Of a stretch of 64,000 nt of DNA, positions 1 through 64,000 are shown piece after piece (position 1 is the first letter of the stretch; every line of letters starts with the position of its first letter). The stretch comes from Bacteroidales bacterium (GTDB taxonomy: Bacteria > Bacteroidota > Bacteroidia > Bacteroidales > UBA932). The notes beneath the pieces are model-generated. The model was not told the origin of the DNA. It was given only the letters and a program-made list of their open reading frames with translations, and did not search any database. Location: assembly GCA_021443665.1 (NCBI GenBank), contig JABUTN010000001.1, positions 39,891 to 103,890 of the forward strand, written 5' to 3'. Position numbers and translations under genes: made by a program.

Positions 1-1173
1 GAGGGCAATCCCGACACCTTCGTTTATACCGGTGACATTCCCGCGATGTGGCTGCGTGACTCCGGCGCCCAGGTATGGCCTTATTTGGAATATGCCAATG
101 ACGACCCCGCCCTCAAGAAGATGATTGCGGGCACCATCAACAGGCAGTTCAAACTCATCTGCATTGACCCCTATGCCAATGCCTTCAATGTGGACCCGGT
201 GGGACCCGCCGACGACACGGACATCCCCAAGACAAGTCCCTATGTGTTCGAGCGCAAATGGGAGATTGACTCGCAGTGCTATCCCATCCGCCTGGCCTAC
301 GCCTACTGGAAGAAGACGGGCGACACCTCCGTGTTCGGCAAGGTCTGGGAAGAGGCTGCGGAGAAGATTCTGGCCACCCTGCGCGAGCAGCAGCGCTATG
401 AAGGCCACGGTTCCTATACCTTCCTGCGCATAACCGACCGCCAGTTGGACACCAAGTGCGTGGTAGGCCAGGGCAATCCAGTGAAGCCTGTAGGCCTTAT
501 CGCCTCCGCGTTCCGTCCTTCGGATGATGCCACCACCTTCGAGTACCTGATTCCTTCCAACTTTATGGCCGTGACCTCCCTCCGCAAGGCGGCTGAGATT
601 CTCTCAAGCGTCAACAGGAGGGATGACCTTGCCCAAGGCTGCAGGGCTCTTGCCGATGAGGTGGAGCGGGCTCTTCGCAAATATGCGGTGGTCGAGCATC
701 CCAAGTACGGGAAGATTTACGCCTACGAGGTGGACGGTTTCGGCAGCTGTTTCCTGATGGACGACGCGAATGTGCCCTCGCTGCTCGCTATGGCCTACCT
801 CGGGGATGTCAGCGCCGATGACCCCATCTATCAGAACACAAGGCGTTTCGTGTGGAGCGAGGACAACCCCTATTTCTTCCGCGGTCCTGCAGGGGAAGGC
901 ATAGGCGGCCCTCATATCGGCACCGAGATGATCTGGCCCATGAGCATTATGATGAAGGCCTTCACCTCAAGCAGCGACGAGGAATTGCGTGACTGCATCG
1001 CCGCACTGATGACCACTGATGCCGGCACCGGCTTCATGCACGAGTCCTTCCACAGGAACAATGCGGCCGACTTCACTCGTGAGTGGTTTGCCTGGCAGAA
1101 CACCCTCTTCGGTGAACTCATCGCCAAGACCGTCCGCGAAGGCCGCGTCCACGTGCTCAACAGTATCAAGTAG
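1..1173 (+). CDS. GH125-family (exo-alpha-1,6-mannosidase-like, former DUF1237) protein, 5' truncated by the window edge
   Basis: Frame is open from base 1 (EGNPDTFVYTGDIPAMWLRDSGAQVWPYL...); MWLRDS and the C-terminal HESF...FTREWFAWQNTLFGELI are typical of GH125. Confidence 0.85.
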   Translation, partial: EGNPDTFVYTGDIPAMWLRDSGAQVWPYLEYANDDPALKKMIAGTINRQFKLICIDPYANAFNVDPVGPADDTDIPKTSPYVFERKWEIDSQCYPIRLAYAYWKKTGDTSVFGKVWEEAAEKILATLREQQRYEGHGSYTFLRITDRQLDTKCVVGQGNPVKPVGLIASAFRPSDDATTFEYLIPSNFMAVTSLRKAAEILSSVNRRDDLAQGCRALADEVERALRKYAVVEHPKYGKIYAYEVDGFGSCFLMDDANVPSLLAMAYLGDVSADDPIYQNTRRFVWSEDNPYFFRGPAGEGIGGPHIGTEMIWPMSIMMKAFTSSSDEELRDCIAALMTTDAGTGFMHESFHRNNAADFTREWFAWQNTLFGELIAKTVREGRVHVLNSIK

Positions 1174-1186
1174 GGGGGAAAATTTG

Positions 1187-1270
1187 TACCCGGAGCCGGG
1201 GTCGAACCGGCACAGCCTTGCGGCCACTGGTGTTTGAGACCAGCGCGTCTACCGATTCCGCCATCCGGGC
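1187..1270 (-). tRNA. tRNA-Leu (anticodon CAA)
   Basis: The reverse complement GCCCGGATGGCGGAATCGGTAGACGCGCTGGTCTCAAACACCAG...GGTTCGACCCCGGCTCCGGGTA folds as a class II tRNA; anticodon stem CTGGT/ACCAG with loop CTCAAAC. Confidence 0.95.
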
Positions 1271-1321
1271 AACAATGTACGGTAAACAAATCGGCGGCAA
1301 AGGTAAAAAAAATGATTACAT

Positions 1322-2326
1322 TTGCGAAATAATTCGCAGATACTGGTGGACAACTATTCTATACACGATGATTTCAGCTCCTTCTGGGGGCCTGTAAGCC
1401 GCGAGGGGGAGTACTTCGCCATAGTGGACAAGGCAGTGGACGGGCTCATAGACTTCGATCCGGAGCGCAAGTTCGTATTCGAACCCACGGAGGCCGTAAA
1501 GACTTGGGCCACAGTCATTCAGATAATAGACCGTTTGCTTGAGATAGAGGCTACCCGCAATGTGTTCCTCATTGGTATGGGAGGCGGTGTGACGACAGAC
1601 ATCACAGGCTTTGTGGCATCCATATACAAGAGAGGGGTGCGCTACGGCCTTGTGCCCACGACCCTGGTCAGCCAGATAGACGCGGCCATAGGCGGCAAGA
1701 ACGGCATCAACCACAATGGTATGAAAAACGAACTGGGCACCATCAGCGAACCCAGTTTCATCTACATAGTGCCTTCGGTGCTCAAGACCCTGCCCGAGCG
1801 GGAGCGTCTCTCCGGCGTTGCGGAACTGATAAAGATTTTCATGATCAGCGGAGAGCGCAACACCATCAATTCTTTTGTGCGGAAGAAAAGGCTGACGATA
1901 GACCTGATAACCAAGGCCATTGAGTGCAAGATGCAGATAGTGGAGCAGGACAGGGGGGAAAAGGGCGTGAGGCGCAAGTTGAATCTCGGACACACTTTCG
2001 GTCACGCCATAGAGAAATGCACGGACCGCTACAATCACGGTGAGGCTGTGGCCATAGGGATGATTCTCGCGGCCAAAATCTCCCGTTCGCTCAACCTGAT
2101 GAGCAAGAACGACCTGATGCGCCTCCACGAAATCTACCGTGAACTGGATCTGCCCGAAAAATGTGACATTCCCAAGTCGGAACTTTTCGAAGCCATCAAG
2201 AACGACAAGAAATGCGCCGTCAAGGGGCAAAGGATATTCTTCATTATGCCTGTCACCATAGGCAAGGTGGAGATCTACTATATAGGCCTTCAAGAACTAA
2301 AGGAACTGCTCAATGATCTGCGTTAG
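1322..2326 (+). CDS. aroB: 3-dehydroquinate synthase
   Basis: VFLIGMGGGVTTDITGFVASIYKRGVRYGLVPTTLVSQIDAAIGGKNGIN and LNLGHTFGHAIE motifs. The start is non-ATG and uncertain (TTG at 1322 or GTG at 1346). Confidence 0.92.
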   Translation: MRNNSQILVDNYSIHDDFSSFWGPVSREGEYFAIVDKAVDGLIDFDPERKFVFEPTEAVKTWATVIQIIDRLLEIEATRNVFLIGMGGGVTTDITGFVASIYKRGVRYGLVPTTLVSQIDAAIGGKNGINHNGMKNELGTISEPSFIYIVPSVLKTLPERERLSGVAELIKIFMISGERNTINSFVRKKRLTIDLITKAIECKMQIVEQDRGEKGVRRKLNLGHTFGHAIEKCTDRYNHGEAVAIGMILAAKISRSLNLMSKNDLMRLHEIYRELDLPEKCDIPKSELFEAIKNDKKCAVKGQRIFFIMPVTIGKVEIYYIGLQELKELLNDLR

Positions 2327-4301
2327 CATAGGAGAACTCGGTTTCAATGACTGCAGGAAGGCTCTTTCCAAGGTGGAGAGGCTCCACAGGCAGCATCACG
2401 ATGTGATGGCCGAAATTCGCCTTGACCTTTGCGGCCTCAACGAGAAGGACACGAGCCTGCTGTTCGAAGGAGCCAAACTCCCCTTGCTCGCCACTTGCCG
2501 TCCCCGCACCATAGACTTGTGCATGCCGGCCGTCCTTGCAGGAGCCGAATATGTGGACATAGACGTGCTCCAGTATCCGCGCCTGTCCAAGGAGTTGTTG
2601 CACGCCCTGGAAATGAAGGGCGTCAAACTGATTCTGTCCTTCCACGACTATAACGGCACGCCCTCCGACAGGGAACTGGAGAAAATCTACAGGATGACAG
2701 CCTCATACCATCCCTGGGCGGCCAAGATTGTGACCACGGCCACCTGTCAGGAAGATGCCCGGCGTGTCCTGTCCCTTTACCGTTTTGCAGGCGAGTCCCA
2801 GATGAAACTGATAGCCTTTGCGATGGGGAAAGAGGTGACCTGGAGCCGTTACGAGTCCCTGATAGCCGGGGCGCCCCACACCTATTGTTCCCTCGCCGGC
2901 CACATTTCCGTGGTTCACGGCATGCCGTCCCTGTCGAATCTGGAGGATTTCCTGAAAAAGAGCAGATACAGGGTGGAGGGGGACGTTGAAATCCCCTGCA
3001 GCAAGAGCGTGACACAGAGGGCGATAGTTGCCGCCGCGCTCGCAAAGGGAAGCAGCGAGTTGAGAAATTTCTCGCACTGCCGCGACATAGACGCAGCCGT
3101 GGGTGTGGCGAAGGCCCTTTCCGCCAGAGTGTTCACGGAAGGCGGCACCCTCAATGTGGAGAGCCAGGGTTATCCCTTTGAGAAAAAGGCCGTGGAGCCC
3201 CTTCCCTTCCCGAATATGATCATAGACCGCTCCTTGAATATGACCCTCGGCGAGGCCAAGGACCTGTTCGTGGGCGAGTCCGGACTTTTGTCGAGGCTCT
3301 GCATCCCCATAGCCGCCCAACTCGGTATGCCGACCACGGTGTCCGGCGAGGGCAGCCTGCTGGAGAGACACATGTACGGCTGTCGTGAAGCCCTGGAGGA
3401 CAACGGCGCCAGTTGCATACTGACAGAAAACGAGACCCTGCCCGCAGTGGTCAGCGGCCCTCTCAAGGGAGGCAATATAGAGGTGTCGGGCAGAAAGGGT
3501 TCACAACTCATTTCGGGCCTTCTGATGGCCCTGCCCCTTTCCAGGAAAGACAGCAAACTTACCGTCACCGAGCCTACGAGCGTGCCCTACATTATGCTCA
3601 CCCTGAAGACTCTGGAGCAGAGCGGCATCAGGGTGGAAATGGAGGTAAAGGGGAAAGATCTGATTTTCACCATCCCCGGCCGGCAGAGATACCTTCCCGT
3701 CAGTGCGGATCTGGAGGGGGACTGGAGTTCCGCCTCATACTTCATTGCTGCTGCGGCGTTGTTCGGCTCCCTGAGCATAGGTGCGCTGAATCCCGATTCG
3801 CTTCAGGCTGACAGGCGCATTGTAAGCATAATGCAGGAGGCGGGCGCCAGAATATATTGGAGTGAGGGACGCCTGATGGTGGAGCGAAGCCACCTGGTGC
3901 CCTTCAATGTGGATGTGGCCGACTGCCCTGACCTGTTCCCCACACTTGTGGCCCTGGCCCTGTACATCGATGGTGACTCGGTGATTCAGGGAATACAGCG
4001 TCTGCGCAACAAGGAATCCGACAGGGTCAGCGCGGTCAGGGAAGAGTTCGGGAAGATGGGAATGCAGTCACAGATAGCGGGCGACAGGATGATAATTTCG
4101 GGAAAGAGTCTCACCAAACGTCTTATGGATGGCGATCTGCTCCACGGGGGCAAGTTCAAGTCGCACGCAGACCATCGTATCGTGATGGCCCTCAAGATAG
4201 CGTCCATCGGCATCTCCGACAAAATGAGTTTCGAGTCCATGGACTGTGTGGACAAGTCCTTCCCGAGCTTCAAGGAACTTTTCAAGCTGATACAGAAATA
4301 G
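2313..4301 (+). CDS. Bifunctional type I 3-dehydroquinate dehydratase / EPSP synthase fusion
   Basis: The N-terminal ~220 aa is type I DHQase-like (MAEIRLDLCGL, LILSFHDYNGTP, AAKIVTTATCQED). The rest is EPSP synthase (VEIPCSKSVTQRAIVAAALAKGSS, SSASYFIAAAAL, NKESDRVSAV, HADHRIVMALKI). One uninterrupted 662-aa frame. Confidence 0.88.
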   Translation: MICVSIGELGFNDCRKALSKVERLHRQHHDVMAEIRLDLCGLNEKDTSLLFEGAKLPLLATCRPRTIDLCMPAVLAGAEYVDIDVLQYPRLSKELLHALEMKGVKLILSFHDYNGTPSDRELEKIYRMTASYHPWAAKIVTTATCQEDARRVLSLYRFAGESQMKLIAFAMGKEVTWSRYESLIAGAPHTYCSLAGHISVVHGMPSLSNLEDFLKKSRYRVEGDVEIPCSKSVTQRAIVAAALAKGSSELRNFSHCRDIDAAVGVAKALSARVFTEGGTLNVESQGYPFEKKAVEPLPFPNMIIDRSLNMTLGEAKDLFVGESGLLSRLCIPIAAQLGMPTTVSGEGSLLERHMYGCREALEDNGASCILTENETLPAVVSGPLKGGNIEVSGRKGSQLISGLLMALPLSRKDSKLTVTEPTSVPYIMLTLKTLEQSGIRVEMEVKGKDLIFTIPGRQRYLPVSADLEGDWSSASYFIAAAALFGSLSIGALNPDSLQADRRIVSIMQEAGARIYWSEGRLMVERSHLVPFNVDVADCPDLFPTLVALALYIDGDSVIQGIQRLRNKESDRVSAVREEFGKMGMQSQIAGDRMIISGKSLTKRLMDGDLLHGGKFKSHADHRIVMALKIASIGISDKMSFESMDCVDKSFPSFKELFKLIQK

Positions 4302-4307
4302 GCCGTT

Positions 4308-5255
4308 ATGAGGATGACATTCGGCGACATCACGCTTCTGGGTGCTTCGCACAGCCCTTTTGTGGGGGTGGATATCGCCAACATCCCGGCCGGCATAAGG
4401 ATAGGGGACGAGGATTTCGAACAGGCCCTCTCGCGCAGGCGCAGCGGGGCGAAGGGCACAACCCCCCGCCGCGAAGCGGATTTGCCGCTGATTGAGCGCG
4501 GCATAGCGGAGGGAGTGACCACGGGGGCCACAATCAGGATACTTTTCGCCAACAACGACACGCGGCCGGCGGATTATTCCCGCTTCGAGTCGCAACCCAG
4601 GCCGGGCCATGCGGACTATGTCAGCAGGATTAAATACGGAAAGGTCTTCCCCGGCGGCGGCATATTCAGCGGCAGGATGACCCTTCCCCTTGTGGCGGCG
4701 TCCGTGGTGCTGAAGGCGGCAATGCCCCCCTCGGTCAGCATTTGCGCACAGCTGGAACGCGACGAAAACTTCGACCGGCGTCTTGATGCGGCCATCGCGG
4801 CGGGGGATTCTATAGGGGCCACGGTAAGATGCGAGTGCAGGGGCGTGCCCGCCGGATTGGGCGAGCCCTTCTTCGATTCCCTTGAAGGCACGATCGCCAG
4901 GCTTGTCTTCGCCATCCCCGGGGTGAGGGGCATAGAGTTCGGAGACGGTTTCGCCGCAAGTGCAATGCTTGGCAGCAGCCACAACGACCCCATCGTGGAT
5001 GCGGAGGGGCACACATCGCGAAACGGTGCGGGAGGCATCAACGGCGGCATATCCAACGGCAACCCCATTGTGTTCAGGGTGGCCTTCAAACCCACATCCA
5101 GCATTTCGCGGGAACAGCGCACCTTCGATTTCAGCGCGGGTGAGGTCAAGGCAATGAAAACGGCGGGGCGCCACGATGCCTGTTTTGCACTGCGCACCCC
5201 ACCGGTAGTGGAAGCTGCGGCCACGATTGCTCTCTGGACCGCTATGCACTCTTAG
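4308..5255 (+). CDS. aroC: Chorismate synthase
   Basis: RPGHADYVSRIKYG, FSGRMTLPLVAASVVLK, GGINGGISNGNPIVFRVAFKPTSSI; follows aroB and the aroD-aroA fusion. Confidence 0.93.
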   Translation: MRMTFGDITLLGASHSPFVGVDIANIPAGIRIGDEDFEQALSRRRSGAKGTTPRREADLPLIERGIAEGVTTGATIRILFANNDTRPADYSRFESQPRPGHADYVSRIKYGKVFPGGGIFSGRMTLPLVAASVVLKAAMPPSVSICAQLERDENFDRRLDAAIAAGDSIGATVRCECRGVPAGLGEPFFDSLEGTIARLVFAIPGVRGIEFGDGFAASAMLGSSHNDPIVDAEGHTSRNGAGGINGGISNGNPIVFRVAFKPTSSISREQRTFDFSAGEVKAMKTAGRHDACFALRTPPVVEAAATIALWTAMHS

Positions 5256-5258
5256 ACC

Positions 5259-5822
5259 TTAAACGGTCATTATCTCCTTTTCCTTTGCGGCGAGAATCTC
5301 ATCAATCTTCTTGATGTATTTGTCCAATTCCTTCTGGACATTCTCTTCCGTATCTTTTGCCACATCCTCGGGCAGTCCGTCCTTCTTGGCCTTCTTCACG
5401 AGCTCGATGCAGTCGCGGCGGGCGTTGCGGGCGGACACCTTGCTGCTCTCACCTGCGTTGCGGGCCTTCTTGACGAGGTCCTTGCGGCGCTCCTCGGTCA
5501 AAGGGGGAATGTTGATGCGTATGGTCTCGCCGTTGTTCTGGGGGGTAAAGCCCAGGTTGGCATCCATAATGGCCTTCTCGATTTTTGAAATGAGGTTACG
5601 CTCCCAGGGCTGGATGATCATAGTGCGGGCATCGGGCACGGACACTGAGGAAACCTGGGGCAGGGGGGTGGGGTTGCCGTAGTAATCCACCATCACATTG
5701 TTGAAAACGGCGGGATTGGCCTTTCCGGCGCGGTAGGTCTTGAGTTCTTCCTCAAGATGGGTGACGGCGTCTGTCATCTTCTTGACGGCAGCGGCGATGA
5801 GTTCTTTGGAATTGTCTATCAT
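5259..5822 (-). CDS. frr: Ribosome recycling factor
   Basis: [46 protein letters not shown]; downstream of pyrH. Confidence 0.96.
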
Positions 5823-5837
5823 AGCTGTGGATTTTGA

Positions 5838-6542
5838 TTATTTCACGATTGTGCCTATCTGTCCGCCTGCGGCAAGTTTCTCGAGATTGCCCTCCGTGTT
5901 CATATCGAACACTATGATGGGCATTCTGTTGTCCTTGCAAAGCGCGAAGGCGGTGCTGTCCATAATCTTGAGACCGTCTGCCAGGGCCTTGTCATAACTG
6001 AGGCTGTCGTATTTGACGGCATTGGGGTCTTTCTCCGGGTCGGCGGTATAGACTCCGTCCACCCTTGTGCCCTTGAGGAGGGCGTCAGCCCCGATTTCGC
6101 AGGCGCGGAGGGCCGAAGCGGAGTCTGTGGTGAAGAAGGGGTTCCCGGTGCCTCCGGCAATCAGGGCCACAGCCCCTCTTTCAAGGCAGGAGACGGCCTC
6201 GTCACGGTTGTAGTATTTAGCCATAGGTGCCATAGGGGTCGAGGTGAAGACTTCCGCATCCACTCCCGCATCCTTGATGGCGAGTGACATTCCTATGCTG
6301 TTTATGACGGTTGCGAGCATTCCCATAGAGTCCCCCTTCACACGGTCGAAGCCTCGTCCCACTCCCTGCAGGCCGCGGAAGATGTTGCCTCCGCCGATGA
6401 CGATGGCCACCTGTGTGCCGGCTTTGACCACGGCGGCAATCTGGCGTGCGTAGGAGTTCATTACTTTTTCGTCAAGACCGCGACCGTCCGGGCCGCCGAT
6501 GCTTTCACCGCTCAATTTGAGTAGAATGCGCTTGTAAGACAT
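5838..6542 (-). CDS. pyrH: UMP kinase
   Basis: MSYKRILLKLSGESIGGPDGRGLDEK...VAIVIGGGNIFRG...GTGNPFFTTDSA; 234 aa. Confidence 0.96.
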   Translation of the reverse strand: MSYKRILLKLSGESIGGPDGRGLDEKVMNSYARQIAAVVKAGTQVAIVIGGGNIFRGLQGVGRGFDRVKGDSMGMLATVINSIGMSLAIKDAGVDAEVFTSTPMAPMAKYYNRDEAVSCLERGAVALIAGGTGNPFFTTDSASALRACEIGADALLKGTRVDGVYTADPEKDPNAVKYDSLSYDKALADGLKIMDSTAFALCKDNRMPIIVFDMNTEGNLEKLAAGGQIGTIVK

Positions 6543-6562
6543 AATTACACAGTATTATCACA

Positions 6563-6570
6563 CAAAAGTA
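6563..6570 (-). promoter_or_regulatory. Bacteroidetes-type -7 box (TACTTTTG) for pyrH-frr
   Basis: caaaagta on + strand; matches the TAnnTTTG consensus 21 nt upstream of the pyrH start. Confidence 0.5.
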
Positions 6571-6581
6571 CGGAAAATATT

Positions 6582-6589
6582 TATCTTTG
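6582..6589 (+). promoter_or_regulatory. Bacteroidetes-type -7 box (TATCTTTG)
   Basis: TATCTTTGCAATATG: box ends 4 nt before the ATG at 6594. Confidence 0.55.
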
Positions 6590-6593
6590 CAAT

Positions 6594-7466
6594 ATGGAAC
6601 AGAACAATACTTTGAAAACCATCTCCATAGTTTTGGGAGTGGTGGTTGTGCTTTTATTAGGCGTATTCTTGTATGTATGGATGGACCGCAAGCAGATGAT
6701 AGACCAGCTTGTGATCGAGAAACAGGAGCTCACGGAGGAAATGCTCGCCCTGCAGGAGGATTATTCGCAGCTGGCTACAAGCAATGACACCCTCAGCACC
6801 CAGATCGAGCGCGAGCGCGAGAAGGTTGACCAGCTTCTGGAACGCCTCCAGCAGACCCAGGCAGCCAACAGGGCCAAAATCAGGGAATACGAAAAGGAAC
6901 TGGGCACGCTGCGCAGCATAATGAAACACTATATCGTGCAGATTGACTCCCTCAACACCCTCAATGTGGCATTGCGCAAGGATGCCCAGGCAGCCCGCGC
7001 CGAGGCCGCAAGCAGCAAGAAGGCCTATGAGGACCTCCAGTCAACCACGAACAAATATGCCGACCAGGTGGCTGCAGGCTCCGTACTCAAGGGCCGCAAT
7101 GTGGTCATCGAGACCATCAATTCAGCCAACAAGGTTCTCAAGACCAATCCCCACAAGCAGGTGGCCCAGATCAAGACCTGTCTGACCATCATCGAGAACG
7201 CCATTGCCCCCAAAGGTCCCAAGTGGGTTTATATCAGGGTCAAGGGTCCTGACGGACTGCTTATGACCGAGGATTCGCAGAGAGTGTTCAGATGCGGTTC
7301 CGATGAAATGATCTATTCCGACCGCAGGGAGATAGACTATGAAGGCGACGAAATTGAAGTGTGCGTCTATTTCGCCTGGAGCGCAGGTTTCACCAAAGGT
7401 GAATACACCGTGGATGTCTATACTGAGGACGGCCCTCTTGGAAGCGGCTCCATCAGTCTGAGGTAA
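6594..7466 (+). CDS. Conserved membrane-anchored coiled-coil protein
   Basis: N-terminal TM helix then a long coiled coil and a C-terminal beta-like region (KGEYTVDVYTEDG). Confidence 0.7.
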   Translation: MEQNNTLKTISIVLGVVVVLLLGVFLYVWMDRKQMIDQLVIEKQELTEEMLALQEDYSQLATSNDTLSTQIEREREKVDQLLERLQQTQAANRAKIREYEKELGTLRSIMKHYIVQIDSLNTLNVALRKDAQAARAEAASSKKAYEDLQSTTNKYADQVAAGSVLKGRNVVIETINSANKVLKTNPHKQVAQIKTCLTIIENAIAPKGPKWVYIRVKGPDGLLMTEDSQRVFRCGSDEMIYSDRREIDYEGDEIEVCVYFAWSAGFTKGEYTVDVYTEDGPLGSGSISLR

Positions 7467-8557
7467 TGATTTATGTCCATTTCCCTTTCTGCAGGAGTTT
7501 CTGCACCTACTGCGATTTCTATTCGGTAGTCTCAAAAGGGAAAATGGGGCAGTATGCTGAAGCCCTTTTGCGGGAGATTGACTCGCAGAAGGGCTTCTTC
7601 CGTGCCTGTCCTCCCGACAGCATCCGTCCCACCGTCTATTTCGGCGGCGGCACCCCTTCGCTTATGCCTGTCGCCGATCTGGAGAGAATCTGCGAAGCGC
7701 TCAAAGCCGGCTTCCCCTCTCACGGCAGGCCCTGTGAGTTCACTATGGAAGTCAATCCGGACGACGTGAACCCGGAGAGCGCTGCCGCCTGGAAGGAAAT
7801 GGGAGTGACGAGAATCAGTATGGGCGTGCAGTCCTTTGACGACGATGTGCTTTCCAGGATGGCAAGGCGGCACAATTCAGCGAAGGCCAGGGACGCCTTC
7901 CGGATTTTGAGGGAGGCCGGTTTTGACAACATAAGCCTCGATTTGATTTACGGATACGACCTGTCCTGGAGGAGGCTCGGCTGGGAGTATGACCTGGATT
8001 CCGTCTGCGCCCTCGCCCCAGAGCATATATCTTCCTACCAGATGACCCTCGAGGGGGACAGCGCCCTGGTGCGTTTGGCTTCAAAGGGGAAATACACAGA
8101 GCCTTCTGATGCCGAGTGCGAGGCTGAGTACAGACTTTTGCAGGATGTTCTCGCCAAGGCCGGATACAGGCAATACGAGGTGTCCTCTTGGGCGAAGGAG
8201 GGGCGTGAGTCGCGTCACAACAGCGGATACTGGACGCGTCTGCCCTATCTGGGACTGGGGCCGGCGGCGCATTCCTACGACGGGGCCCGCGAGAGGTCGT
8301 GGAACCCTTCTGATCTGGATGCCTACCTTGCGGGAGCCCCCCGCCAGAGCGAGACCCTGGATGAGGAGCAACTGAGGGAGGAGGAACTGCTTCTGGGGCT
8401 GCGTTGCGCCGAGGGCGTAAGGCCGGGGGCGGCGGACAAGGCGGCTGCACAGAGGCTGCTTGCGGACGGGCTTCTGGAGTACAGCCCTTCCGGCAATCTG
8501 CGCATCCCGCCCGCCCATCTGTTCATCAGCGAATGGATAATAGAGAATTTGTTGTAA
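7466..8557 (+). CDS. hemW: Radical SAM heme chaperone HemW-like (oxygen-independent coproporphyrinogen III oxidase family)
   Basis: CRSFCTYCDFYS cluster motif, FGGGTPSLMP, MEVNPDDV, RISMGVQSFDDDVL. ATG overlaps the preceding TAA. Confidence 0.9.
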   Translation: MIYVHFPFCRSFCTYCDFYSVVSKGKMGQYAEALLREIDSQKGFFRACPPDSIRPTVYFGGGTPSLMPVADLERICEALKAGFPSHGRPCEFTMEVNPDDVNPESAAAWKEMGVTRISMGVQSFDDDVLSRMARRHNSAKARDAFRILREAGFDNISLDLIYGYDLSWRRLGWEYDLDSVCALAPEHISSYQMTLEGDSALVRLASKGKYTEPSDAECEAEYRLLQDVLAKAGYRQYEVSSWAKEGRESRHNSGYWTRLPYLGLGPAAHSYDGARERSWNPSDLDAYLAGAPRQSETLDEEQLREEELLLGLRCAEGVRPGAADKAAAQRLLADGLLEYSPSGNLRIPPAHLFISEWIIENLL

Positions 8558-8569
8558 ATTTGCCGCGTT

Positions 8570-9052
8570 ATGAAAAGATACATCATCCGCGCATTGAAAT
8601 CACTGGTCTGGTTTCTGCTGATTTTCGCCGTCCTGGTTGTCGTGCTTGTTCTTCTTACCCCCGAATACAGTTTTGACCGCGTCTTTGCTCCCGAGGGCGG
8701 AATGTTCCAACCCAACAGCGAGTGGAAGATTCTGGCCTTCTTCATTGCCTGTGCCGCCATCTACCCCGGCGTGACCTATGTCAAGAAGGAAGTGTTCATA
8801 GAGGGAGAGTTCGAGCAGCACAGGGACAAGATCATCTCGATCTTCGGAGACAGGGGCTACAGGCTCGAAAAAGAGGATGACGAGAAACTTTATTTCCGTG
8901 CCATAGCCGTTTCACGCCGTTTGAGCCGTCTGGGTGAAGACGGCATAACCCTGACCAAGGGGGAGAGCCCTTTGTTCTTAAGTGGACACAGGAAAGACAT
9001 TATTAGACTTGAATGGCTGATCCGGGACGCCACCCGGGCCCCGGAAGAGTAG
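8570..9052 (+). CDS. Hypothetical small membrane protein
   Basis: 160 aa with two predicted TM segments (FLLIFAVLVVVLVLL; ILAFFIACAAIYPGV). Confidence 0.55.
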   Translation: MKRYIIRALKSLVWFLLIFAVLVVVLVLLTPEYSFDRVFAPEGGMFQPNSEWKILAFFIACAAIYPGVTYVKKEVFIEGEFEQHRDKIISIFGDRGYRLEKEDDEKLYFRAIAVSRRLSRLGEDGITLTKGESPLFLSGHRKDIIRLEWLIRDATRAPEE

Positions 9053-9076
9053 TTTGGATTTTTCTCCACACTAATT

Positions 9077-9136
9077 CCCGACAATTGCATTTTGTCCAAG
9101 ATGTTGGATAAAACACACAATTGCCGGGCTTATTTT
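9077..9136 (+). terminator. Strong intrinsic terminator with a two-part stem
   Basis: CCCGACAATTG-ca-TTTTGTCCAA-gatg-TTGGATAAAA-caca-CAATTGCCGGG followed by cttaTTTTTTT. Confidence 0.7.
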
Positions 9137-9149
9137 TTTCTATACTGAG

Positions 9150-9212
9150 CTTGGACGTAACTGTTTAGTGTTAGGGCGTTTCCGCAATAATTTTGCTCTC
9201 AGAAACGGAAAC
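9150..9212 (+). promoter_or_regulatory. Conserved fimbrillin upstream block: CTTGGAC-N5-TGTTT-N21-TAATTTTGC-N-CTCAGAAAC-N-GAAAC
   Basis: Same motifs with identical internal spacing occur at 11212-11274 before the second fimbrillin gene; includes a TAnnTTTG -7 box at 9188-9195. Confidence 0.65.
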
Positions 9213-9234
9213 AGACCCAACAACCCGAACAGTT

Positions 9235-10191
9235 ATGAAAACAAGACAGTTATCAGCCAAAGCCGCAATCCTGATTTGCCTTGCCACCGGATTTGCTTCA
9301 TGCTCACAGATTGAAACTCCCTCAACAGTCAGCCTCTCGGACAAAGAGATAGTCCTGACTTCTTACGGCAATATATCAAAGTCATCCGCAGAGTTTGAGG
9401 ATTCACGCATCAGCGCCTATATCTTCAGCGAGGGGCATATCCCCGCCCAGCAACTCTTCAGCGGGGTGTTCTCCCACGAAAACGGACTTTGGGACAGCGG
9501 CCGCGTGAATTACTGGCCCGAGGAAGTGGTTTCAAAGGGCAAGCATCTCGCCGTTTTCGGAGTGATGCCCGCCACCATCACCCTTGACACCCGTGAATAC
9601 ACCGGAATGGAGAGTGACCGCCTCCCCTCCTTTACATACAGTGTGGCCGCAAACGCCGCAGACCAGAAGGATGTGAAGGTCGCCAAGACCATAAGCGGGA
9701 ATCCGGACGAGAGGGTGGAACTCAAGTTCAACAGCGTGATGTCCGAGGTGTCATTCAGGGTGAAGGGCTCACAGTGCGGCAGCGGCAACACCATCTATCA
9801 CATCAACAGCATCACTGTTCGCGGGGCATACGCGGATGGGATGTATGAGTTCACTTCCGGCCGGATGAGGCTTGCCTCAGGGGCCGCAGCGATGGATTTT
9901 ACTTACGCCTGCAACCAGACCATCGGCACAGGTGACTGGGCTCTCGGGGCCGACTTCTGCACAATGTATATGATACCCCAGAAGACAAAGGACGTGGAGG
10001 TGGTCTTCAACTACAGCGTGGAAGTGGACGGAATGAAGATTTTCGAAGGCAACTATGGGCTTGGTTTCGGAGACGACTGGGCTCAGGGCGAGGTATATGA
10101 CTACAGCGTGGAACTCCCTTACACCGACTCAGGCATAATCTGGCAGATTGAGAACGAGTGGAACGACAACATCATCACCTTCAACATCTGA
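9235..10191 (+). CDS. Fimbrillin-family (Mfa-like) lipoprotein
   Basis: MKTRQLSAKAAILICLATGFASCSQ lipobox; fimbrillin-like SAYIFSEG, LKFNSVMSEVSFRVKGSQ, MYMIPQKTKDVEVVFNYSVEVDG. ORF track start 9193 trimmed to the ATG at 9235. Confidence 0.7.
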   Translation: MKTRQLSAKAAILICLATGFASCSQIETPSTVSLSDKEIVLTSYGNISKSSAEFEDSRISAYIFSEGHIPAQQLFSGVFSHENGLWDSGRVNYWPEEVVSKGKHLAVFGVMPATITLDTREYTGMESDRLPSFTYSVAANAADQKDVKVAKTISGNPDERVELKFNSVMSEVSFRVKGSQCGSGNTIYHINSITVRGAYADGMYEFTSGRMRLASGAAAMDFTYACNQTIGTGDWALGADFCTMYMIPQKTKDVEVVFNYSVEVDGMKIFEGNYGLGFGDDWAQGEVYDYSVELPYTDSGIIWQIENEWNDNIITFNI

Positions 10192-10194
10192 TCG

Positions 10195-11082
10195 TTACAG
10201 CAGACTGACATCGTAGTCGGGGCAGACCCATTGGATGGGGATGCCCCGTCTTTCCATCCCCCGGAACCAGGTCATCTGCCTCTTAGCGAACTGGTGTATG
10301 GCGATGGCAAGATGCTCCCGCATCCATTCGTATGAAATTTCGCCTATGAGGTATCTTGTCACGAACTTGTATTCCAGACCATAATATATTAGGTCCTGCG
10401 GAGGGATGCCGCTGCCGAGCAGGGACTGCACCTCCTCCACCAAACCTTCCTTCAGCCTTGCATCCAAGCGCTCGTCTATGCGGCGGTTGCGCTCCTCGCG
10501 GCTGACGCTCAGTCCTATATATTTTATGTCCCCCTCTTCGAATGAGGGCAAGGATGCGTTGTAGGCGGCCTGTTCTTCAGGATGGGCGGCCTGCCACTCG
10601 GCGATTTCAAGGGCCCTTATCAGTCGCTTGCGGGTGTCAAAGTCGGTGCTGTTGTGCAGATGCTTGAGTTCCCCGAGGCGGGAAATCATCTCCCGGTCCG
10701 TAAGTTCTTCGCAGCGCCTGCGGAATTCGGGATCCGTATCCACCCTGGGGATGGAATAGCCTCTGGTCACGGATTCTATATACAGGCCGGAGCCTCCGCA
10801 CAGAATGGGGAGATGCCCTCGTGAGAGAATGCCGTTGTAGGCTTTGCTGAAATCCTGCTGGTAGTGATGGATGTCGTACTTGGTCCCGGCAGGTACTATG
10901 TCTGTGAGATGGACGGGCACATCCCCATATTCGCACAAATCCTTCCCCGTGCCTATATCCATTCCCCTATATACCTGTCTCGAGTCGGCGGAGATGATTT
11001 CCCCGCCAAATCGCTGTGCAAGCTTTACGGCGAATTTCGTTTTTCCCGATGCGGTCGGCCCGAGTACGCAGAACATTTTCAT
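10195..11082 (-). CDS. miaA: tRNA dimethylallyltransferase
   Basis: MKMFCVLGPTASGKTKFAVKLAQRFGGEIISADSRQVYRGMDIGTGKD. ORF track start (11241) trimmed to this Met. Confidence 0.95.
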   Translation of the reverse strand: MKMFCVLGPTASGKTKFAVKLAQRFGGEIISADSRQVYRGMDIGTGKDLCEYGDVPVHLTDIVPAGTKYDIHHYQQDFSKAYNGILSRGHLPILCGGSGLYIESVTRGYSIPRVDTDPEFRRRCEELTDREMISRLGELKHLHNSTDFDTRKRLIRALEIAEWQAAHPEEQAAYNASLPSFEEGDIKYIGLSVSREERNRRIDERLDARLKEGLVEEVQSLLGSGIPPQDLIYYGLEYKFVTRYLIGEISYEWMREHLAIAIHQFAKRQMTWFRGMERRGIPIQWVCPDYDVSLL

Positions 11083-11211
11083 AAGGCAAAGGTAAGGATT
11101 TGTCCAGTTCTTGCACAAAATTCCACAGGTACAGAGGCAGGAAGATGTGATTTTATCCAAAAAACAGGGCAAAAATCCAGAAATGCGGCGCTTGTTTTTT
11201 TCTCCACACGA

Positions 11212-11274
11212 CTTGGACAAAGTTGTTTCCTGTCCGGACATCGGGGCTGTAATTTTGCACTCAGAAACCGAAAC
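11212..11274 (+). promoter_or_regulatory. Second copy of the fimbrillin upstream block
   Basis: CTTGGAC AAAGT TGTTT N21 TAATTTTGCaCTCAGAAACcGAAAC; spacing identical to 9150-9212. -7 box at 11250-11257. Confidence 0.65.
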
Positions 11275-11304
11275 GAATTATTAACATTATAAAAATTGAG
11301 AAAA

Positions 11305-12144
11305 ATGAAAACCTTGACGACCATCACCGGAATCACTTTGGCAGCCGCCATCGTTAGTTTCTCCTCCTGCAACAAAATGCAGCATCCCGCCACCCATACC
11401 AAGACACAGGATATGGTAAAGGAAAAAGTAATCCGCTTCAAGACAGGTTCTGAAGTTGAAAGCACCAAACTCAACGCCTATGTAATATTGAGGGGCAAAG
11501 ACAATCCTCTCTTCTGCGAAGTGTTCAGATCCAACGGCAATATGCTTATGAGCAATAATGTGACCTCCCTGCCCGCACTTGAAGATGGCGCGGTAATGGG
11601 CGTCCAGGCCGTGAGCCCGTCCGGCATAAATATAGAGTTTGACGAATTCGAATACAGGGTCACCGGCAGCGCGGACGTGGATGTTAAGGCCGGTATGAAG
11701 TACTTTGACAAGATTGGGGAAGATATGGATATCGACCTGGAGTCAGTGATGACGAAGGTGGGATTCAGAATCCGTCCGGAGGGCGCCCCCGAGCTGGATT
11801 ACGAGATAGTGGCCGTTGTGATGGAGAATGTGGTTCTGGGCGGCAGGTACAACTTTGCAAGCGGCAGGATGAGGGGCACGGACGAAATCGGAAGCATAGA
11901 AATCAAGGATATCGGAAAAGATTTCTATATGATTCCCCAACCCACCGACAAGGTGAGAATAGTAGTGGACTACAAGGTTCACGACAACGGCCGGCTCATA
12001 TTCAAGGGCAGTCACGAGACCTCAAAAATCGGGAATATGTATCAGGGCGGTGAATTCGAATACGAGCTCATCCTCCCTCCCCCCAGGACTGAGAAGAATC
12101 AGCTCGACCAGCCGTGCGGAAAGATGGGATTAAAAAAACCTTAA
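11305..12144 (+). CDS. Fimbrillin-family (Mfa-like) lipoprotein, paralogue of 9235-10191
   Basis: MKTLTTITGITLAAAIVSFSSCNK lipobox; VMTKVGFRIRPEG and FYMIPQPTDKVRIVVDYKVHDNG parallel the first fimbrillin. Confidence 0.68.
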   Translation: MKTLTTITGITLAAAIVSFSSCNKMQHPATHTKTQDMVKEKVIRFKTGSEVESTKLNAYVILRGKDNPLFCEVFRSNGNMLMSNNVTSLPALEDGAVMGVQAVSPSGINIEFDEFEYRVTGSADVDVKAGMKYFDKIGEDMDIDLESVMTKVGFRIRPEGAPELDYEIVAVVMENVVLGGRYNFASGRMRGTDEIGSIEIKDIGKDFYMIPQPTDKVRIVVDYKVHDNGRLIFKGSHETSKIGNMYQGGEFEYELILPPPRTEKNQLDQPCGKMGLKKP

Positions 12145-12256
12145 TAAAATAGCAGTATGATAATAGTTGGCATAGTATTTGTGATTGGTTTAATCAGAAG
12201 ATAAAAAAAGAAATACAGTTTTTCATATTTAATGGTTAGTGGTTAATTCAAGAAAG

Positions 12257-12295
12257 ACCCTCCGGAAAAGTGGTTGATTTCCGTGAGGGTTTTTT
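12257..12295 (+). terminator. Intrinsic terminator
   Basis: ACCCTCcGGAAA-loop-TTTCCgtGAGGGT followed by TTTTT. Confidence 0.75.
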
Positions 12296-12302
12296 ATATT
12301 TG
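12295..12302 (+). promoter_or_regulatory. -7 box (TATATTTG) for smpB
   Basis: TATATTTG ends 8 nt before the smpB ATG and abuts the upstream terminator T-tract. Confidence 0.5.
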
Positions 12303-12310
12303 CGGCCGTT

Positions 12311-12763
12311 ATGCCTAAAGCCAAAAGCAACATAGAAGTCAAGAACAAGAGGGCCTCATTCGACTACGAGTTCATAGAGACCTTCGTGGCCGGTATCGTG
12401 CTCTGCGGGACGGAAATCAAGTCCATACGCGCAGGGAAGGCGTCATTGGTGGACAGTTTCTGCTATTTCTCCCCCCAGGGGGAACTGTATGTCAAGAATA
12501 TGCACGTGGCGGAGTACTGGTGGGGGACATTCAACCGTCACGACCCCAAGCGTGACCGCAAACTGCTGCTCCAGAGGCGTGAGCTGCGCAAGCTGGCAAG
12601 GGCCGTGAAGGAGAAGGGCCTGACAATCATCGCCGTCAAGCTTTTCATCAGTGAGGGAGGCTATGCCAAACTGCTGATAGCACTTGCAAGGGGCAAGAAG
12701 GAATACGACAAGCGCCATAGCATAAAGGACAAGGATATGAGACGTGAGCAGGAGCGCGGATAG
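12311..12763 (+). CDS. smpB: SsrA-binding protein SmpB
   Basis: [47 protein letters not shown]-term [16 protein letters not shown]. Confidence 0.96.
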
Positions 12764-12767
12764 GCGA

Positions 12768-12911
12768 CTACTTGCGACAGAAGGATCTGAGGGCGCAGTT
12801 CCCGCAAAAGCGGCTGCGCTCTTTCTTTTTGCTGCACCTCAGCATGAATACCAAAGCGCAGATAATAGCTAAAGTTATCATTGCCAGTATGATATAGGAC
12901 GCAAGATTCAT
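12768..12911 (-). CDS. FeoB-associated Cys-rich membrane protein
   Basis: MNLASYIILAMITLAIICALVFMLRCSKKKERSRFCGNCALRSFCRK, 47 aa; overlaps the 3' end of feoAB by 4 nt. Confidence 0.75.
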   Translation of the reverse strand: MNLASYIILAMITLAIICALVFMLRCSKKKERSRFCGNCALRSFCRK

Positions 12912-15094
12912 ATCGTGTAAATCCAGAGGGCGACAATGTAGCCTATCCACGCCACCACCCAGGCGACAATGCATTGGAAAAAGGCCACATACCAGGCCCA
13001 CCTGCGTCCCAGCTCGCGTCCGATAGCGGTGAGGGCTGCGGCACAGGGGGTGTAGAGCAGGCAGAAGATTAGCATAGGTACTGCGGTCACGACCGTCAGG
13101 GCATCCTCCGCTCCGAGCATGCCCATAGTGGCGACCACTCCCTCCTTTGCCATCAGGCCGCTGATGAGTGAGGTGATGATTCTCCAGTCCCCAAGTCCTA
13201 TAGGCTCGAAGATGGGGGCAATCAGGCCGGAAACATAAGCCATGATGCTTTGCGAGGAGTCCTCCACAAAGGACAGGTTCCAGGAGAAGGACCTTAGGGC
13301 CCAGATTGCTATGGTGGCTATGAGAATCACGGTCATCGCGCTGCTGATGAAGTCCTTCATTTTGTCCCACAGCAGATGCCCCACATTCGACAGGGAGGGC
13401 AGGCGGTAAACGGGAATCTCCATAACGAAGGGGGAGGGCTTGTACTTATGCCCGAGATGTTTGCGGACTATGGCTGTAAGCAGGCCCACAAGTATGCCGA
13501 GCAGGTAGAGCGAAAGCATCACCACCACTCCGTGGTTCGGGAAAAAGGCCTCCACGAAGAAGCCGTAGATGGCCATTTTGGCCGTGCAGCTCATAAAGGG
13601 GGTAAGCAGAATCGCGGCGCGGCGGTCGGAGGCCGAGGACAGGGTCCTTGAGGCCATCACTCCCGGAACAGAGCAGCCGAAGGAGGTCAGCAGCGGGATG
13701 ATGGAGCGCCCCGACAGTCCGAAACGCCTCATCAGCTTGTCACTCACAAAGGCCACACGCGACATGTAGCCGCTGTCCTCAAGTATGGCGAGCAGTCCGA
13801 AAAGCACCAGGATGATGGGCAGGAAACTCACCACCGTCCCCACTCCTTCGAAAATGGCGTCTATGACCAGGGAATAGACGGCCGGGTGGACATCCAGGCT
13901 TTCCATAGCCCTGGATGTCAGTCCGCCGAGCCAGCCGATGCCGGCGGCGAGCAGTTCCTGCAGCGTGCCTCCCACAAGGTCGAAGGTCAGCCAGAAGATA
14001 AGGGCGAAGATGGCGATGAAAGCGGGTACGGCAGTCCACTTGCCTATCAAAATCCGGTCTATGCGTGAGGAGAGTTCCTGCTGCTTCGTCATTTCCGGGC
14101 GGATGATGGTCCTGGAACACAAGTCTCTGATGAAATGGAAGCGCTTGTGGGCCATTGCGGCCTGTTGGTCGAGTCCGGAAGGCATATCCTTGTCGCTGAT
14201 GCCGTGCAGGACGGGCGTCTCCTGGTATCTTGCGATATGGAGGGCGTGGTCCACAAGTTCGTCCACACCTTCTCCAGTGAGGGCGCTGACGGGCACGACC
14301 GGAATGCCGAGCAGGCTCTCCATCTCGTTGACTCGCACACCGCCTCCGGATTGTGTCAACTCATCCATCATATTGAGGGCCAGCACCATAGGAATTCCGA
14401 GTTCCATAAGCTGGACGCTCAGGTACAGGTGGCGCACTATATTGGTTGCATCAACTATGTTGATGATGGCGTGCGGTCTCTCGCGTATCAGCCACTCCTG
14501 GGCCTTCTGCTCCACCTCGTTGAATGCGCTCAGGGAATAGAAGCCGGGCAGGTCGTAGATCTTGGCCTTCGCGCGGAAGCCCTTGAGCACGCCTTCGTTG
14601 GTTTCCACTGTGATGCCGGGGAAACTGCCCACGTGCTCCTTCGAGTCAGTCAGGCGGTTGAACAGCAGTGTCTTGCCGCTGTTCTGCTGGCCTACGATGG
14701 CTATTCTCAGCTCGCTGGTTTCGGGAAGGGATTTGACCGTATGGTCGTGGTACTTGCCTTCCTCACCGAATCCGGGGTGGGAGTTGTGCTCGTGGAGGAA
14801 GAGTATGGAGGAGTGGCTCTTGGGAGAAGCCTCGCTGTCCTGCTCCTCTTCCACCGGCTCCACGGAGATGAGTTCCGCCTGCGATGCGGCGAGCGAAAGC
14901 GCATAGCCATAGACTATGACGCTGATGGGGTCTCCCATCGGGGCTCTCTTGAGCAGTTTGACGCGCGTGCCGGGAATCAGGCCCATATCGAGAAGGTGGC
15001 CCCTGAGTCTGGGGTCATTCCCGCCTGTTTCCAGAATCCGGGCGCTTTGTCCGTCTTTCAGCTCCTTGAGAGTCATTCCGGATATTATTTGCAA
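12908..15094 (-). CDS. feoB: FeoA-FeoB fusion ferrous iron transporter
   Basis: N-term FeoA domain (LKDGQSARILETGG...GHLLDMGLIPGTRVKLLKRAPMGDP), then the FeoB G domain (IVGQQNSGKTLLFNRLTDSKEHVGSFPGITVE) and Gate/TM regions. Confidence 0.95.
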   Translation of the reverse strand: MQIISGMTLKELKDGQSARILETGGNDPRLRGHLLDMGLIPGTRVKLLKRAPMGDPISVIVYGYALSLAASQAELISVEPVEEEQDSEASPKSHSSILFLHEHNSHPGFGEEGKYHDHTVKSLPETSELRIAIVGQQNSGKTLLFNRLTDSKEHVGSFPGITVETNEGVLKGFRAKAKIYDLPGFYSLSAFNEVEQKAQEWLIRERPHAIINIVDATNIVRHLYLSVQLMELGIPMVLALNMMDELTQSGGGVRVNEMESLLGIPVVPVSALTGEGVDELVDHALHIARYQETPVLHGISDKDMPSGLDQQAAMAHKRFHFIRDLCSRTIIRPEMTKQQELSSRIDRILIGKWTAVPAFIAIFALIFWLTFDLVGGTLQELLAAGIGWLGGLTSRAMESLDVHPAVYSLVIDAIFEGVGTVVSFLPIILVLFGLLAILEDSGYMSRVAFVSDKLMRRFGLSGRSIIPLLTSFGCSVPGVMASRTLSSASDRRAAILLTPFMSCTAKMAIYGFFVEAFFPNHGVVVMLSLYLLGILVGLLTAIVRKHLGHKYKPSPFVMEIPVYRLPSLSNVGHLLWDKMKDFISSAMTVILIATIAIWALRSFSWNLSFVEDSSQSIMAYVSGLIAPIFEPIGLGDWRIITSLISGLMAKEGVVATMGMLGAEDALTVVTAVPMLIFCLLYTPCAAALTAIGRELGRRWAWYVAFFQCIVAWVVAWIGYIVALWIYTI

Positions 15095-16383
15095 CGCATT
15101 ATTTCAAGTATCATATCGTCTGCCGTCTGCATTCCGCGGGAGCCTATGACGCCGAGGTTGCGGATGGTTTTTTCTATGTCCAGGTCGATGATGCCGTCCT
15201 TCTCGCTCACGCAGATGCCGTCAAGGGCAAGCACGGCGCTCTGTACGGCGCTGGAAACGCCGGAGGCCACCTTCAGGGCGCAGCCTTCCTTGGCCCCGTC
15301 GCAGACCATACCGGTGATGTTGGCCACCATGTTCTTGATGGCGAAGGTAATCTGCTCGTAGTCGCCGCCGTGCAGATAGACGATGCCGCAGGCAGCACCT
15401 GTGGAGGCGATTACGCAGCCGCAGAGGGCGGAGAGTTTGCCGAGATAGTGCTTGATGTGGATGGCGGTCAGATGGGCGAGTATGAGGGCGCGGGTGAGCT
15501 GTTCGGTGGTGGCAAGCACGTGTTCGGCCGCGGCCACAACAGGCATCGTCACGGTGATGCCTTGGTTGCCCGAACCCGAGTTGCTCATTGCGGGCAGCAT
15601 GCTTCCGGCCATGCGGGCATCGGAGGCGGCGGCCGTGAGGGCCATACAGCGCGAAATCAGCGACTGGCCGAAGTAGGTGAGGTGGTCGTGGTCGTTTATG
15701 CTGAGGGTGCGTCCCACCTGCAGGCCGTATTTGTGCGTCAGCCCTTCGCGGGCAAGGGCCTTGTTGAGTTCGGCTGCCTCGAGGATGAAACTGATGTCTT
15801 CCAGAGGGGCTGTGACTGCAAAGTTGTGGATGGCCCTGATGTCCAGATCGTAGTCGGCGGAGTTGAGAAGAGAGGGCGCTTCTGTGTCCTCTTCAGCCTC
15901 TTTGGCGGGCAGCAGCAGCTGGACCCCGTCCTTACAGACGCTGGTGAAGCGGTCGTGGTCGTCCTCTATGATGACCTCCGCCCTGTGGCCTCCCTCGAAA
16001 TCGGCCGTCACTATGATGTAGAGTTTCTTCGTGGTGTCGGAGAGGCCCACGTGGATTATTCCGGATTCGAGCAGGGCTTTGGCCCGGGCCACATCATCGG
16101 GTGTGGAGTCCTTGAGCACCTCCAGGCCCCTCTCCCATTTTCCCGCCACGACAGCCAGGGCGACGGCAATGTCGAGGCCCACCATCCCCGTGCCCGGGAT
16201 GCCCACGCCCATACCGTTCTTGAATATGTTTGCGCTGACGAAGGCCCTTACCGAAAGGGGTTTCCTGTCCGGAAACAGGGAGCAGGCCCTGGCCACTGCC
16301 AGGGAGAGGGCGATGGGTTCAGTGCATCCGAGGGCGGGCTTGACTTCGCTGTGGAGCAGTTCGAGTATCTGGGAGTTGTTCAT
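15085..16383 (-). CDS. UPF0597/CyuA-like L-serine/L-cysteine desulfidase family protein
   Basis: SEVKPALGCTEPIALSLAVARA, GVGIPGTGMVGLDIAVALAVVAGK, NSGSGNQGITVTMPV, VCDGAKEGCALKVASG. Confidence 0.85.
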   Translation of the reverse strand: MNNSQILELLHSEVKPALGCTEPIALSLAVARACSLFPDRKPLSVRAFVSANIFKNGMGVGIPGTGMVGLDIAVALAVVAGKWERGLEVLKDSTPDDVARAKALLESGIIHVGLSDTTKKLYIIVTADFEGGHRAEVIIEDDHDRFTSVCKDGVQLLLPAKEAEEDTEAPSLLNSADYDLDIRAIHNFAVTAPLEDISFILEAAELNKALAREGLTHKYGLQVGRTLSINDHDHLTYFGQSLISRCMALTAAASDARMAGSMLPAMSNSGSGNQGITVTMPVVAAAEHVLATTEQLTRALILAHLTAIHIKHYLGKLSALCGCVIASTGAACGIVYLHGGDYEQITFAIKNMVANITGMVCDGAKEGCALKVASGVSSAVQSAVLALDGICVSEKDGIIDLDIEKTIRNLGVIGSRGMQTADDMILEIMRCK

Positions 16384-16400
16384 AGTACAGGTTTATAAGG

Positions 16401-18362
16401 TCATTTCAAAGCTTCGGAGAGGAATCGGATGAAGCCCTCGACATCAAGGTCATAGGCTCTTGTGGAAAGGGTTTCGCCGCTTTCGGGATCTATCAGCACA
16501 TAGAAGGGCTGGGCGTTCACCCCATAGCGGGATGCCATCATATATGAGTTGATTTTGCCGAGGGACTTGAGGGTCTTGCCTGTCACGGGGTGCTGCACCC
16601 ATTCTTCTTCGGGCAGCACGGTCTTGTCGTCCCCGTAAATCTGCACCACCACATACCTGTCCCTGAGCAGGGCGCTCACCCTCGGGTCGGAGAACACCCT
16701 TGCCTCCATCTCGCGGCAGTTCACGCAGCCTCCGCCGGTGAAGTCCAAAAACAGGGGCTTGCCGGCTTTGCGGGCATATTCCATCGCCTCATCATAGTCG
16801 AACAGGGCGCTGAAGCCTTCGGGCTGCCGCAGGAACTCGCTGTATTTCGGAGTGAATCCGTACACCGCCTGGGGGTCTTGTCCTTCCGTGCGGGATCCGG
16901 CCGCGGACGGGCCGGCGTATTTTTCGATTTTGAAGTCCTGGGTGTTCATAGGGGGCAGATAGCCCGAGAGGGCCTTCAGGGGGGCGCCCCACATACCAGG
17001 AACCATATACACCACGAAGGAGAAAGTGATGATTGCAAGAGCGAGGCGCAGCACGCCGATATGCTTCAGTTCGGAGTCATACTTGAACTTGAGTTTGCCG
17101 AGCAGGTAGAAACCCAGCAATGAGAACACCACTATCCACACGGCGAGATAGACCTCCCTGTCAAGTATGCCCCAGTGGTAGGTCTGGTCGGCCACGCTCA
17201 GGAACTTCAGTCCGAGGGCAATCTCCACGAAGCCGAGGACCACCTTCACGCTGTTGAGCCATCCGCCGCTTTTGGGCAGCCTGCCCAGAAGCGAGGGGGC
17301 AAAGGCGAAGATGGTGAAGGGCAGGGCAAAGGCCACTGAAAAAGCCACCATAGTGACAATGGGGGCCCACACTCCGCCCGTGGTGCTCTGTATCAGCACT
17401 GTGCCCACAATGGGGCCGGTGCAGGAGAAACTCACGAGCACAAGGGTGAGGGCAAGGAAGAACACACCGCCGAGGCCGGCCCTCTCGCTACGCTGGTCGC
17501 TACCGTTGACCCACTTGGAGGGTAGCACGATTTCGAAGGCGCCGAAGAAGGAGGCGGCAAAGACCATAAAGATCACGAAGAAGAGGATATTGGGCAGCCA
17601 GTGTGTTGCCAGCCAGTTGAAAATGTCGGCTGTGACGGCCTCGCCGCCGGCGAAGTAGGTGATTAGGATTATGACGGCGATGGGCAGGGTGTATAGGCCC
17701 ACAATGAAAAGTCCGAACATCGTCGCAAGGAAGCGTCCGCGGCCCTTGCCGCCGCCCTCGCCCTGGTTCTTCTTCAGGAAGAAGCTCACGGTCATCGGGA
17801 CCATAGGAAAGACGCAAGGGGTCAGAAGCATCAGCAGGCCCCAGCCTATTGCGCTAAAAATCAGGCTCCAGGAGAAGGATGCCCCGGACTTGTCCGCGGA
17901 ACCGGAACCTGCGCTTGCCGCGGGCACTTCAAAACTGAACTGCGCCTCATCGGGGGCTATGCACATTCCTCCACGACAGGACTGCCACTCTATGCTGACT
18001 TCCGCCTTGCCGGGTTCTTTGCCCGTAAGCCGTATTTTTTGGGAAATCACGGGATTCTCCGCTTCCCCTATGTTCATTTCAAAGATGTCGTCCCACTGCG
18101 TGTTGATTTTTGAAAGGAATTCGGGACCGCCTTCCGCCGAGGCCGCGCCCTCCACCGTGACGGAAGTGGCTATGGGGCCGTTCTCGTAGGGGCCGCAATC
18201 GTAGATGTGCCAGCCTTCGGAAGAAGCGGTGCCGGTGAGGGTTATCTCATATATGTCGCCTTTGAGATGCTTTATGGAAGCATCCCATTTGAAGGGATTT
18301 TCCTGGGCGGAAGCGCAGAAACCCAGAAATAATGCCATCAATACTATATGCAGCCTTTTCAT
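16401..18362 (-). CDS. Thiol:disulfide interchange protein DsbD-like (N-term DsbD domain, CcdA-type TM region, C-term thioredoxin domain)
   Basis: LLTPCVFPMVPMTVSFFL, FSCTGPIVGTVL, and C-term PLFLDFTGGGCVNCREMEARVFSDP. Confidence 0.9.
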   Translation of the reverse strand: MKRLHIVLMALFLGFCASAQENPFKWDASIKHLKGDIYEITLTGTASSEGWHIYDCGPYENGPIATSVTVEGAASAEGGPEFLSKINTQWDDIFEMNIGEAENPVISQKIRLTGKEPGKAEVSIEWQSCRGGMCIAPDEAQFSFEVPAASAGSGSADKSGASFSWSLIFSAIGWGLLMLLTPCVFPMVPMTVSFFLKKNQGEGGGKGRGRFLATMFGLFIVGLYTLPIAVIILITYFAGGEAVTADIFNWLATHWLPNILFFVIFMVFAASFFGAFEIVLPSKWVNGSDQRSERAGLGGVFFLALTLVLVSFSCTGPIVGTVLIQSTTGGVWAPIVTMVAFSVAFALPFTIFAFAPSLLGRLPKSGGWLNSVKVVLGFVEIALGLKFLSVADQTYHWGILDREVYLAVWIVVFSLLGFYLLGKLKFKYDSELKHIGVLRLALAIITFSFVVYMVPGMWGAPLKALSGYLPPMNTQDFKIEKYAGPSAAGSRTEGQDPQAVYGFTPKYSEFLRQPEGFSALFDYDEAMEYARKAGKPLFLDFTGGGCVNCREMEARVFSDPRVSALLRDRYVVVQIYGDDKTVLPEEEWVQHPVTGKTLKSLGKINSYMMASRYGVNAQPFYVLIDPESGETLSTRAYDLDVEGFIRFLSEALK

Positions 18363-18367
18363 ACTCG

Positions 18368-18375
18368 CAAAGATA
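18368..18375 (-). promoter_or_regulatory. -7 box (TATCTTTG) for the dsbD-like gene
   Basis: caaagata on + strand, 5 nt upstream of the ATG at 18362. Confidence 0.55.
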
Positions 18376-18386
18376 CGGGAATTTTT

Positions 18387-18394
18387 TATCTTTG
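18387..18394 (+). promoter_or_regulatory. -7 box (TATCTTTG) for the methyltransferase gene
   Basis: TATCTTTGCGGCATG, 4 nt upstream of the ATG at 18399. Confidence 0.55.
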
Positions 18395-18398
18395 CGGC

Positions 18399-19334
18399 AT
18401 GATTTTGCTTGAAACACCTTCACAGAACTGGTCCTCATACGAGCTTGTGGATTCTGGAAACGGAGAAAAGCTCGAGCGCTTCGGCAACTTTGTATTGAGG
18501 CGCCCCGAGCCGAAGGCCCTTTGGGACAAATCCCTGTCCGAGTCGCGCTGGATGGAACTTTGCCACACAAGTTTCACCCCCGGAGCCGGTTTCGGGAAGG
18601 CGGGCAAGGAGGATTCCGGAGTCTGGAATATGCATAAAGCGATGCCGGAACAATGGACCGTCCCGTACCTTGGAGCCGACAAGGATGCCGGACCCCGCTT
18701 CACGCTGCGTTTGGGACTCACCTCTTTCAAGCACGTGGGAGTCTTCCCCGAACAGGCCCCCAACTGGGACTTCATCTTCCGCCAAATCATATCCATCCGC
18801 GGTGCCCATGCACGCAGGGGAGAAAAGTATTCCCCGAAAGTGCTGAACCTTTTTGCATATACTGGAGCCGCATCATTGGCGGCGCGTGCCGCCGGTGCCC
18901 AGGTCACCCATCTGGACAGCGTCCGCCAGGTCGTCACCTGGGCCAGAAACAATATGGAACTCAGTTCCCTCGATAATATCCGCTGGATAATAGAGGATGC
19001 CTTCAAATTCGTGGTGCGCGAGGCCCGCAGAGGCAATGTCTATGATGCCGTCATGCTGGATCCGCCGGCATACGGCCACGGTCCGGACGGAGAGCGCTGG
19101 AAACTCGACGAATGCCTTTTCGATATGCTCAAGGCCTGCAATCTGATACTTGCGCCCAAGGACAGTTTCCTTCTGCTGAACCTCTACTCCAACGGTTATT
19201 CCGCAATGCTTGCCGACTCGCTCGTGGCGGCCGCTTTCGGGACCTCAGGCGAGCGCAGTTGCGGCGAGCTGATGCTCACTGACCGCGCGGGCCGCAATCT
19301 GCCACTTTCCGTATTCTCAAGACTGATCCGTTAG
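18399..19334 (+). CDS. Class I SAM-dependent methyltransferase (RlmI-like)
   Basis: VLNLFAYTGAASLAARAAGAQVTHLDSVRQVVTWARNN; DAVMLDPPAYGHGPDGERWKL. Confidence 0.85.
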   Translation: MILLETPSQNWSSYELVDSGNGEKLERFGNFVLRRPEPKALWDKSLSESRWMELCHTSFTPGAGFGKAGKEDSGVWNMHKAMPEQWTVPYLGADKDAGPRFTLRLGLTSFKHVGVFPEQAPNWDFIFRQIISIRGAHARRGEKYSPKVLNLFAYTGAASLAARAAGAQVTHLDSVRQVVTWARNNMELSSLDNIRWIIEDAFKFVVREARRGNVYDAVMLDPPAYGHGPDGERWKLDECLFDMLKACNLILAPKDSFLLLNLYSNGYSAMLADSLVAAAFGTSGERSCGELMLTDRAGRNLPLSVFSRLIR

Positions 19335-19337
19335 ATA

Positions 19338-20231
19338 ATGCTCAATCCTCTCTACATAAGCTGGAATGTGGACCCCGACATCATCACCCTCGGCTGGTTC
19401 CACCTCAGATGGTACTCGATACTCTTCGTGTCGGGCCTTTTCCCCATAGGTTACCTGATCATGCGCTCCTTCTACAAAAGGGAGGGACTGCCCGTGAGCC
19501 TACTGGACCCTATGCTCTACGCTCTGCTGATAGGCACCCTGGTCGGTGCGCGTCTGGGCCACTGCCTCTTCTATGACCCCGCTTATTATCTGGCCCATCC
19601 TCTGGACATACTGAAGACCTGGGAGGGAGGCCTTGCCTCACACGGCGGCTCTGTGGGTGTTCTGCTCGCTATGTGGTGGTTTACAGCCAAATACGGCAAG
19701 AAATACGGTTTCGGGTACATCTGGACTCTCGACCGCCTGGTGATAGCCATCTGCTTTGCGGGTTGCCTCATACGCCTTGGCAACCTCTTCAATTCGGAGA
19801 TTTTCGGCCACGCTACCACACTTCCCTGGGGCTTCAAGTTCCCCAGAAGCTATGAGTGGCAGGCTCTCTACGGCCCCGCAGTATATCCCCCCGACGGTGT
19901 GGCCTGTCATCCCACCCAGCTTTACGAGGCCTTGAGCTATCTGCTCCTGGGACTCGGCCTGTTGTGGCTCTACCTAAAGAGACTGCCCCGCCTTTACACG
20001 GGCAATATTTTCGGGCTGTTCCTGATAGGCCTGTTCGGCGTCAGGATTCTGATAGAGTTTGTCAAGAACCCCCAGGAGGATTTTGAGAAGGAGATGGTGC
20101 TGAATATGGGACAGTGGCTCTCGATACCCTTTGTGCTTGCGGGCGTCATAATCCTGATACTGAGTTTTGTTTACAGGCATCCGGCCCAGGCGGGAGCAAA
20201 GACAGGAACAAAAATCGCAGCGAAAAAATAA
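19338..20231 (+). CDS. lgt: Prolipoprotein diacylglyceryl transferase
   Basis: GARLGHCLFYDPAYYL...GGLASHGGSVGVLLAMWW; CHPTQLYEALSYLLLG. Confidence 0.96.
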   Translation: MLNPLYISWNVDPDIITLGWFHLRWYSILFVSGLFPIGYLIMRSFYKREGLPVSLLDPMLYALLIGTLVGARLGHCLFYDPAYYLAHPLDILKTWEGGLASHGGSVGVLLAMWWFTAKYGKKYGFGYIWTLDRLVIAICFAGCLIRLGNLFNSEIFGHATTLPWGFKFPRSYEWQALYGPAVYPPDGVACHPTQLYEALSYLLLGLGLLWLYLKRLPRLYTGNIFGLFLIGLFGVRILIEFVKNPQEDFEKEMVLNMGQWLSIPFVLAGVIILILSFVYRHPAQAGAKTGTKIAAKK

Positions 20232-20232
20232 T

Positions 20233-21162
20233 ATGGAAAAGATACAGCTTCTGATACTTGGCAGCGGCCCCGCCGGCTATACTGCCGCAATATATGCCTG
20301 CCGCGCGGGCATACAGACGGTTGTCTATGAGGGGCTTGTCCCCGGTGGGCAGTTGACCCAGACCACTGACATAGAGAACTTCCCCGGCTATCCCAACGGA
20401 GTCAACGGCTTCCAGATGATGGAGGACTTCAAGGCCCAGGCACAGCGTTTCGGCGCTCAGGTGCGTTACGGCCTTGCCACAAGGACCGATTTTTCGGCCC
20501 GTCCCCTCAGGGTGGAGATAGACGGAGCGGACTGGGTGGAGGCCACGGCCGTGATTATTGCCACGGGCGCTTCCGCAAAATATCTCGGACTTCCCTCCGA
20601 GGAAAAGTTCAAGGGCTCCGGCGTTTCGGCCTGCGCCACTTGTGACGGTTTCTTCTACAAGGGAAAGGATGTGGCCGTGGTGGGAGGAGGCGACACCGCC
20701 TGCGAGGAGGCCACCTATCTTGCCGGGATGTGCCGCAAGGTCTATCTGATAGTGCGCCGCGATGTGCTCCGCGCCTCGAAGGCAATGCAGGAGCGCGTGT
20801 TCAACACCCCCAACATCGAGGTCCTCTGGCGCCACCGCACCCGCGAGATTCTCGGCGACGCCAACGGCGTGACAGGGGTTTCGCTTGACAACGACGCCGA
20901 AGGCACAGTCGTGACCAAGGACATAGACGGCTTCTTCCTCGCGATCGGGCATCATCCCAACAGCGAGGTATTCCAGCCCTGGGTGGAAGTGGACGAGCAG
21001 GGCTACATCATCACCGAGGGCAAGAGTTGCCGCACGAACGTGCCTGGAGTCTTCGCCGCCGGAGATGTCCAGGACCCGACCTACCGTCAGGCCGTCAACG
21101 CCGCGGCCGCCGGCTGTCGTGCCGCGATGGATGCGGAGAGATGGATGGCTGAAAACGCTTAA
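20233..21162 (+). CDS. trxB: Thioredoxin reductase
   Basis: LILGSGPAGYTAAIYACRAG, SACATCDGFFYKGKDVAVVGGGDTACEEA, GVFAAGDVQDPTYRQAVNAAAAGC. Start trimmed from 20167. Confidence 0.96.
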   Translation: MEKIQLLILGSGPAGYTAAIYACRAGIQTVVYEGLVPGGQLTQTTDIENFPGYPNGVNGFQMMEDFKAQAQRFGAQVRYGLATRTDFSARPLRVEIDGADWVEATAVIIATGASAKYLGLPSEEKFKGSGVSACATCDGFFYKGKDVAVVGGGDTACEEATYLAGMCRKVYLIVRRDVLRASKAMQERVFNTPNIEVLWRHRTREILGDANGVTGVSLDNDAEGTVVTKDIDGFFLAIGHHPNSEVFQPWVEVDEQGYIITEGKSCRTNVPGVFAAGDVQDPTYRQAVNAAAAGCRAAMDAERWMAENA

Positions 21163-21170
21163 AAACGAGT

Positions 21171-21668
21171 ATGAAAAGAAAAACCATAATCGCAACGCTT
21201 GCGTTGCTTTCCCTGCTCAGTTTGAGCGGATGCAAGAAGGACATCAAGTACCACGTGTTCGTGGTCAGCAACTACAATGTGTCCTTCGAGTTTCACAATG
21301 ACCCCCTGGACGAGCAGAAGGAGGCCTTCCTCTCGTATGTCAGGGACTGCCGTCTGGCCTGCTATGACGTGTTGGACCTGACGGACAAGAATCCCTACAG
21401 GAAGTACGACAGTTCCAAGAAGTCGTATTCCAGCGCCAAGAAGGAACTGGCTGCCGATTTCCAGAAGGTGAAGATTCCCCCCGTGCCGGACTTCGCATTT
21501 GACGAGGATACCTTCTGCACCTATGACCTCTGCCTTGCGGGCAACGAATTCACCCAGTCCGCCACTTCCTCCACCACCACATCGGCGACAGTCCTGCCCG
21601 AAATACTCGGCAGGATAGGGATAATCTTGGCAGACGGGGAGATTGTGGCTGTCCTGCTCGACGAGTAG
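21171..21668 (+). CDS. Hypothetical lipoprotein
   Basis: MKRKTIIATLALLSLLSLSGCKKD lipobox; 165 aa. Confidence 0.55.
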   Translation: MKRKTIIATLALLSLLSLSGCKKDIKYHVFVVSNYNVSFEFHNDPLDEQKEAFLSYVRDCRLACYDVLDLTDKNPYRKYDSSKKSYSSAKKELAADFQKVKIPPVPDFAFDEDTFCTYDLCLAGNEFTQSATSSTTTSATVLPEILGRIGIILADGEIVAVLLDE

Positions 21669-21687
21669 CCTCCGCTAATAAGGGTTG

Positions 21688-22386
21688 CTAATAAGGCTTG
21701 AAGGAGGCTTCCATTATGGCCTTGTCCTCACGTGAACGCTCCACGGGTTCGGGAGGCGGGCTGCCGAAGATTGCAAAATAAAGGGCGGGGAACTGCCCTT
21801 TTTTGTATATGATCACGAGTTCTTCCGTCTCCTTGTCTTCCCCCGTGCGGTCGTAGGGGTTCTTCATGCTCGAACCGAAAAGTTTCGCGATGCCCTGCCA
21901 GAATGCGGCGGCGGCACGGCCCTTGTAGTTTCGGACCACATTGTAGGAAGTCATCCCGACCTCCCTGTCGATCAGGCGCAACAGCAGTTTCCCCTGACTG
22001 ATGGTAAGGTTCTTGAGCGGGGCTTCGAAAGTGCGGAACAGTTCTTTCTGGAAATCGTTGATGTAGCGGTCGTGGGCGCGTCCCTTGAGGTTTCCGGCCT
22101 GGATTGTGGAATCCGCCTCAATCAGTTTCTCCTTGGCCAGCAGCGCGTAGGGGTAGGCCTTGGCAAAATTGTGTACCAGCTGGTAGTATTTGCGCCATTG
22201 ACGTCCCTCCTTGCCTCTGAGACGCTTGGGAAAGGCGTAGGCCGGGGGCAGGGTCTCGATGAAGATGGTGTCCTTACCGTCTATGACATAGCGCATCCTC
22301 TCGGACTTTTTCTCCTGGGCAAAGGCTGTAAGGGGCGCGGCCATCAGGCCGTACACCGCAAGCAGTATGAGGACGCATCTTTTCAT
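21688..22386 (-). CDS. DUF4294-like conserved secreted protein
   Basis: Signal peptide, then RYVIDGKDTIFIETLPPAYAFPKRL...RKYYQLVHNFAKAYPYALLAKEKL. Start placed at MKRCVLIL. Confidence 0.7.
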   Translation of the reverse strand: MKRCVLILLAVYGLMAAPLTAFAQEKKSERMRYVIDGKDTIFIETLPPAYAFPKRLRGKEGRQWRKYYQLVHNFAKAYPYALLAKEKLIEADSTIQAGNLKGRAHDRYINDFQKELFRTFEAPLKNLTISQGKLLLRLIDREVGMTSYNVVRNYKGRAAAAFWQGIAKLFGSSMKNPYDRTGEDKETEELVIIYKKGQFPALYFAIFGSPPPEPVERSREDKAIMEASFKPY

Positions 22387-22473
22387 GGCGGTTTCCATCG
22401 CGGGCAAAAATAGCAAAAATGATTGTTGATAGAATAGAAATCATTATCTTCGCACAAATAAACACAAACAGTT

Positions 22474-23028
22474 ATGACAGGAATAATTATTACCGTAGTG
22501 GTTGTGCTGCTCATCGTGGTATGGGTAATCGGAGTACAGCGGAATCTCGTCTCTTCAGACGAACTTTGCAGCAACGCAATGAGCCAGATAGGTGTCCAGC
22601 AGGAAAGCCGTTGGGACGCCGTCACCAATCTCGTGGAAATGATAAAGGGCTACAACGAGCACGAATACAAGACCCTGAAGGACATCATAGCCCAGAGGGC
22701 TGACATCAAGGGCAACAGCAGCGCGGCCGACGTGGAGGCCCAGGAAGGGCACCTTGCCCAGTTGGCCTCACAGCTCAAGGTCGTGGTTGAGCGCTATCCC
22801 GACCTGAAGGCCAACGAGACCTTCCTCAAGGGTATGGACTCCATCAATATGTACGAGAATCAGGTGCGCACCAGCCGTATGGTCTATAACGACACCGTGA
22901 CCAAATACAACAGGATCGTGCGCTCCTTCCCCAACTCCATCGTGGCCTCCATCTTCCATTTCAGCGTAAAGGACTACCTCAAGGATCCCGGCCAGAAGGC
23001 CCAGGCCCCCGTTGTAAGTTTCAAATAA
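22474..23028 (+). CDS. LemA family protein
   Basis: N-term TM then LCSNAMSQIGVQQESRWDAVTNLVEMIKGYNEHE...; FNSIVASIF-like FPNSIVASIFHFSVKDY. Confidence 0.9.
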   Translation: MTGIIITVVVVLLIVVWVIGVQRNLVSSDELCSNAMSQIGVQQESRWDAVTNLVEMIKGYNEHEYKTLKDIIAQRADIKGNSSAADVEAQEGHLAQLASQLKVVVERYPDLKANETFLKGMDSINMYENQVRTSRMVYNDTVTKYNRIVRSFPNSIVASIFHFSVKDYLKDPGQKAQAPVVSFK

Positions 23029-24695
23029 TGGGAAGAGGCTTCATATCTGTCCTGCTTCTGCTTTGCGCATGCATCTTTGCGCCTGCACAGAGCAAGGTGG
23101 AGGACCTGTCCGTCAGGGTGATGCTTCTGCCTGACGGAGCAATGGACCTCGTCGAGGTGTGGAAGATAGACGTGGACAACAAGATCAGCGAATGGTATGT
23201 GGCCCGCGACAGGATGAAGGGCATAGAAGTCAATTACTTTTCGGTCTGCGAAAATCCCTCCCAGAACCTTTTCGAGAATGACGGGGAGTGGGACGTGGAC
23301 CGCAGCCGCGAGCAGAAGCGCAACAAGTACGGCATAGTTCACAAGGCCAACGGTGCCGTGGAACTGTGCTGGGGAGTGGGCTATCCCGGAAAACATACCT
23401 TCTTCACCCAGGCGAGGTACAGCTACCCCATCGTGAGCCTCTCGGACTACGATATGCTGCGCTTCGACATTGTGGTCGAGTCGGACGCCCCTCCACGCCA
23501 CGTGAAGGTGGAGATAGAGTCCGGTTCCCTGAAATACCTGCCCGCCCTGGACACCACCTGGGTGAGGGCCTGGGCCTTCGGTTTCGAGGGGGATGTCCGT
23601 TTCGAGGACGGCAAGGTGGTGATGGAGAGCAGCCGGCCTTTCGGGAGAAACTCGAGGGTAAGCGCCCTGCTCAGGTTCGAGAAGGGCAAATTCAACAGCC
23701 GCAACGCCGAGCCTGACAAGAACTTTGACTCCTACCTCAGCGATGCCTTGGAAGGGAGTTCATACCTGGATGATGATGAGGACCCCTTCATAATAACCTT
23801 CTTGATTTTCCTCTTCGGCCTCCTGGTGTTCATTCCCACAGTGATAATCTGGAACAACAGGAACATACGCCGCAAGGTGTTCGGCGTCCCCTCCATCAAG
23901 AAACTGCCCTGGTGCAGAGAAATCCCCTTCAATGTGAACGTGCCGGCCTGCGCCTATGTGATGGCCCACACAGCGGAATCGGGAGGCGGAGGAGTGGCCA
24001 CCGCCTTCATAATGAAAATGGTGCGTGACGGCCGCATCACCGTAAGCGAGCAGTCCCGGGCCAATAGTGTGGACCTCGTGTTGAACGGCAATGTCACCGG
24101 TCCGGAGATGTCCCCCTGCGAGCGAGAGTTTTTTGAAATGCTCACCGAGTCGGCCGGGGCGGACGGCATCCTGCAGAAAAACGAGTTCACCGTCTGGGCC
24201 CGCAAGACGAAGAACACCGCCCGTCTCGAGAAATGGACGAAGGAGGTGGACAAGGAAGCCCGGAAAACGCTTGAAGCGGGAGGCTGGCTCTCCGAGGGCA
24301 AGAAGACCGACTTCACTATGATGGGTCAGGAGTCGGCGAGAAACCTTATCGGAGTGAGGACTTTCCTAAAGGACTTCACCCTCATTGATGAACGCAGAAG
24401 CGTGGAAGCCGTCCTCTGGAGGGATTATATGATAGTGGCCGCGCTCTTCGGGATAGCCGAGAAGGTGGCCAAGGAACTTCAGGAAATCAATCCCGAGGCC
24501 TTCAAGCAGCTCTCGCCCAATACGAGCACCGACCCTGTGGTCACTATGCAGATGATCCGCGGCGCGTCCGTATATTCCCGCAGCATTTCTTCCGCAATGG
24601 CGGCAAAGTCGTCATCGGCCGCAGGCTATGGTGGACACTCAAGTATGGGTGGAGGCCACGGTTTTGGAGGCGGCGGACACAGCGGCGGCAGATAA
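23028..24695 (+). CDS. DUF2207-family predicted membrane protein
   Basis: Signal peptide, N-term domain of the DUF2207 type, TM FLIFLFGLLVFIPTVIIW, C-term Gly-rich GGHSSMGGGHGFGGGGHSGGR; adjacent to LemA. Confidence 0.8.
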   Translation: MGRGFISVLLLLCACIFAPAQSKVEDLSVRVMLLPDGAMDLVEVWKIDVDNKISEWYVARDRMKGIEVNYFSVCENPSQNLFENDGEWDVDRSREQKRNKYGIVHKANGAVELCWGVGYPGKHTFFTQARYSYPIVSLSDYDMLRFDIVVESDAPPRHVKVEIESGSLKYLPALDTTWVRAWAFGFEGDVRFEDGKVVMESSRPFGRNSRVSALLRFEKGKFNSRNAEPDKNFDSYLSDALEGSSYLDDDEDPFIITFLIFLFGLLVFIPTVIIWNNRNIRRKVFGVPSIKKLPWCREIPFNVNVPACAYVMAHTAESGGGGVATAFIMKMVRDGRITVSEQSRANSVDLVLNGNVTGPEMSPCEREFFEMLTESAGADGILQKNEFTVWARKTKNTARLEKWTKEVDKEARKTLEAGGWLSEGKKTDFTMMGQESARNLIGVRTFLKDFTLIDERRSVEAVLWRDYMIVAALFGIAEKVAKELQEINPEAFKQLSPNTSTDPVVTMQMIRGASVYSRSISSAMAAKSSSAAGYGGHSSMGGGHGFGGGGHSGGR

Positions 24696-24710
24696 ACACA
24701 CTAAAAGATT

Positions 24711-26255
24711 ATGAAAAGAATCTCCATAGCAATGACGATCGCGCTGTCTCTGGCGGCGCTCGTGTCCTGCAACTCCAAACATTGGGTCGGCTCCTGGGCC
24801 ACAGCCCTTCAGGTGGCTGAACCCCACAACTGCCCTCCCGAGCCCGGGCTTGAGGGCAACAGCATCCGCCAAATAGTGGAATTGTCCGTGGGCGGTGACT
24901 GCCTCAGAGTGAAACTCTCCAACGAGTTCGGAACGGAGCCTGTGGAGATAGAGGCCGCGAGCATCGCACCTGCACTGAGCGCGGGCGGCTCTCCCGACAT
25001 AGACGAGGCCGCTTCCGCAATCCTGAGTTTCGGCGGCGAGGTGTCTGTAGTGATTGCCCCCGGAGAACTCGTGGTGAGCGACCCCGTGAAGATGAAACTA
25101 CAGCCGAGGGCTGATCTGGCCATCACCCTCCAACTCGGGAAGGCCTCTTCCACTGTGGTCACCAGCCATCCCGGCTCGCGCACCACTTCATACATCGCCA
25201 AGGGCCACACGAATGACTTCAGCGCTGCGGTGCGCACGGACCACTGGTACATAATCAATGCCGTGGAGGTGCTTTCCGATGCCCAGGCCATAGTGATTCT
25301 CGGAGATTCCATCACTGACGGCAGGGGTTCCACCCACAATGTGCAGAATCGCTGGAGCGACAATCTCTCCCGCCTGCTCCTTTCCAATGGCACGACCTCA
25401 TCCCTGAGTGTGCTGAATATGGGAGTCGGAGGCGGCTGTGTGCTGAGGGGAGGCCTCGGAGTGCCAGCCACACTGCGCTATCCGCGCGACCTCTTCGGCC
25501 AGGAGGGCGTGGGTTACATCATCCTGTATGAAGGTGTGAACGACATCCTCGGCTCCTTCAATCCTGAAAAGACTGCCCGGGACATCATAGACTTCTATAC
25601 CAGCCTGACCGCCGAGGCCCACATAAGAGGCATCAAGGTGCTCGGGGCCACCATCGCGCCCTTTATGGGCAACGGCCCGGCCACCCCTGAACGCGAACAG
25701 GGCCGCCTGTTGCTCAACGAGTGGATCCTCAGCTGCAGCGACTTGGACGGGGTGGTGGATTTCGCCTCGGCCGTGTGCAGCCCCGGTGACCCGAGCGTGC
25801 TTGACGAGCGCTATCTCTACGAAAACGACTACCTCCACCTGAACGCCGATGGCTACAAGGTGATGGGCGAGGTCGCCTACGAGTCTGTACTGCGCCTTTT
25901 CGAAAAACGCGAGGCCCGGCAGGTGAGCGCCGCCACCCTGCAAGTCGGTGCGCAGCCCACGCCCGCTGAAATATCCCTGAGCGGCAGGATGCTGTGGTTC
26001 CCCGAGGGCGGCTATGTCATCAAGGCCGTTCCCGAACTGGCTTCCGCAGATTTCAGCGCCCTGACCGCCCTTCTTCCTGTGGATGCCGGAGGCAGCGGGG
26101 AAATCCGTGTGACCAAAGGCCCCTTTGCCGTCAGCGTCAGCCCCCGCGGCATAGATTTGAGCATGGAGGATGCGGCATCGCTGGAACGCGCCGCACAGAT
26201 CCTCGGACAGCTTGTCAGGGGAGCATCCATCGCTGAAGTGAAATTGAAAGACTAA
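24711..26255 (+). CDS. SGNH/GDSL-family hydrolase (lipoprotein)
   Basis: IVILGDSITDGRGS (block I), GVNDILGS, NDYLHLNADGYKVMGE (block V); N-term lipobox LVSCNS. Confidence 0.85.
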   Translation: MKRISIAMTIALSLAALVSCNSKHWVGSWATALQVAEPHNCPPEPGLEGNSIRQIVELSVGGDCLRVKLSNEFGTEPVEIEAASIAPALSAGGSPDIDEAASAILSFGGEVSVVIAPGELVVSDPVKMKLQPRADLAITLQLGKASSTVVTSHPGSRTTSYIAKGHTNDFSAAVRTDHWYIINAVEVLSDAQAIVILGDSITDGRGSTHNVQNRWSDNLSRLLLSNGTTSSLSVLNMGVGGGCVLRGGLGVPATLRYPRDLFGQEGVGYIILYEGVNDILGSFNPEKTARDIIDFYTSLTAEAHIRGIKVLGATIAPFMGNGPATPEREQGRLLLNEWILSCSDLDGVVDFASAVCSPGDPSVLDERYLYENDYLHLNADGYKVMGEVAYESVLRLFEKREARQVSAATLQVGAQPTPAEISLSGRMLWFPEGGYVIKAVPELASADFSALTALLPVDAGGSGEIRVTKGPFAVSVSPRGIDLSMEDAASLERAAQILGQLVRGASIAEVKLKD

Positions 26256-26274
26256 CTATAAACCCCCAATAACT

Positions 26275-28158
26275 ATGATAAGTTCCATTCACGACTATGA
26301 ATTGATCCCGGTTGAGATCAGCCATACCCCCACCGAAGCCTGCCGGGAATTGGCAGAGAAAATCATCGACAGAGCCAACAGGGCAAAGTCCGGAGAGCGT
26401 CCTTTCCGCCTGGCCATTTCAAGCGGATCTTCGCCCGAACCACTGCTCGACATACTTTCGGAGGCATACAGGGCCGGAAAAGTGTCCTTCTCTGCGGTAG
26501 AACTCTTCACGGTTGATGAGTACTACCCTTACGATGGCCTGCTGGCCCATAGCAGAAACAGAGTCCTTCGCCGCAGCTTCATAGATGTGGTGGACCTCAA
26601 ACAGGAAAACATACACTGGCTGGACGGCCTGTGGAAGCCGGAAGAAGTGGAGGCCAAATGTGCGGAATGGGACGAGCAGGCCAAAGGCCTGGATATGCTG
26701 ATAATGGGCATAGGCGAGCAGGGTCAGCTGGGACTCAACGAGCCCGGCACACGCCAGCAGTACAAGACACGTCTGGTGCTTCTGAGCTGGCAGTCCCGCA
26801 AGAGGCAGACGGGCCCCTTCGGCGGCGAGATAGACAAAACCCCTATGAACGCCCTCACTATGGGTGTTTCCACAATGCTGACGGCTAAAGAAATACACCT
26901 TCTTGCCTGGGGCGAGGACAAGGCTGCCATCGTGAAGAGGGTGTCCGAAGACCAGTGGAACCCCGATTGCCCCGCCTCACTGCTGCAGTTGGGCGAGAAT
27001 GTGTCTTTCCACATAGACAAGGACGCTGCCGTATGCCTCACGAGGGTGGTGGCTCCCTGGCTGGTGGGACATTGCCAGTGGGAAGAGCGCCTGATACGCA
27101 AGGCAGTGGTATGGCTCTGCGAGACTGTCAGGAAGCCTATTCTGAAACTTACCTATCAGGACTATGTGGAACACGCCCTCGGCGAACTTGTGACAGCCCA
27201 CGGCCCCTACGATTCCATAAACATAAAGGTGTTCAACGACCTGCAGCACACCATTACCGGCTGGCCCGGCGGAAAGCCAGGTGCGGACGACACCTTCCGT
27301 CCCGTGAAGTCCACTCCCTTCCCCAAGACTGTCGTGGTGTTCTCCCCCCATCCCGATGATGACGTCATTTCGATGGGCGGCACGCTGATACGTCTTTCAG
27401 AGCAGGGCCACAATGTCCACGTGGCGTACGAGACCTCCGGCAATGTGGCCGTCCACGACGATGTGGTGATGCAGCACATAGACACCATCCACGAACTCGG
27501 CTATGCCGATGACTGGGACAGGGTCGCCTCCATTCTTGCCTCGAAGAGGCCCGGAGAGGCGGAGCCGAGAGAGTTGCTCAACATTAAGGGCTCCATCAGA
27601 AGGGCCGAGGCCCGTGCAGCCCTGCGTTCCTTCGGCCTGAGCGACACCCACGCCCATTTCCTCAACCTTCCCTTCTACGAGACCGGCGGAATCGCCAAGA
27701 ACCCCGCCACCCAGGATGACGTGGACATAGTGAAGTCGCTGCTGCTCGACCTGCAGCCCCAGCAGATATATATGGCCGGTGACCTCGCCGACCCCCACGG
27801 CACCCACAGGGTCTGCACAATGACCGCGCTCGAGGCTGTACGCCAGCTGCGTGAGGAAGGGCATCAGTGGGCTCAGGATGCCGTCATCTGGCTTTACAGG
27901 GGCGCCTGGATGGAATGGGAACCCGGTGATGTGGATATGGCCGTGCCTTTGAGTCCCCAGGAAATGATAAAGAAGAGACACGCCATCTACCGCCACCTTT
28001 CCCAGAAGGACATCGTACCCTTCCCCGGAGACGACTCAAGGGAGTTCTGGCAGAGGGCCGAGGAGCGCACCCAGAATACTGCCAAGCTGTATGACAGCCT
28101 CGGAATGGCTGAGTATCAGGCCATAGAACTCTTCGTGAAATACACAGACAACATCTGA
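26275..28158 (+). CDS. Glucosamine-6-phosphate deaminase-like domain fused to a PIG-L/LmbE-type deacetylase domain
   Basis: NagB-like LFTVDEYYPYDG and GIGEQGQLGLNEPGT; C-term VVVFSPHPDDDVISMGGTLIRLSEQGH and MAGDLADPHGTHRVC. Confidence 0.88.
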   Translation: MISSIHDYELIPVEISHTPTEACRELAEKIIDRANRAKSGERPFRLAISSGSSPEPLLDILSEAYRAGKVSFSAVELFTVDEYYPYDGLLAHSRNRVLRRSFIDVVDLKQENIHWLDGLWKPEEVEAKCAEWDEQAKGLDMLIMGIGEQGQLGLNEPGTRQQYKTRLVLLSWQSRKRQTGPFGGEIDKTPMNALTMGVSTMLTAKEIHLLAWGEDKAAIVKRVSEDQWNPDCPASLLQLGENVSFHIDKDAAVCLTRVVAPWLVGHCQWEERLIRKAVVWLCETVRKPILKLTYQDYVEHALGELVTAHGPYDSINIKVFNDLQHTITGWPGGKPGADDTFRPVKSTPFPKTVVVFSPHPDDDVISMGGTLIRLSEQGHNVHVAYETSGNVAVHDDVVMQHIDTIHELGYADDWDRVASILASKRPGEAEPRELLNIKGSIRRAEARAALRSFGLSDTHAHFLNLPFYETGGIAKNPATQDDVDIVKSLLLDLQPQQIYMAGDLADPHGTHRVCTMTALEAVRQLREEGHQWAQDAVIWLYRGAWMEWEPGDVDMAVPLSPQEMIKKRHAIYRHLSQKDIVPFPGDDSREFWQRAEERTQNTAKLYDSLGMAEYQAIELFVKYTDNI

Positions 28159-28160
28159 AG

Positions 28161-28724
28161 ATGATTTATCCGATATATGTATATGGTTCCCCCGTCCTCA
28201 GGGCGGTGGCGGAGCCGCTTGACATAGAGAACACTTCCAAGGAGGAGATTCAGACACTCGCGGCGGATATGTTCGCCACTATGAAGAACGCTGACGGAGT
28301 GGGGCTTGCCGGTCCCCAGATCGGTATCTCCAAGAGAATCCTGGTGGTGGACGGCAGCGACCTGACGGACACTTACGCTGAGTTGAGAAACTTCAAAAGG
28401 GTAATGATAAACCCCGTGATTACGGAGCACAGCGACAAAACCTGTTCCTACAGCGAGGGATGCCTGAGTGTGCCTGACATTCACTGCGACATCACAAGGG
28501 TTGAGTCGATGACCGTGGAGTACTACGACGAAAACCTGGAGAAGAAGCTGGAGAAGTTCGACGGTTTCGGCTGCCGTATGGTCCAGCACGAGATGGACCA
28601 CCTTGACGGGAAGATGTTTGTGGACCACGCCTCGCCGATAAGGAAGAAGATGATAGCAAGCAAACTCCACAATATTTCCGCGGGCAAGATCAGGACCCAG
28701 TACAAATCGAAACTGTCAAAGTAA
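28161..28724 (+). CDS. def: Peptide deformylase
   Basis: GVGLAGPQIGISKRILVVD, EGCLSVPDI, VQHEMDHLDGKMFVDH. Confidence 0.96.
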   Translation: MIYPIYVYGSPVLRAVAEPLDIENTSKEEIQTLAADMFATMKNADGVGLAGPQIGISKRILVVDGSDLTDTYAELRNFKRVMINPVITEHSDKTCSYSEGCLSVPDIHCDITRVESMTVEYYDENLEKKLEKFDGFGCRMVQHEMDHLDGKMFVDHASPIRKKMIASKLHNISAGKIRTQYKSKLSK

Positions 28725-28730
28725 AAAACG

Positions 28731-30020
28731 ATGGCCGGCCGGCTCCGAAGATATTTTCTACTGTCGCTTGTGCTTCTGTTGCCGGGCATGGCGCTTCGTG
28801 CCCAGCAGGAGACCAACCCTATGGAGGAATATCACCGCAGTTCGATTTGCGGTATGCTGATACAGCACTCGGGACAGAAGTATGTGAACGATGTGCGGAA
28901 GGCCTATCTGGAAATGCCCCCTTCGGACAAATACAATGAGCACAACATCAAGGGAAGGGTGGTGGAGACGCCTACGAAGCATTTCGAAGACCTGCGTGTG
29001 ATTGAGGACTACCTTTACAAGAAGCAGGTTGGGAAGCAGCTGGTGGAGAAATGGTTCAGCCGCGACCCGGTGGACGGCAGTTTCGATGTGGACCTGATAG
29101 CGGAAAGGGGTCTATATGACGCCTCCGCCTTCAAGGAGGAACTCTCGGGTATGCTCAAAAGGGGAAGCGCCCTGCTGATGGATGCGGGGGAAGACCTCAT
29201 TTCCCACACCTTCGTGCTCGTCTATGACATAGACTACATCGACAAGGAGGCCAATGCCCAGAAGGCGGCCGCGTTCTTTGTCGGGCTTGCCGTTGCTGCG
29301 GGAACCTTGGCCGGAATGCAAGCTTCCAATCCGGACAAGAAACCCGAGGACAGGCGGAAGGCGGAGCTTGCGGCCAGGTCCCTTGAGGGAGTCGCCTTGC
29401 TCGGAGCAGCGATTTCCAGCCAGATAGCGGGTTTCACCGTCAGAATCAGGGCGCATCTTTTCCAGTTGTGCTGGGACCAGGAAACAGCCGACTGGTTCTA
29501 CGAGAACTGCTATTTCGGAAGGGAGGAGCAGGACCCTGAGAAGAAAAGGCTATGGGAGTCGCTGCCGGACGATGCCTTCACCCTGAAATACTTGGGCAGC
29601 CACAGCGCGAAAAGCGCAAAGACAGTGCTTCGCGGAGTCGAATCCCCTCACGAAGTGATACAGAAGGTGATTTACCGTGCTATGGACAACTCCCGCGCCA
29701 AACTCGCAAAGAGATACAACGTGTTCCGCGTGAGGGTGCCGCTGATGAGCGTTGAAGGCAAGAAGGTGAAGGCCCCCATAGGACTCAAGGAAGGAGTCCG
29801 TCCCGGTGCCCGTTTCGAAGTGCTTGAGAGGGTGCTCGGCAGCGACGGCACCACCAGATATGTCCGCAGGGGCATAATCAGGGCCATAGGAAACGAAATC
29901 TGGGACAACCGCTTTATGTCTGTGGAAGAGGAGGCCGCCAATGCCGAACTCGGATATACATCTTTCCGCATAGTCAGGGGCAACGGCATCGTCCCCGGTA
30001 TGCTCATCCGCGAGTTGTAA
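28731..30020 (+). CDS. Conserved hypothetical secreted protein
   Basis: N-term signal peptide (LLSLVLLLPGMALRAQQ), 429 aa; no family recognised. Confidence 0.6.
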   Translation: MAGRLRRYFLLSLVLLLPGMALRAQQETNPMEEYHRSSICGMLIQHSGQKYVNDVRKAYLEMPPSDKYNEHNIKGRVVETPTKHFEDLRVIEDYLYKKQVGKQLVEKWFSRDPVDGSFDVDLIAERGLYDASAFKEELSGMLKRGSALLMDAGEDLISHTFVLVYDIDYIDKEANAQKAAAFFVGLAVAAGTLAGMQASNPDKKPEDRRKAELAARSLEGVALLGAAISSQIAGFTVRIRAHLFQLCWDQETADWFYENCYFGREEQDPEKKRLWESLPDDAFTLKYLGSHSAKSAKTVLRGVESPHEVIQKVIYRAMDNSRAKLAKRYNVFRVRVPLMSVEGKKVKAPIGLKEGVRPGARFEVLERVLGSDGTTRYVRRGIIRAIGNEIWDNRFMSVEEEAANAELGYTSFRIVRGNGIVPGMLIREL

Positions 30021-30034
30021 AAGCACAGATAAAA

Positions 30035-30065
30035 TTTGTTAATTTTTTAAAACGGATTACTTTTG
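30035..30065 (+). promoter_or_regulatory. Bacteroidetes promoter: -33 TTTG, 19-nt spacer, -7 TACTTTTG
   Basis: TTTG at 30035-30038 and TACTTTTG at 30058-30065, immediately upstream of the riboswitch. Confidence 0.65.
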
Positions 30066-30067
30066 CG

Positions 30068-30215
30068 TCCGGAATGACGGCGAAGGGAACCCGGTGTGAA
30101 TCCGGGGCTATACCCGTAGCTGTGAAATCTTTCAGACCGAAGGCCATCTTTTGCCACTGTCACTTTGATGATGGGAAGGCGCCTGAGGGGATTAAGCCAG
30201 AAGACCTGCCGCATT
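30068..30215 (+). ncRNA. Cobalamin (AdoCbl-type) riboswitch
   Basis: GAAGGGAACCCGGTGTGAATCCGGGGCTATACCCGTAGCTGTGA...GCCACTG...GATGGGAAGGCGCCTGAGGGGATTAAGCCAGAAGACCTGCC; precedes a TonB receptor and BtuF/C/D-like genes. Confidence 0.93.
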
Positions 30216-30261
30216 CCTCCGACTTGAACGGACCCGGGAAAAGGTTCCGATAGGTTAACAG

Positions 30262-32241
30262 ATGCGCAGGATCATATCCTTCATAGTTGCGGCGGCTGCC
30301 CTGCTGCCTTTGTGTGTGACGGTGTCCGCCCAGGACATCGCGGATACGCTTGCATCCACCACCATCACTGCGGAAGGCAAACCCAGCGCCGCGAAAAGCA
30401 CCGCCCCCGTGCAGAGCCTGACCGTGGCCGAACTCGGCAAACTCGGCATCGGGGACATCACCCGCGCCGTGAACACCTTCGCCGGGGTACAGATTCGCGA
30501 CTACGGCGGAATAGGGGGAGTCAAGACCGTGTCCATAAGGAGTCTCGGCGGCCAGCATACGGCCGTAAGTTATGACGGGGTGACCATCAGCAACGCGCAG
30601 AACGGCCAGATAGACATAGGCCGTTTCAACCTCGAAAATGTGCAGATGCTGAGCCTTAACATAGGCGCGGACGACAATATTTTTCGCAGTGCCCGCAGTT
30701 ATGCCAGCGCCGGAGTGCTGAACATCACCACCCGGAAGCCGGACTACAGCGACAAGCGTTTCCACGCCGGGGTGGGGCTCAAGGCAGCCTCCTTCCTGAC
30801 CTTCAATCCTTCCCTGTATTTCGATGCGGCCATAGGGAAAAACTGGTCGCTGGGGCTGAACGCGGACTACCTCCACACGAACGGAGACTACCCTTTCACC
30901 GTACACAACGGCACAGAGACCACCACATACAGGCGTCTAAACAGCGATGTCAACACCGTGCGGGCCGAGGCCAACGTCTTCGGAGACCTGGGGCGCTCAG
31001 GCAGCCTGAGCCTCAAGGGGAGTTTCATGTGGAGCGAGAGAGGCCTGCCGGGAGCCGTCATTCTCTATGTCCAGGACCCTACGGAACGCCTCTGGGACAG
31101 ACTTTCCTTCGCCCAGGCCAGGTATGAGAACCACTGGGGCATCTGGTCTTTTCAGGCGCAGGCAAAATTCAGCAACGACTTCACCCGTTACAGCGACAAG
31201 AAGGCCATCTACCCCGGCGGCGAGAAGCTTAACATCTATACGCAGAACGAATATTATCTAAGCGCTGTGGTCCGTGTGAGTCCGCTGAAGGGCCTGAGCA
31301 TTTCCCTAGCCCAGGATGTGGCCGTGAACACCCTGGACGCCAACCTTGAAAGGTTCGTCTATCCGCTCCGCGTCACCTCCCTGACGGCCCTGGCCGCCCA
31401 ATACCATATCAGTTTCTTCACGGCCACGGCCAGCGTTCTGGGCACCTATGTCCACGACAAGGTGAAGGTGGGCGAGGCGCAGGGCGACAAATGGCGTTTC
31501 ACTCCCTGCATCAGCCTGAGTTTCGAGGCCCTGCCCTGGCTGCGCATAAGGGCGATGTACCAGGACCTTTTCCGCACGCCCACCTTCAACGAACTCTACT
31601 ACACGAGTATGGGCAACACCAAACTGAAGCCGGAATTGGCCCGCCAGGTCAACCTCGGCCTGACCATAGCTGCCTCGCCCCTGCCCGAGGTCCTCTCCTG
31701 GCTGGAGTTCACCGCCGACGGCTATTTCAACAGCGTGCGCGACAAGATAGTCTGCCGCCCCACGATGTTCCTGTGGAGCACCTTCAATATGGGAAAGGTG
31801 AACATCGGAGGACTCGACCTCTCACTTTCCACCCGCTGGAGGTTGCCGCATCTGATGGGCATTGAGTTCGGCGGACACTACTCCTTCCAGCACGCGGTGG
31901 ACGTGACCGACAAGGAGGAAAAGACCTACGGCCACCAGATTCCCTACACTCCCCGCCACAGCGGCAATGTCTCGCTGGTGTTCAGCACGCCCTGGATAAA
32001 CCTGTCATATATGATGACGGCTGTGGGGGAACGCTACTCCTGGCCCCAGAACACAGCGGCCAACAGGCTGGACCCCTATATGGAGCATACCATCGCCCTC
32101 TACCACAACTTCGAGTGGAGGCGCTGCTCCCTGCTGGTGCAGGGCGAATGCATCAACCTCGCGAATGCGCAGTACGAGGTGATACACAACTATCCTATGC
32201 CCGGACGAACCTGGCAATTGACACTAAAATTCAAATATTGA
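30262..32241 (+). CDS. TonB-dependent receptor, BtuB-like cobalamin transporter
   Basis: Plug domain (GDITRAVNTFAGVQIRDYGGIGGVKTVSIRSLGGQHTAVSYDGV), C-terminal barrel ending LTLKFKY; directly downstream of the riboswitch. Confidence 0.88.
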   Translation: MRRIISFIVAAAALLPLCVTVSAQDIADTLASTTITAEGKPSAAKSTAPVQSLTVAELGKLGIGDITRAVNTFAGVQIRDYGGIGGVKTVSIRSLGGQHTAVSYDGVTISNAQNGQIDIGRFNLENVQMLSLNIGADDNIFRSARSYASAGVLNITTRKPDYSDKRFHAGVGLKAASFLTFNPSLYFDAAIGKNWSLGLNADYLHTNGDYPFTVHNGTETTTYRRLNSDVNTVRAEANVFGDLGRSGSLSLKGSFMWSERGLPGAVILYVQDPTERLWDRLSFAQARYENHWGIWSFQAQAKFSNDFTRYSDKKAIYPGGEKLNIYTQNEYYLSAVVRVSPLKGLSISLAQDVAVNTLDANLERFVYPLRVTSLTALAAQYHISFFTATASVLGTYVHDKVKVGEAQGDKWRFTPCISLSFEALPWLRIRAMYQDLFRTPTFNELYYTSMGNTKLKPELARQVNLGLTIAASPLPEVLSWLEFTADGYFNSVRDKIVCRPTMFLWSTFNMGKVNIGGLDLSLSTRWRLPHLMGIEFGGHYSFQHAVDVTDKEEKTYGHQIPYTPRHSGNVSLVFSTPWINLSYMMTAVGERYSWPQNTAANRLDPYMEHTIALYHNFEWRRCSLLVQGECINLANAQYEVIHNYPMPGRTWQLTLKFKY

Positions 32242-32242
32242 T

Positions 32243-33328
32243 ATGAAAAAGTTTTTATTCTTCGCAGCGGTCGCAGTTGCTCTTGCTGCCTGTCAGAAAA
32301 ATCCGGGTCCAGAACCCGGACCCGATCCCGAACCCCTTCCCTCAAGCCCCGAACAGGTGTGGGTGTTGCACAATGGCACCTGGGGAGGCAGCGACTCCGA
32401 AATCATGATTTACGACCGCGAGAGCGGCAATGTCCTGACATCCGCCTTCCAGACCGTCAACGGGAAGAGGTTGGGAGACACGGCCAACGATATGATTGCC
32501 TGCGGTGAACTCGTCGCCATTGCCGCCACCGGCTCGAAATGTGTGTGGATTGTGTATAAGAATGTCACGGAAGTGGCTCAGATTGTGGTCACCGGAGCGG
32601 ACGGAACAGCCTTGTCGCCCCGCCGGCTCGCCTACGACGGCAGCTATGTGTACATCACCTTGCAGGAGGGAGTCCTGGCGCGTGCAAGTGCCGCCACAGG
32701 CTGGCAGGCCGAGACCCTCGAGGTGGGTCCCGCTCCCGAGGGTCTGCTCTATGACAATGGCCTGCTCTATGTGGTGAACTCAGATGAATACTCCAGCCCT
32801 ATGGGCATGAACGCCTCCATCTCCATTGTGGACGCCGCGCAGTTCAAGGTGGTCAAGACAGTCCCCTGCAACTGCAACGCACAACAGCTGTATCGTGTCA
32901 GCGAAGACAAGTTCTATCTTATGAGTTGGGGAAACTATGCGGACATTCCCGCCGCGTTGACCGTTTTTAACCCCAAGACCTACACCCTGACGGATGTGGC
33001 CGGGGTTGCACCCACCTTCTTCGCTGTAGGGACAGGCAACAAGGCATATTATGCAAGTAGGGAGTATGATGCGGCCTGGAATCCCACCATCACTTACTGC
33101 AACTTTGATACGTCCGCTGACAGCAGAATCGGGGAATTCGTGCCCGCAAGCGCAGTGAAGCCCGACATCAACGCCATCGGGCTGGATCCCGAGACCTCTA
33201 ATGTATGGATGGGCTGCTCCGACTATATGAGCAACGGCAGCATAATCGTGTTCTCACCCGAGGGTCAGGAGCAGATGCGTATCAAGGATACCGGCGCTGT
33301 GAATCCCCAGGCCTTCCTCTTCCTTTAA
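32243..33328 (+). CDS. Surface beta-propeller lipoprotein (YncE/DUF5074-like, BtuG-like by context)
   Basis: Lipobox LAACQKN, Pro-rich linker PGPEPGPDPEP, blades such as VWVLHNGTWGGSDSEIMIYDRESG; lies between BtuB-like and BtuF-like genes. Confidence 0.72.
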   Translation: MKKFLFFAAVAVALAACQKNPGPEPGPDPEPLPSSPEQVWVLHNGTWGGSDSEIMIYDRESGNVLTSAFQTVNGKRLGDTANDMIACGELVAIAATGSKCVWIVYKNVTEVAQIVVTGADGTALSPRRLAYDGSYVYITLQEGVLARASAATGWQAETLEVGPAPEGLLYDNGLLYVVNSDEYSSPMGMNASISIVDAAQFKVVKTVPCNCNAQQLYRVSEDKFYLMSWGNYADIPAALTVFNPKTYTLTDVAGVAPTFFAVGTGNKAYYASREYDAAWNPTITYCNFDTSADSRIGEFVPASAVKPDINAIGLDPETSNVWMGCSDYMSNGSIIVFSPEGQEQMRIKDTGAVNPQAFLFL

Positions 33329-33331
33329 TAT

Positions 33332-34414
33332 ATGAAGAAAACTCTGTCGGTCCTGCTGCTTCTGCTCAGCCTCAATGCCTTTGCCGACCAGACCGGGAGG
33401 GCCCGGTATTTGAGGATAGAGAAGGCTGAAGCCTATACCGTGGTCACTGTCCTCGACCCCTGGAAGAAAGGCTCGGAGATAGGACGCTATGTGCTGGTTC
33501 CAGGGAAAAAGCAGGTTGAAAGCCTTCCCAAAGGGCAGGTGATAAAGGTGCCTGTGAGCAGGGCTGTAATCTATACCTCCGTCCATTCGGCTATGGTGGA
33601 GGCAGTGGGAGCGGAAGAGCGGATAGCTGCGGTCTGCGAGAGCGAGTACCTGACAAGCGAGAACCTGAAGAAGGCTGTCAGGGATGGCCTCATCAAGGAC
33701 CTTGGCTCTGCAACCACCCCCAACATAGAGAAGATGCTGCTGTGCCGCCCCGATGTGATACTTGCCACCCCCTACGAGAACAACAGCTCCGGAAACGCCT
33801 CCAAGACCGGCGCCCCCATAGTGCAGTTGCCTGACTATATGGAGCAGGACCCTCTTGCGCGGGTGGAATGGCTCAGGTTCATAGGGCTTCTGTTCGGAGC
33901 CGAGGAAAGGGCGGAATCCCTCTACCGGGAGGTTTGCTCGCAGTATGAGTCCCTCAAAGCACTCGCCGCCACCGCCACGCGCAGGCCTAAGGTTATGACC
34001 GAACGCAAGTGGGGCTCCTCCTGGGGCGTGGCAGCAGGCGGGAGTTACATAGCCCGTATGCTTGCGGACGCTGGCGCTGACTACATCTTTTCCGACCATC
34101 CCGGCTCCGGCTCAAGTTACGCCTCTGTGGAGCAGGTGCTCGAGAGGGGCAGGGACGCCGATTTCTGGCTTCTCAAATACACTATGGACGGCGGCAGACA
34201 GATGAGCAGGGCCGATTTGGCCGGAGACAACCCTGTCTATAAGGTTTTCGCCCCCTATCAGAAAGGGACAGTCTGGGGCTGCAACACCATCTCCACTCCC
34301 TATTATGACCTGATAGCGATACACCCCGAAAAGGTGCTTGCCGAATTTATTGCTATCTTTCACCCCGAATTGCTGCCCGATTACAAATTCCTGCTCTACC
34401 ATAAGTTGAAATGA
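33332..34414 (+). CDS. ABC transporter substrate-binding protein (BtuF/FecB-like)
   Basis: PVSRAVIYTSVHSAMVEAVGAEERIAAVCE, MLLCRPDVILATPYENN; periplasmic binding protein fold typical of B12/Fe-siderophore uptake. Confidence 0.85.
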   Translation: MKKTLSVLLLLLSLNAFADQTGRARYLRIEKAEAYTVVTVLDPWKKGSEIGRYVLVPGKKQVESLPKGQVIKVPVSRAVIYTSVHSAMVEAVGAEERIAAVCESEYLTSENLKKAVRDGLIKDLGSATTPNIEKMLLCRPDVILATPYENNSSGNASKTGAPIVQLPDYMEQDPLARVEWLRFIGLLFGAEERAESLYREVCSQYESLKALAATATRRPKVMTERKWGSSWGVAAGGSYIARMLADAGADYIFSDHPGSGSSYASVEQVLERGRDADFWLLKYTMDGGRQMSRADLAGDNPVYKVFAPYQKGTVWGCNTISTPYYDLIAIHPEKVLAEFIAIFHPELLPDYKFLLYHKLK

Positions 34415-35421
34415 ACAAAAGGACACATATCTGCTTCGCCGCCCTCTCCGCCGCCCTGCTGGTGCTGTTTGTGCTGGCCCTGCTGCTCGGCCCCGTGGCC
34501 ATTCCTGCGGGGGAGGTCTGGGCTGCCTTGCTCGGCAAGGGCGATCCGCTCTGGGCCACGATAGTGCTGCAGTCGCGCCTGCCTCAGGCGGTGACTGCCC
34601 TGCTTGCCGGCGCCGCTTTGGCTGTCAGCGGCCTGCTGTTGCAGACCCTGTTCAGCAACCCTCTCGCCGGGCCCTCCATCCTCGGCGTAAGTGACGGTGC
34701 CAATCTCGGCGTGGCCGTAGTGATGCTCTCCGTCGGCGCCGGCGCCGGCCTGGGATTTTGGCTCACGACAGTCCTTGCCGCGATGGCAGGGTCGGCCGTG
34801 GTGCTGGGACTCATAGTGGCCTTCGCCCGCAGGGTGAAAAGCAGCACTATGCTCCTGATTATCGGAATAATGATAGGCTACATAGCCTCTTCGCTCATAT
34901 CCATCCTCAACTTCCACGCGGCCGCTGACCAGGTGCACCGCTATGTGATGTGGGGAATGGGGGACTTCAGTTCGGTGACAATGGACCGCTTGCCATATTT
35001 CTGCAGCTTTGTGCTGCTTGCCCTCGCGGCTTCTCTGCTTCTGGTCAAGCCCCTTGACGCCCTGCTTCTGGGCGAGGCCTACGCTGCCAATCTGGGTGTG
35101 AACGTGCAGCGCACGAGGGTGTGGATAATGCTTTGTACCGGACTGATGACGGCCGCCGTGACCGCCTTCTGCGGCCCCATCTCCTTCATCGGTCTCGCCG
35201 TTCCCCATATCGCAAGGCTGATGCTCGGCAGTTCCAACCACCACAATCTGCTGCCCGTCACGCTTCTCGCTGGAGCGTGCCTTGCCCTTCTGTGTTCCAT
35301 CTTGACCTGTCTGCCCGGCACAAGTTCCGTGCTTCCGCTCAACGCCGTGACCCCTCTCTTCGGCGCCCCGGTCATCATATATGTCATTATGAATCGCCGT
35401 AAAATCCACTATTTCAACTGA
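34411..35421 (+). CDS. FecCD/BtuC-family ABC transporter permease
   Basis: LQSRLPQAVTALLAGAALAVSGLLLQTLFSNPLAGPSILGVSDGANLG; FCGPISFIGLAVPHIARL. Confidence 0.92.
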   Translation: MNKRTHICFAALSAALLVLFVLALLLGPVAIPAGEVWAALLGKGDPLWATIVLQSRLPQAVTALLAGAALAVSGLLLQTLFSNPLAGPSILGVSDGANLGVAVVMLSVGAGAGLGFWLTTVLAAMAGSAVVLGLIVAFARRVKSSTMLLIIGIMIGYIASSLISILNFHAAADQVHRYVMWGMGDFSSVTMDRLPYFCSFVLLALAASLLLVKPLDALLLGEAYAANLGVNVQRTRVWIMLCTGLMTAAVTAFCGPISFIGLAVPHIARLMLGSSNHHNLLPVTLLAGACLALLCSILTCLPGTSSVLPLNAVTPLFGAPVIIYVIMNRRKIHYFN

Positions 35422-35423
35422 TT

Positions 35424-36188
35424 ATGGAACTTGTCCTCAAAAATCTGGGCATAGGATACGGCAGAACAGTTGTCCAATGCGGCCTTGAGCAGAGCCTGAT
35501 GGAGGCCGGTGTGACCTCGCTACTCGGGGCGAACGGGGCCGGCAAATCCACCCTGTTGCGCACCATCTGCGGCCTTGAAAAGCCCCTGGAGGGCAGTGTG
35601 CTGCTCGACGGCAGGGCGGTTGCAGGAATGAATGAAAGGGAAATATCCCTGAGAATAGGGGTGGTTTGGACTTCAAGGCCTCCCGCAGCCGCCCTGACGG
35701 TGAGCGAGATGGTGGCTATGGGACGTCAGCCCCATACCGGCTTCTGGGGCCGTTTGGGAGAGAGGGACAGGAGGGTGTGCGCCCGTGCCCTTGAAGATGT
35801 GGGTATGAGTTCCAAGGCTGAACGCTACTTCGGCACTCTCTCTGACGGCGAGCGCCAGAAGGTGATGATAGCGAAGGCCCTTGTCCAGGAGTGTCCTGTC
35901 ATTATTATGGATGAGCCCACGGCCTTCCTCGATGTGACCTCCCGCATAGAAATAATGCTGCTGATGCGTTCCATTGCCGAAAAGTACCATAGGAGTATCC
36001 TGCTCTCCACCCACGACCTTGACATTGCCCTGAGACACTCGCACTACCTCTGGCTGCTATCGTCAAACGGACTGCCTATGACGGCGGGCACTCCCGAAGA
36101 ACTGCTCTCACGCCGGGCGATAGGACCGTATTTCGATACCCCATCCCTGGTCTTTGACCACGAAAGCAGGAGTTTTAGGACAAAATAG
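35424..36188 (+). CDS. ABC transporter ATP-binding protein (BtuD-like)
   Basis: LGANGAGKSTLLRTICGLE, LSDGERQKVMIAKALVQECPVIIMDEPTAFLD. Confidence 0.92.
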   Translation: MELVLKNLGIGYGRTVVQCGLEQSLMEAGVTSLLGANGAGKSTLLRTICGLEKPLEGSVLLDGRAVAGMNEREISLRIGVVWTSRPPAAALTVSEMVAMGRQPHTGFWGRLGERDRRVCARALEDVGMSSKAERYFGTLSDGERQKVMIAKALVQECPVIIMDEPTAFLDVTSRIEIMLLMRSIAEKYHRSILLSTHDLDIALRHSHYLWLLSSNGLPMTAGTPEELLSRRAIGPYFDTPSLVFDHESRSFRTK

Positions 36189-36807
36189 CCTTGAGGTCGT
36201 CGAGACCATCGGCGTAATGGGTGGCGGGGATGTTGCGGTCGGCGGGCCTGCGGTGTGAGACCAGGCAGAAATCGCAGCCGGCGCCCAGGCCGCAGCTCGA
36301 GTCCATAACCGTATCACCCACGTAAAGACATTCCGAAGGCTTTGCTCCGGTGCGCCTGACATATTCGAGCAGGGGAGCCGGGTCCGGTTTGTGGAGGACA
36401 GTGTCGTTGGCCCCTATTATGGTGCCGAAAAGGCGGTCCTTGACAAGCCATTGCTCCAGGTTGGGGTCGTTCCCGATCTCGTTCAGGTTGCGGGAGGTGA
36501 CAATTCCCATCTGCGCCCCCGAGCGTGCGAGGTCGTGCAGAAAGTTTGAAACCCCCTCGTAGGGGACAATCAGACTGAATTTCTCCCTGAAGTGTTTCTC
36601 CCAGATTTCCAACCCCTCTTCATAGTCGGGGAAATTGAGCGCATTCAGGGTTTCAAGCGAGGGTATGCCGAAAAAGGGGACGAGTTCCTCGTAAGCCATA
36701 TCCTTGCCGAGCACTTCCTTCACGGTCTGCTGCAGAGACAGCACGAGAGTGGTCTCCGAGTCGATCAGAGTGCCGTCGATATCAAAGACAATGTGTTTGT
36801 ATTTCAT
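36175..36807 (-). CDS. HAD-family hydrolase (phosphoglycolate phosphatase-like)
   Basis: MKYKHIVFDIDGTLIDSETT, GIVTSRN, YVGDTVMDSSCGLGAG. 3' end overlaps the convergent BtuD-like gene by 14 nt. Confidence 0.85.
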   Translation of the reverse strand: MKYKHIVFDIDGTLIDSETTLVLSLQQTVKEVLGKDMAYEELVPFFGIPSLETLNALNFPDYEEGLEIWEKHFREKFSLIVPYEGVSNFLHDLARSGAQMGIVTSRNLNEIGNDPNLEQWLVKDRLFGTIIGANDTVLHKPDPAPLLEYVRRTGAKPSECLYVGDTVMDSSCGLGAGCDFCLVSHRRPADRNIPATHYADGLDDLKAILS

Positions 36808-36876
36808 AGCGGCCGCTAAAATAAGGGGCATTTTTTATATTCGCAAAAAAGTGTTAGATTTGCCACCGCATACTAA

Positions 36877-38394
<1,518 letters not shown>

Positions 38395-38408
38395 TGAGGT
38401 ATCCCGCT

Positions 38409-38648
38409 ATGAGACTTGTGATAATCACCCCCGAGGCTACCCTGTGCGACCAAGAGGTCGAGCGCGTCTTTGTGCCCGGCAAACAGGGCTCCTTCGAGAT
38501 TCTGAAGGGCCACGCTCCCCTGATTTCCCTTCTGGTGAAAGGGACGGTCAGTTACGGAATGATGGCGGGCGCCCTTTCACAGGTGGAAGTCGGAGGCGGA
38601 TTCGTCAAAGTTGAAAAAGACACAGTTACGATATGCGTGGCGCGTTAG
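38409..38648 (+). CDS. atpC: F0F1 ATP synthase subunit epsilon
   Basis: MRLVIITPEATLCDQEVERVFVPGKQGSFEILKGHAPLISLLVKG; between atpD and atpB. Confidence 0.9.
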   Translation: MRLVIITPEATLCDQEVERVFVPGKQGSFEILKGHAPLISLLVKGTVSYGMMAGALSQVEVGGGFVKVEKDTVTICVAR

Positions 38649-39709
38649 TGAAGATATTGCTTTGCACAGTCCTGCTGTTCGCGGGAATGGGGCTCGCCGG
38701 TGCCGCCGAGTCGCAGAAGATTGTGCCCAAGGACATAGTCCTGGGCCACGTGGGCGACTCCTACCAGTGGCATCTGCTCACCACCGCTGAAGGGCATCAT
38801 GTGAGCATCTACCTGCCCGTTATCCTGCACAGCCGCGGCACGGGCTGGCACATCTTCTCAAGCCGTCACCTCTACGGCCACGGCGAGGGCGAATATCCCG
38901 AATATGAGGGCTTCCGCATCGCCTCAGAAGGGCAGTACAAGGACAAAATCGTGGAAACTGGCCCCGGCGGAGAGGAAATCCGCCCTCTGGACCTTTCGCT
39001 CACCAAGACGGCGGCCGGCATTCTCATCAACTCAGCCGTGCTGATAATCATTATGCTCGTCTGCATAAGATACTACCGCCGCCACGAGGCTGTGGATTAC
39101 GCGCCGAAGGGCTTCGTGGGGCTTGTGGAATGGCTTTCGAACAGCATACTGGAAGGCGTGATAATACCCTGCGTGGGCGAAAACTACCGCAAGTTTGCGC
39201 CCTTCCTGCTGACGGTGTTCTTCTTCATCTTCGTCAACAACCTGATGGGCCTGATTCCCTTCTTCCCCGGCGGAGCCAACGTGACCGGCAACATTGCCGT
39301 GACCTTCATACTCGCGCTCTCCACCTTCCTTGTCGTGAACATTTTCGGAACGAAGGAATACTACAAGGAAATCTTCTGGCCGGATGTGCCTATGTTCCTG
39401 AAGGCGATTCCCCTGATGCCCCTGATTGAGTTTGTCGGGATGTTCACAAAACCCTTCGCCCTGATGGTCCGTCTCTTCGCCAACATCCTCGCGGGCCACT
39501 CCATCATCCTCTCGCTCACCTGCATCATTTTCATCTCGGCGCAGATGGGAGCCGGGATGTGTGCCGGAATGAGCGCGGTGTCGGTATTCTTTATGATTTT
39601 CATGAACCTTATAGAACTGCTTGTGGCCTTCCTCCAGGCCTATGTCTTCACGATGCTCAGCTCGGTGTTCATAGGAATGGCGCAGGTCAGGCACGAAGCA
39701 CACGAATAA
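38633..39709 (+). CDS. atpB: F0F1 ATP synthase subunit a (with extended N-terminal extracytoplasmic region)
   Basis: FVNNLMGLIPFFPGGANVTGNIAVTF; LMVRLFANILAGHSIIL; N-term signal-like segment. Confidence 0.94.
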   Translation: MRGALVKILLCTVLLFAGMGLAGAAESQKIVPKDIVLGHVGDSYQWHLLTTAEGHHVSIYLPVILHSRGTGWHIFSSRHLYGHGEGEYPEYEGFRIASEGQYKDKIVETGPGGEEIRPLDLSLTKTAAGILINSAVLIIIMLVCIRYYRRHEAVDYAPKGFVGLVEWLSNSILEGVIIPCVGENYRKFAPFLLTVFFFIFVNNLMGLIPFFPGGANVTGNIAVTFILALSTFLVVNIFGTKEYYKEIFWPDVPMFLKAIPLMPLIEFVGMFTKPFALMVRLFANILAGHSIILSLTCIIFISAQMGAGMCAGMSAVSVFFMIFMNLIELLVAFLQAYVFTMLSSVFIGMAQVRHEAHE

Positions 39710-39737
39710 ATATCAACAATAAATAAAACAAAACACT

Positions 39738-39959
39738 ATGGATCTTACAGTATTAGCAAAAGTAGCAGCTGCCATCGCAGCTTCAATCGCAGTTGTGGGT
39801 GCCGGTTTCGGTATCGGCCGTATCGGTCAGAGCGCTATGGAAGCCACCGCACGCCAGCCTGAAGCAAGCGGCAACATCAGAACTACAATGATCATCGTGG
39901 CCGCCCTCATCGAGGGTGTAGCCCTCTTCGCGCTCATCATCTGCTTCATGGCCCTCTAA
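39738..39959 (+). CDS. atpE: F0F1 ATP synthase subunit c
   Basis: GAGFGIGRIGQSAMEATARQPEASGNIRTTMIIVAALIEGVALFALIICFMAL. Confidence 0.97.
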   Translation: MDLTVLAKVAAAIAASIAVVGAGFGIGRIGQSAMEATARQPEASGNIRTTMIIVAALIEGVALFALIICFMAL

Positions 39960-39968
39960 TCCTGCGCT

Positions 39969-40463
39969 ATGGCACTTTTTTCACCCGATTTGGGGCTGCT
40001 CTTCTGGATGAGCCTGGCCTTCATCATCGTTCTGCTTGTGGTGGGATGGATGGGCTTTCCTATGATTCTGCGCAGCATTTCGCAGCGGAAGGAGTACATC
40101 GACTCCTCGCTCGATGCAGCACGCGAGGCTGAAAGGCAGCTCGAGGGGATTCAGGCCGAACACGACAGGATAGTGGCGCAGGCTCAGGATGAGAAGGTCT
40201 CCATCCTGCGTGAGGCTTCCGTACAAAGGGACAGGATGATATCCGAGGCCAAAGAGCAGGCGGAAACCCTCTCGCGGCAGATTGTGGAGCAGGCCCGCGA
40301 GCGTGCCACGGCGGAAAGGGAGGAAATACTCCTGGCCGCCCGGCACCAGGTGGCCCTGCTGTCAGTGGCTGTTGCGGAGAAAGTGCTCCGTGAGCGTCTG
40401 GAGAACCCCGATTCACAGGTTCAGCTCTGTGAAAGGCTTATAGATGAAATAGACAAAAAGTAG
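39969..40463 (+). CDS. atpF: F0F1 ATP synthase subunit b
   Basis: N-term TM plus long amphipathic helix (ISQRKEYIDSSLDAAREAERQLEGIQAEHDRIV); position between atpE and atpH. Confidence 0.92.
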   Translation: MALFSPDLGLLFWMSLAFIIVLLVVGWMGFPMILRSISQRKEYIDSSLDAAREAERQLEGIQAEHDRIVAQAQDEKVSILREASVQRDRMISEAKEQAETLSRQIVEQARERATAEREEILLAARHQVALLSVAVAEKVLRERLENPDSQVQLCERLIDEIDKK

Positions 40464-40469
40464 TCAGGG

Positions 40470-41057
40470 ATGTATATAGGTATCATAGCTTCAAGATATG
40501 CCAAGGCCCTCTATGAATACACGGAGGGCAGGGGCAGCGCCGAACAGGTGTACAGACAGTGTATGTACATAGTGTTCAGGCTGCCGCGCGGCATTTTCTC
40601 AGAGATGTCGGCTCCTGTGATCAGTGCGGACCAGAAGCTCTTGATACTCAAGACCGCTCTTGCCCGGACCGGCGGAGGGGAACTGCACGGGGACCTGGAG
40701 CATTTCATCAGACTGGTGATTGCCCGCCACAGGGACCGCCACCTGATTTATATCCTCGTTTCCTTCGCCAAGGCCTACCGCGACAGGAACGCCATCTTCC
40801 ACGCCACCCTAAAGACCCCCTTCGAGCCTTCAGAGCAGTTCAAGGAGTCTCTGTGTAGGCTTGTCCTTGATGGCTGCAGCGGTGTTCCCCTGCCTGAAGG
40901 GAAGACTCCCAAGGTGGAAATCGAGGTCACGGTGGACCCATCCCTCATCGGAGGTTTTGTGTTCGTGGTCAATGACCACAGGGTGGACACCAGTATCAGT
41001 GCGCAGCTGAACAAGCTTCGCAAGGCATTTGAAATAAACAACAAACGAATAGTATAG
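40470..41057 (+). CDS. atpH: F0F1 ATP synthase subunit delta
   Basis: IIASRYAKALYEYTEGRG; C-term VTVDPSLIGGFVFVVNDHRVDTSISAQLNKLRKAF. Confidence 0.93.
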   Translation: MYIGIIASRYAKALYEYTEGRGSAEQVYRQCMYIVFRLPRGIFSEMSAPVISADQKLLILKTALARTGGGELHGDLEHFIRLVIARHRDRHLIYILVSFAKAYRDRNAIFHATLKTPFEPSEQFKESLCRLVLDGCSGVPLPEGKTPKVEIEVTVDPSLIGGFVFVVNDHRVDTSISAQLNKLRKAFEINNKRIV

Positions 41058-41063
41058 GAATTT

Positions 41064-42644
41064 ATGGCAAAAGATAGTGTAAAACCATCAGAAGTGTCGG
41101 CTGTGCTTCTCGAGGAGCTCTCAGGAATTGACCTTAAGGGCAAATTCGAGGAGGTGGGACAGGTTCTCAGCGTTAGTGACGGCGTGGTTCGTATGTACGG
41201 CCTGGAGAATGCCGAGGCCGGCGAGCTGTTGGAGTTTGACAACGGAATCAAGGCTGTGGTGATGAACCTCGAGCAGGACAACGTTGGAGCCGTGCTTATG
41301 GGACCTACCGATATGATCAAGGAGGATGACATAGCCCGCCGTACCGGACGCACCGCATCCATAGATGTGAGCGAGGGGATGTTCGGCCGCGTCATCAACC
41401 CCCTTGGAGAGCCTCTTGACGGTTTAGGAGAGATTGGGGGCGAGAAAATCCAGATGCCCCTCGAGCGCAAGGCGCCCGGCGTCATTTTCCGCCAGCCTGT
41501 GAACCAGCCCCTGCAGACAGGCCTCAAGGCCGTCGATTCGATGATTCCCATCGGCCGCGGCCAGCGTGAGCTGATCATCGGCGACCGTCAGACAGGCAAA
41601 ACATCCATCGCCATAGATACCATCATCAACCAGCGCAAGGGCTACGAGAATGGTGACCCCATCTACTGTATCTATGTGGCCATAGGCCAGAAGGCCTCCA
41701 CCGTCGCCAACCTCGTGCAGACGCTCCGCAAGCACAAGGCGATGGACTACACCATCGTGATTGCCGCCACGGCCTCAGACCCGGCCGCGCTTCAGTATTT
41801 CGCCCCCTTTGCCGGTGCGGCGGTGGGAGAGTGGCTGCGTGACACAGGCCGCCACGCCCTTGTGATTTATGACGACCTTTCCAAGCAGGCAGTCGCCTAT
41901 CGCGAGGTTTCCCTGATTCTGCGCCGTCCTTCCGGACGTGAAGCCTATCCCGGAGACATTTTCTACCTCCACTCACGCCTGCTTGAGCGTGCGGCCAAGA
42001 TTATCGACCAGCAGGAGGTTGCCGAACAGATGAACGACCTGCCCGAGTCCCTCAAAGGCAAGGTCAAGGGAGGTGGTTCGCTCACCGCGCTGCCCATCAT
42101 CGAGACCCAGGCCGGTGATGTTTCCGCCTATATCCCCACCAATGTGATTTCCATCACCGACGGCCAGATATTCCTCGATACCAAACTCTTCAACCAGGGC
42201 AACAGACCCGCCATCGATGTGGGCATCAGCGTGTCCCGTGTTGGCGGCTCGGCCCAAATCAAGCCTATGAAGAAGGTGGCTGGCACCTTGAAGATAGACC
42301 AGGCCCAGTACCGCGAGCTCGAGGCCTTCAGCAAGTATTCTTCGGATATGGACCCCGTGACCGCCTTCACCCTGGACAAGGGCCGCAAGAACACCCGTCT
42401 GCTGATTCAACCCCAGTACGCGCCCGTGCCGGTCGAGGAGCAGATTGCCGCCCTGTACTGCGGTACCAACGGCCTGATGAGGGATATCGAAATAAGCAAG
42501 GTGGGCGACTTCGAAGCCGCCCTTGTCGAGAGCCTGCGTGCCAACGGCACCTTGGCCAGGATTCTTAGCGACGGCCTGACTGATGAGGTTGCCGCCGCCA
42601 TCACAGAAGCGGCTTCCGTGGTCGCGAATTCACTCTCCAAATAG
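41064..42644 (+). CDS. atpA: F0F1 ATP synthase subunit alpha
   Basis: [64 protein letters not shown]. Confidence 0.98.
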
Positions 42645-42659
42645 AAAGCCCGGTAAAAG

Positions 42660-43529
42660 ATGCCCTCGCTCAAAGAGATAAAGACCCGAATCGCTTCAGT
42701 CAGCAGCACCCTGAAGATAACCCAGGCCATGAAACTCGTGGCCTCATCCAAGTTGCGCAAGGTACAGTCGCGGATGACGGGCTTTGAGCAGTACAGCCGC
42801 CATCTCAGCGCCGTGCTTGACACCTTGTTGCGCACTGAAGGTGTCCCCCGCACGCCCCTGGCTGAGCAGCATCCCGACAGTAAAACAGTGACTCTGGTGG
42901 CTTTCGGCTCCAACTCTTCCCTCTGCGGCTCCTACAATTCCAATGTCTGCCGTTTGCTCAAGAAGAGCGTCGCCGAGGCCGAAAGCAATGGTCTGAAGGT
43001 AAAGGTCTATGCGCTCGGCGAGAAAATCTACAAGTTCGCCCTCAGGGAGGGTTATGACGTGGATGCCCGCTACCGCCACTGGGGCGACGGCACCACCTAC
43101 GACCAGATGGGCTCGCTCGCTTTTTCGCTTATGGAAGATTATTGTGGGATGAAGACCGATTCCGTGCACCTGCTCTATACAAGGTTCATATCAAACGGCA
43201 CCCAGATCTGCACGGACGAGGAGTGTATGCCTCTGACTGTCAGTGCCCCGGCCTCCTCCGATGGGGCTGCCGACACTGTCGCCGCCGACCTCATCCTTGA
43301 GCCTTCCGCTTCGGAGATAGCCGCCGACCTGATTCCCTACGATATGTGCGCCCGTTTCTACAGGATTTTCCTCTCCTCAAGCGCCTCCGAGCACGCCTGC
43401 CGCATGATCGCGATGCAGACCGCCACCGACAACGCCACCGAACTCCTCCGCGAGATCTCCCTCCAGTACAACAAGCAGCGTCAGGCCGCCATCACCGCCG
43501 AACTCACCGACATCTCCAACGCGCAGTAA
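42660..43529 (+). CDS. atpG: F0F1 ATP synthase subunit gamma
   Basis: MPSLKEIKTRIASVSSTLKITQAMKLVASSKLRK; C-term RMIAMQTATDNATELLREISLQYNKQRQAAITAELTDISNA. Confidence 0.96.
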   Translation: MPSLKEIKTRIASVSSTLKITQAMKLVASSKLRKVQSRMTGFEQYSRHLSAVLDTLLRTEGVPRTPLAEQHPDSKTVTLVAFGSNSSLCGSYNSNVCRLLKKSVAEAESNGLKVKVYALGEKIYKFALREGYDVDARYRHWGDGTTYDQMGSLAFSLMEDYCGMKTDSVHLLYTRFISNGTQICTDEECMPLTVSAPASSDGAADTVAADLILEPSASEIAADLIPYDMCARFYRIFLSSSASEHACRMIAMQTATDNATELLREISLQYNKQRQAAITAELTDISNAQ

Positions 43530-43536
43530 GGTCAGA

Positions 43537-45276
43537 TTACCGGAACATCTGGACTATCCAATGTATGATCAGTTCGACTATTCCGATGCACAGAATGATG
43601 ATGTAGAGAACTATGCCCAGGACGAAAGATGTCAATATGCTGAGTCCCAGGTAATTTATCAGAAGAAACGCCGCAAGCAGCCCCAGAGCCGCCAGCAGAT
43701 AACCGAAGAATCCTCTGGCAAAGTATATCCAGATGCTCGAATAGTCCTTGCTTGAGGTTATGGTACTGAGGTAAAATCTCAATATAACTGCAAGGAAAAG
43801 AAATATCAGGGTCTGGGTTATGGGGACCATTTTAGTGAAAGTCCAGTCGGGGTTGTTCGTGACAATGGCCCAGGGGGCAACCGGATTGAGTTTGTGGTAA
43901 AAATTGAAGATGAAGGGCGAAACGAAGAGCGCCACAAGCCAGAAAGCGACGCCGGTGCCGGCATCTTTTAGGTTCCACAATTTCGTGCGGGCCCTGTCGA
44001 GAAGGGTTTCGACAGTAAAACTGTCCGCACCCGCCTTCTTCGCCGTCTCGAGAATTTTGATGGATTCCGCGCTGTTGCCTCTCTTTATTTTCTTTTCCGC
44101 ACTTTCCAGAAGTCCGGCCGACCATTTTTCGATGGGACTGCCGTCCGCATAAAAAGTGCCCGCGCAGATATATCCGACGTATGTCTCTCCGTTCAGTTCA
44201 TATTCGATGTAGGTCGTCTCGGCACGCTCCACGGCCGCTTCCTGGAAAAGTATGATTCCTTTTTCGGGCTCGGCCTTCCTCAGAAGTTTGGACAGAGCGG
44301 AACTGCAACGGACATTCTCGGGATACAAATCGCCGTCCAAAGAGTTCTTGCGGACCCGGTAATCTGTTCCGGACAAGGTCAAATCGTAGGATTGGGCGAA
44401 TTCCCTCACGCGAGGGTCGCATATATATGAAACAAGTGTCTCCTGGTTAAGGAATCTTTGTACAACGTATCGGAACTCATTCCGGCCCTCACCTTCGCAA
44501 ACGGAGCAGACAAGTTTGCCATCACCGCCGCAGGTTTTGCAGATGATGTAGCCCTTGGTGCAATTGGTGCAGGTGATTTTACCAAAGCCCTTGCATCTGT
44601 TGCATGATTCTTTGCCCTTACCGTTACAAGACCGGCATTTCACTTCCCCATAGCCATGGCAATAATTGCAAGTGGTAATCTCCTCCACCTGTTCATATCC
44701 TCCCACCTGCCTCTTCTGGATGTAATCCCAATGAGTTTTGTATTTGCTGACTTGGATTGTAATTGTACCTGATCCTTTGCAGTGGCTGCAGGGAATGTAT
44801 CCTGTGCCTCCGCAACTTGGGCAGTCTGTCTTTCCGCTGCCCCCACAACTCGGACACCTGAGATTGTTATAGTCGCCGTGACAGGTCGGGCAGACATCCT
44901 TGCCCTTTCCGTGGCAGGTATAACAGGTGTTATGGCCTTCTCCGTCGCATCCGTCACATTCGCTAACGCTGGCCGAACCTTCAAGTTCATAAACCGTGTT
45001 CTTGTTTGTGAAATTGTCCGGAATCTTCATCCTGAAACTCCAGGGATCGACTGAATCGAGGGTAGGATACTTCTTCGGGGCAATGGGCCAGCCCGAGTAG
45101 GGACGACGCAGCATCTCTTTGCCACGGTTCTCATATTGGGTCTGGACGCTGCATTTCTGGACAAGACAATCGTCATTGACCAATATTTTGACATCATTGC
45201 CGTAATCCTTGAAGGGATGAGCGCTTGTCTTGCGGGAATATTCGTTGATCAGTCTGCGAACTTCACTCTCTTTCAT
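43537..45276 (-). CDS. DnaJ-type Cys-rich zinc-finger protein with C-terminal multi-TM domain
   Basis: About 12 CxxC units, mostly CxxCxGxG (CDGCDGEG, CYTCHGKG, CPTCHGD, CPSCGGSG, CPSCGGTG, CSHCKGSG, CNYCHGYG, CRSCNGKG, CNRCKGFG, CTNCTKG, CKTCGGDG, CSVCEGEG), no J-domain HPD, several hydrophobic helices at the C-terminus. Confidence 0.8.
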   Translation of the reverse strand: MKESEVRRLINEYSRKTSAHPFKDYGNDVKILVNDDCLVQKCSVQTQYENRGKEMLRRPYSGWPIAPKKYPTLDSVDPWSFRMKIPDNFTNKNTVYELEGSASVSECDGCDGEGHNTCYTCHGKGKDVCPTCHGDYNNLRCPSCGGSGKTDCPSCGGTGYIPCSHCKGSGTITIQVSKYKTHWDYIQKRQVGGYEQVEEITTCNYCHGYGEVKCRSCNGKGKESCNRCKGFGKITCTNCTKGYIICKTCGGDGKLVCSVCEGEGRNEFRYVVQRFLNQETLVSYICDPRVREFAQSYDLTLSGTDYRVRKNSLDGDLYPENVRCSSALSKLLRKAEPEKGIILFQEAAVERAETTYIEYELNGETYVGYICAGTFYADGSPIEKWSAGLLESAEKKIKRGNSAESIKILETAKKAGADSFTVETLLDRARTKLWNLKDAGTGVAFWLVALFVSPFIFNFYHKLNPVAPWAIVTNNPDWTFTKMVPITQTLIFLFLAVILRFYLSTITSSKDYSSIWIYFARGFFGYLLAALGLLAAFLLINYLGLSILTSFVLGIVLYIIILCIGIVELIIHWIVQMFR

Positions 45277-45279
45277 GGC

Positions 45280-45681
45280 TTAGTCGTTTTTAAAGATTGC
45301 ACGGATGACCTTGAAAAGTGTCAGAAATATAAAGACAAGAAAGATAATCGTCGAATAAATCGTAAGACCGGGACTGTATTCCGTTGAATGTTCTTCCTTG
45401 ACCGCGGCGTATGACGCCCGGATCTTTTCGAGAGGTTTCAGGGCTGTGGTGTCGCTCTGCGCCTCCTTGAAATCCCTGATGAACGCCTTGGGTTTGACCT
45501 GACTGAATACGCTGAAAGCGGTTTTTACTCCCTTGGCAGTGAATAAGGAATCAACGGGACACTCGGTATCCCTTGTACGCAGAGCGGCCCTTTGAACAGG
45601 GTCTTCAACCTTGAGAGATTTTTTCCCTCCGCAGCCGGCCAGAAGCGTAACGGCAAGAAGAACAAGCAAAAACCTTTTCAT
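45280..45681 (-). CDS. Hypothetical lipoprotein with C-terminal TM helix
   Basis: MKRFLLVLLAVTLLAGCGGKK lipobox; C-term TIYSTIIFLVFIFLTLFKVIRAIF. In operon with 43537-45276. Confidence 0.65.
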   Translation of the reverse strand: MKRFLLVLLAVTLLAGCGGKKSLKVEDPVQRAALRTRDTECPVDSLFTAKGVKTAFSVFSQVKPKAFIRDFKEAQSDTTALKPLEKIRASYAAVKEEHSTEYSPGLTIYSTIIFLVFIFLTLFKVIRAIFKND

Positions 45682-45686
45682 AATTG

Positions 45687-45694
45687 CAAAATTA
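45687..45694 (-). promoter_or_regulatory. -7 box (TAATTTTG) for the minus-strand arm of the signalling island
   Basis: caaaatta on + strand, 5 nt upstream of the ATG at 45681. Confidence 0.5.
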
Positions 45695-45719
45695 CCAAAA
45701 TTATGCTAACTTGCAACGT

Positions 45720-46427
45720 ATGAACGACAACAAGTATTCATTTGTGTCTGCCCGTCAGCGGAAAGTACAGGAAACTGAGGAAAAGACCTCCTCAGAAATC
45801 CGGTGTCCGCACTGTGGGGCCACGGTTTGTGAAGACGATGAGATTTGTCCGTTCTGCGGCAGGCGGCTCGTTTCATACTGCACCTTCTGTGGGGCACAGA
45901 TGGAATGGTCCGACTCCGAATGCCAGGAATGCGGAGCCCCCGCCGACGGCATAAAATGCCCTTCCTGCGGCACACTCTCTTTCAGGTCATTTTGCCCGAA
46001 CTGCAACACGCCCGTAACCAAAGCGGCCGTGCGTATGCTTGAGGTGGCAAAAAAGGATCCCCTCTTCGCGGAGGCTGTCCGTCAGAACCAAAAGAAGGAA
46101 GAACTTGAGGGCCGGCTCGAAAAGGCTCCTGCAGACGAGACCGTTTCAATCAAGCAGGAACTCATCAAGGTTACGGACAATCTCAATCTCACATTGAGCC
46201 AAATGCTTCCTCCCGCCGGCAGCACCCCACAGGAGCAGAGAAACTATTTTTCCGCCCGCAAGTTTGCCGTAACCATAAAGAACATCAAGCAGCTCAGGTT
46301 GTGCTGGATCTGCAATTACTGCGGATGTGCCCACAGTCATCCTTCAGAATGTGTAAAACCCTATCTCGGCGGAAAATGGGAGTATGAAACCGTTACGGCC
46401 GACCACACAGAATACATAAGGAAATGA
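45720..46427 (+). CDS. Multi-zinc-ribbon protein with coiled-coil region
   Basis: CPHCG..CPFCG, CTFCG..CQECG, CPSCG..CPNC, and C-term CWICNYCG. Start placed at MNDNKYSF. Confidence 0.75.
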   Translation: MNDNKYSFVSARQRKVQETEEKTSSEIRCPHCGATVCEDDEICPFCGRRLVSYCTFCGAQMEWSDSECQECGAPADGIKCPSCGTLSFRSFCPNCNTPVTKAAVRMLEVAKKDPLFAEAVRQNQKKEELEGRLEKAPADETVSIKQELIKVTDNLNLTLSQMLPPAGSTPQEQRNYFSARKFAVTIKNIKQLRLCWICNYCGCAHSHPSECVKPYLGGKWEYETVTADHTEYIRK

Positions 46428-48502
46428 CAGCGCCCCAGAAAACAGCAGTAGCGCCGCAAAAGACTGCAGTGGTCCCGCAGAAGACGGCGGTTGCCCCGCA
46501 GAAAATTGCGGTTGCCTCGCAGGGTGTGAAACCGTCAGGAAGAACGGTGAAAGTCACTTCAGCGCAAATAATCAACAGCGGGGCTGAGGCCGACATCAAA
46601 ATAGCAGAAATAGATGACAAGAAATATGCTCTGAAGGTTTTCCACAAAGGCTTTCATTCTAACAAAAAAATCTATCCGACTCTCAAGCGGCTCGGAGGAA
46701 AGGGAGTCATCGCGGACATTTATGAAAGAGGCGTGAGAAAGGATGGCCTGGAGGTCGAACTGATGGAATATATTCCCGGAGGCTCACTTGCACGCTACGA
46801 CTTGAAAGGGAATGCAGCGGCAATCACGACCATAGTGCTCCGCACGGCGATGGCCCTTGAAACCTGCCATAAATACGGAATCATCCACAAGGACATAAAG
46901 CCTGCCAACATCCTTGTAAAGGATACCTCGGTCTGGGACTGCGTATTGTGCGATTTCGGAATTGCCGATATGGTCAACAGCGAGGGAAAGGTCATCACCA
47001 AGCAGTCCCGCACGCCCATATACGCCGCTCCGGAAATCTATGACCCGTCCTGCGCAAAAGCGAAAATCGATGGCAATGATCTGTTTGAGATAACACCCGC
47101 GGCAGATTTCTATTCACTCGGAATGACCGCCCTCTGCCTGTGGTCCGGCGAAGAAGCTTTCAAGGCGGAGGAAGAGCAGATGGCTATACAGAAAATCGAC
47201 CGCGGCATTCCTCTGCCGAACAATATGCCTGAACGCTTGAGGAACATAGTCGCGGGTCTGCTGAAGAAAAATCCGTCTGAGCGTTGGAGGCTGAAGGACA
47301 TTGAGAAGAGCCTAGGCGGACATTGGGCGGTGATGCATACGCTGCACCCGCTGAGTGACGTCAAGTTGGACTCCGACCCGAAGGGCAAGGATTATGCCAT
47401 GACAGGCAAGGCCATTGGAGAATTCCTGAATAAGGTGTATATGTGGCAATTCGGAGATGCAAAAGCGCCTGCGGATGCTAAAATATGCCAGGCCATAGTG
47501 GACAGTTTCTCCGACTATGCGGGTTCATATATGCAGCTGTTCTTCGAAAGCAAGGGGGATTACCTGAAGAAGCAGGAGAGTTGGATGAGATATTGCTGCG
47601 ACTGGAGTTCGAAAGACAATGCGGGCAAGGCAGGCCCTCAGGATGAGGACACAAGGCTCGAGATTTCAATGATGAAGACCATAAAAGGCTTCGGTTTCAC
47701 TCCTTACTATGAATTTGAGAATGACACTGTAACCGCTTTGGACGAACTCCGGAAAACTGAGCTTCGCAATCAAAGATATGGTCTGAGCCATGGTTTGAAA
47801 GGCTGGCTTGCAGTCCAGTTCCACGAAAATCCCGACACCGACCTTTCGGTGAAGTACAAATATGAGCGTCTGCTGGAAGAATATCTTCTTGAAATTGAAA
47901 AGATATACCCGAAAGCCGATGAATGCGCTTACTTCAGAAATGCCTGCGGCAAGGAGAAGGAACTTGAACAGAAAATTTTGGACACTATGAGAAAAAACCG
48001 CCGTCATATACGGATCCAAACCGTTTTGGACATCTTGTTGGTGGTCATTCCTATGTTGGTGATTGTCATTCTGGCTTTTGGCTTTCTTCATCACAAGACC
48101 CGTTTCTTTTATTTTGTCACACTTGCCGCCGCAATCTGCCTGCTGGTGCTTACGCTGGTCAAAGTCCTTTTCCACAAGTACAAACATGCTGTGAACGACA
48201 GGATTGTCAAAAATATGGTCAAGGGCAAGGCTCCGGAGATCGGATATGAAGAGAGGGTCATTGAGCCTTTGTATTATGCCTTCAGCATAGGGAGGGAATT
48301 TGATTCCTCCCTTAACGGAATCATCAATAACCAGATATTCATCGGTTGGGGATATTACATTAAGGAACGCAGAAAGAAACTGATCAAGCATATAGCAGCC
48401 GCTCTGCTTGTCGTGGCCCTTGCCTGTATGGCTCTTCCCAAACCGAAATACCTGTTCAAGTCAGACACAAAAATTGAAACACCCAATGAGCAAGTGCAGT
48501 AA
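46424..48502 (+). CDS. Eukaryotic-like Ser/Thr protein kinase with C-terminal TM helices
   Basis: KYALKVFHKG (catalytic Lys), YGIIHKDIKPANILVKD (HxD..N loop), CDFGIADM (DFG), TPIYAAPE; TM segments near the C-terminus. ATGA overlap with the upstream gene. Confidence 0.9.
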   Translation: MTAPQKTAVAPQKTAVVPQKTAVAPQKIAVASQGVKPSGRTVKVTSAQIINSGAEADIKIAEIDDKKYALKVFHKGFHSNKKIYPTLKRLGGKGVIADIYERGVRKDGLEVELMEYIPGGSLARYDLKGNAAAITTIVLRTAMALETCHKYGIIHKDIKPANILVKDTSVWDCVLCDFGIADMVNSEGKVITKQSRTPIYAAPEIYDPSCAKAKIDGNDLFEITPAADFYSLGMTALCLWSGEEAFKAEEEQMAIQKIDRGIPLPNNMPERLRNIVAGLLKKNPSERWRLKDIEKSLGGHWAVMHTLHPLSDVKLDSDPKGKDYAMTGKAIGEFLNKVYMWQFGDAKAPADAKICQAIVDSFSDYAGSYMQLFFESKGDYLKKQESWMRYCCDWSSKDNAGKAGPQDEDTRLEISMMKTIKGFGFTPYYEFENDTVTALDELRKTELRNQRYGLSHGLKGWLAVQFHENPDTDLSVKYKYERLLEEYLLEIEKIYPKADECAYFRNACGKEKELEQKILDTMRKNRRHIRIQTVLDILLVVIPMLVIVILAFGFLHHKTRFFYFVTLAAAICLLVLTLVKVLFHKYKHAVNDRIVKNMVKGKAPEIGYEERVIEPLYYAFSIGREFDSSLNGIINNQIFIGWGYYIKERRKKLIKHIAAALLVVALACMALPKPKYLFKSDTKIETPNEQVQ
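46430..46513 (+). repeat. 21-bp tandem repeat (4 units) encoding APQKTAV-like heptads
   Basis: Translates to APQKTAV-APQKTAV-VPQKTAV-APQKIAV at the kinase N-terminus. Confidence 0.85.
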
Positions 48503-50912
48503 ATGCGGAAAGGAAAACCGCAACGAAGCCAAATTCTGCCGCTTCTGCGGCACGCCCGTCCGGCAGGAAGGCAGATTCCCGGGCTTCTACGGCAAGAAGA
48601 ACACAGAAAAGGAATTTGCCCGCTTCGAATCGAGGGTACACGCCGCCGCAATGCTGAAGAAGGGCGGGGGCATAGGTCTCGACTGCCTGATTGTCGGGGA
48701 TGCCGGCACGGGAAAAATGTTCCTTGCCGGGAAACTGTATGACTTGATGCTTGCCAAAGGCGTTGTCGAGGACCCGAAATTCACCCACGTGGACGCGGCG
48801 GAATTCGACAAATGGATGGAGAAATTCGATGAGAACCTCAAGGCAGCGCAGAAAGGGGCGCTCGTGGTCACGAATGCGCAGAAACTCCTTCCTGAGGGTG
48901 TGGCCTCAAACGTGAACAAACTTGACCGTCTGTTTGCGCGGATGCGCAAAAGCGCGGACGCAATGCCCCCGGTGATGCTCTGCGGACTGAAGAACGGGAT
49001 GGTTCAGTTTCTGGAAAAGAACCCCGACACCGCAGCCCTCTTCGAATGCCGTTTCGACCTGAAGAATCTTGACAAGGAAGCGCTCGCATCCGTCTGTGCT
49101 GATATGCTCCGCAGCCGCTTCAAACTCGTTCCAACTCCGGAATTCCTTGAAAAACTTAGCAAACGCTTTGAATGGCTGATACGCAACAATGTCCAAGGCT
49201 GCGGCCATCTGGCCGAAACGGAGGCCCAAGAAGCCGGCGTGAGCGCCCTTCTCAGAAACAGTGCGGAGTTGATTCCCGAAGACATAAAAGGAGAGATTTT
49301 CGTGCCCCGCACAGAAGAGGAGATATGGGCTGAAATGGACAAGTTCGTCGGCCTCGCGAATGTCAAGAAGGCGATACATGCCATCATCGACCAGGTCAAG
49401 GAGACCCGCAAGGAGGGAGGCAGTCTGAAGTTGGAAGACCACTATGTTTTCACAGGCAATCCGGGCACGGGCAAGACCACAATGGCACGTTGTTTTGCCG
49501 ACATTCTCGGGGCTGTCGGCGTGTTGCCGCAAGGCCAGTTCGTGGAGATTTCCGGCAAGGACCTGATTGCCGACGTGGTGGGCGGAAGCGAGAAAAGAGT
49601 TCACGAAGCCACTGACAGGGCAATGGGAGGCGTGCTGTTCATCGATGAGGCCTATGGCCTGAATGACGGACAGTTCGGAAAGGCGGCGATTGACACCCTT
49701 GTGCCGATTCTCGAGAACGAAAGGGGCAAATTTGTGTGTATAGTCGCGGGATATACGGAAGATATGAGAAATCTCATAGGCTCTAACCAGGGTCTGAAAT
49801 CGAGATTCACCGGGACAATAGACTTCCCGGATTACAATCCCGAAGAACTGGAGTCCATATTCCGTTCGATGGCGAAGGCGAAAGGGCTGGAACTTGACGC
49901 GCAGGCATCGGAAATGCTCCACGTCGAGATGGAGAGAATGTACAACAAAAGGAATGCTGATTTCGGCAATGCCCGTGATGTCCGCAACCTGCTCAAACTC
50001 GCCGATGAACGCCGCAGGGCCCGCCAGAGGGGAAGTGCGGAGACCGACAGAGAGGGCAGGCTCCTAAAATACGCCGATATCGCCGGAAAAGAGGTGGATG
50101 AAGAAATCAGGCTGGAGGAGATTATGAAGGAACTTGATTCCCTCGTGGGTTTGGAAAGCGTGAAGAAGGACATCCGCGTTCTCGCCGCAGGCGTGCGCCG
50201 CGAACAGATGCTGTGCAAGGCATCCGGCAAGACGCTGAACCTTATCGCCGAGCATTATCAGTTCTTGGGAAATCCCGGCACGGGAAAGACCACGGTGGCA
50301 AGACTTATGGGAAAAATGCTCTACTCCCTCGGTCTGCTCAGCCGTCCCGATGTCATTGAGGTGGGGCGCGATGACCTTGTCGGCCGCTTCCAGGGCGAAA
50401 CCGCACAGAAGACAAAGGACGCGGTGATGAGGGCCATGGGAGGCATACTTTTCATCGATGAGGCCTATTCACTGATAAATTCCCGCAATGACTCCTACGG
50501 TCAGGAATGCATCAACACCCTTGTGCCTCTCCTTGAGAATCACAGGGGCAAGTTCGTGTGCATCTGCGCCGGATACACGCAGGAGATGCAGAATTTCATC
50601 AATGCCAATACGGGACTCAAATCACGTTTTGTCAAGAAAATCTCATTTGAGGACTACACAGCCGGGGAACTCTATCAGATTTTCCTTCTTAACTGCGGGA
50701 AAAAGGGTTTGAAACTTGGAGAAGGGGCGGCGGAAGCGGCCAAGGCCAGACTTCAGGAGATGTATGAGGGGCGCTGTGAGGATTTCGGCAATGCCAGGGA
50801 GGTCAGAACCTTCCTCTCAGAAGTGGAAGAGCGTCTCTCCGAAAGGATTATGTTTAACGAAAGCGCCACCACAGAAGAGTTGGTGACCATATTACCGGAA
50901 GATATATGCTAA
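48486..50912 (+). CDS. Zinc-ribbon plus triple-AAA ATPase, CbxX/CfxQ-like
   Basis: N-term CSKCGKENRNEAKFCRFCG; three P-loops (GDAGTGKM, GNPGTGKTT, GNPGTGKTT); the last two have intact FIDEAY Walker B motifs. Start trimmed to ATG 48486, overlapping the kinase end. Confidence 0.88.
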   Translation: MSKCSKCGKENRNEAKFCRFCGTPVRQEGRFPGFYGKKNTEKEFARFESRVHAAAMLKKGGGIGLDCLIVGDAGTGKMFLAGKLYDLMLAKGVVEDPKFTHVDAAEFDKWMEKFDENLKAAQKGALVVTNAQKLLPEGVASNVNKLDRLFARMRKSADAMPPVMLCGLKNGMVQFLEKNPDTAALFECRFDLKNLDKEALASVCADMLRSRFKLVPTPEFLEKLSKRFEWLIRNNVQGCGHLAETEAQEAGVSALLRNSAELIPEDIKGEIFVPRTEEEIWAEMDKFVGLANVKKAIHAIIDQVKETRKEGGSLKLEDHYVFTGNPGTGKTTMARCFADILGAVGVLPQGQFVEISGKDLIADVVGGSEKRVHEATDRAMGGVLFIDEAYGLNDGQFGKAAIDTLVPILENERGKFVCIVAGYTEDMRNLIGSNQGLKSRFTGTIDFPDYNPEELESIFRSMAKAKGLELDAQASEMLHVEMERMYNKRNADFGNARDVRNLLKLADERRRARQRGSAETDREGRLLKYADIAGKEVDEEIRLEEIMKELDSLVGLESVKKDIRVLAAGVRREQMLCKASGKTLNLIAEHYQFLGNPGTGKTTVARLMGKMLYSLGLLSRPDVIEVGRDDLVGRFQGETAQKTKDAVMRAMGGILFIDEAYSLINSRNDSYGQECINTLVPLLENHRGKFVCICAGYTQEMQNFINANTGLKSRFVKKISFEDYTAGELYQIFLLNCGKKGLKLGEGAAEAAKARLQEMYEGRCEDFGNAREVRTFLSEVEERLSERIMFNESATTEELVTILPEDIC

Positions 50913-51361
50913 AGTGTCCATTCTGCAGGGCTGAAGTCCCTGATGACAGCCATTTCTGCGACCAGTGCGGAAAGGTGTTCAAGTTCTGTCCCGAATGTGG
51001 AAAGCCGAAGATGGGGACCACCTGCGCCGCCTGCGGTGTCGAACTCATAACGGCCGACGCCCATTTCGGCGGCACTGTTCCCTGTGGTGCAACAGCGCTT
51101 TGCGGGGAAGGTCTGACGCTCACGCTTAAGGAGGGGGATTTCGGCCGCAGAGGCGGTATCTGGCCTGAATTCGTCAATTTCCCATACATCTCCGGCAACC
51201 ACGGTCATATTGGCAGTCAGGGAGATTCCTGGACAATTTCCGACCTGGGAAGCACCAACGGCACCAGGATCAACGGGAAGAAATTGCAGGAAAATAAGCC
51301 GGTGATGCTGCACATCGGCGATACAGTGGAAATCGCAACCTCAAAATTCACAGTCAAATGA
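50906..51361 (+). CDS. Double zinc-ribbon FHA-domain protein
   Basis: CPFC..CDQCG, CPECG..CAACG; C-term FHA signature (GNHGHI...WTISDLGSTNGTRINGKKL). Confidence 0.88.
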   Translation: MLKCPFCRAEVPDDSHFCDQCGKVFKFCPECGKPKMGTTCAACGVELITADAHFGGTVPCGATALCGEGLTLTLKEGDFGRRGGIWPEFVNFPYISGNHGHIGSQGDSWTISDLGSTNGTRINGKKLQENKPVMLHIGDTVEIATSKFTVK

Positions 51362-52128
51362 TATTTTCAGTCGATGCCGTTTCCCTCAAGGGAGCGGTCA
51401 GGGAAAACAACGAAGACTTCCTGAGCATTGCGGGACGATGCTTGCGGGACGACGTTCTTCGGGTGACCGACGAAGATGCCGGAGAGTGCTGGTACGCCTT
51501 TGTGGCTGACGGAATGGGCGGTCACGAGCGGGGCGAGGTCGCCAGCAGGGAACTGCTTGAGCATCTTCGCGACTGTTTCACTATGCGAGATTTTTCAGAA
51601 GAGGATTTTGAAAGGGATTTCATCCGTTCTGTCGAATATGTCAGCGCCTCTCTTAACGCCCGTTCTGCGGGACTCGGCCTTGAAAGGGCTATGGGCACGA
51701 CGCTTTGCGGCATAGTATGGATATACGGCAGGATGTACCTGGTCAACGCGGGCGACAGCAGGGTGTACAGGTGGCGCGATGGGATGCTCAGGCAGTTGAC
51801 CGAAGACCAGAAGGACGACAGGGGGCTTCTTCTGAACTGTGTGGGAGGCGGTTTGAAAGGGACTCCGCAGATCTGTGACATTACGGGTGAGGTGGCGGAA
51901 GATGATGTGCTCCTCATCTGTTCCGACGGGGTGTATGGCTTTATGCCGGATGACGAGATGGAGTATTATTTGACCATATCCCCAAGTCCCGCCGGGGATT
52001 TGTGCGGCAGGGCGGAGGTCAACGGCGGCAACGACAATGAGAGTGTTGCCGTGATACGTGTCGGAGGCGGGGATTTCGGTGGCTATGACTGCCCTGATGA
52101 TGACGGGCGCAATGACTGGTTTGCATAA
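51358..52128 (+). CDS. PP2C-family Ser/Thr protein phosphatase
   Basis: VRENNEDFL, FVADGMGGHERGEVAS, AMGTTLCG, NAGDSRVYRWRDGMLRQLTEDQ, ICSDGVYG. ATGA overlap with the FHA gene. Confidence 0.92.
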   Translation: MIFSVDAVSLKGAVRENNEDFLSIAGRCLRDDVLRVTDEDAGECWYAFVADGMGGHERGEVASRELLEHLRDCFTMRDFSEEDFERDFIRSVEYVSASLNARSAGLGLERAMGTTLCGIVWIYGRMYLVNAGDSRVYRWRDGMLRQLTEDQKDDRGLLLNCVGGGLKGTPQICDITGEVAEDDVLLICSDGVYGFMPDDEMEYYLTISPSPAGDLCGRAEVNGGNDNESVAVIRVGGGDFGGYDCPDDDGRNDWFA

Positions 52129-52129
52129 T

Positions 52130-52768
52130 ATGTATTCGATCAAATTGAAATTTTCAAAGCCTTGCGAGTCCCTTGAAGGGCAAAGCAAATGGTGGGGGGC
52201 TCCGGACCTCCCCGCTGGTTCTCCCTATCCCGTCGTTCACTGTGCGGAGGAAGGAGATGAATGGGATGAGACCCTGACCTTCCTGTGTCAGATACGCTGT
52301 GAGGACATTGCGGCCCTTGATCCTGATGGCCTGCTGCCGCACGGGGGGATGCTGTATTTTTTCGCCGCAGTGGATTATTTCCTGGGGATGGATAGCCCTC
52401 TGTACACGCCCATAGGCCCCTGGCGGTCCGAGAATGTGCGTGTGATGTACAGCCCGAGCTGTGAGGGCTTGCAGCCATACGAGATGCATTGGGAGGATAC
52501 GGGTGAGTCCGTGTTCCGGCCGGCGGAAAAACTGGAGTTCGAGAGTTGCGGCGCCTGTGACGAAGGGTTCAAACTCTTGGGAAGACCTTATATGATAGAT
52601 GTAAATGAAGAATATGATGATGACTATGTTTCGCTGCTCCAAGTCGATGAAAATGATGCTTGGGGTCTGCATTTTTATGATTGCGGTATGCTGTTCCTGC
52701 TTATCCGCAGGTCGCAGCTCCTCGGCAGGGATTGGGAAAAGACAAGCGCCTGCCTCCACTCCTATTGA
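52130..52768 (+). CDS. DUF1963 (YwqG)-like protein
   Basis: SKWWGAPDLPAGSPYPV...LTFLCQIRCEDIAALDPDGLLPHGGMLYFFAAVDYF; LLQVDEND. Start trimmed from 52058. Confidence 0.72.
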   Translation: MYSIKLKFSKPCESLEGQSKWWGAPDLPAGSPYPVVHCAEEGDEWDETLTFLCQIRCEDIAALDPDGLLPHGGMLYFFAAVDYFLGMDSPLYTPIGPWRSENVRVMYSPSCEGLQPYEMHWEDTGESVFRPAEKLEFESCGACDEGFKLLGRPYMIDVNEEYDDDYVSLLQVDENDAWGLHFYDCGMLFLLIRRSQLLGRDWEKTSACLHSY

Positions 52769-52790
52769 TAATCTTACAGAAGAAGAAATT

Positions 52791-53429
52791 ATGGACAATT
52801 TGAAGAAACTTGTGAATCTGTTTTCCGAAATGGTTGAGAACGAAGGGAATGGCCGGTGGAAGAATATCGCCTTGGGGCCCAAGGCTTTCGAACTGATGAG
52901 GGATTCGCTCCCGCTGAGAGTCAAAGGGGAACTGACCCCCTATACAAGAATCGTTCTTTTGGGGCAGATGATGGGCACGATGCCGGAAAGGGATTGTGCC
53001 AGGTTCTTTATGCAGGTGAAGGAATACCAGAAAAGTATGTTCCCTCTCATCAGCAGTGAGGATCTCGCCGAAGATATGGACATTGATGGCTACGAAGGCG
53101 ACCCGGAGATGTATGTCAGGCAATTCACCCTTCAAGTCCTTGAAGCGGGCATCAGGAGGACTGCGGAATATCTTGATACGAATGTTCCTATGGAGGAATG
53201 GTGTGACAGGTATGGTGTCTGGCTGAAGTTCGATCCCGTTGAAAGGACGGAGAAATGGGAGAAGTGCATCTATGAGGTGGAGAAGGAGTGCGACAGGAAA
53301 CTCAGGAACGAAAGCAGAGGTATGGGCTTCTGCCATTCATACTGGAGCACCAAGCGTGCTGTCCTCGCCAAGCACGGCATCAAATGGTCAAGCCCCTCCA
53401 TGATGAACCCCGGCGTAATGTTCGACTAG
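52791..53429 (+). CDS. Hypothetical protein, last gene of the signalling island
   Basis: MDNLKKLVNLFSEMVENEGNGRW...; the longer ORF from 52605 lies out of frame inside the DUF1963-like gene. Confidence 0.6.
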   Translation: MDNLKKLVNLFSEMVENEGNGRWKNIALGPKAFELMRDSLPLRVKGELTPYTRIVLLGQMMGTMPERDCARFFMQVKEYQKSMFPLISSEDLAEDMDIDGYEGDPEMYVRQFTLQVLEAGIRRTAEYLDTNVPMEEWCDRYGVWLKFDPVERTEKWEKCIYEVEKECDRKLRNESRGMGFCHSYWSTKRAVLAKHGIKWSSPSMMNPGVMFD

Positions 53430-53597
53430 GCCACTTCCGCGTCCTGACAGCAAAATAGTTGTAGATTACAGAGGAAATGCTTACATTAGTCCTGAAAATT
53501 AGCGTTACATATGCAGAAAAAATCAAGTAAAATGCGAAATTTCAACACCCACGACATCAGGCGGAACCAGTGCCAGCTGCCTCTAACGGCCGCGGCA

Positions 53598-54536
53598 TCA
53601 CACTTCGAGCCCCAGCCTTTTTGCCAATAGCATCTTATAACTTTCCTTCATCGGCTCGTCAAGAAAAGAGGAGTCTATAAAATCGCAAAATTCCGGGTAT
53701 AACTTGATATACTTTTTTTTGAGGTTGACGAAAACCTTCGCAAGGATACCGCATGTCTCGAACGCCCTCTCAAAATCGGAATCCTTAAGCTTCTTTTTCC
53801 TACCGTTCAGCGTTAACGCCAGTTCCTCGTCGTCGGCTGGATTCGCGATGACCCCATTCAGCATGTCGTATGCCGGAGTCAAGCGCACCTCGCCGCTGGG
53901 CTGATACAAAGAGAAATTCTTAAGGTGCATGTCGTTGTTGCCGGTCAGCCAGGAGAAATACACCACATCTAAGAAATCTGTCACATCCATTTGAGGATTC
54001 GACGAATACTTCCGGATGGTCTTGGCTATCTGCTCGTACGAGCTCTTGTATTTGAATTCGGTCTGACGCTCGGTGAGCTGACACATATCTTCCATGGGTA
54101 TCTTGTCCCCATTCTTTGTGCGGTCGATTCTTCTGGTGATGTAGCCGAGCGAACCATCCTTCATCCTTATCAGGGAGTGGGGGACAATCTTGATTTTGGC
54201 AAGACTGGCAAGATGCATCGTCAGATCTTCGTTTTCCGGCAACATGCTGAATCTTTCGGTCTGCGGCTTGAAGATGAAATCTCCCCACAAACCTACGATG
54301 GCAAGTTTCTGACTGTTCCGGTGCTTGTCCAGATGAAGCGGCAACTTCGGCTGGACACCAGTCAAGGTTGTCTGCGACCGGATGATCTGTCCAGCAAGAG
54401 CGTCCATCTCATTCCTTGAATAGTCCAATGCAGGAGCCTCGGAAGTCCCGAAGAACTTCTTGGCACATTCCTTATGAAAATCAACCTCTCCAGGGGTCAA
54501 TTCCCTATAACAAAACAGGCACTTACTCATTGGCAT
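53598..54536 (-). CDS. HipT/HipA C-terminal kinase-domain toxin of a tripartite HipBST-type system
   Basis: QTTLTGVQPKLPLHL loop, TGNNDMHLKNFSL catalytic motif, LTPAYDMLN metal-binding motif; Cys/His-containing N-terminus CLFCYREL...HKECAKKFFG. Confidence 0.88.
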   Translation of the reverse strand: MPMSKCLFCYRELTPGEVDFHKECAKKFFGTSEAPALDYSRNEMDALAGQIIRSQTTLTGVQPKLPLHLDKHRNSQKLAIVGLWGDFIFKPQTERFSMLPENEDLTMHLASLAKIKIVPHSLIRMKDGSLGYITRRIDRTKNGDKIPMEDMCQLTERQTEFKYKSSYEQIAKTIRKYSSNPQMDVTDFLDVVYFSWLTGNNDMHLKNFSLYQPSGEVRLTPAYDMLNGVIANPADDEELALTLNGRKKKLKDSDFERAFETCGILAKVFVNLKKKYIKLYPEFCDFIDSSFLDEPMKESYKMLLAKRLGLEV

Positions 54537-54858
54537 CGTCGTTTATCGTTTCAACGCTCACTGCACCGATGCAATCCTTGCAGCACAGCAGGAGAAGCGC
54601 ATAACGGTCAAGTTCGCTGATATCCGTGTTCCTGAGTGCCACATCCAGCAACCAGCCTTCCGGAATCAGTCCGTCAAAGAACGGGAACAGGACAGGCGAC
54701 TTGTAGGGTTTGTCACTGAGAGGCAATGTCAGACTGATGGCAGCAGGGGAGTCGGATGCCAGATATTCCGCATCGTATTGAAATTCGTAGCCCTCATCGG
54801 TTTCTTTGAGAATACCGGCCTTGATATGCTTGTATTTTATCAATGCGTCTGCCATCAC
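54523..54858 (-). CDS. HipS-like (HipA N-terminal subdomain) protein
   Basis: HipA_N-type AGILKETDEGYEFQYDAEYLA...AISLTLPLSDKPYKSPVLFPFFDGLIPEGWLLD; ORF overlaps the kinase gene by 14 nt. Confidence 0.88.
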   Translation of the reverse strand: MMADALIKYKHIKAGILKETDEGYEFQYDAEYLASDSPAAISLTLPLSDKPYKSPVLFPFFDGLIPEGWLLDVALRNTDISELDRYALLLLCCKDCIGAVSVETINDDANE

Positions 54859-55064
54859 TTGTCAAACTTTTTCTGCGGCACCAGTTCGTAGTCAAACAAC
54901 GCGAACACCTGAGCCACCTTGTCCATGCGTACGGTAGCCTTTCCCTGCTCAAGTTCCCTAACGAAATTGAGCCCGACACCGGACTTCGTCGCAAGGTCCA
55001 CTTGCGTCATTCCGTTGTCTTTCCGGAGTTCTTTCAATTTCGCCGCGATTAGATTCTTTGCCAT
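54855..55064 (-). CDS. HipB-like XRE-family HTH antitoxin
   Basis: LKELRKDNGMTQVDLATKSGVGLNFVRELEQGKATVRMDKVAQVFALFDYEL; 4-nt overlap with the HipS-like gene. Confidence 0.9.
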   Translation of the reverse strand: MAKNLIAAKLKELRKDNGMTQVDLATKSGVGLNFVRELEQGKATVRMDKVAQVFALFDYELVPQKKFDK

Positions 55065-55357
55065 ATTTACATTATTTCGGATGCAAAAATATAAAATTTA
55101 TTCAATAATACATCAGTTAAGATGTAATTTCTGCTATGTGGAACGGATTATATTCGATTGGATGTATCTCTATTCTATGGAGAAATGATGCTCATATTCC
55201 AAAGATGAGTATGAGACGGACAAGAATCTTATGGACACCGTCTCCTTGATGAAGATGGATGCCTCCTGCACATTCAGAATCCAATTCCCGGCATGACACG
55301 TTCGGCCATCTAAAATTTATTGTTACCTTTAGGGGTTCAACAAAAATTTATACGAAT

Positions 55358-56737
55358 ATGACTGAATCAGAGATAAAGAGCATTGTTGCTGCACAAAACG
55401 CGTATTTCCGCACACATAAGACATTTGATGTTGCATTCCGCATTCAGGCGCTGAAAAAGCTGCGCGAGGCAATCAAGAAGCACGAAGATGAAATCTGCGA
55501 GGCATTGCGCATAGATATCGGCAAGTCTGCCTACGAAAGCTACATGTGCGAGATTGGGATGACATTGGGCGAGTTGAGCTATGTGGTGAAACATCTCCGC
55601 CGTTGGGCCCGTCCCCATCGCGTGGCAACCCATTTGGGCAATTTTCCCTCGATAAGCAAAGTGATTCAAGAGCCTTTCGGCACCGTGCTCATTATGTCGC
55701 CCTGGAACTACCCCATCCTGCTCAGTTTCGAGCCGCTGATTGGAGCGATTGCAGCCGGAAACACTGCCGTGCTGAAACCGTCCAACTATTCTCCAAATTG
55801 TTCCAAGATAGTGCAAAGTATTGTGGAAGAGACTTTTGAGCGAGGCTACGTGGATGTAATCACAGGTGGCAGGGCGGAGAATACCGCACTCCTCGAACAG
55901 AAATTCGACTATATTTTCTTTACCGGAAGCCCGTCCGTAGGCAAACTGGTGATGGAAAAGGCTTCCGCACACCTCACCCCCGTGACATTGGAACTCGGCG
56001 GCAAGAGCCCGGTGATAATAGACCACACCGCCAACCTGAAACTTGCGGCACGAAGACTCTGCTTCGGCAAATACGTAAACTGCGGTCAGACCTGCATCGC
56101 CCCCGATTATCTGATGATTGAAGAGAGCATAAAGGATGAGTTCCTCGGCTATTACAAACAATTTGCGAAAGAGATGTACGGAGAAAATCCCCTTGAAGAT
56201 CCGACATACGGCAAGATTGTGAACATCAAGCATTTCACCCGCGTAAAAGGGCTGATAGACCCGGCAAAGGTGATTTATGGCGGCAGATATAACGAGGCTA
56301 CGCTGCAGATAGAGCCGACAATCATGGACAACGTGACTCCTGATGACGCAATAATGAAAGAGGAGATTTTTGGCCCGATTCTCCCGGTGATGACCTGGAA
56401 GAATATTGATGAGGTGGAGAAATTCATCATAGATCGTGCTAAGCCTCTCGCCTGTTACGTGTTCACCAATGACAAAACCATTGAGGAGCGCTTCACGAAG
56501 TATGTCTCATTCGGAGGCGGATGCATCAACGATGTGATCAACCATATCGCCACGGAGACAATGGGCTTCGGCGGTGTTGGTGAAAGCGGTATGGGAAGCT
56601 ATCACGGCAAGCTCAGTTTCCAGACTTTCAGCCACGCAAAGAGTATGATAAAGAAGTCGCAGCTGATAGATTTGCCGATGCGCTACAGACCGTACAAAAA
56701 ATATTACGACAAGATTATCCATCTGATAATGAGGTAA
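55358..56737 (+). CDS. Aldehyde dehydrogenase family protein
   Basis: MSPWNYPILLSFEPLIGAIAAGNTAVLKPS, FFTGSPSVGKLVMEKA, VTLELGGKSPVII, NCGQTCIAPDY. Start trimmed to ATG 55358. Confidence 0.93.
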   Translation: MTESEIKSIVAAQNAYFRTHKTFDVAFRIQALKKLREAIKKHEDEICEALRIDIGKSAYESYMCEIGMTLGELSYVVKHLRRWARPHRVATHLGNFPSISKVIQEPFGTVLIMSPWNYPILLSFEPLIGAIAAGNTAVLKPSNYSPNCSKIVQSIVEETFERGYVDVITGGRAENTALLEQKFDYIFFTGSPSVGKLVMEKASAHLTPVTLELGGKSPVIIDHTANLKLAARRLCFGKYVNCGQTCIAPDYLMIEESIKDEFLGYYKQFAKEMYGENPLEDPTYGKIVNIKHFTRVKGLIDPAKVIYGGRYNEATLQIEPTIMDNVTPDDAIMKEEIFGPILPVMTWKNIDEVEKFIIDRAKPLACYVFTNDKTIEERFTKYVSFGGGCINDVINHIATETMGFGGVGESGMGSYHGKLSFQTFSHAKSMIKKSQLIDLPMRYRPYKKYYDKIIHLIMR

Positions 56738-56740
56738 CTT

Positions 56741-58447
56741 GTGAAGAATTTCATTGTCATTGAGGATGCTCCGCAGACAGATTATCTGCACGATTTCGTA
56801 ACCTTGCCGCGCAACTACGGCAGTGAGGCGTATTATGCCAGGGAAGATGTGAAGGCGATTTGTGACACCGTGCATAATGCCTTGGACAAATTGGACGCCC
56901 GCATCAATATAACTGAAACGCTGAAAGGATACAAGTCGGTGATTCTCAAGCCTAATCTGGTGAACGTTTTCCACAATGCCGGCTACTATGATGCAAACGG
57001 CAACACCGATTTTCCGGAAACGACAGATCCTCGCGTATTCGATGCCGTTGTGAACTGGTTCAGCAAGCGGCACGGCCACCTGATCATCGCAGAATCTTCC
57101 GGGAAGCCCTTCCCCACAACCGCATCGTTCAAGATTGCAGGCTATGACAGGATATCCAAACGCTATGGCACAGAGTTAGTTGCGCTCGAAAGAAGACCGG
57201 TGGTGCGTTACCTGCTTCCGAAAGCGGAGGTCATGAAGGAGATTCTCATTCCCGATACATTCGATGCGGTGGTGAAGGGAGAAGCGTATTATGTGTCGGT
57301 CCCCAAAATGAAGACCAACATCTACACAGGCGTCACACTTGGATTCAAGAACTCAATGGGCACTATCCCATATTTCCTTCGGGAGCGCAACCATTCGCAC
57401 GCGATAAACAAGAAACTGACCGATATGCTGTATCTCTTCAAGCCCGATATGGTGCTGATAGACGGCATAATCGGAGGTGAAGGAAATACGCCCGCTCCTG
57501 TTGATCCGGTCGATATGAGGATGATTGTGGCTTCAAACCATTCGGTGGAAGCAGATCGCCTCACCACCTATATGATGGGCTTCGACCCGAACGAGAATGC
57601 GCTCATCAAGGAGGCGGACCGCAGGGGATTCGGCAGCAGGGAGGTGGAGATTGTCGGGACGGTTCGGGTGAAGAAATTCCGTCCTGCCTCTCCTTCAATG
57701 ATGCGCGGCACTGTCCACGAGAAGTTCCCGCACGTTTTGGCCCTTGCAGGACATGACAGGAGCGGCACACCTGAAATAACTGATATAAACTCTGTTACGC
57801 CCGATATGGCATTCAGCATTGAGCAGCAATGCGTCGGTGGATGCCTCTCGTCGGTGGCGATGGGATTTGAGGCCGCATCCTACGGTCCGGCCAAGCACAA
57901 ACATATAACCAAGCGTCTTGTACTGATAGAGGGGAGCGGAATTGAAGTCGATGGCAAGCGGTATTGGTTCGATAAGGATGGAAAACCATATACGAAAGAG
58001 GATATTATCGCCCTCAAAAGTAATATTATGGTGATGGGAAAATGTTGCGGAGAGGAGATGCTTTCGATTGCAACCTTCCCCATTCGCGGTTGCTGCGACC
58101 CTGCGGAGTGTCTGAATGCCGTTTCCAATTCCCTTGGCATCATAACCGACCAGCTGCACCCGATCCGCAACAAATCGCTTGTCTTGAAGGCAGTTCCGGG
58201 ACTGCTTGGAACAATCTTCCGGCGTACCCACTGGCTGCTTCGTGGGCAGGAGGTGGATGTTCCCAGAGCGCACGAAGACACCATCTTTCCAACCAGACCA
58301 ATCAGTGAAGAGGAAAAGGAGATGGATTACATCGAATGGCCCATCGGCAAACTCAGCTGGAAAGAGAGGATGTCCCGCATCGCCGATATGGGAAATCTGA
58401 TGGGTTCGCTCACCGGCATTCCCGGAATGAGAAAGGCACACCGTTGA
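56741..58447 (+). CDS. DUF362-domain protein
   Basis: YKSVILKPNLVNVFHNAGYYDANGNTDFPETTDPRVFDAVVNWF; VSVPKMKTNIYTGVTLGFKNSMGTIP; downstream of the ALDH gene. Confidence 0.82.
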   Translation: MKNFIVIEDAPQTDYLHDFVTLPRNYGSEAYYAREDVKAICDTVHNALDKLDARINITETLKGYKSVILKPNLVNVFHNAGYYDANGNTDFPETTDPRVFDAVVNWFSKRHGHLIIAESSGKPFPTTASFKIAGYDRISKRYGTELVALERRPVVRYLLPKAEVMKEILIPDTFDAVVKGEAYYVSVPKMKTNIYTGVTLGFKNSMGTIPYFLRERNHSHAINKKLTDMLYLFKPDMVLIDGIIGGEGNTPAPVDPVDMRMIVASNHSVEADRLTTYMMGFDPNENALIKEADRRGFGSREVEIVGTVRVKKFRPASPSMMRGTVHEKFPHVLALAGHDRSGTPEITDINSVTPDMAFSIEQQCVGGCLSSVAMGFEAASYGPAKHKHITKRLVLIEGSGIEVDGKRYWFDKDGKPYTKEDIIALKSNIMVMGKCCGEEMLSIATFPIRGCCDPAECLNAVSNSLGIITDQLHPIRNKSLVLKAVPGLLGTIFRRTHWLLRGQEVDVPRAHEDTIFPTRPISEEEKEMDYIEWPIGKLSWKERMSRIADMGNLMGSLTGIPGMRKAHR

Positions 58448-58554
58448 TGACTGACCGCAAATAAGCCCGATGCAAAATATTACTGTCAAGGCTTGCCTAA
58501 CCGTTGGCATATCTTTTGAGTTAAACTTGGTATAACATTTAAATTTTTATCGCT

Positions 58555-59190
58555 ATGTCAAAGAGATTGTTTTCAGCAGTGGCCATTTCGTTGGCACTTT
58601 TAAGCCTGCCCGTTGTGTGTGCGGCGCAGGGAGACCGCTATCATCAGATGCAGCAGAGAAGGCCCTCCGCAAAGCAGATTGCTGAGGCCCAGTCAAAGAG
58701 GATGGCAAAGGAACTGAATCTTTCCGAAAAGCAATACAAGCAGGTCTATTCGCTCAATCTTGAGGAGCAGAACCTCCGCGAGAGGCTTATGAAGAGTGGC
58801 CCTATGGGTCCCAGGCCTGATGGTGCCGGCCCCGGCATGGGCGGTCCAGGTATGGGAGGCCCCGGTGGTCCCGGCATGGGCGGCCCAGGTGGTCCCGGGA
58901 TGGGCAGACCCGATATGAGAGGCCCCGGTAATGGCGGCCCGGGAATGGGCGCCCAGGGCAACGGCGGTCCCCGCAGGGATAACCAAGGCGCAGCCGGCCC
59001 CGGCAAAGATTTTTCCGGCAAGGGACAGCCCGGGATGGGTCCTCACAACGGCCGGCCGCAGATGACCGACATCGAGGATCACGCCGAGATGCAGAAGTTC
59101 CGGCAGAAGAAGGAAAAGAAGCTGCGCAAGATCCTGACCAAGGAGCAGTTCGACCGCTGGGAGGCAATGGAGGCCCGCAGAGGCTTCTAA
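58555..59190 (+). CDS. Secreted protein with Gly/Pro/Met-rich repeats (DUF4890-like)
   Basis: Signal peptide; AKELNLSEKQYKQVYSLNLEEQN; GMGGPGGPGMGGPGGPGMGRP tract; C-term KILTKEQFDRWEAMEARRGF. Confidence 0.7.
   Translation: MSKRLFSAVAISLALLSLPVVCAAQGDRYHQMQQRRPSAKQIAEAQSKRMAKELNLSEKQYKQVYSLNLEEQNLRERLMKSGPMGPRPDGAGPGMGGPGMGGPGGPGMGGPGGPGMGRPDMRGPGNGGPGMGAQGNGGPRRDNQGAAGPGKDFSGKGQPGMGPHNGRPQMTDIEDHAEMQKFRQKKEKKLRKILTKEQFDRWEAMEARRGF
58800..58990 (+). repeat. Imperfect tandem repeats encoding GGPGM/GGPG motifs
   Basis: Near-identical 24-bp units GGCGGCCCAGGTGGTCCCGGGATG inside the 58555-59190 gene. Confidence 0.7.
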
Positions 59191-59204
59191 GCCGGGTGGC
59201 CCCG

Positions 59205-59729
59205 TCAGACGGTTGCGACAACTGTTCCGCCGCCTGACCCCCGCAGTCTTGACTGCTCAAAGAATTTGACGGCAATCTTGGCCTTGATGCGTTCAAATTC
59301 CGATTCGGAGAAATCCTCTCGGCTGAGTTCCAACAAGTTCATCATAGTCAGAGGATCTGACGCTATCCTGAGCATCTTGCCGTTCGACTCTGAAGGGACT
59401 TGTCCCTCCTCGTAATTTTTTAGTTGGTTGATGCCAAATCCCAACACACGCGACATTTGTGTATAGTTCAGTCCGTAACCTTCCCTCACTGCCTTTATCT
59501 CACGGGCAGTGGGGATTCCGTGTCTTTGCCGATACTGATTATACAAGTCCTCTGTCCAGAAACTGTCCTATGCGGTTGTGGTAAACTGCTCGCCGGTGTC
59601 CTCGCATTTGTAATATCGGACATTGACACGATACCTCTCTCCCCTGAAAGTATTCTCCTCAACATCTTCTATCTCAAGGACTTTTCCGCCTGTGAACGGA
59701 CTTTCGATATTTGCGTATTTCTCTGTCAT
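59205..59729 (-). pseudogene. MqsA-like antitoxin (XRE HTH) interrupted by an in-frame TAG
   Basis: MTEKYANIESPFTGGKVLEIEDVEENTFRGERYRVNVRYYKCEDTGEQFTTTA-[TAG]-DSFWTEDLYNQYRQRHGIPTAREIKAVREGYGLNYTQMSRVLGFGINQLKNYEEGQVPS; both halves are in the same frame, stop at 59568-59570. Confidence 0.72.
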
Positions 59730-59809
59730 TTCTTTGTTGTGCTTAAAATATAAATTGGGATATGTTTTATAGGCACTGTAAATGGCATCCCGACAGAGTA
59801 GGATGCCCC

Positions 59810-60757
59810 CTAAACCTTCCTCCCCACCTTCTCGATCATGTCTTTGGTCATGCGGTCGAGGTCCCATTGGGGGTTCCAGCCCCATTCGGCGCGGGCGCAG
59901 GAGTCGTCCATGCGGTCGGGCCAGGAGTCGGCGATGGCGGCCTTGACGGGGTCGACGGCGTAGTCGAAGACGGCTTCGGGCAGGTGCTCGCGGATTTTGG
60001 CGAAGAGCTGCTCGGGGCAGAAGCTCATACAGGTGATGTTGAAGCTGTTGCGGTGTTTGAGTTTGGCGGGGTCGGCCTCCATCAGCTGGATGACGGCGTC
60101 AAGGGCGTCGGGCATATAGAGCATGTCCATATAGGTGTCCTTGGGGATGGGGCAGGTGTAGCGGCCCTTGCGCAGGACTTCGTAGAACACCTCCACAGCG
60201 TAGTCTGTGGTGCCGCCGCCGGGCAGGCAGCCGTTGGAGATGATGCCGGGGAAGCGCACACTGCGGGTGTCCACTCCGTAGCGGTGGAAGTAGTAGTCGC
60301 TCAGCAGTTCGCCCGTGACCTTGCACACGCCGTAGATGGTGTTGGGACGCATCACCGTGTCCTGGGGGGTCATATCGTGGGGCGTACTTTCGCCGAAGGC
60401 TCCGATGGAGGAGGGGGTGAAGAGGGCGCAGCCGTTCTCCTTGGCGAGGGTGAGGGAGTTCATCAGGGCTCCCATATTGATATTCCAGGCTTTCTCGGGG
60501 AAACGCTCACCGGTGGCCGACAGCAGCGCCACGAGGTTGAAGATGGTGTCCACCTTGTACTTGCGCACCAGGCTGCCGTAGGACTCGAGGTCGAGGGCGT
60601 CCATCTTCACGCTGATGGCCTGTTCCGCCATTCTCGCCACGGACTCGTCTTTGGCGTCTCCGGCTATGATGTTGTCATATCCGTAATGCTTCTGAAGGAA
60701 GGGTACAAGTTCGGTGCCTATTTGGCCACCTGCTCCGACTACTAATATGCGTTTCAT
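59810..60757 (-). CDS. NAD-dependent epimerase/dehydratase, L-threonine 3-dehydrogenase-like (SDR type)
   Basis: ILVVGAGGQIGTELVPFL, NLVALLSATGERFPEKAWNINMGAL, YGVCKVTGELLSDYYFHRYGVDTRSVRFPGIIS. Confidence 0.85.
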   Translation of the reverse strand: MKRILVVGAGGQIGTELVPFLQKHYGYDNIIAGDAKDESVARMAEQAISVKMDALDLESYGSLVRKYKVDTIFNLVALLSATGERFPEKAWNINMGALMNSLTLAKENGCALFTPSSIGAFGESTPHDMTPQDTVMRPNTIYGVCKVTGELLSDYYFHRYGVDTRSVRFPGIISNGCLPGGGTTDYAVEVFYEVLRKGRYTCPIPKDTYMDMLYMPDALDAVIQLMEADPAKLKHRNSFNITCMSFCPEQLFAKIREHLPEAVFDYAVDPVKAAIADSWPDRMDDSCARAEWGWNPQWDLDRMTKDMIEKVGRKV

Positions 60758-60793
60758 TTCGATGAATAAATTAGCGCAAAAATAGCAAATTAT

Positions 60794-60801
60794 TATCTTT
60801 G
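60794..60801 (+). promoter_or_regulatory. -7 box (TATCTTTG) for tgt
   Basis: TATCTTTGTGGTCTATG: box ends 6 nt before the tgt ATG. Confidence 0.5.
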
Positions 60802-60807
60802 TGGTCT

Positions 60808-61938
60808 ATGAATTTTCAGATAAGGGGAACAGACAGCGGCTCAAATGCCAGGGCGGGGGTGCTGACCACGGATCACGGCAGCATTCAGACCCCCATTTTC
60901 ATGCCTGTGGGCACTGTGGGCTCAGTGAAGGGGGTGTATCACAGAGATCTGAGGGAGGACATAGGGGCGCAGATTATCCTCGGCAACACATATCATCTCT
61001 ACCTTCGCCCCGGTCTGGACACCCTGCGCAAGGCGGGGGGGCTGCACCGCTTTGTGGGCTGGGACAGGCCCATCCTGACGGACAGCGGCGGTTTCCAGGT
61101 CTTCTCGCTGGCCCAGTGCCGCAAACTCAAGCCTGAGGGCTGCACTTTCCAGTCGCACATTGACGGCTCCCGCCACACCTTCACTCCTGAGAACAATGTC
61201 GATACCCAGCGCATCATCGGTGCCGACATCATAATGGCCCTGGACGAATGCACGCCCGGGGACGCCACATACGACTATGCGAAGAAGTCCCTGGACTTGA
61301 CGCAGAAGTGGCTGGAGAGGGGTTACAGGCATTTCCGCGAGACGGATCCTCTCTACGGCTACCACCAGAGCTATTTCCCCATCATCCAGGGCTGCGTCTA
61401 TCCCGAGCTGCGCCGCCGGGCGGCCGAACACGCCGTGGCCCTCAACGCCGAGGGCTATGCCATAGGCGGCCTTGCTGTGGGCGAGCCCACGGAGAAGATG
61501 TACGAGATGGTGGAACTGCTCCATCCCCTGCTGCCCTTCGACAAACCGCGTTACCTTATGGGCGTGGGCACTCCCGAGAACCTTCTCGAGGCCATCGGCC
61601 GAGGGGTGGATATGTTCGATTGCGTGATGCCCACCAGGAACGGCCGCAACGGGATGATTTTCACCTGGAAGGGCAGGATGAACCTGCGTAACCGCAAGTG
61701 GGAGCAGGACTTCGGCGAACTAGACCCGGACGGGACCTCCTTTGTGGACCACCACTATTCGAGGGCCTACCTGCGACACATGTTCATGGCGGGGGAGATG
61801 CTTGCCGCGCAGATTGCGAGCGAGCACAATCTCGCCTTCTACCTTGACGTGGTGCGTCAGGCGCGGGCGCACATACTTGCGGGGGACTTCGCCTCCTGGC
61901 GTTCGGCCGTGCTGCCCGCACTCACCAACAAACTCTGA
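60808..61938 (+). CDS. tgt: Queuine tRNA-ribosyltransferase
   Basis: TPIFMPVGTVGSVKGV, ILGNTYHLYLRPGLD, LTDSGGFQVFSL, RYLMGVGTPENLLEAIGRGVDMFDCVMPTRNGRNG. Confidence 0.96.
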   Translation: MNFQIRGTDSGSNARAGVLTTDHGSIQTPIFMPVGTVGSVKGVYHRDLREDIGAQIILGNTYHLYLRPGLDTLRKAGGLHRFVGWDRPILTDSGGFQVFSLAQCRKLKPEGCTFQSHIDGSRHTFTPENNVDTQRIIGADIIMALDECTPGDATYDYAKKSLDLTQKWLERGYRHFRETDPLYGYHQSYFPIIQGCVYPELRRRAAEHAVALNAEGYAIGGLAVGEPTEKMYEMVELLHPLLPFDKPRYLMGVGTPENLLEAIGRGVDMFDCVMPTRNGRNGMIFTWKGRMNLRNRKWEQDFGELDPDGTSFVDHHYSRAYLRHMFMAGEMLAAQIASEHNLAFYLDVVRQARAHILAGDFASWRSAVLPALTNKL

Positions 61939-61942
61939 CAGA

Positions 61943-63034
61943 ATGAATTTCCGTATAAACATACTCGACCGCTATATAATGAGGAAGTTCCTCGGGACCT
62001 TCCTGGTGGCCCTGCTGCTGATTATCGTGATCGTGATCATCTTCGACATTTCGGAGAAGATTGACGATTTTGTGGACAATGAAGTCTCACTCAAGGAAAT
62101 CGTGGTGGATTACTACCTCAACTTCATACCCTATTTCATCAATATGTTCTCGCCGCTGTTCGTGTTCATCACGGTGATTTTCTTCACCTCGAAGCTCGCG
62201 GGCAACAGCGAGATAGTGGCGATGCTTTCCGGTGGCCTGAGTTTCTCGAGGCTGATGTACCCCTATTTCCTCTCGGCCTTCGTGATTTTCCTGATGAGCC
62301 TGACGCTCAACCTCTTCGTGATACCGAGGGCGAACGCGGTCCGGCTCGATTTCGAGCAGAAGTACATACGATGGTCGAAGTTCCACAATACGGCCAGGAA
62401 CGTACACTATCAGATTGCGCCCGGCGAGTTCGTCTATGTGGAGTCCTTCAGCACCTGGAACAATACGGCCTACCGTTTCTCCCTGGAGTCGATCCGCGAG
62501 AGCCGTCTGGTGTCCAAGCTGACGGCCGAGAGCGCGGCCTGGGACTCTGTGGCGGGCAGGTGGAAACTGAAGAACTACACCCTCCGCGACTATTCCACTT
62601 CGGATCAGAAGATTGTATCGGGCAAGAGCCTCGACACCACGATATCCCTCAGGATAGAGGATTTCTACAGGAGCAAGAGCTCCGCCCAGTCCTTCACCTA
62701 CCGCCAGCTTGAAGACCTGATCGCGATGCAGAAGATGAGGGGCGACACTATGGTCAAATACTCCCTGATAGAGAAGAACACGCGCTATGCCGTGCCTTTT
62801 TCCGCCTTCATCCTGACGATGATAGGCGTGGCGCTCTCGTCCAAGAAGCGGCGCGGAGGCATAGGGCTCAACCTTGGAATCGGGCTGGCCCTGAGTTTCT
62901 CCTACATCCTTTTCCTGCGCTTCAGCCAGATGTTCGTGATAACGGATACGCTCCCTCCCGCCGTCGCCTTGTGGCTGCCCAACCTGATTTACGCTGTAAT
63001 CGCGGCCGTGCTTTACCGTATGGCCCCCAAATAA
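61943..63034 (+). CDS. LptF/LptG-family permease (YjgP/YjgQ)
   Basis: [45 protein letters not shown]-term TM helices. Start trimmed from 61742, which lies inside tgt. Confidence 0.88.
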
Positions 63035-63041
63035 ACGCCTT

Positions 63042-63518
63042 ATGAAAAAGATTCTGTCATTTCTCGCTCTTGCCGCCCTGCTCTGCGGCTGCGGCACCAC
63101 CAAACGTGTTGTGTATTATAACGACGGCGACGAGCCCATAGACATAGGCTACGGCACCGTGGACAAGGACAAGACCACCACGGCGGTCAGCAAGCTGAAG
63201 GTGGATCAGGACAAGATGACCTACAACAATGTCTATGACTACATCAGGGGCAGGGTGCCCGGTGTGATGGTCACTGACGACAACCACATCATCATCAGGG
63301 GCGCGAACACGACCGGCCTCTACGGCGGTGCGGGCGCGAACGACCCTCTCGTGCTGGTTGACGGGGTGGAAGTGCCCGTTGACGGGCTGGGCCACATCAG
63401 TCCCTACGACATATCGGACATCACCGTCATCAAGGACGGCTCTTCCGCCATCTACGGTTTCAGGGGAGCGAACGGGGTGATTCTGATTGCCACCAAGAAG
63501 GGCGGGCAGTCCCGTTAG
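63042..63518 (+). CDS. Lipoprotein consisting of a stand-alone TonB-receptor plug domain
   Basis: Lipobox [36 protein letters not shown]...[54 protein letters not shown]; no barrel follows. Confidence 0.85.
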
Positions 63519-63542
63519 AATCCTTCCCGGACCGGTATAAAA

Positions 63543-63574
63543 GAAAAAAGGCTTGCGTTTGCAAGCTTTTTTTC
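63543..63574. terminator. Bidirectional intrinsic terminator
   Basis: AAAAAAGGCTTGC-gttt-GCAAGCTTTTTTT, between a plus-strand gene end and a minus-strand gene end. Confidence 0.75.
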
Positions 63575-63642
63575 TACTTAACCTAAAAACTTAACCTATG
63601 AAAAACTATCGATTAAGTTAATAGCAAGCATCGTGCCACAAA

Positions 63643-64000
63643 TTACAAAACGGGTGTAATTGTTATAATTTTCACTTCTTTTATGGGGCAATCCCTCATA
63701 TCGGTCTGCACATTGGCGATTTTATCGACCACCTCTATGCCGTCTATGACCTCACCGAAGACGGTGTAGGCTCCGTCGAGCTGGGCGCAGGCGTCGGGGT
63801 CGTGTACGATATAGAACTGTGAGCCTGAGGATTCGCGGCGGGGATTGGCCATATCACCGAGGCGGGCTGTGGCGAGGGCACCCTTGATGTGGGTGTGGTT
63901 GGGACGGATTTCGGCGGGGATGGTGTAGCCGGGGCCGCCTGTTCCGAACTTGCTCTTGTTGGCGGGGTCTTTGGTGAGGGGGTCGCCGCCCTGGATCATG
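63643..64000 (-). CDS. Peptidylprolyl isomerase (cyclophilin type), 5' end beyond the window
   Basis: MIQGGDPLTKDPANKSKFGTGGPGYTIPAEI...HIKGALATARLGDMANPRRESSGSQFYIVHDPDACAQLDGAYTVFGEVIDGIEVVDKIA. Confidence 0.93.
   Translation of the reverse strand, partial: MIQGGDPLTKDPANKSKFGTGGPGYTIPAEIRPNHTHIKGALATARLGDMANPRRESSGSQFYIVHDPDACAQLDGAYTVFGEVIDGIEVVDKIANVQTDMRDCPIKEVKIITITPVL

Follow-up and report, generated by a model that had tools for sequence, protein, structure and literature searches.

Does the block of nine genes at positions 43537 to 53429 of the window (the whole 64,000-nucleotide stretch of Bacteroidales DNA that was analysed) form a unit, and is this unit part of a phospho-signalling system already described? 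The first-pass annotation had read the block as an island in which a writer-reader-eraser set (kinase, FHA protein and PP2C phosphatase) is joined to an AAA remodeller and zinc-ribbon proteins. An ORF check recovered all nine genes where that annotation had placed them and on the same strands, and its domain calls agreed with searches of the proteins against Pfam, NCBIfam and PADLOC. The features are as follows.

43537..45276, minus strand: DnaJ-type CxxCxGxG zinc-cluster membrane protein (579 aa, 12 CxxC; Pfam DnaJ_CXXCXGXG/BSD2_CRD)
45280..45681, minus strand: small lipoprotein, accessory (LPAM_1, E 0.0025, below cut-off)
45720..46427, plus strand: ZR1, multi-zinc-ribbon protein, core gene 1 (Pfam DZR, 6.9e-8)
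46424..48502, plus strand: Hanks-type Ser/Thr kinase, core gene 2 (Pkinase, 8.2e-28)
46436..46516, plus strand: tandem threonine repeats at the kinase N-terminus (QKTAVAP, QKTAVVP, QKTAVAP, then QKIAVAS)
48486..50912, plus strand: zinc ribbon followed by three CbbX/SpoVK/EccA-type AAA modules, core gene 3 (AAA, 1.6e-36; AAA_lid_6)
50906..51361, plus strand: double zinc ribbon and FHA domain, core gene 4 (FHA, 9.5e-13)
51358..52128, plus strand: PP2C phosphatase, core gene 5 (PP2C_2, 5.7e-10)
52130..52768, plus strand: DUF1963 (YwqG-like) protein, accessory (DUF1963, 7.7e-19)
52605..53429, plus strand: last protein, fold unassigned, accessory (no Pfam match)

The first five plus-strand genes overlap at their successive junctions by 4, 17, 7 and 4 nt, which bears out the 4-17 nt reported earlier. 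For ZR1, the ATG at 45720 is a more likely start than the TTG at 45684, and the AAA gene has an ATG at 48486, opening MSKCSKCG, where the ORF list gives a TTG at 48408. Judging from its sequence the last protein is possibly a lipoprotein, as a lipobox-like segment would lie close to its N-terminus if translation began at 52653; its predicted fold (pLDDT 50) was unusable. The genome carrying the window comprises 1.79 Mb in 44 contigs, and atpA-atpG immediately precede the island. The GC content of the island (0.49-0.53) is lower than that of the DNA upstream (0.57), suggesting acquisition, and an atpG-based comparison for an empty site returned distant genes only.

A neighbourhood search with the AAA protein as bait showed that the kinase, FHA and PP2C genes co-occur with ZR1 across loci, in the order ZR1-kinase-AAA-FHA-PP2C at L021 (FHA gene at position 11235), L019, L020, L049 and L050. 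The cassette was also present in five genomes of another Bacteroidota class (L087-L091), where a contig end truncates L089 so that its first gene is the AAA gene. A profile (A4) covering the zinc ribbon and AAA module 1 then recovered four cassettes in Spirochaetota (L136-L139). The core composed of ZR1, kinase, zinc-ribbon multi-AAA protein, zinc-ribbon FHA protein and PP2C is thus a conserved unit, found at 15 loci from two Bacteroidota classes and four Spirochaetota genomes, a count which includes the window, leaves out the truncated copy L023 and contains some close relatives. Gene order is identical among Bacteroidota, and Spirochaetota differ by the position of the kinase only. The distance matrices of the five core proteins are correlated (Mantel r 0.78-0.90, p 0.0005, 13 loci), as expected from joint inheritance, with species relatedness also contributing. 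If unrelated signalling genes merely stood side by side by chance, accessory genes varying among loci, as they do here, would be expected; however, five genes in near-identical order in two phyla, with correlated divergence and at 14 further loci, refute this explanation for the core, and as a whole it has next to no probability.

The spread of the cassette is patchy, with 3/150 genomes of the family carrying it. No cassette was found in 300 Bacillota genomes, 204 of which hold SpoVK-type proteins, and no match spanning the zinc ribbon was among the matches listed for these genomes. Where neighbourhoods were read, zinc-ribbon AAA proteins with at least three modules all lay inside the cassette (15/15), in contrast to related AAA proteins without the ribbon (0/8 loci; L051-L053, L092-L096); the exceptions, from Spirochaetota (L022, L140), are two-module zinc-ribbon AAA proteins with no cassette around them. 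Plasmid searches gave solely AAA proteins lacking the ribbon. The closest named relatives of the window's AAA protein come from Bacteroidales metagenome-assembled genomes, with 75% identity to that of 'Candidatus Cryptobacteroides choladohippi' and 81% to that of Bacteroidales MAG46, the latter over a truncated end. No description of the five-gene set was found in the open-access literature searched. The cassette is therefore a genuine conserved gene set, unnamed in that literature.

Three Walker A motifs occur in the window's AAA protein, consistent with the triple-AAA reading of the first-pass annotation; this reading must be corrected for module 1, whose Walker B is degenerate (TNAQ replacing DEAY); modules 2 and 3 are intact. 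The catalytic Glu of module 1 is replaced by Asn in 10/13 proteins compared and kept in three from Spirochaetota, and later modules are intact in the proteins compared, giving a family in which between two and five intact CbbX/EccA-type modules come after a mostly degenerate first one. In an alignment of the window protein's module 3 to CbbX and EccA1 (DLVGRFQGETA vs DLVGQYIGHTA), Phe takes the pore-loop position where both CbbX and EccA1 have Tyr, a residue which we take to be the CbbX pore loop. This module passed the SpoVK equivalog cut-off (438.8 vs 422.95 bits); the scores for EccA (TIGR03922; 388 vs 466.65 bits) and CbbX (369 vs 459.25 bits) were below the cut-offs. The whole protein nevertheless differs from SpoVK by its further modules and zinc ribbon, and Bacteroidales are not known to form endospores. 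With CbbX (the Rubisco activase), EccA and SpoVK, the cassette proteins share AAA plus AAA_lid_6, intact Walker motifs and an aromatic residue at the pore-loop position; they differ by three to six modules per chain, an N-terminal zinc ribbon and, in most, a degenerate first module. No Rubisco, ESX or spore genes were seen near the cassette.

The catalytic motifs of the window kinase are intact (ALK, HKDIKPAN, DFG, APE), and the cassette kinases have HxD (YQD in L136) and DFG, the Lys being present in the nine Bacteroidota kinases that were checked for it. The C-terminal part is variable, with hydrophobic helices in Bacteroidota and ankyrin repeats in L136; the model of this region reached pLDDT 73 and its best PDB match E 1.8. 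The N-terminus, on the other hand, repeatedly carries a threonine array. Within the first 120 residues, at least three copies of one Thr-containing tripeptide were counted in 12/15 kinases, some of them closely related, and two copies in the other three, compared with 1/625 other ORFs from the same loci having at least three. The repeated motif is QKTAVAP in the window, L021 and L023, QKTEAI in L019 and L020, EKTxRP in L049, EPTRKxG in L050, [DE]KT[VI]R in L087, L088, L090 and L091, and DSTQR in L136, with a weaker two-copy array in L137-L139. Because the letters differ among lineages, what is kept is the array itself.

On the reader side, the phosphothreonine-binding residues R81, S96, H99 and N118 are invariant (10/10), and FHA motifs were found in the Spirochaetota proteins too. 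The FHA protein of L087-L091 terminates in [DE]KT[VI]R or DATVR, so that the locus-specific motif of the kinase array also stands at the FHA end in these loci, and at L137/L138 the FHA linker TAAFDLN resembles TAGFDLN of the kinase. Against this pattern, the QKT motif is missing altogether from the FHA protein of the window. From these sequence patterns, the N-terminal array is predicted to supply multivalent docking sites written for the FHA reader, and we infer that matched, repeated and fast-changing Thr motifs are the trace expected from a kinase-FHA docking pair. The window PP2C contains RxxNED, DGMGG, GDSR and CSDG, motifs present across cassettes, some simple patterns being unmatched in a few proteins. 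ZR1 is likewise kept across cassettes, with a conserved C-terminal W-C-H-C-W segment.

Taken together, the conserved parts point to a stand-alone phosphothreonine switch that would control a protein-remodelling motor, a reading of the sequences to which we give a probability of roughly 55%. The kinase would sense a signal via its variable C-terminal or membrane part and autophosphorylate its own N-terminal array, which could then dock the zinc-ribbon FHA protein in several copies; this protein, via its zinc ribbons and ZR1, would open the gate of the AAA motor or recruit it to the membrane, whereupon the motor would thread or remodel a client. Binding or holding this client is the probable task of the DnaJ-zinc membrane protein. 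Erasure of the phosphate marks by PP2C would reset the switch, and where the array motif recurs at the end of the FHA protein, FHA chains or self-inhibition would be possible. More tentatively, and at somewhat less than even odds, the cassette could represent a phosphorylation-gated AAA unfoldase having a self-written phosphothreonine array, a multivalent and markable FHA scaffold and its own eraser, occurring across phyla and independent of secretion systems. CbbX/EccA-class AAA remodellers are common, and we know of no established control of when and where most of them act. Here a full circuit of kinase, reader and eraser accompanies the motor, together with a visible array for docking, and consequently the control step is directly testable with purified parts. 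The cassette also unites in one system a number of zinc-ribbon and FHA proteins labelled 'hypothetical' in spirochaetes and in gut and rumen Bacteroidales.

In the threonine phosphorylation pathway of the T6SS (PpkA-Fha-PppA), phosphothreonine controls the machine (PMC5995506), and the cassette resembles it in encoding a Ser/Thr kinase, an FHA reader and a PP2C eraser together. It differs by its CbbX-class multi-AAA motor, which is not ClpV, and in that three of its five proteins bear zinc ribbons. A controller of secretion or envelope assembly, comparable to this pathway or to EccA in the T7SS, would explain the identical kinase/FHA/PP2C logic, the EccA-class AAA protein (TIGR03922), the membrane kinase and the lipoprotein, and the membrane anchors, the only feature pointing to an envelope link, speak for it. 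However, neither the T6SS sheath VipB/TssC (PF05943, positive in the E. coli control; this profile may miss the Bacteroidales subtype iii sheath) nor the T7SS core ATPase EccC_b (TIGR03925) was detected in any of the 15 cassette genomes, and no constant secretion gene adjoins the cassette. Membership of the T6SS or T7SS was rejected, in agreement with the first-pass annotation, and a secretion role seems improbable.

The TerY-P triad consists of a TerY vWA protein, a PP2C and a kinase with a C-terminal zinc ribbon (PMC11090510). Kinase, PP2C and zinc ribbon recur in the cassette, and at two loci TerB genes are neighbours: in the rumen genomes of L019 and L020, TerB genes lie upstream and an M48-TerB gene downstream (TerB, TerB, M48-TerB), every TerB gene of these genomes being on the cassette contig and near the cassette. 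A metal or oxidative stress pathway linked to Ter, as a distant TerY-P cousin with its zinc ribbons as sensors of metal or redox state, would fit these similarities. Unlike the triad, the cassette contains FHA and AAA proteins. Against such a pathway, its zinc ribbons are on proteins other than the kinase, whose C-terminus is hydrophobic, and no TerY-type vWA was found among the window's nine proteins, as annotated earlier, nor in the core genes and neighbours scanned. Without vWA the cassette is not TerY-P. Neither the window's genome nor any of the four Spirochaetota genomes with the cassette has TerB; a Ter link as a general feature was rejected on that ground, which leaves such a pathway with little likelihood. 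The earlier claim that Ter genes are lacking is right for the window and for the genome it belongs to, and fails for the two rumen relatives. Neither a lack of conservation nor a constant location within T6SS, T7SS or TerY-P loci, either of which the first-pass annotation had named as refuting its reading, was found.

The KKP kinase-kinase-phosphatase module, with its FHA kinase, defends against phage (PMC11341870). The cassette likewise keeps kinase, FHA and PP2C within a single operon; it has one kinase, an FHA domain on a separate protein and additional AAA and zinc-ribbon components, and KKP identity was rejected on gene content. No prophage context was seen. A role in conflict or phage defence, in which the kinase/PP2C balance serves as a toxin/antitoxin-like trigger and the AAA protein acts on invader or self proteins, would nevertheless be in keeping with the KKP precedent, the patchy spread and lower GC of the cassette, the hipA-like genes adjoining it in the window, a TraD-type gene beside L137 and the SUKH and DUF1963 neighbours. 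On the other side, PADLOC gave the core proteins generic kinase and AAA matches only, the core has no nuclease or other effector, and the neighbours are mostly ordinary (trigger factor-clpP-clpX-lon, UmuC, cation efflux). PADLOC matches in the flanks were mostly generic ATPases or ordinary Clp/Lon proteins, and no defence-island setting was found in the flanks scanned. Defence is rather unlikely, and the motor-controlling switch stays the most likely reading. Some GTPase-centric conflict systems with GAP1-N2 also comprise a zinc-ribbon kinase, PP2C and DnaJ (Kaur et al. 2020, PMC7159879); the cassette has neither GTPase nor vWA and is built on an FHA and AAA core, so this identity was rejected, with themes in common only.

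Outside the core, the nine-gene island of the first-pass annotation does not hold as a unit: the lipoprotein, DUF1963 protein and last protein are restricted and lineage-specific. The lipoprotein was found in the window only, the other loci lacking an orthologue. DUF1963 is shared by the window and the two rumen genomes (L019, L020), where it is linked on the opposite strand, and the last protein by the window and L021, where its orthologue (63%) lies downstream of PP2C. The DnaJ-zinc membrane protein, by contrast, is a recurring cassette partner as had been suggested, with a divergently placed orthologue (51%) at the corresponding position in L021 and a protein of matching architecture next to the cassette of L139 in Spirochaetota. 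None of the neighbours is constant in a way that would fix the role of the cassette, and the variable accessory genes may be clients, sensors or passengers. These include SUKH proteins at L088 and L090, a DUF123 protein at L087, a metallo-beta-lactamase-fold gene at L137 and L138, and a TPR protein at L137-L139.

At its C-terminus (window 46300-46400), ZR1, the multi-zinc-ribbon protein encoded by the first core gene of the cassette, carries a segment W-x-C-x6-H-x2-P-x2-C-x2-P-x3-G-x-W that is kept in distant relatives and for which no match was seen in Pfam.

The window cassette has a direct neighbour whose two-ORF layout is like that of HipS/HipT:
53598-54858, minus strand, HipA-type kinase, split into two ORFs
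One ORF encodes a HipA_C protein of 312 aa with a Cys cluster at its N-terminus, and the other a protein of 111 aa resembling the N-terminal part of HipA. Among the Spirochaetota, the housekeeping proteolysis genes trigger factor-clpP-clpX-lon adjoin the cassette of G731 (L136 13564-19380), possibly by chance placement. A gene for a TraD/TraG-type coupling protein (L137 16764-18908) and its homologue (L138 460-2568) each adjoin the cassette of their locus, suggesting a mobile element. Beside the Bacteroidota cassette of G043, a second AAA protein of 602 aa with a single module is encoded in divergent orientation (L049 18126-19934).

Zinc-ribbon AAA proteins of two modules were found in Spirochaetota with no cassette partners beside them and an RND efflux operon nearby:
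L022 9989-11836, zinc-ribbon AAA protein, two modules
L140 8546-10381, zinc-ribbon AAA protein, two modules
Many genomes from a different class within the phylum encode triple-AAA proteins of ~1300 aa that lack the zinc ribbon (L092-L095; genomes G339, G211 and G455), and the neighbours of these proteins are unrelated. On a cyanobacterial plasmid of Calothrix (L054, NC_019728.1), a multi-AAA relative lies alongside Hsp70, TPR, 4Fe-4S and GTPase genes, a group which is possibly another AAA-centred system.
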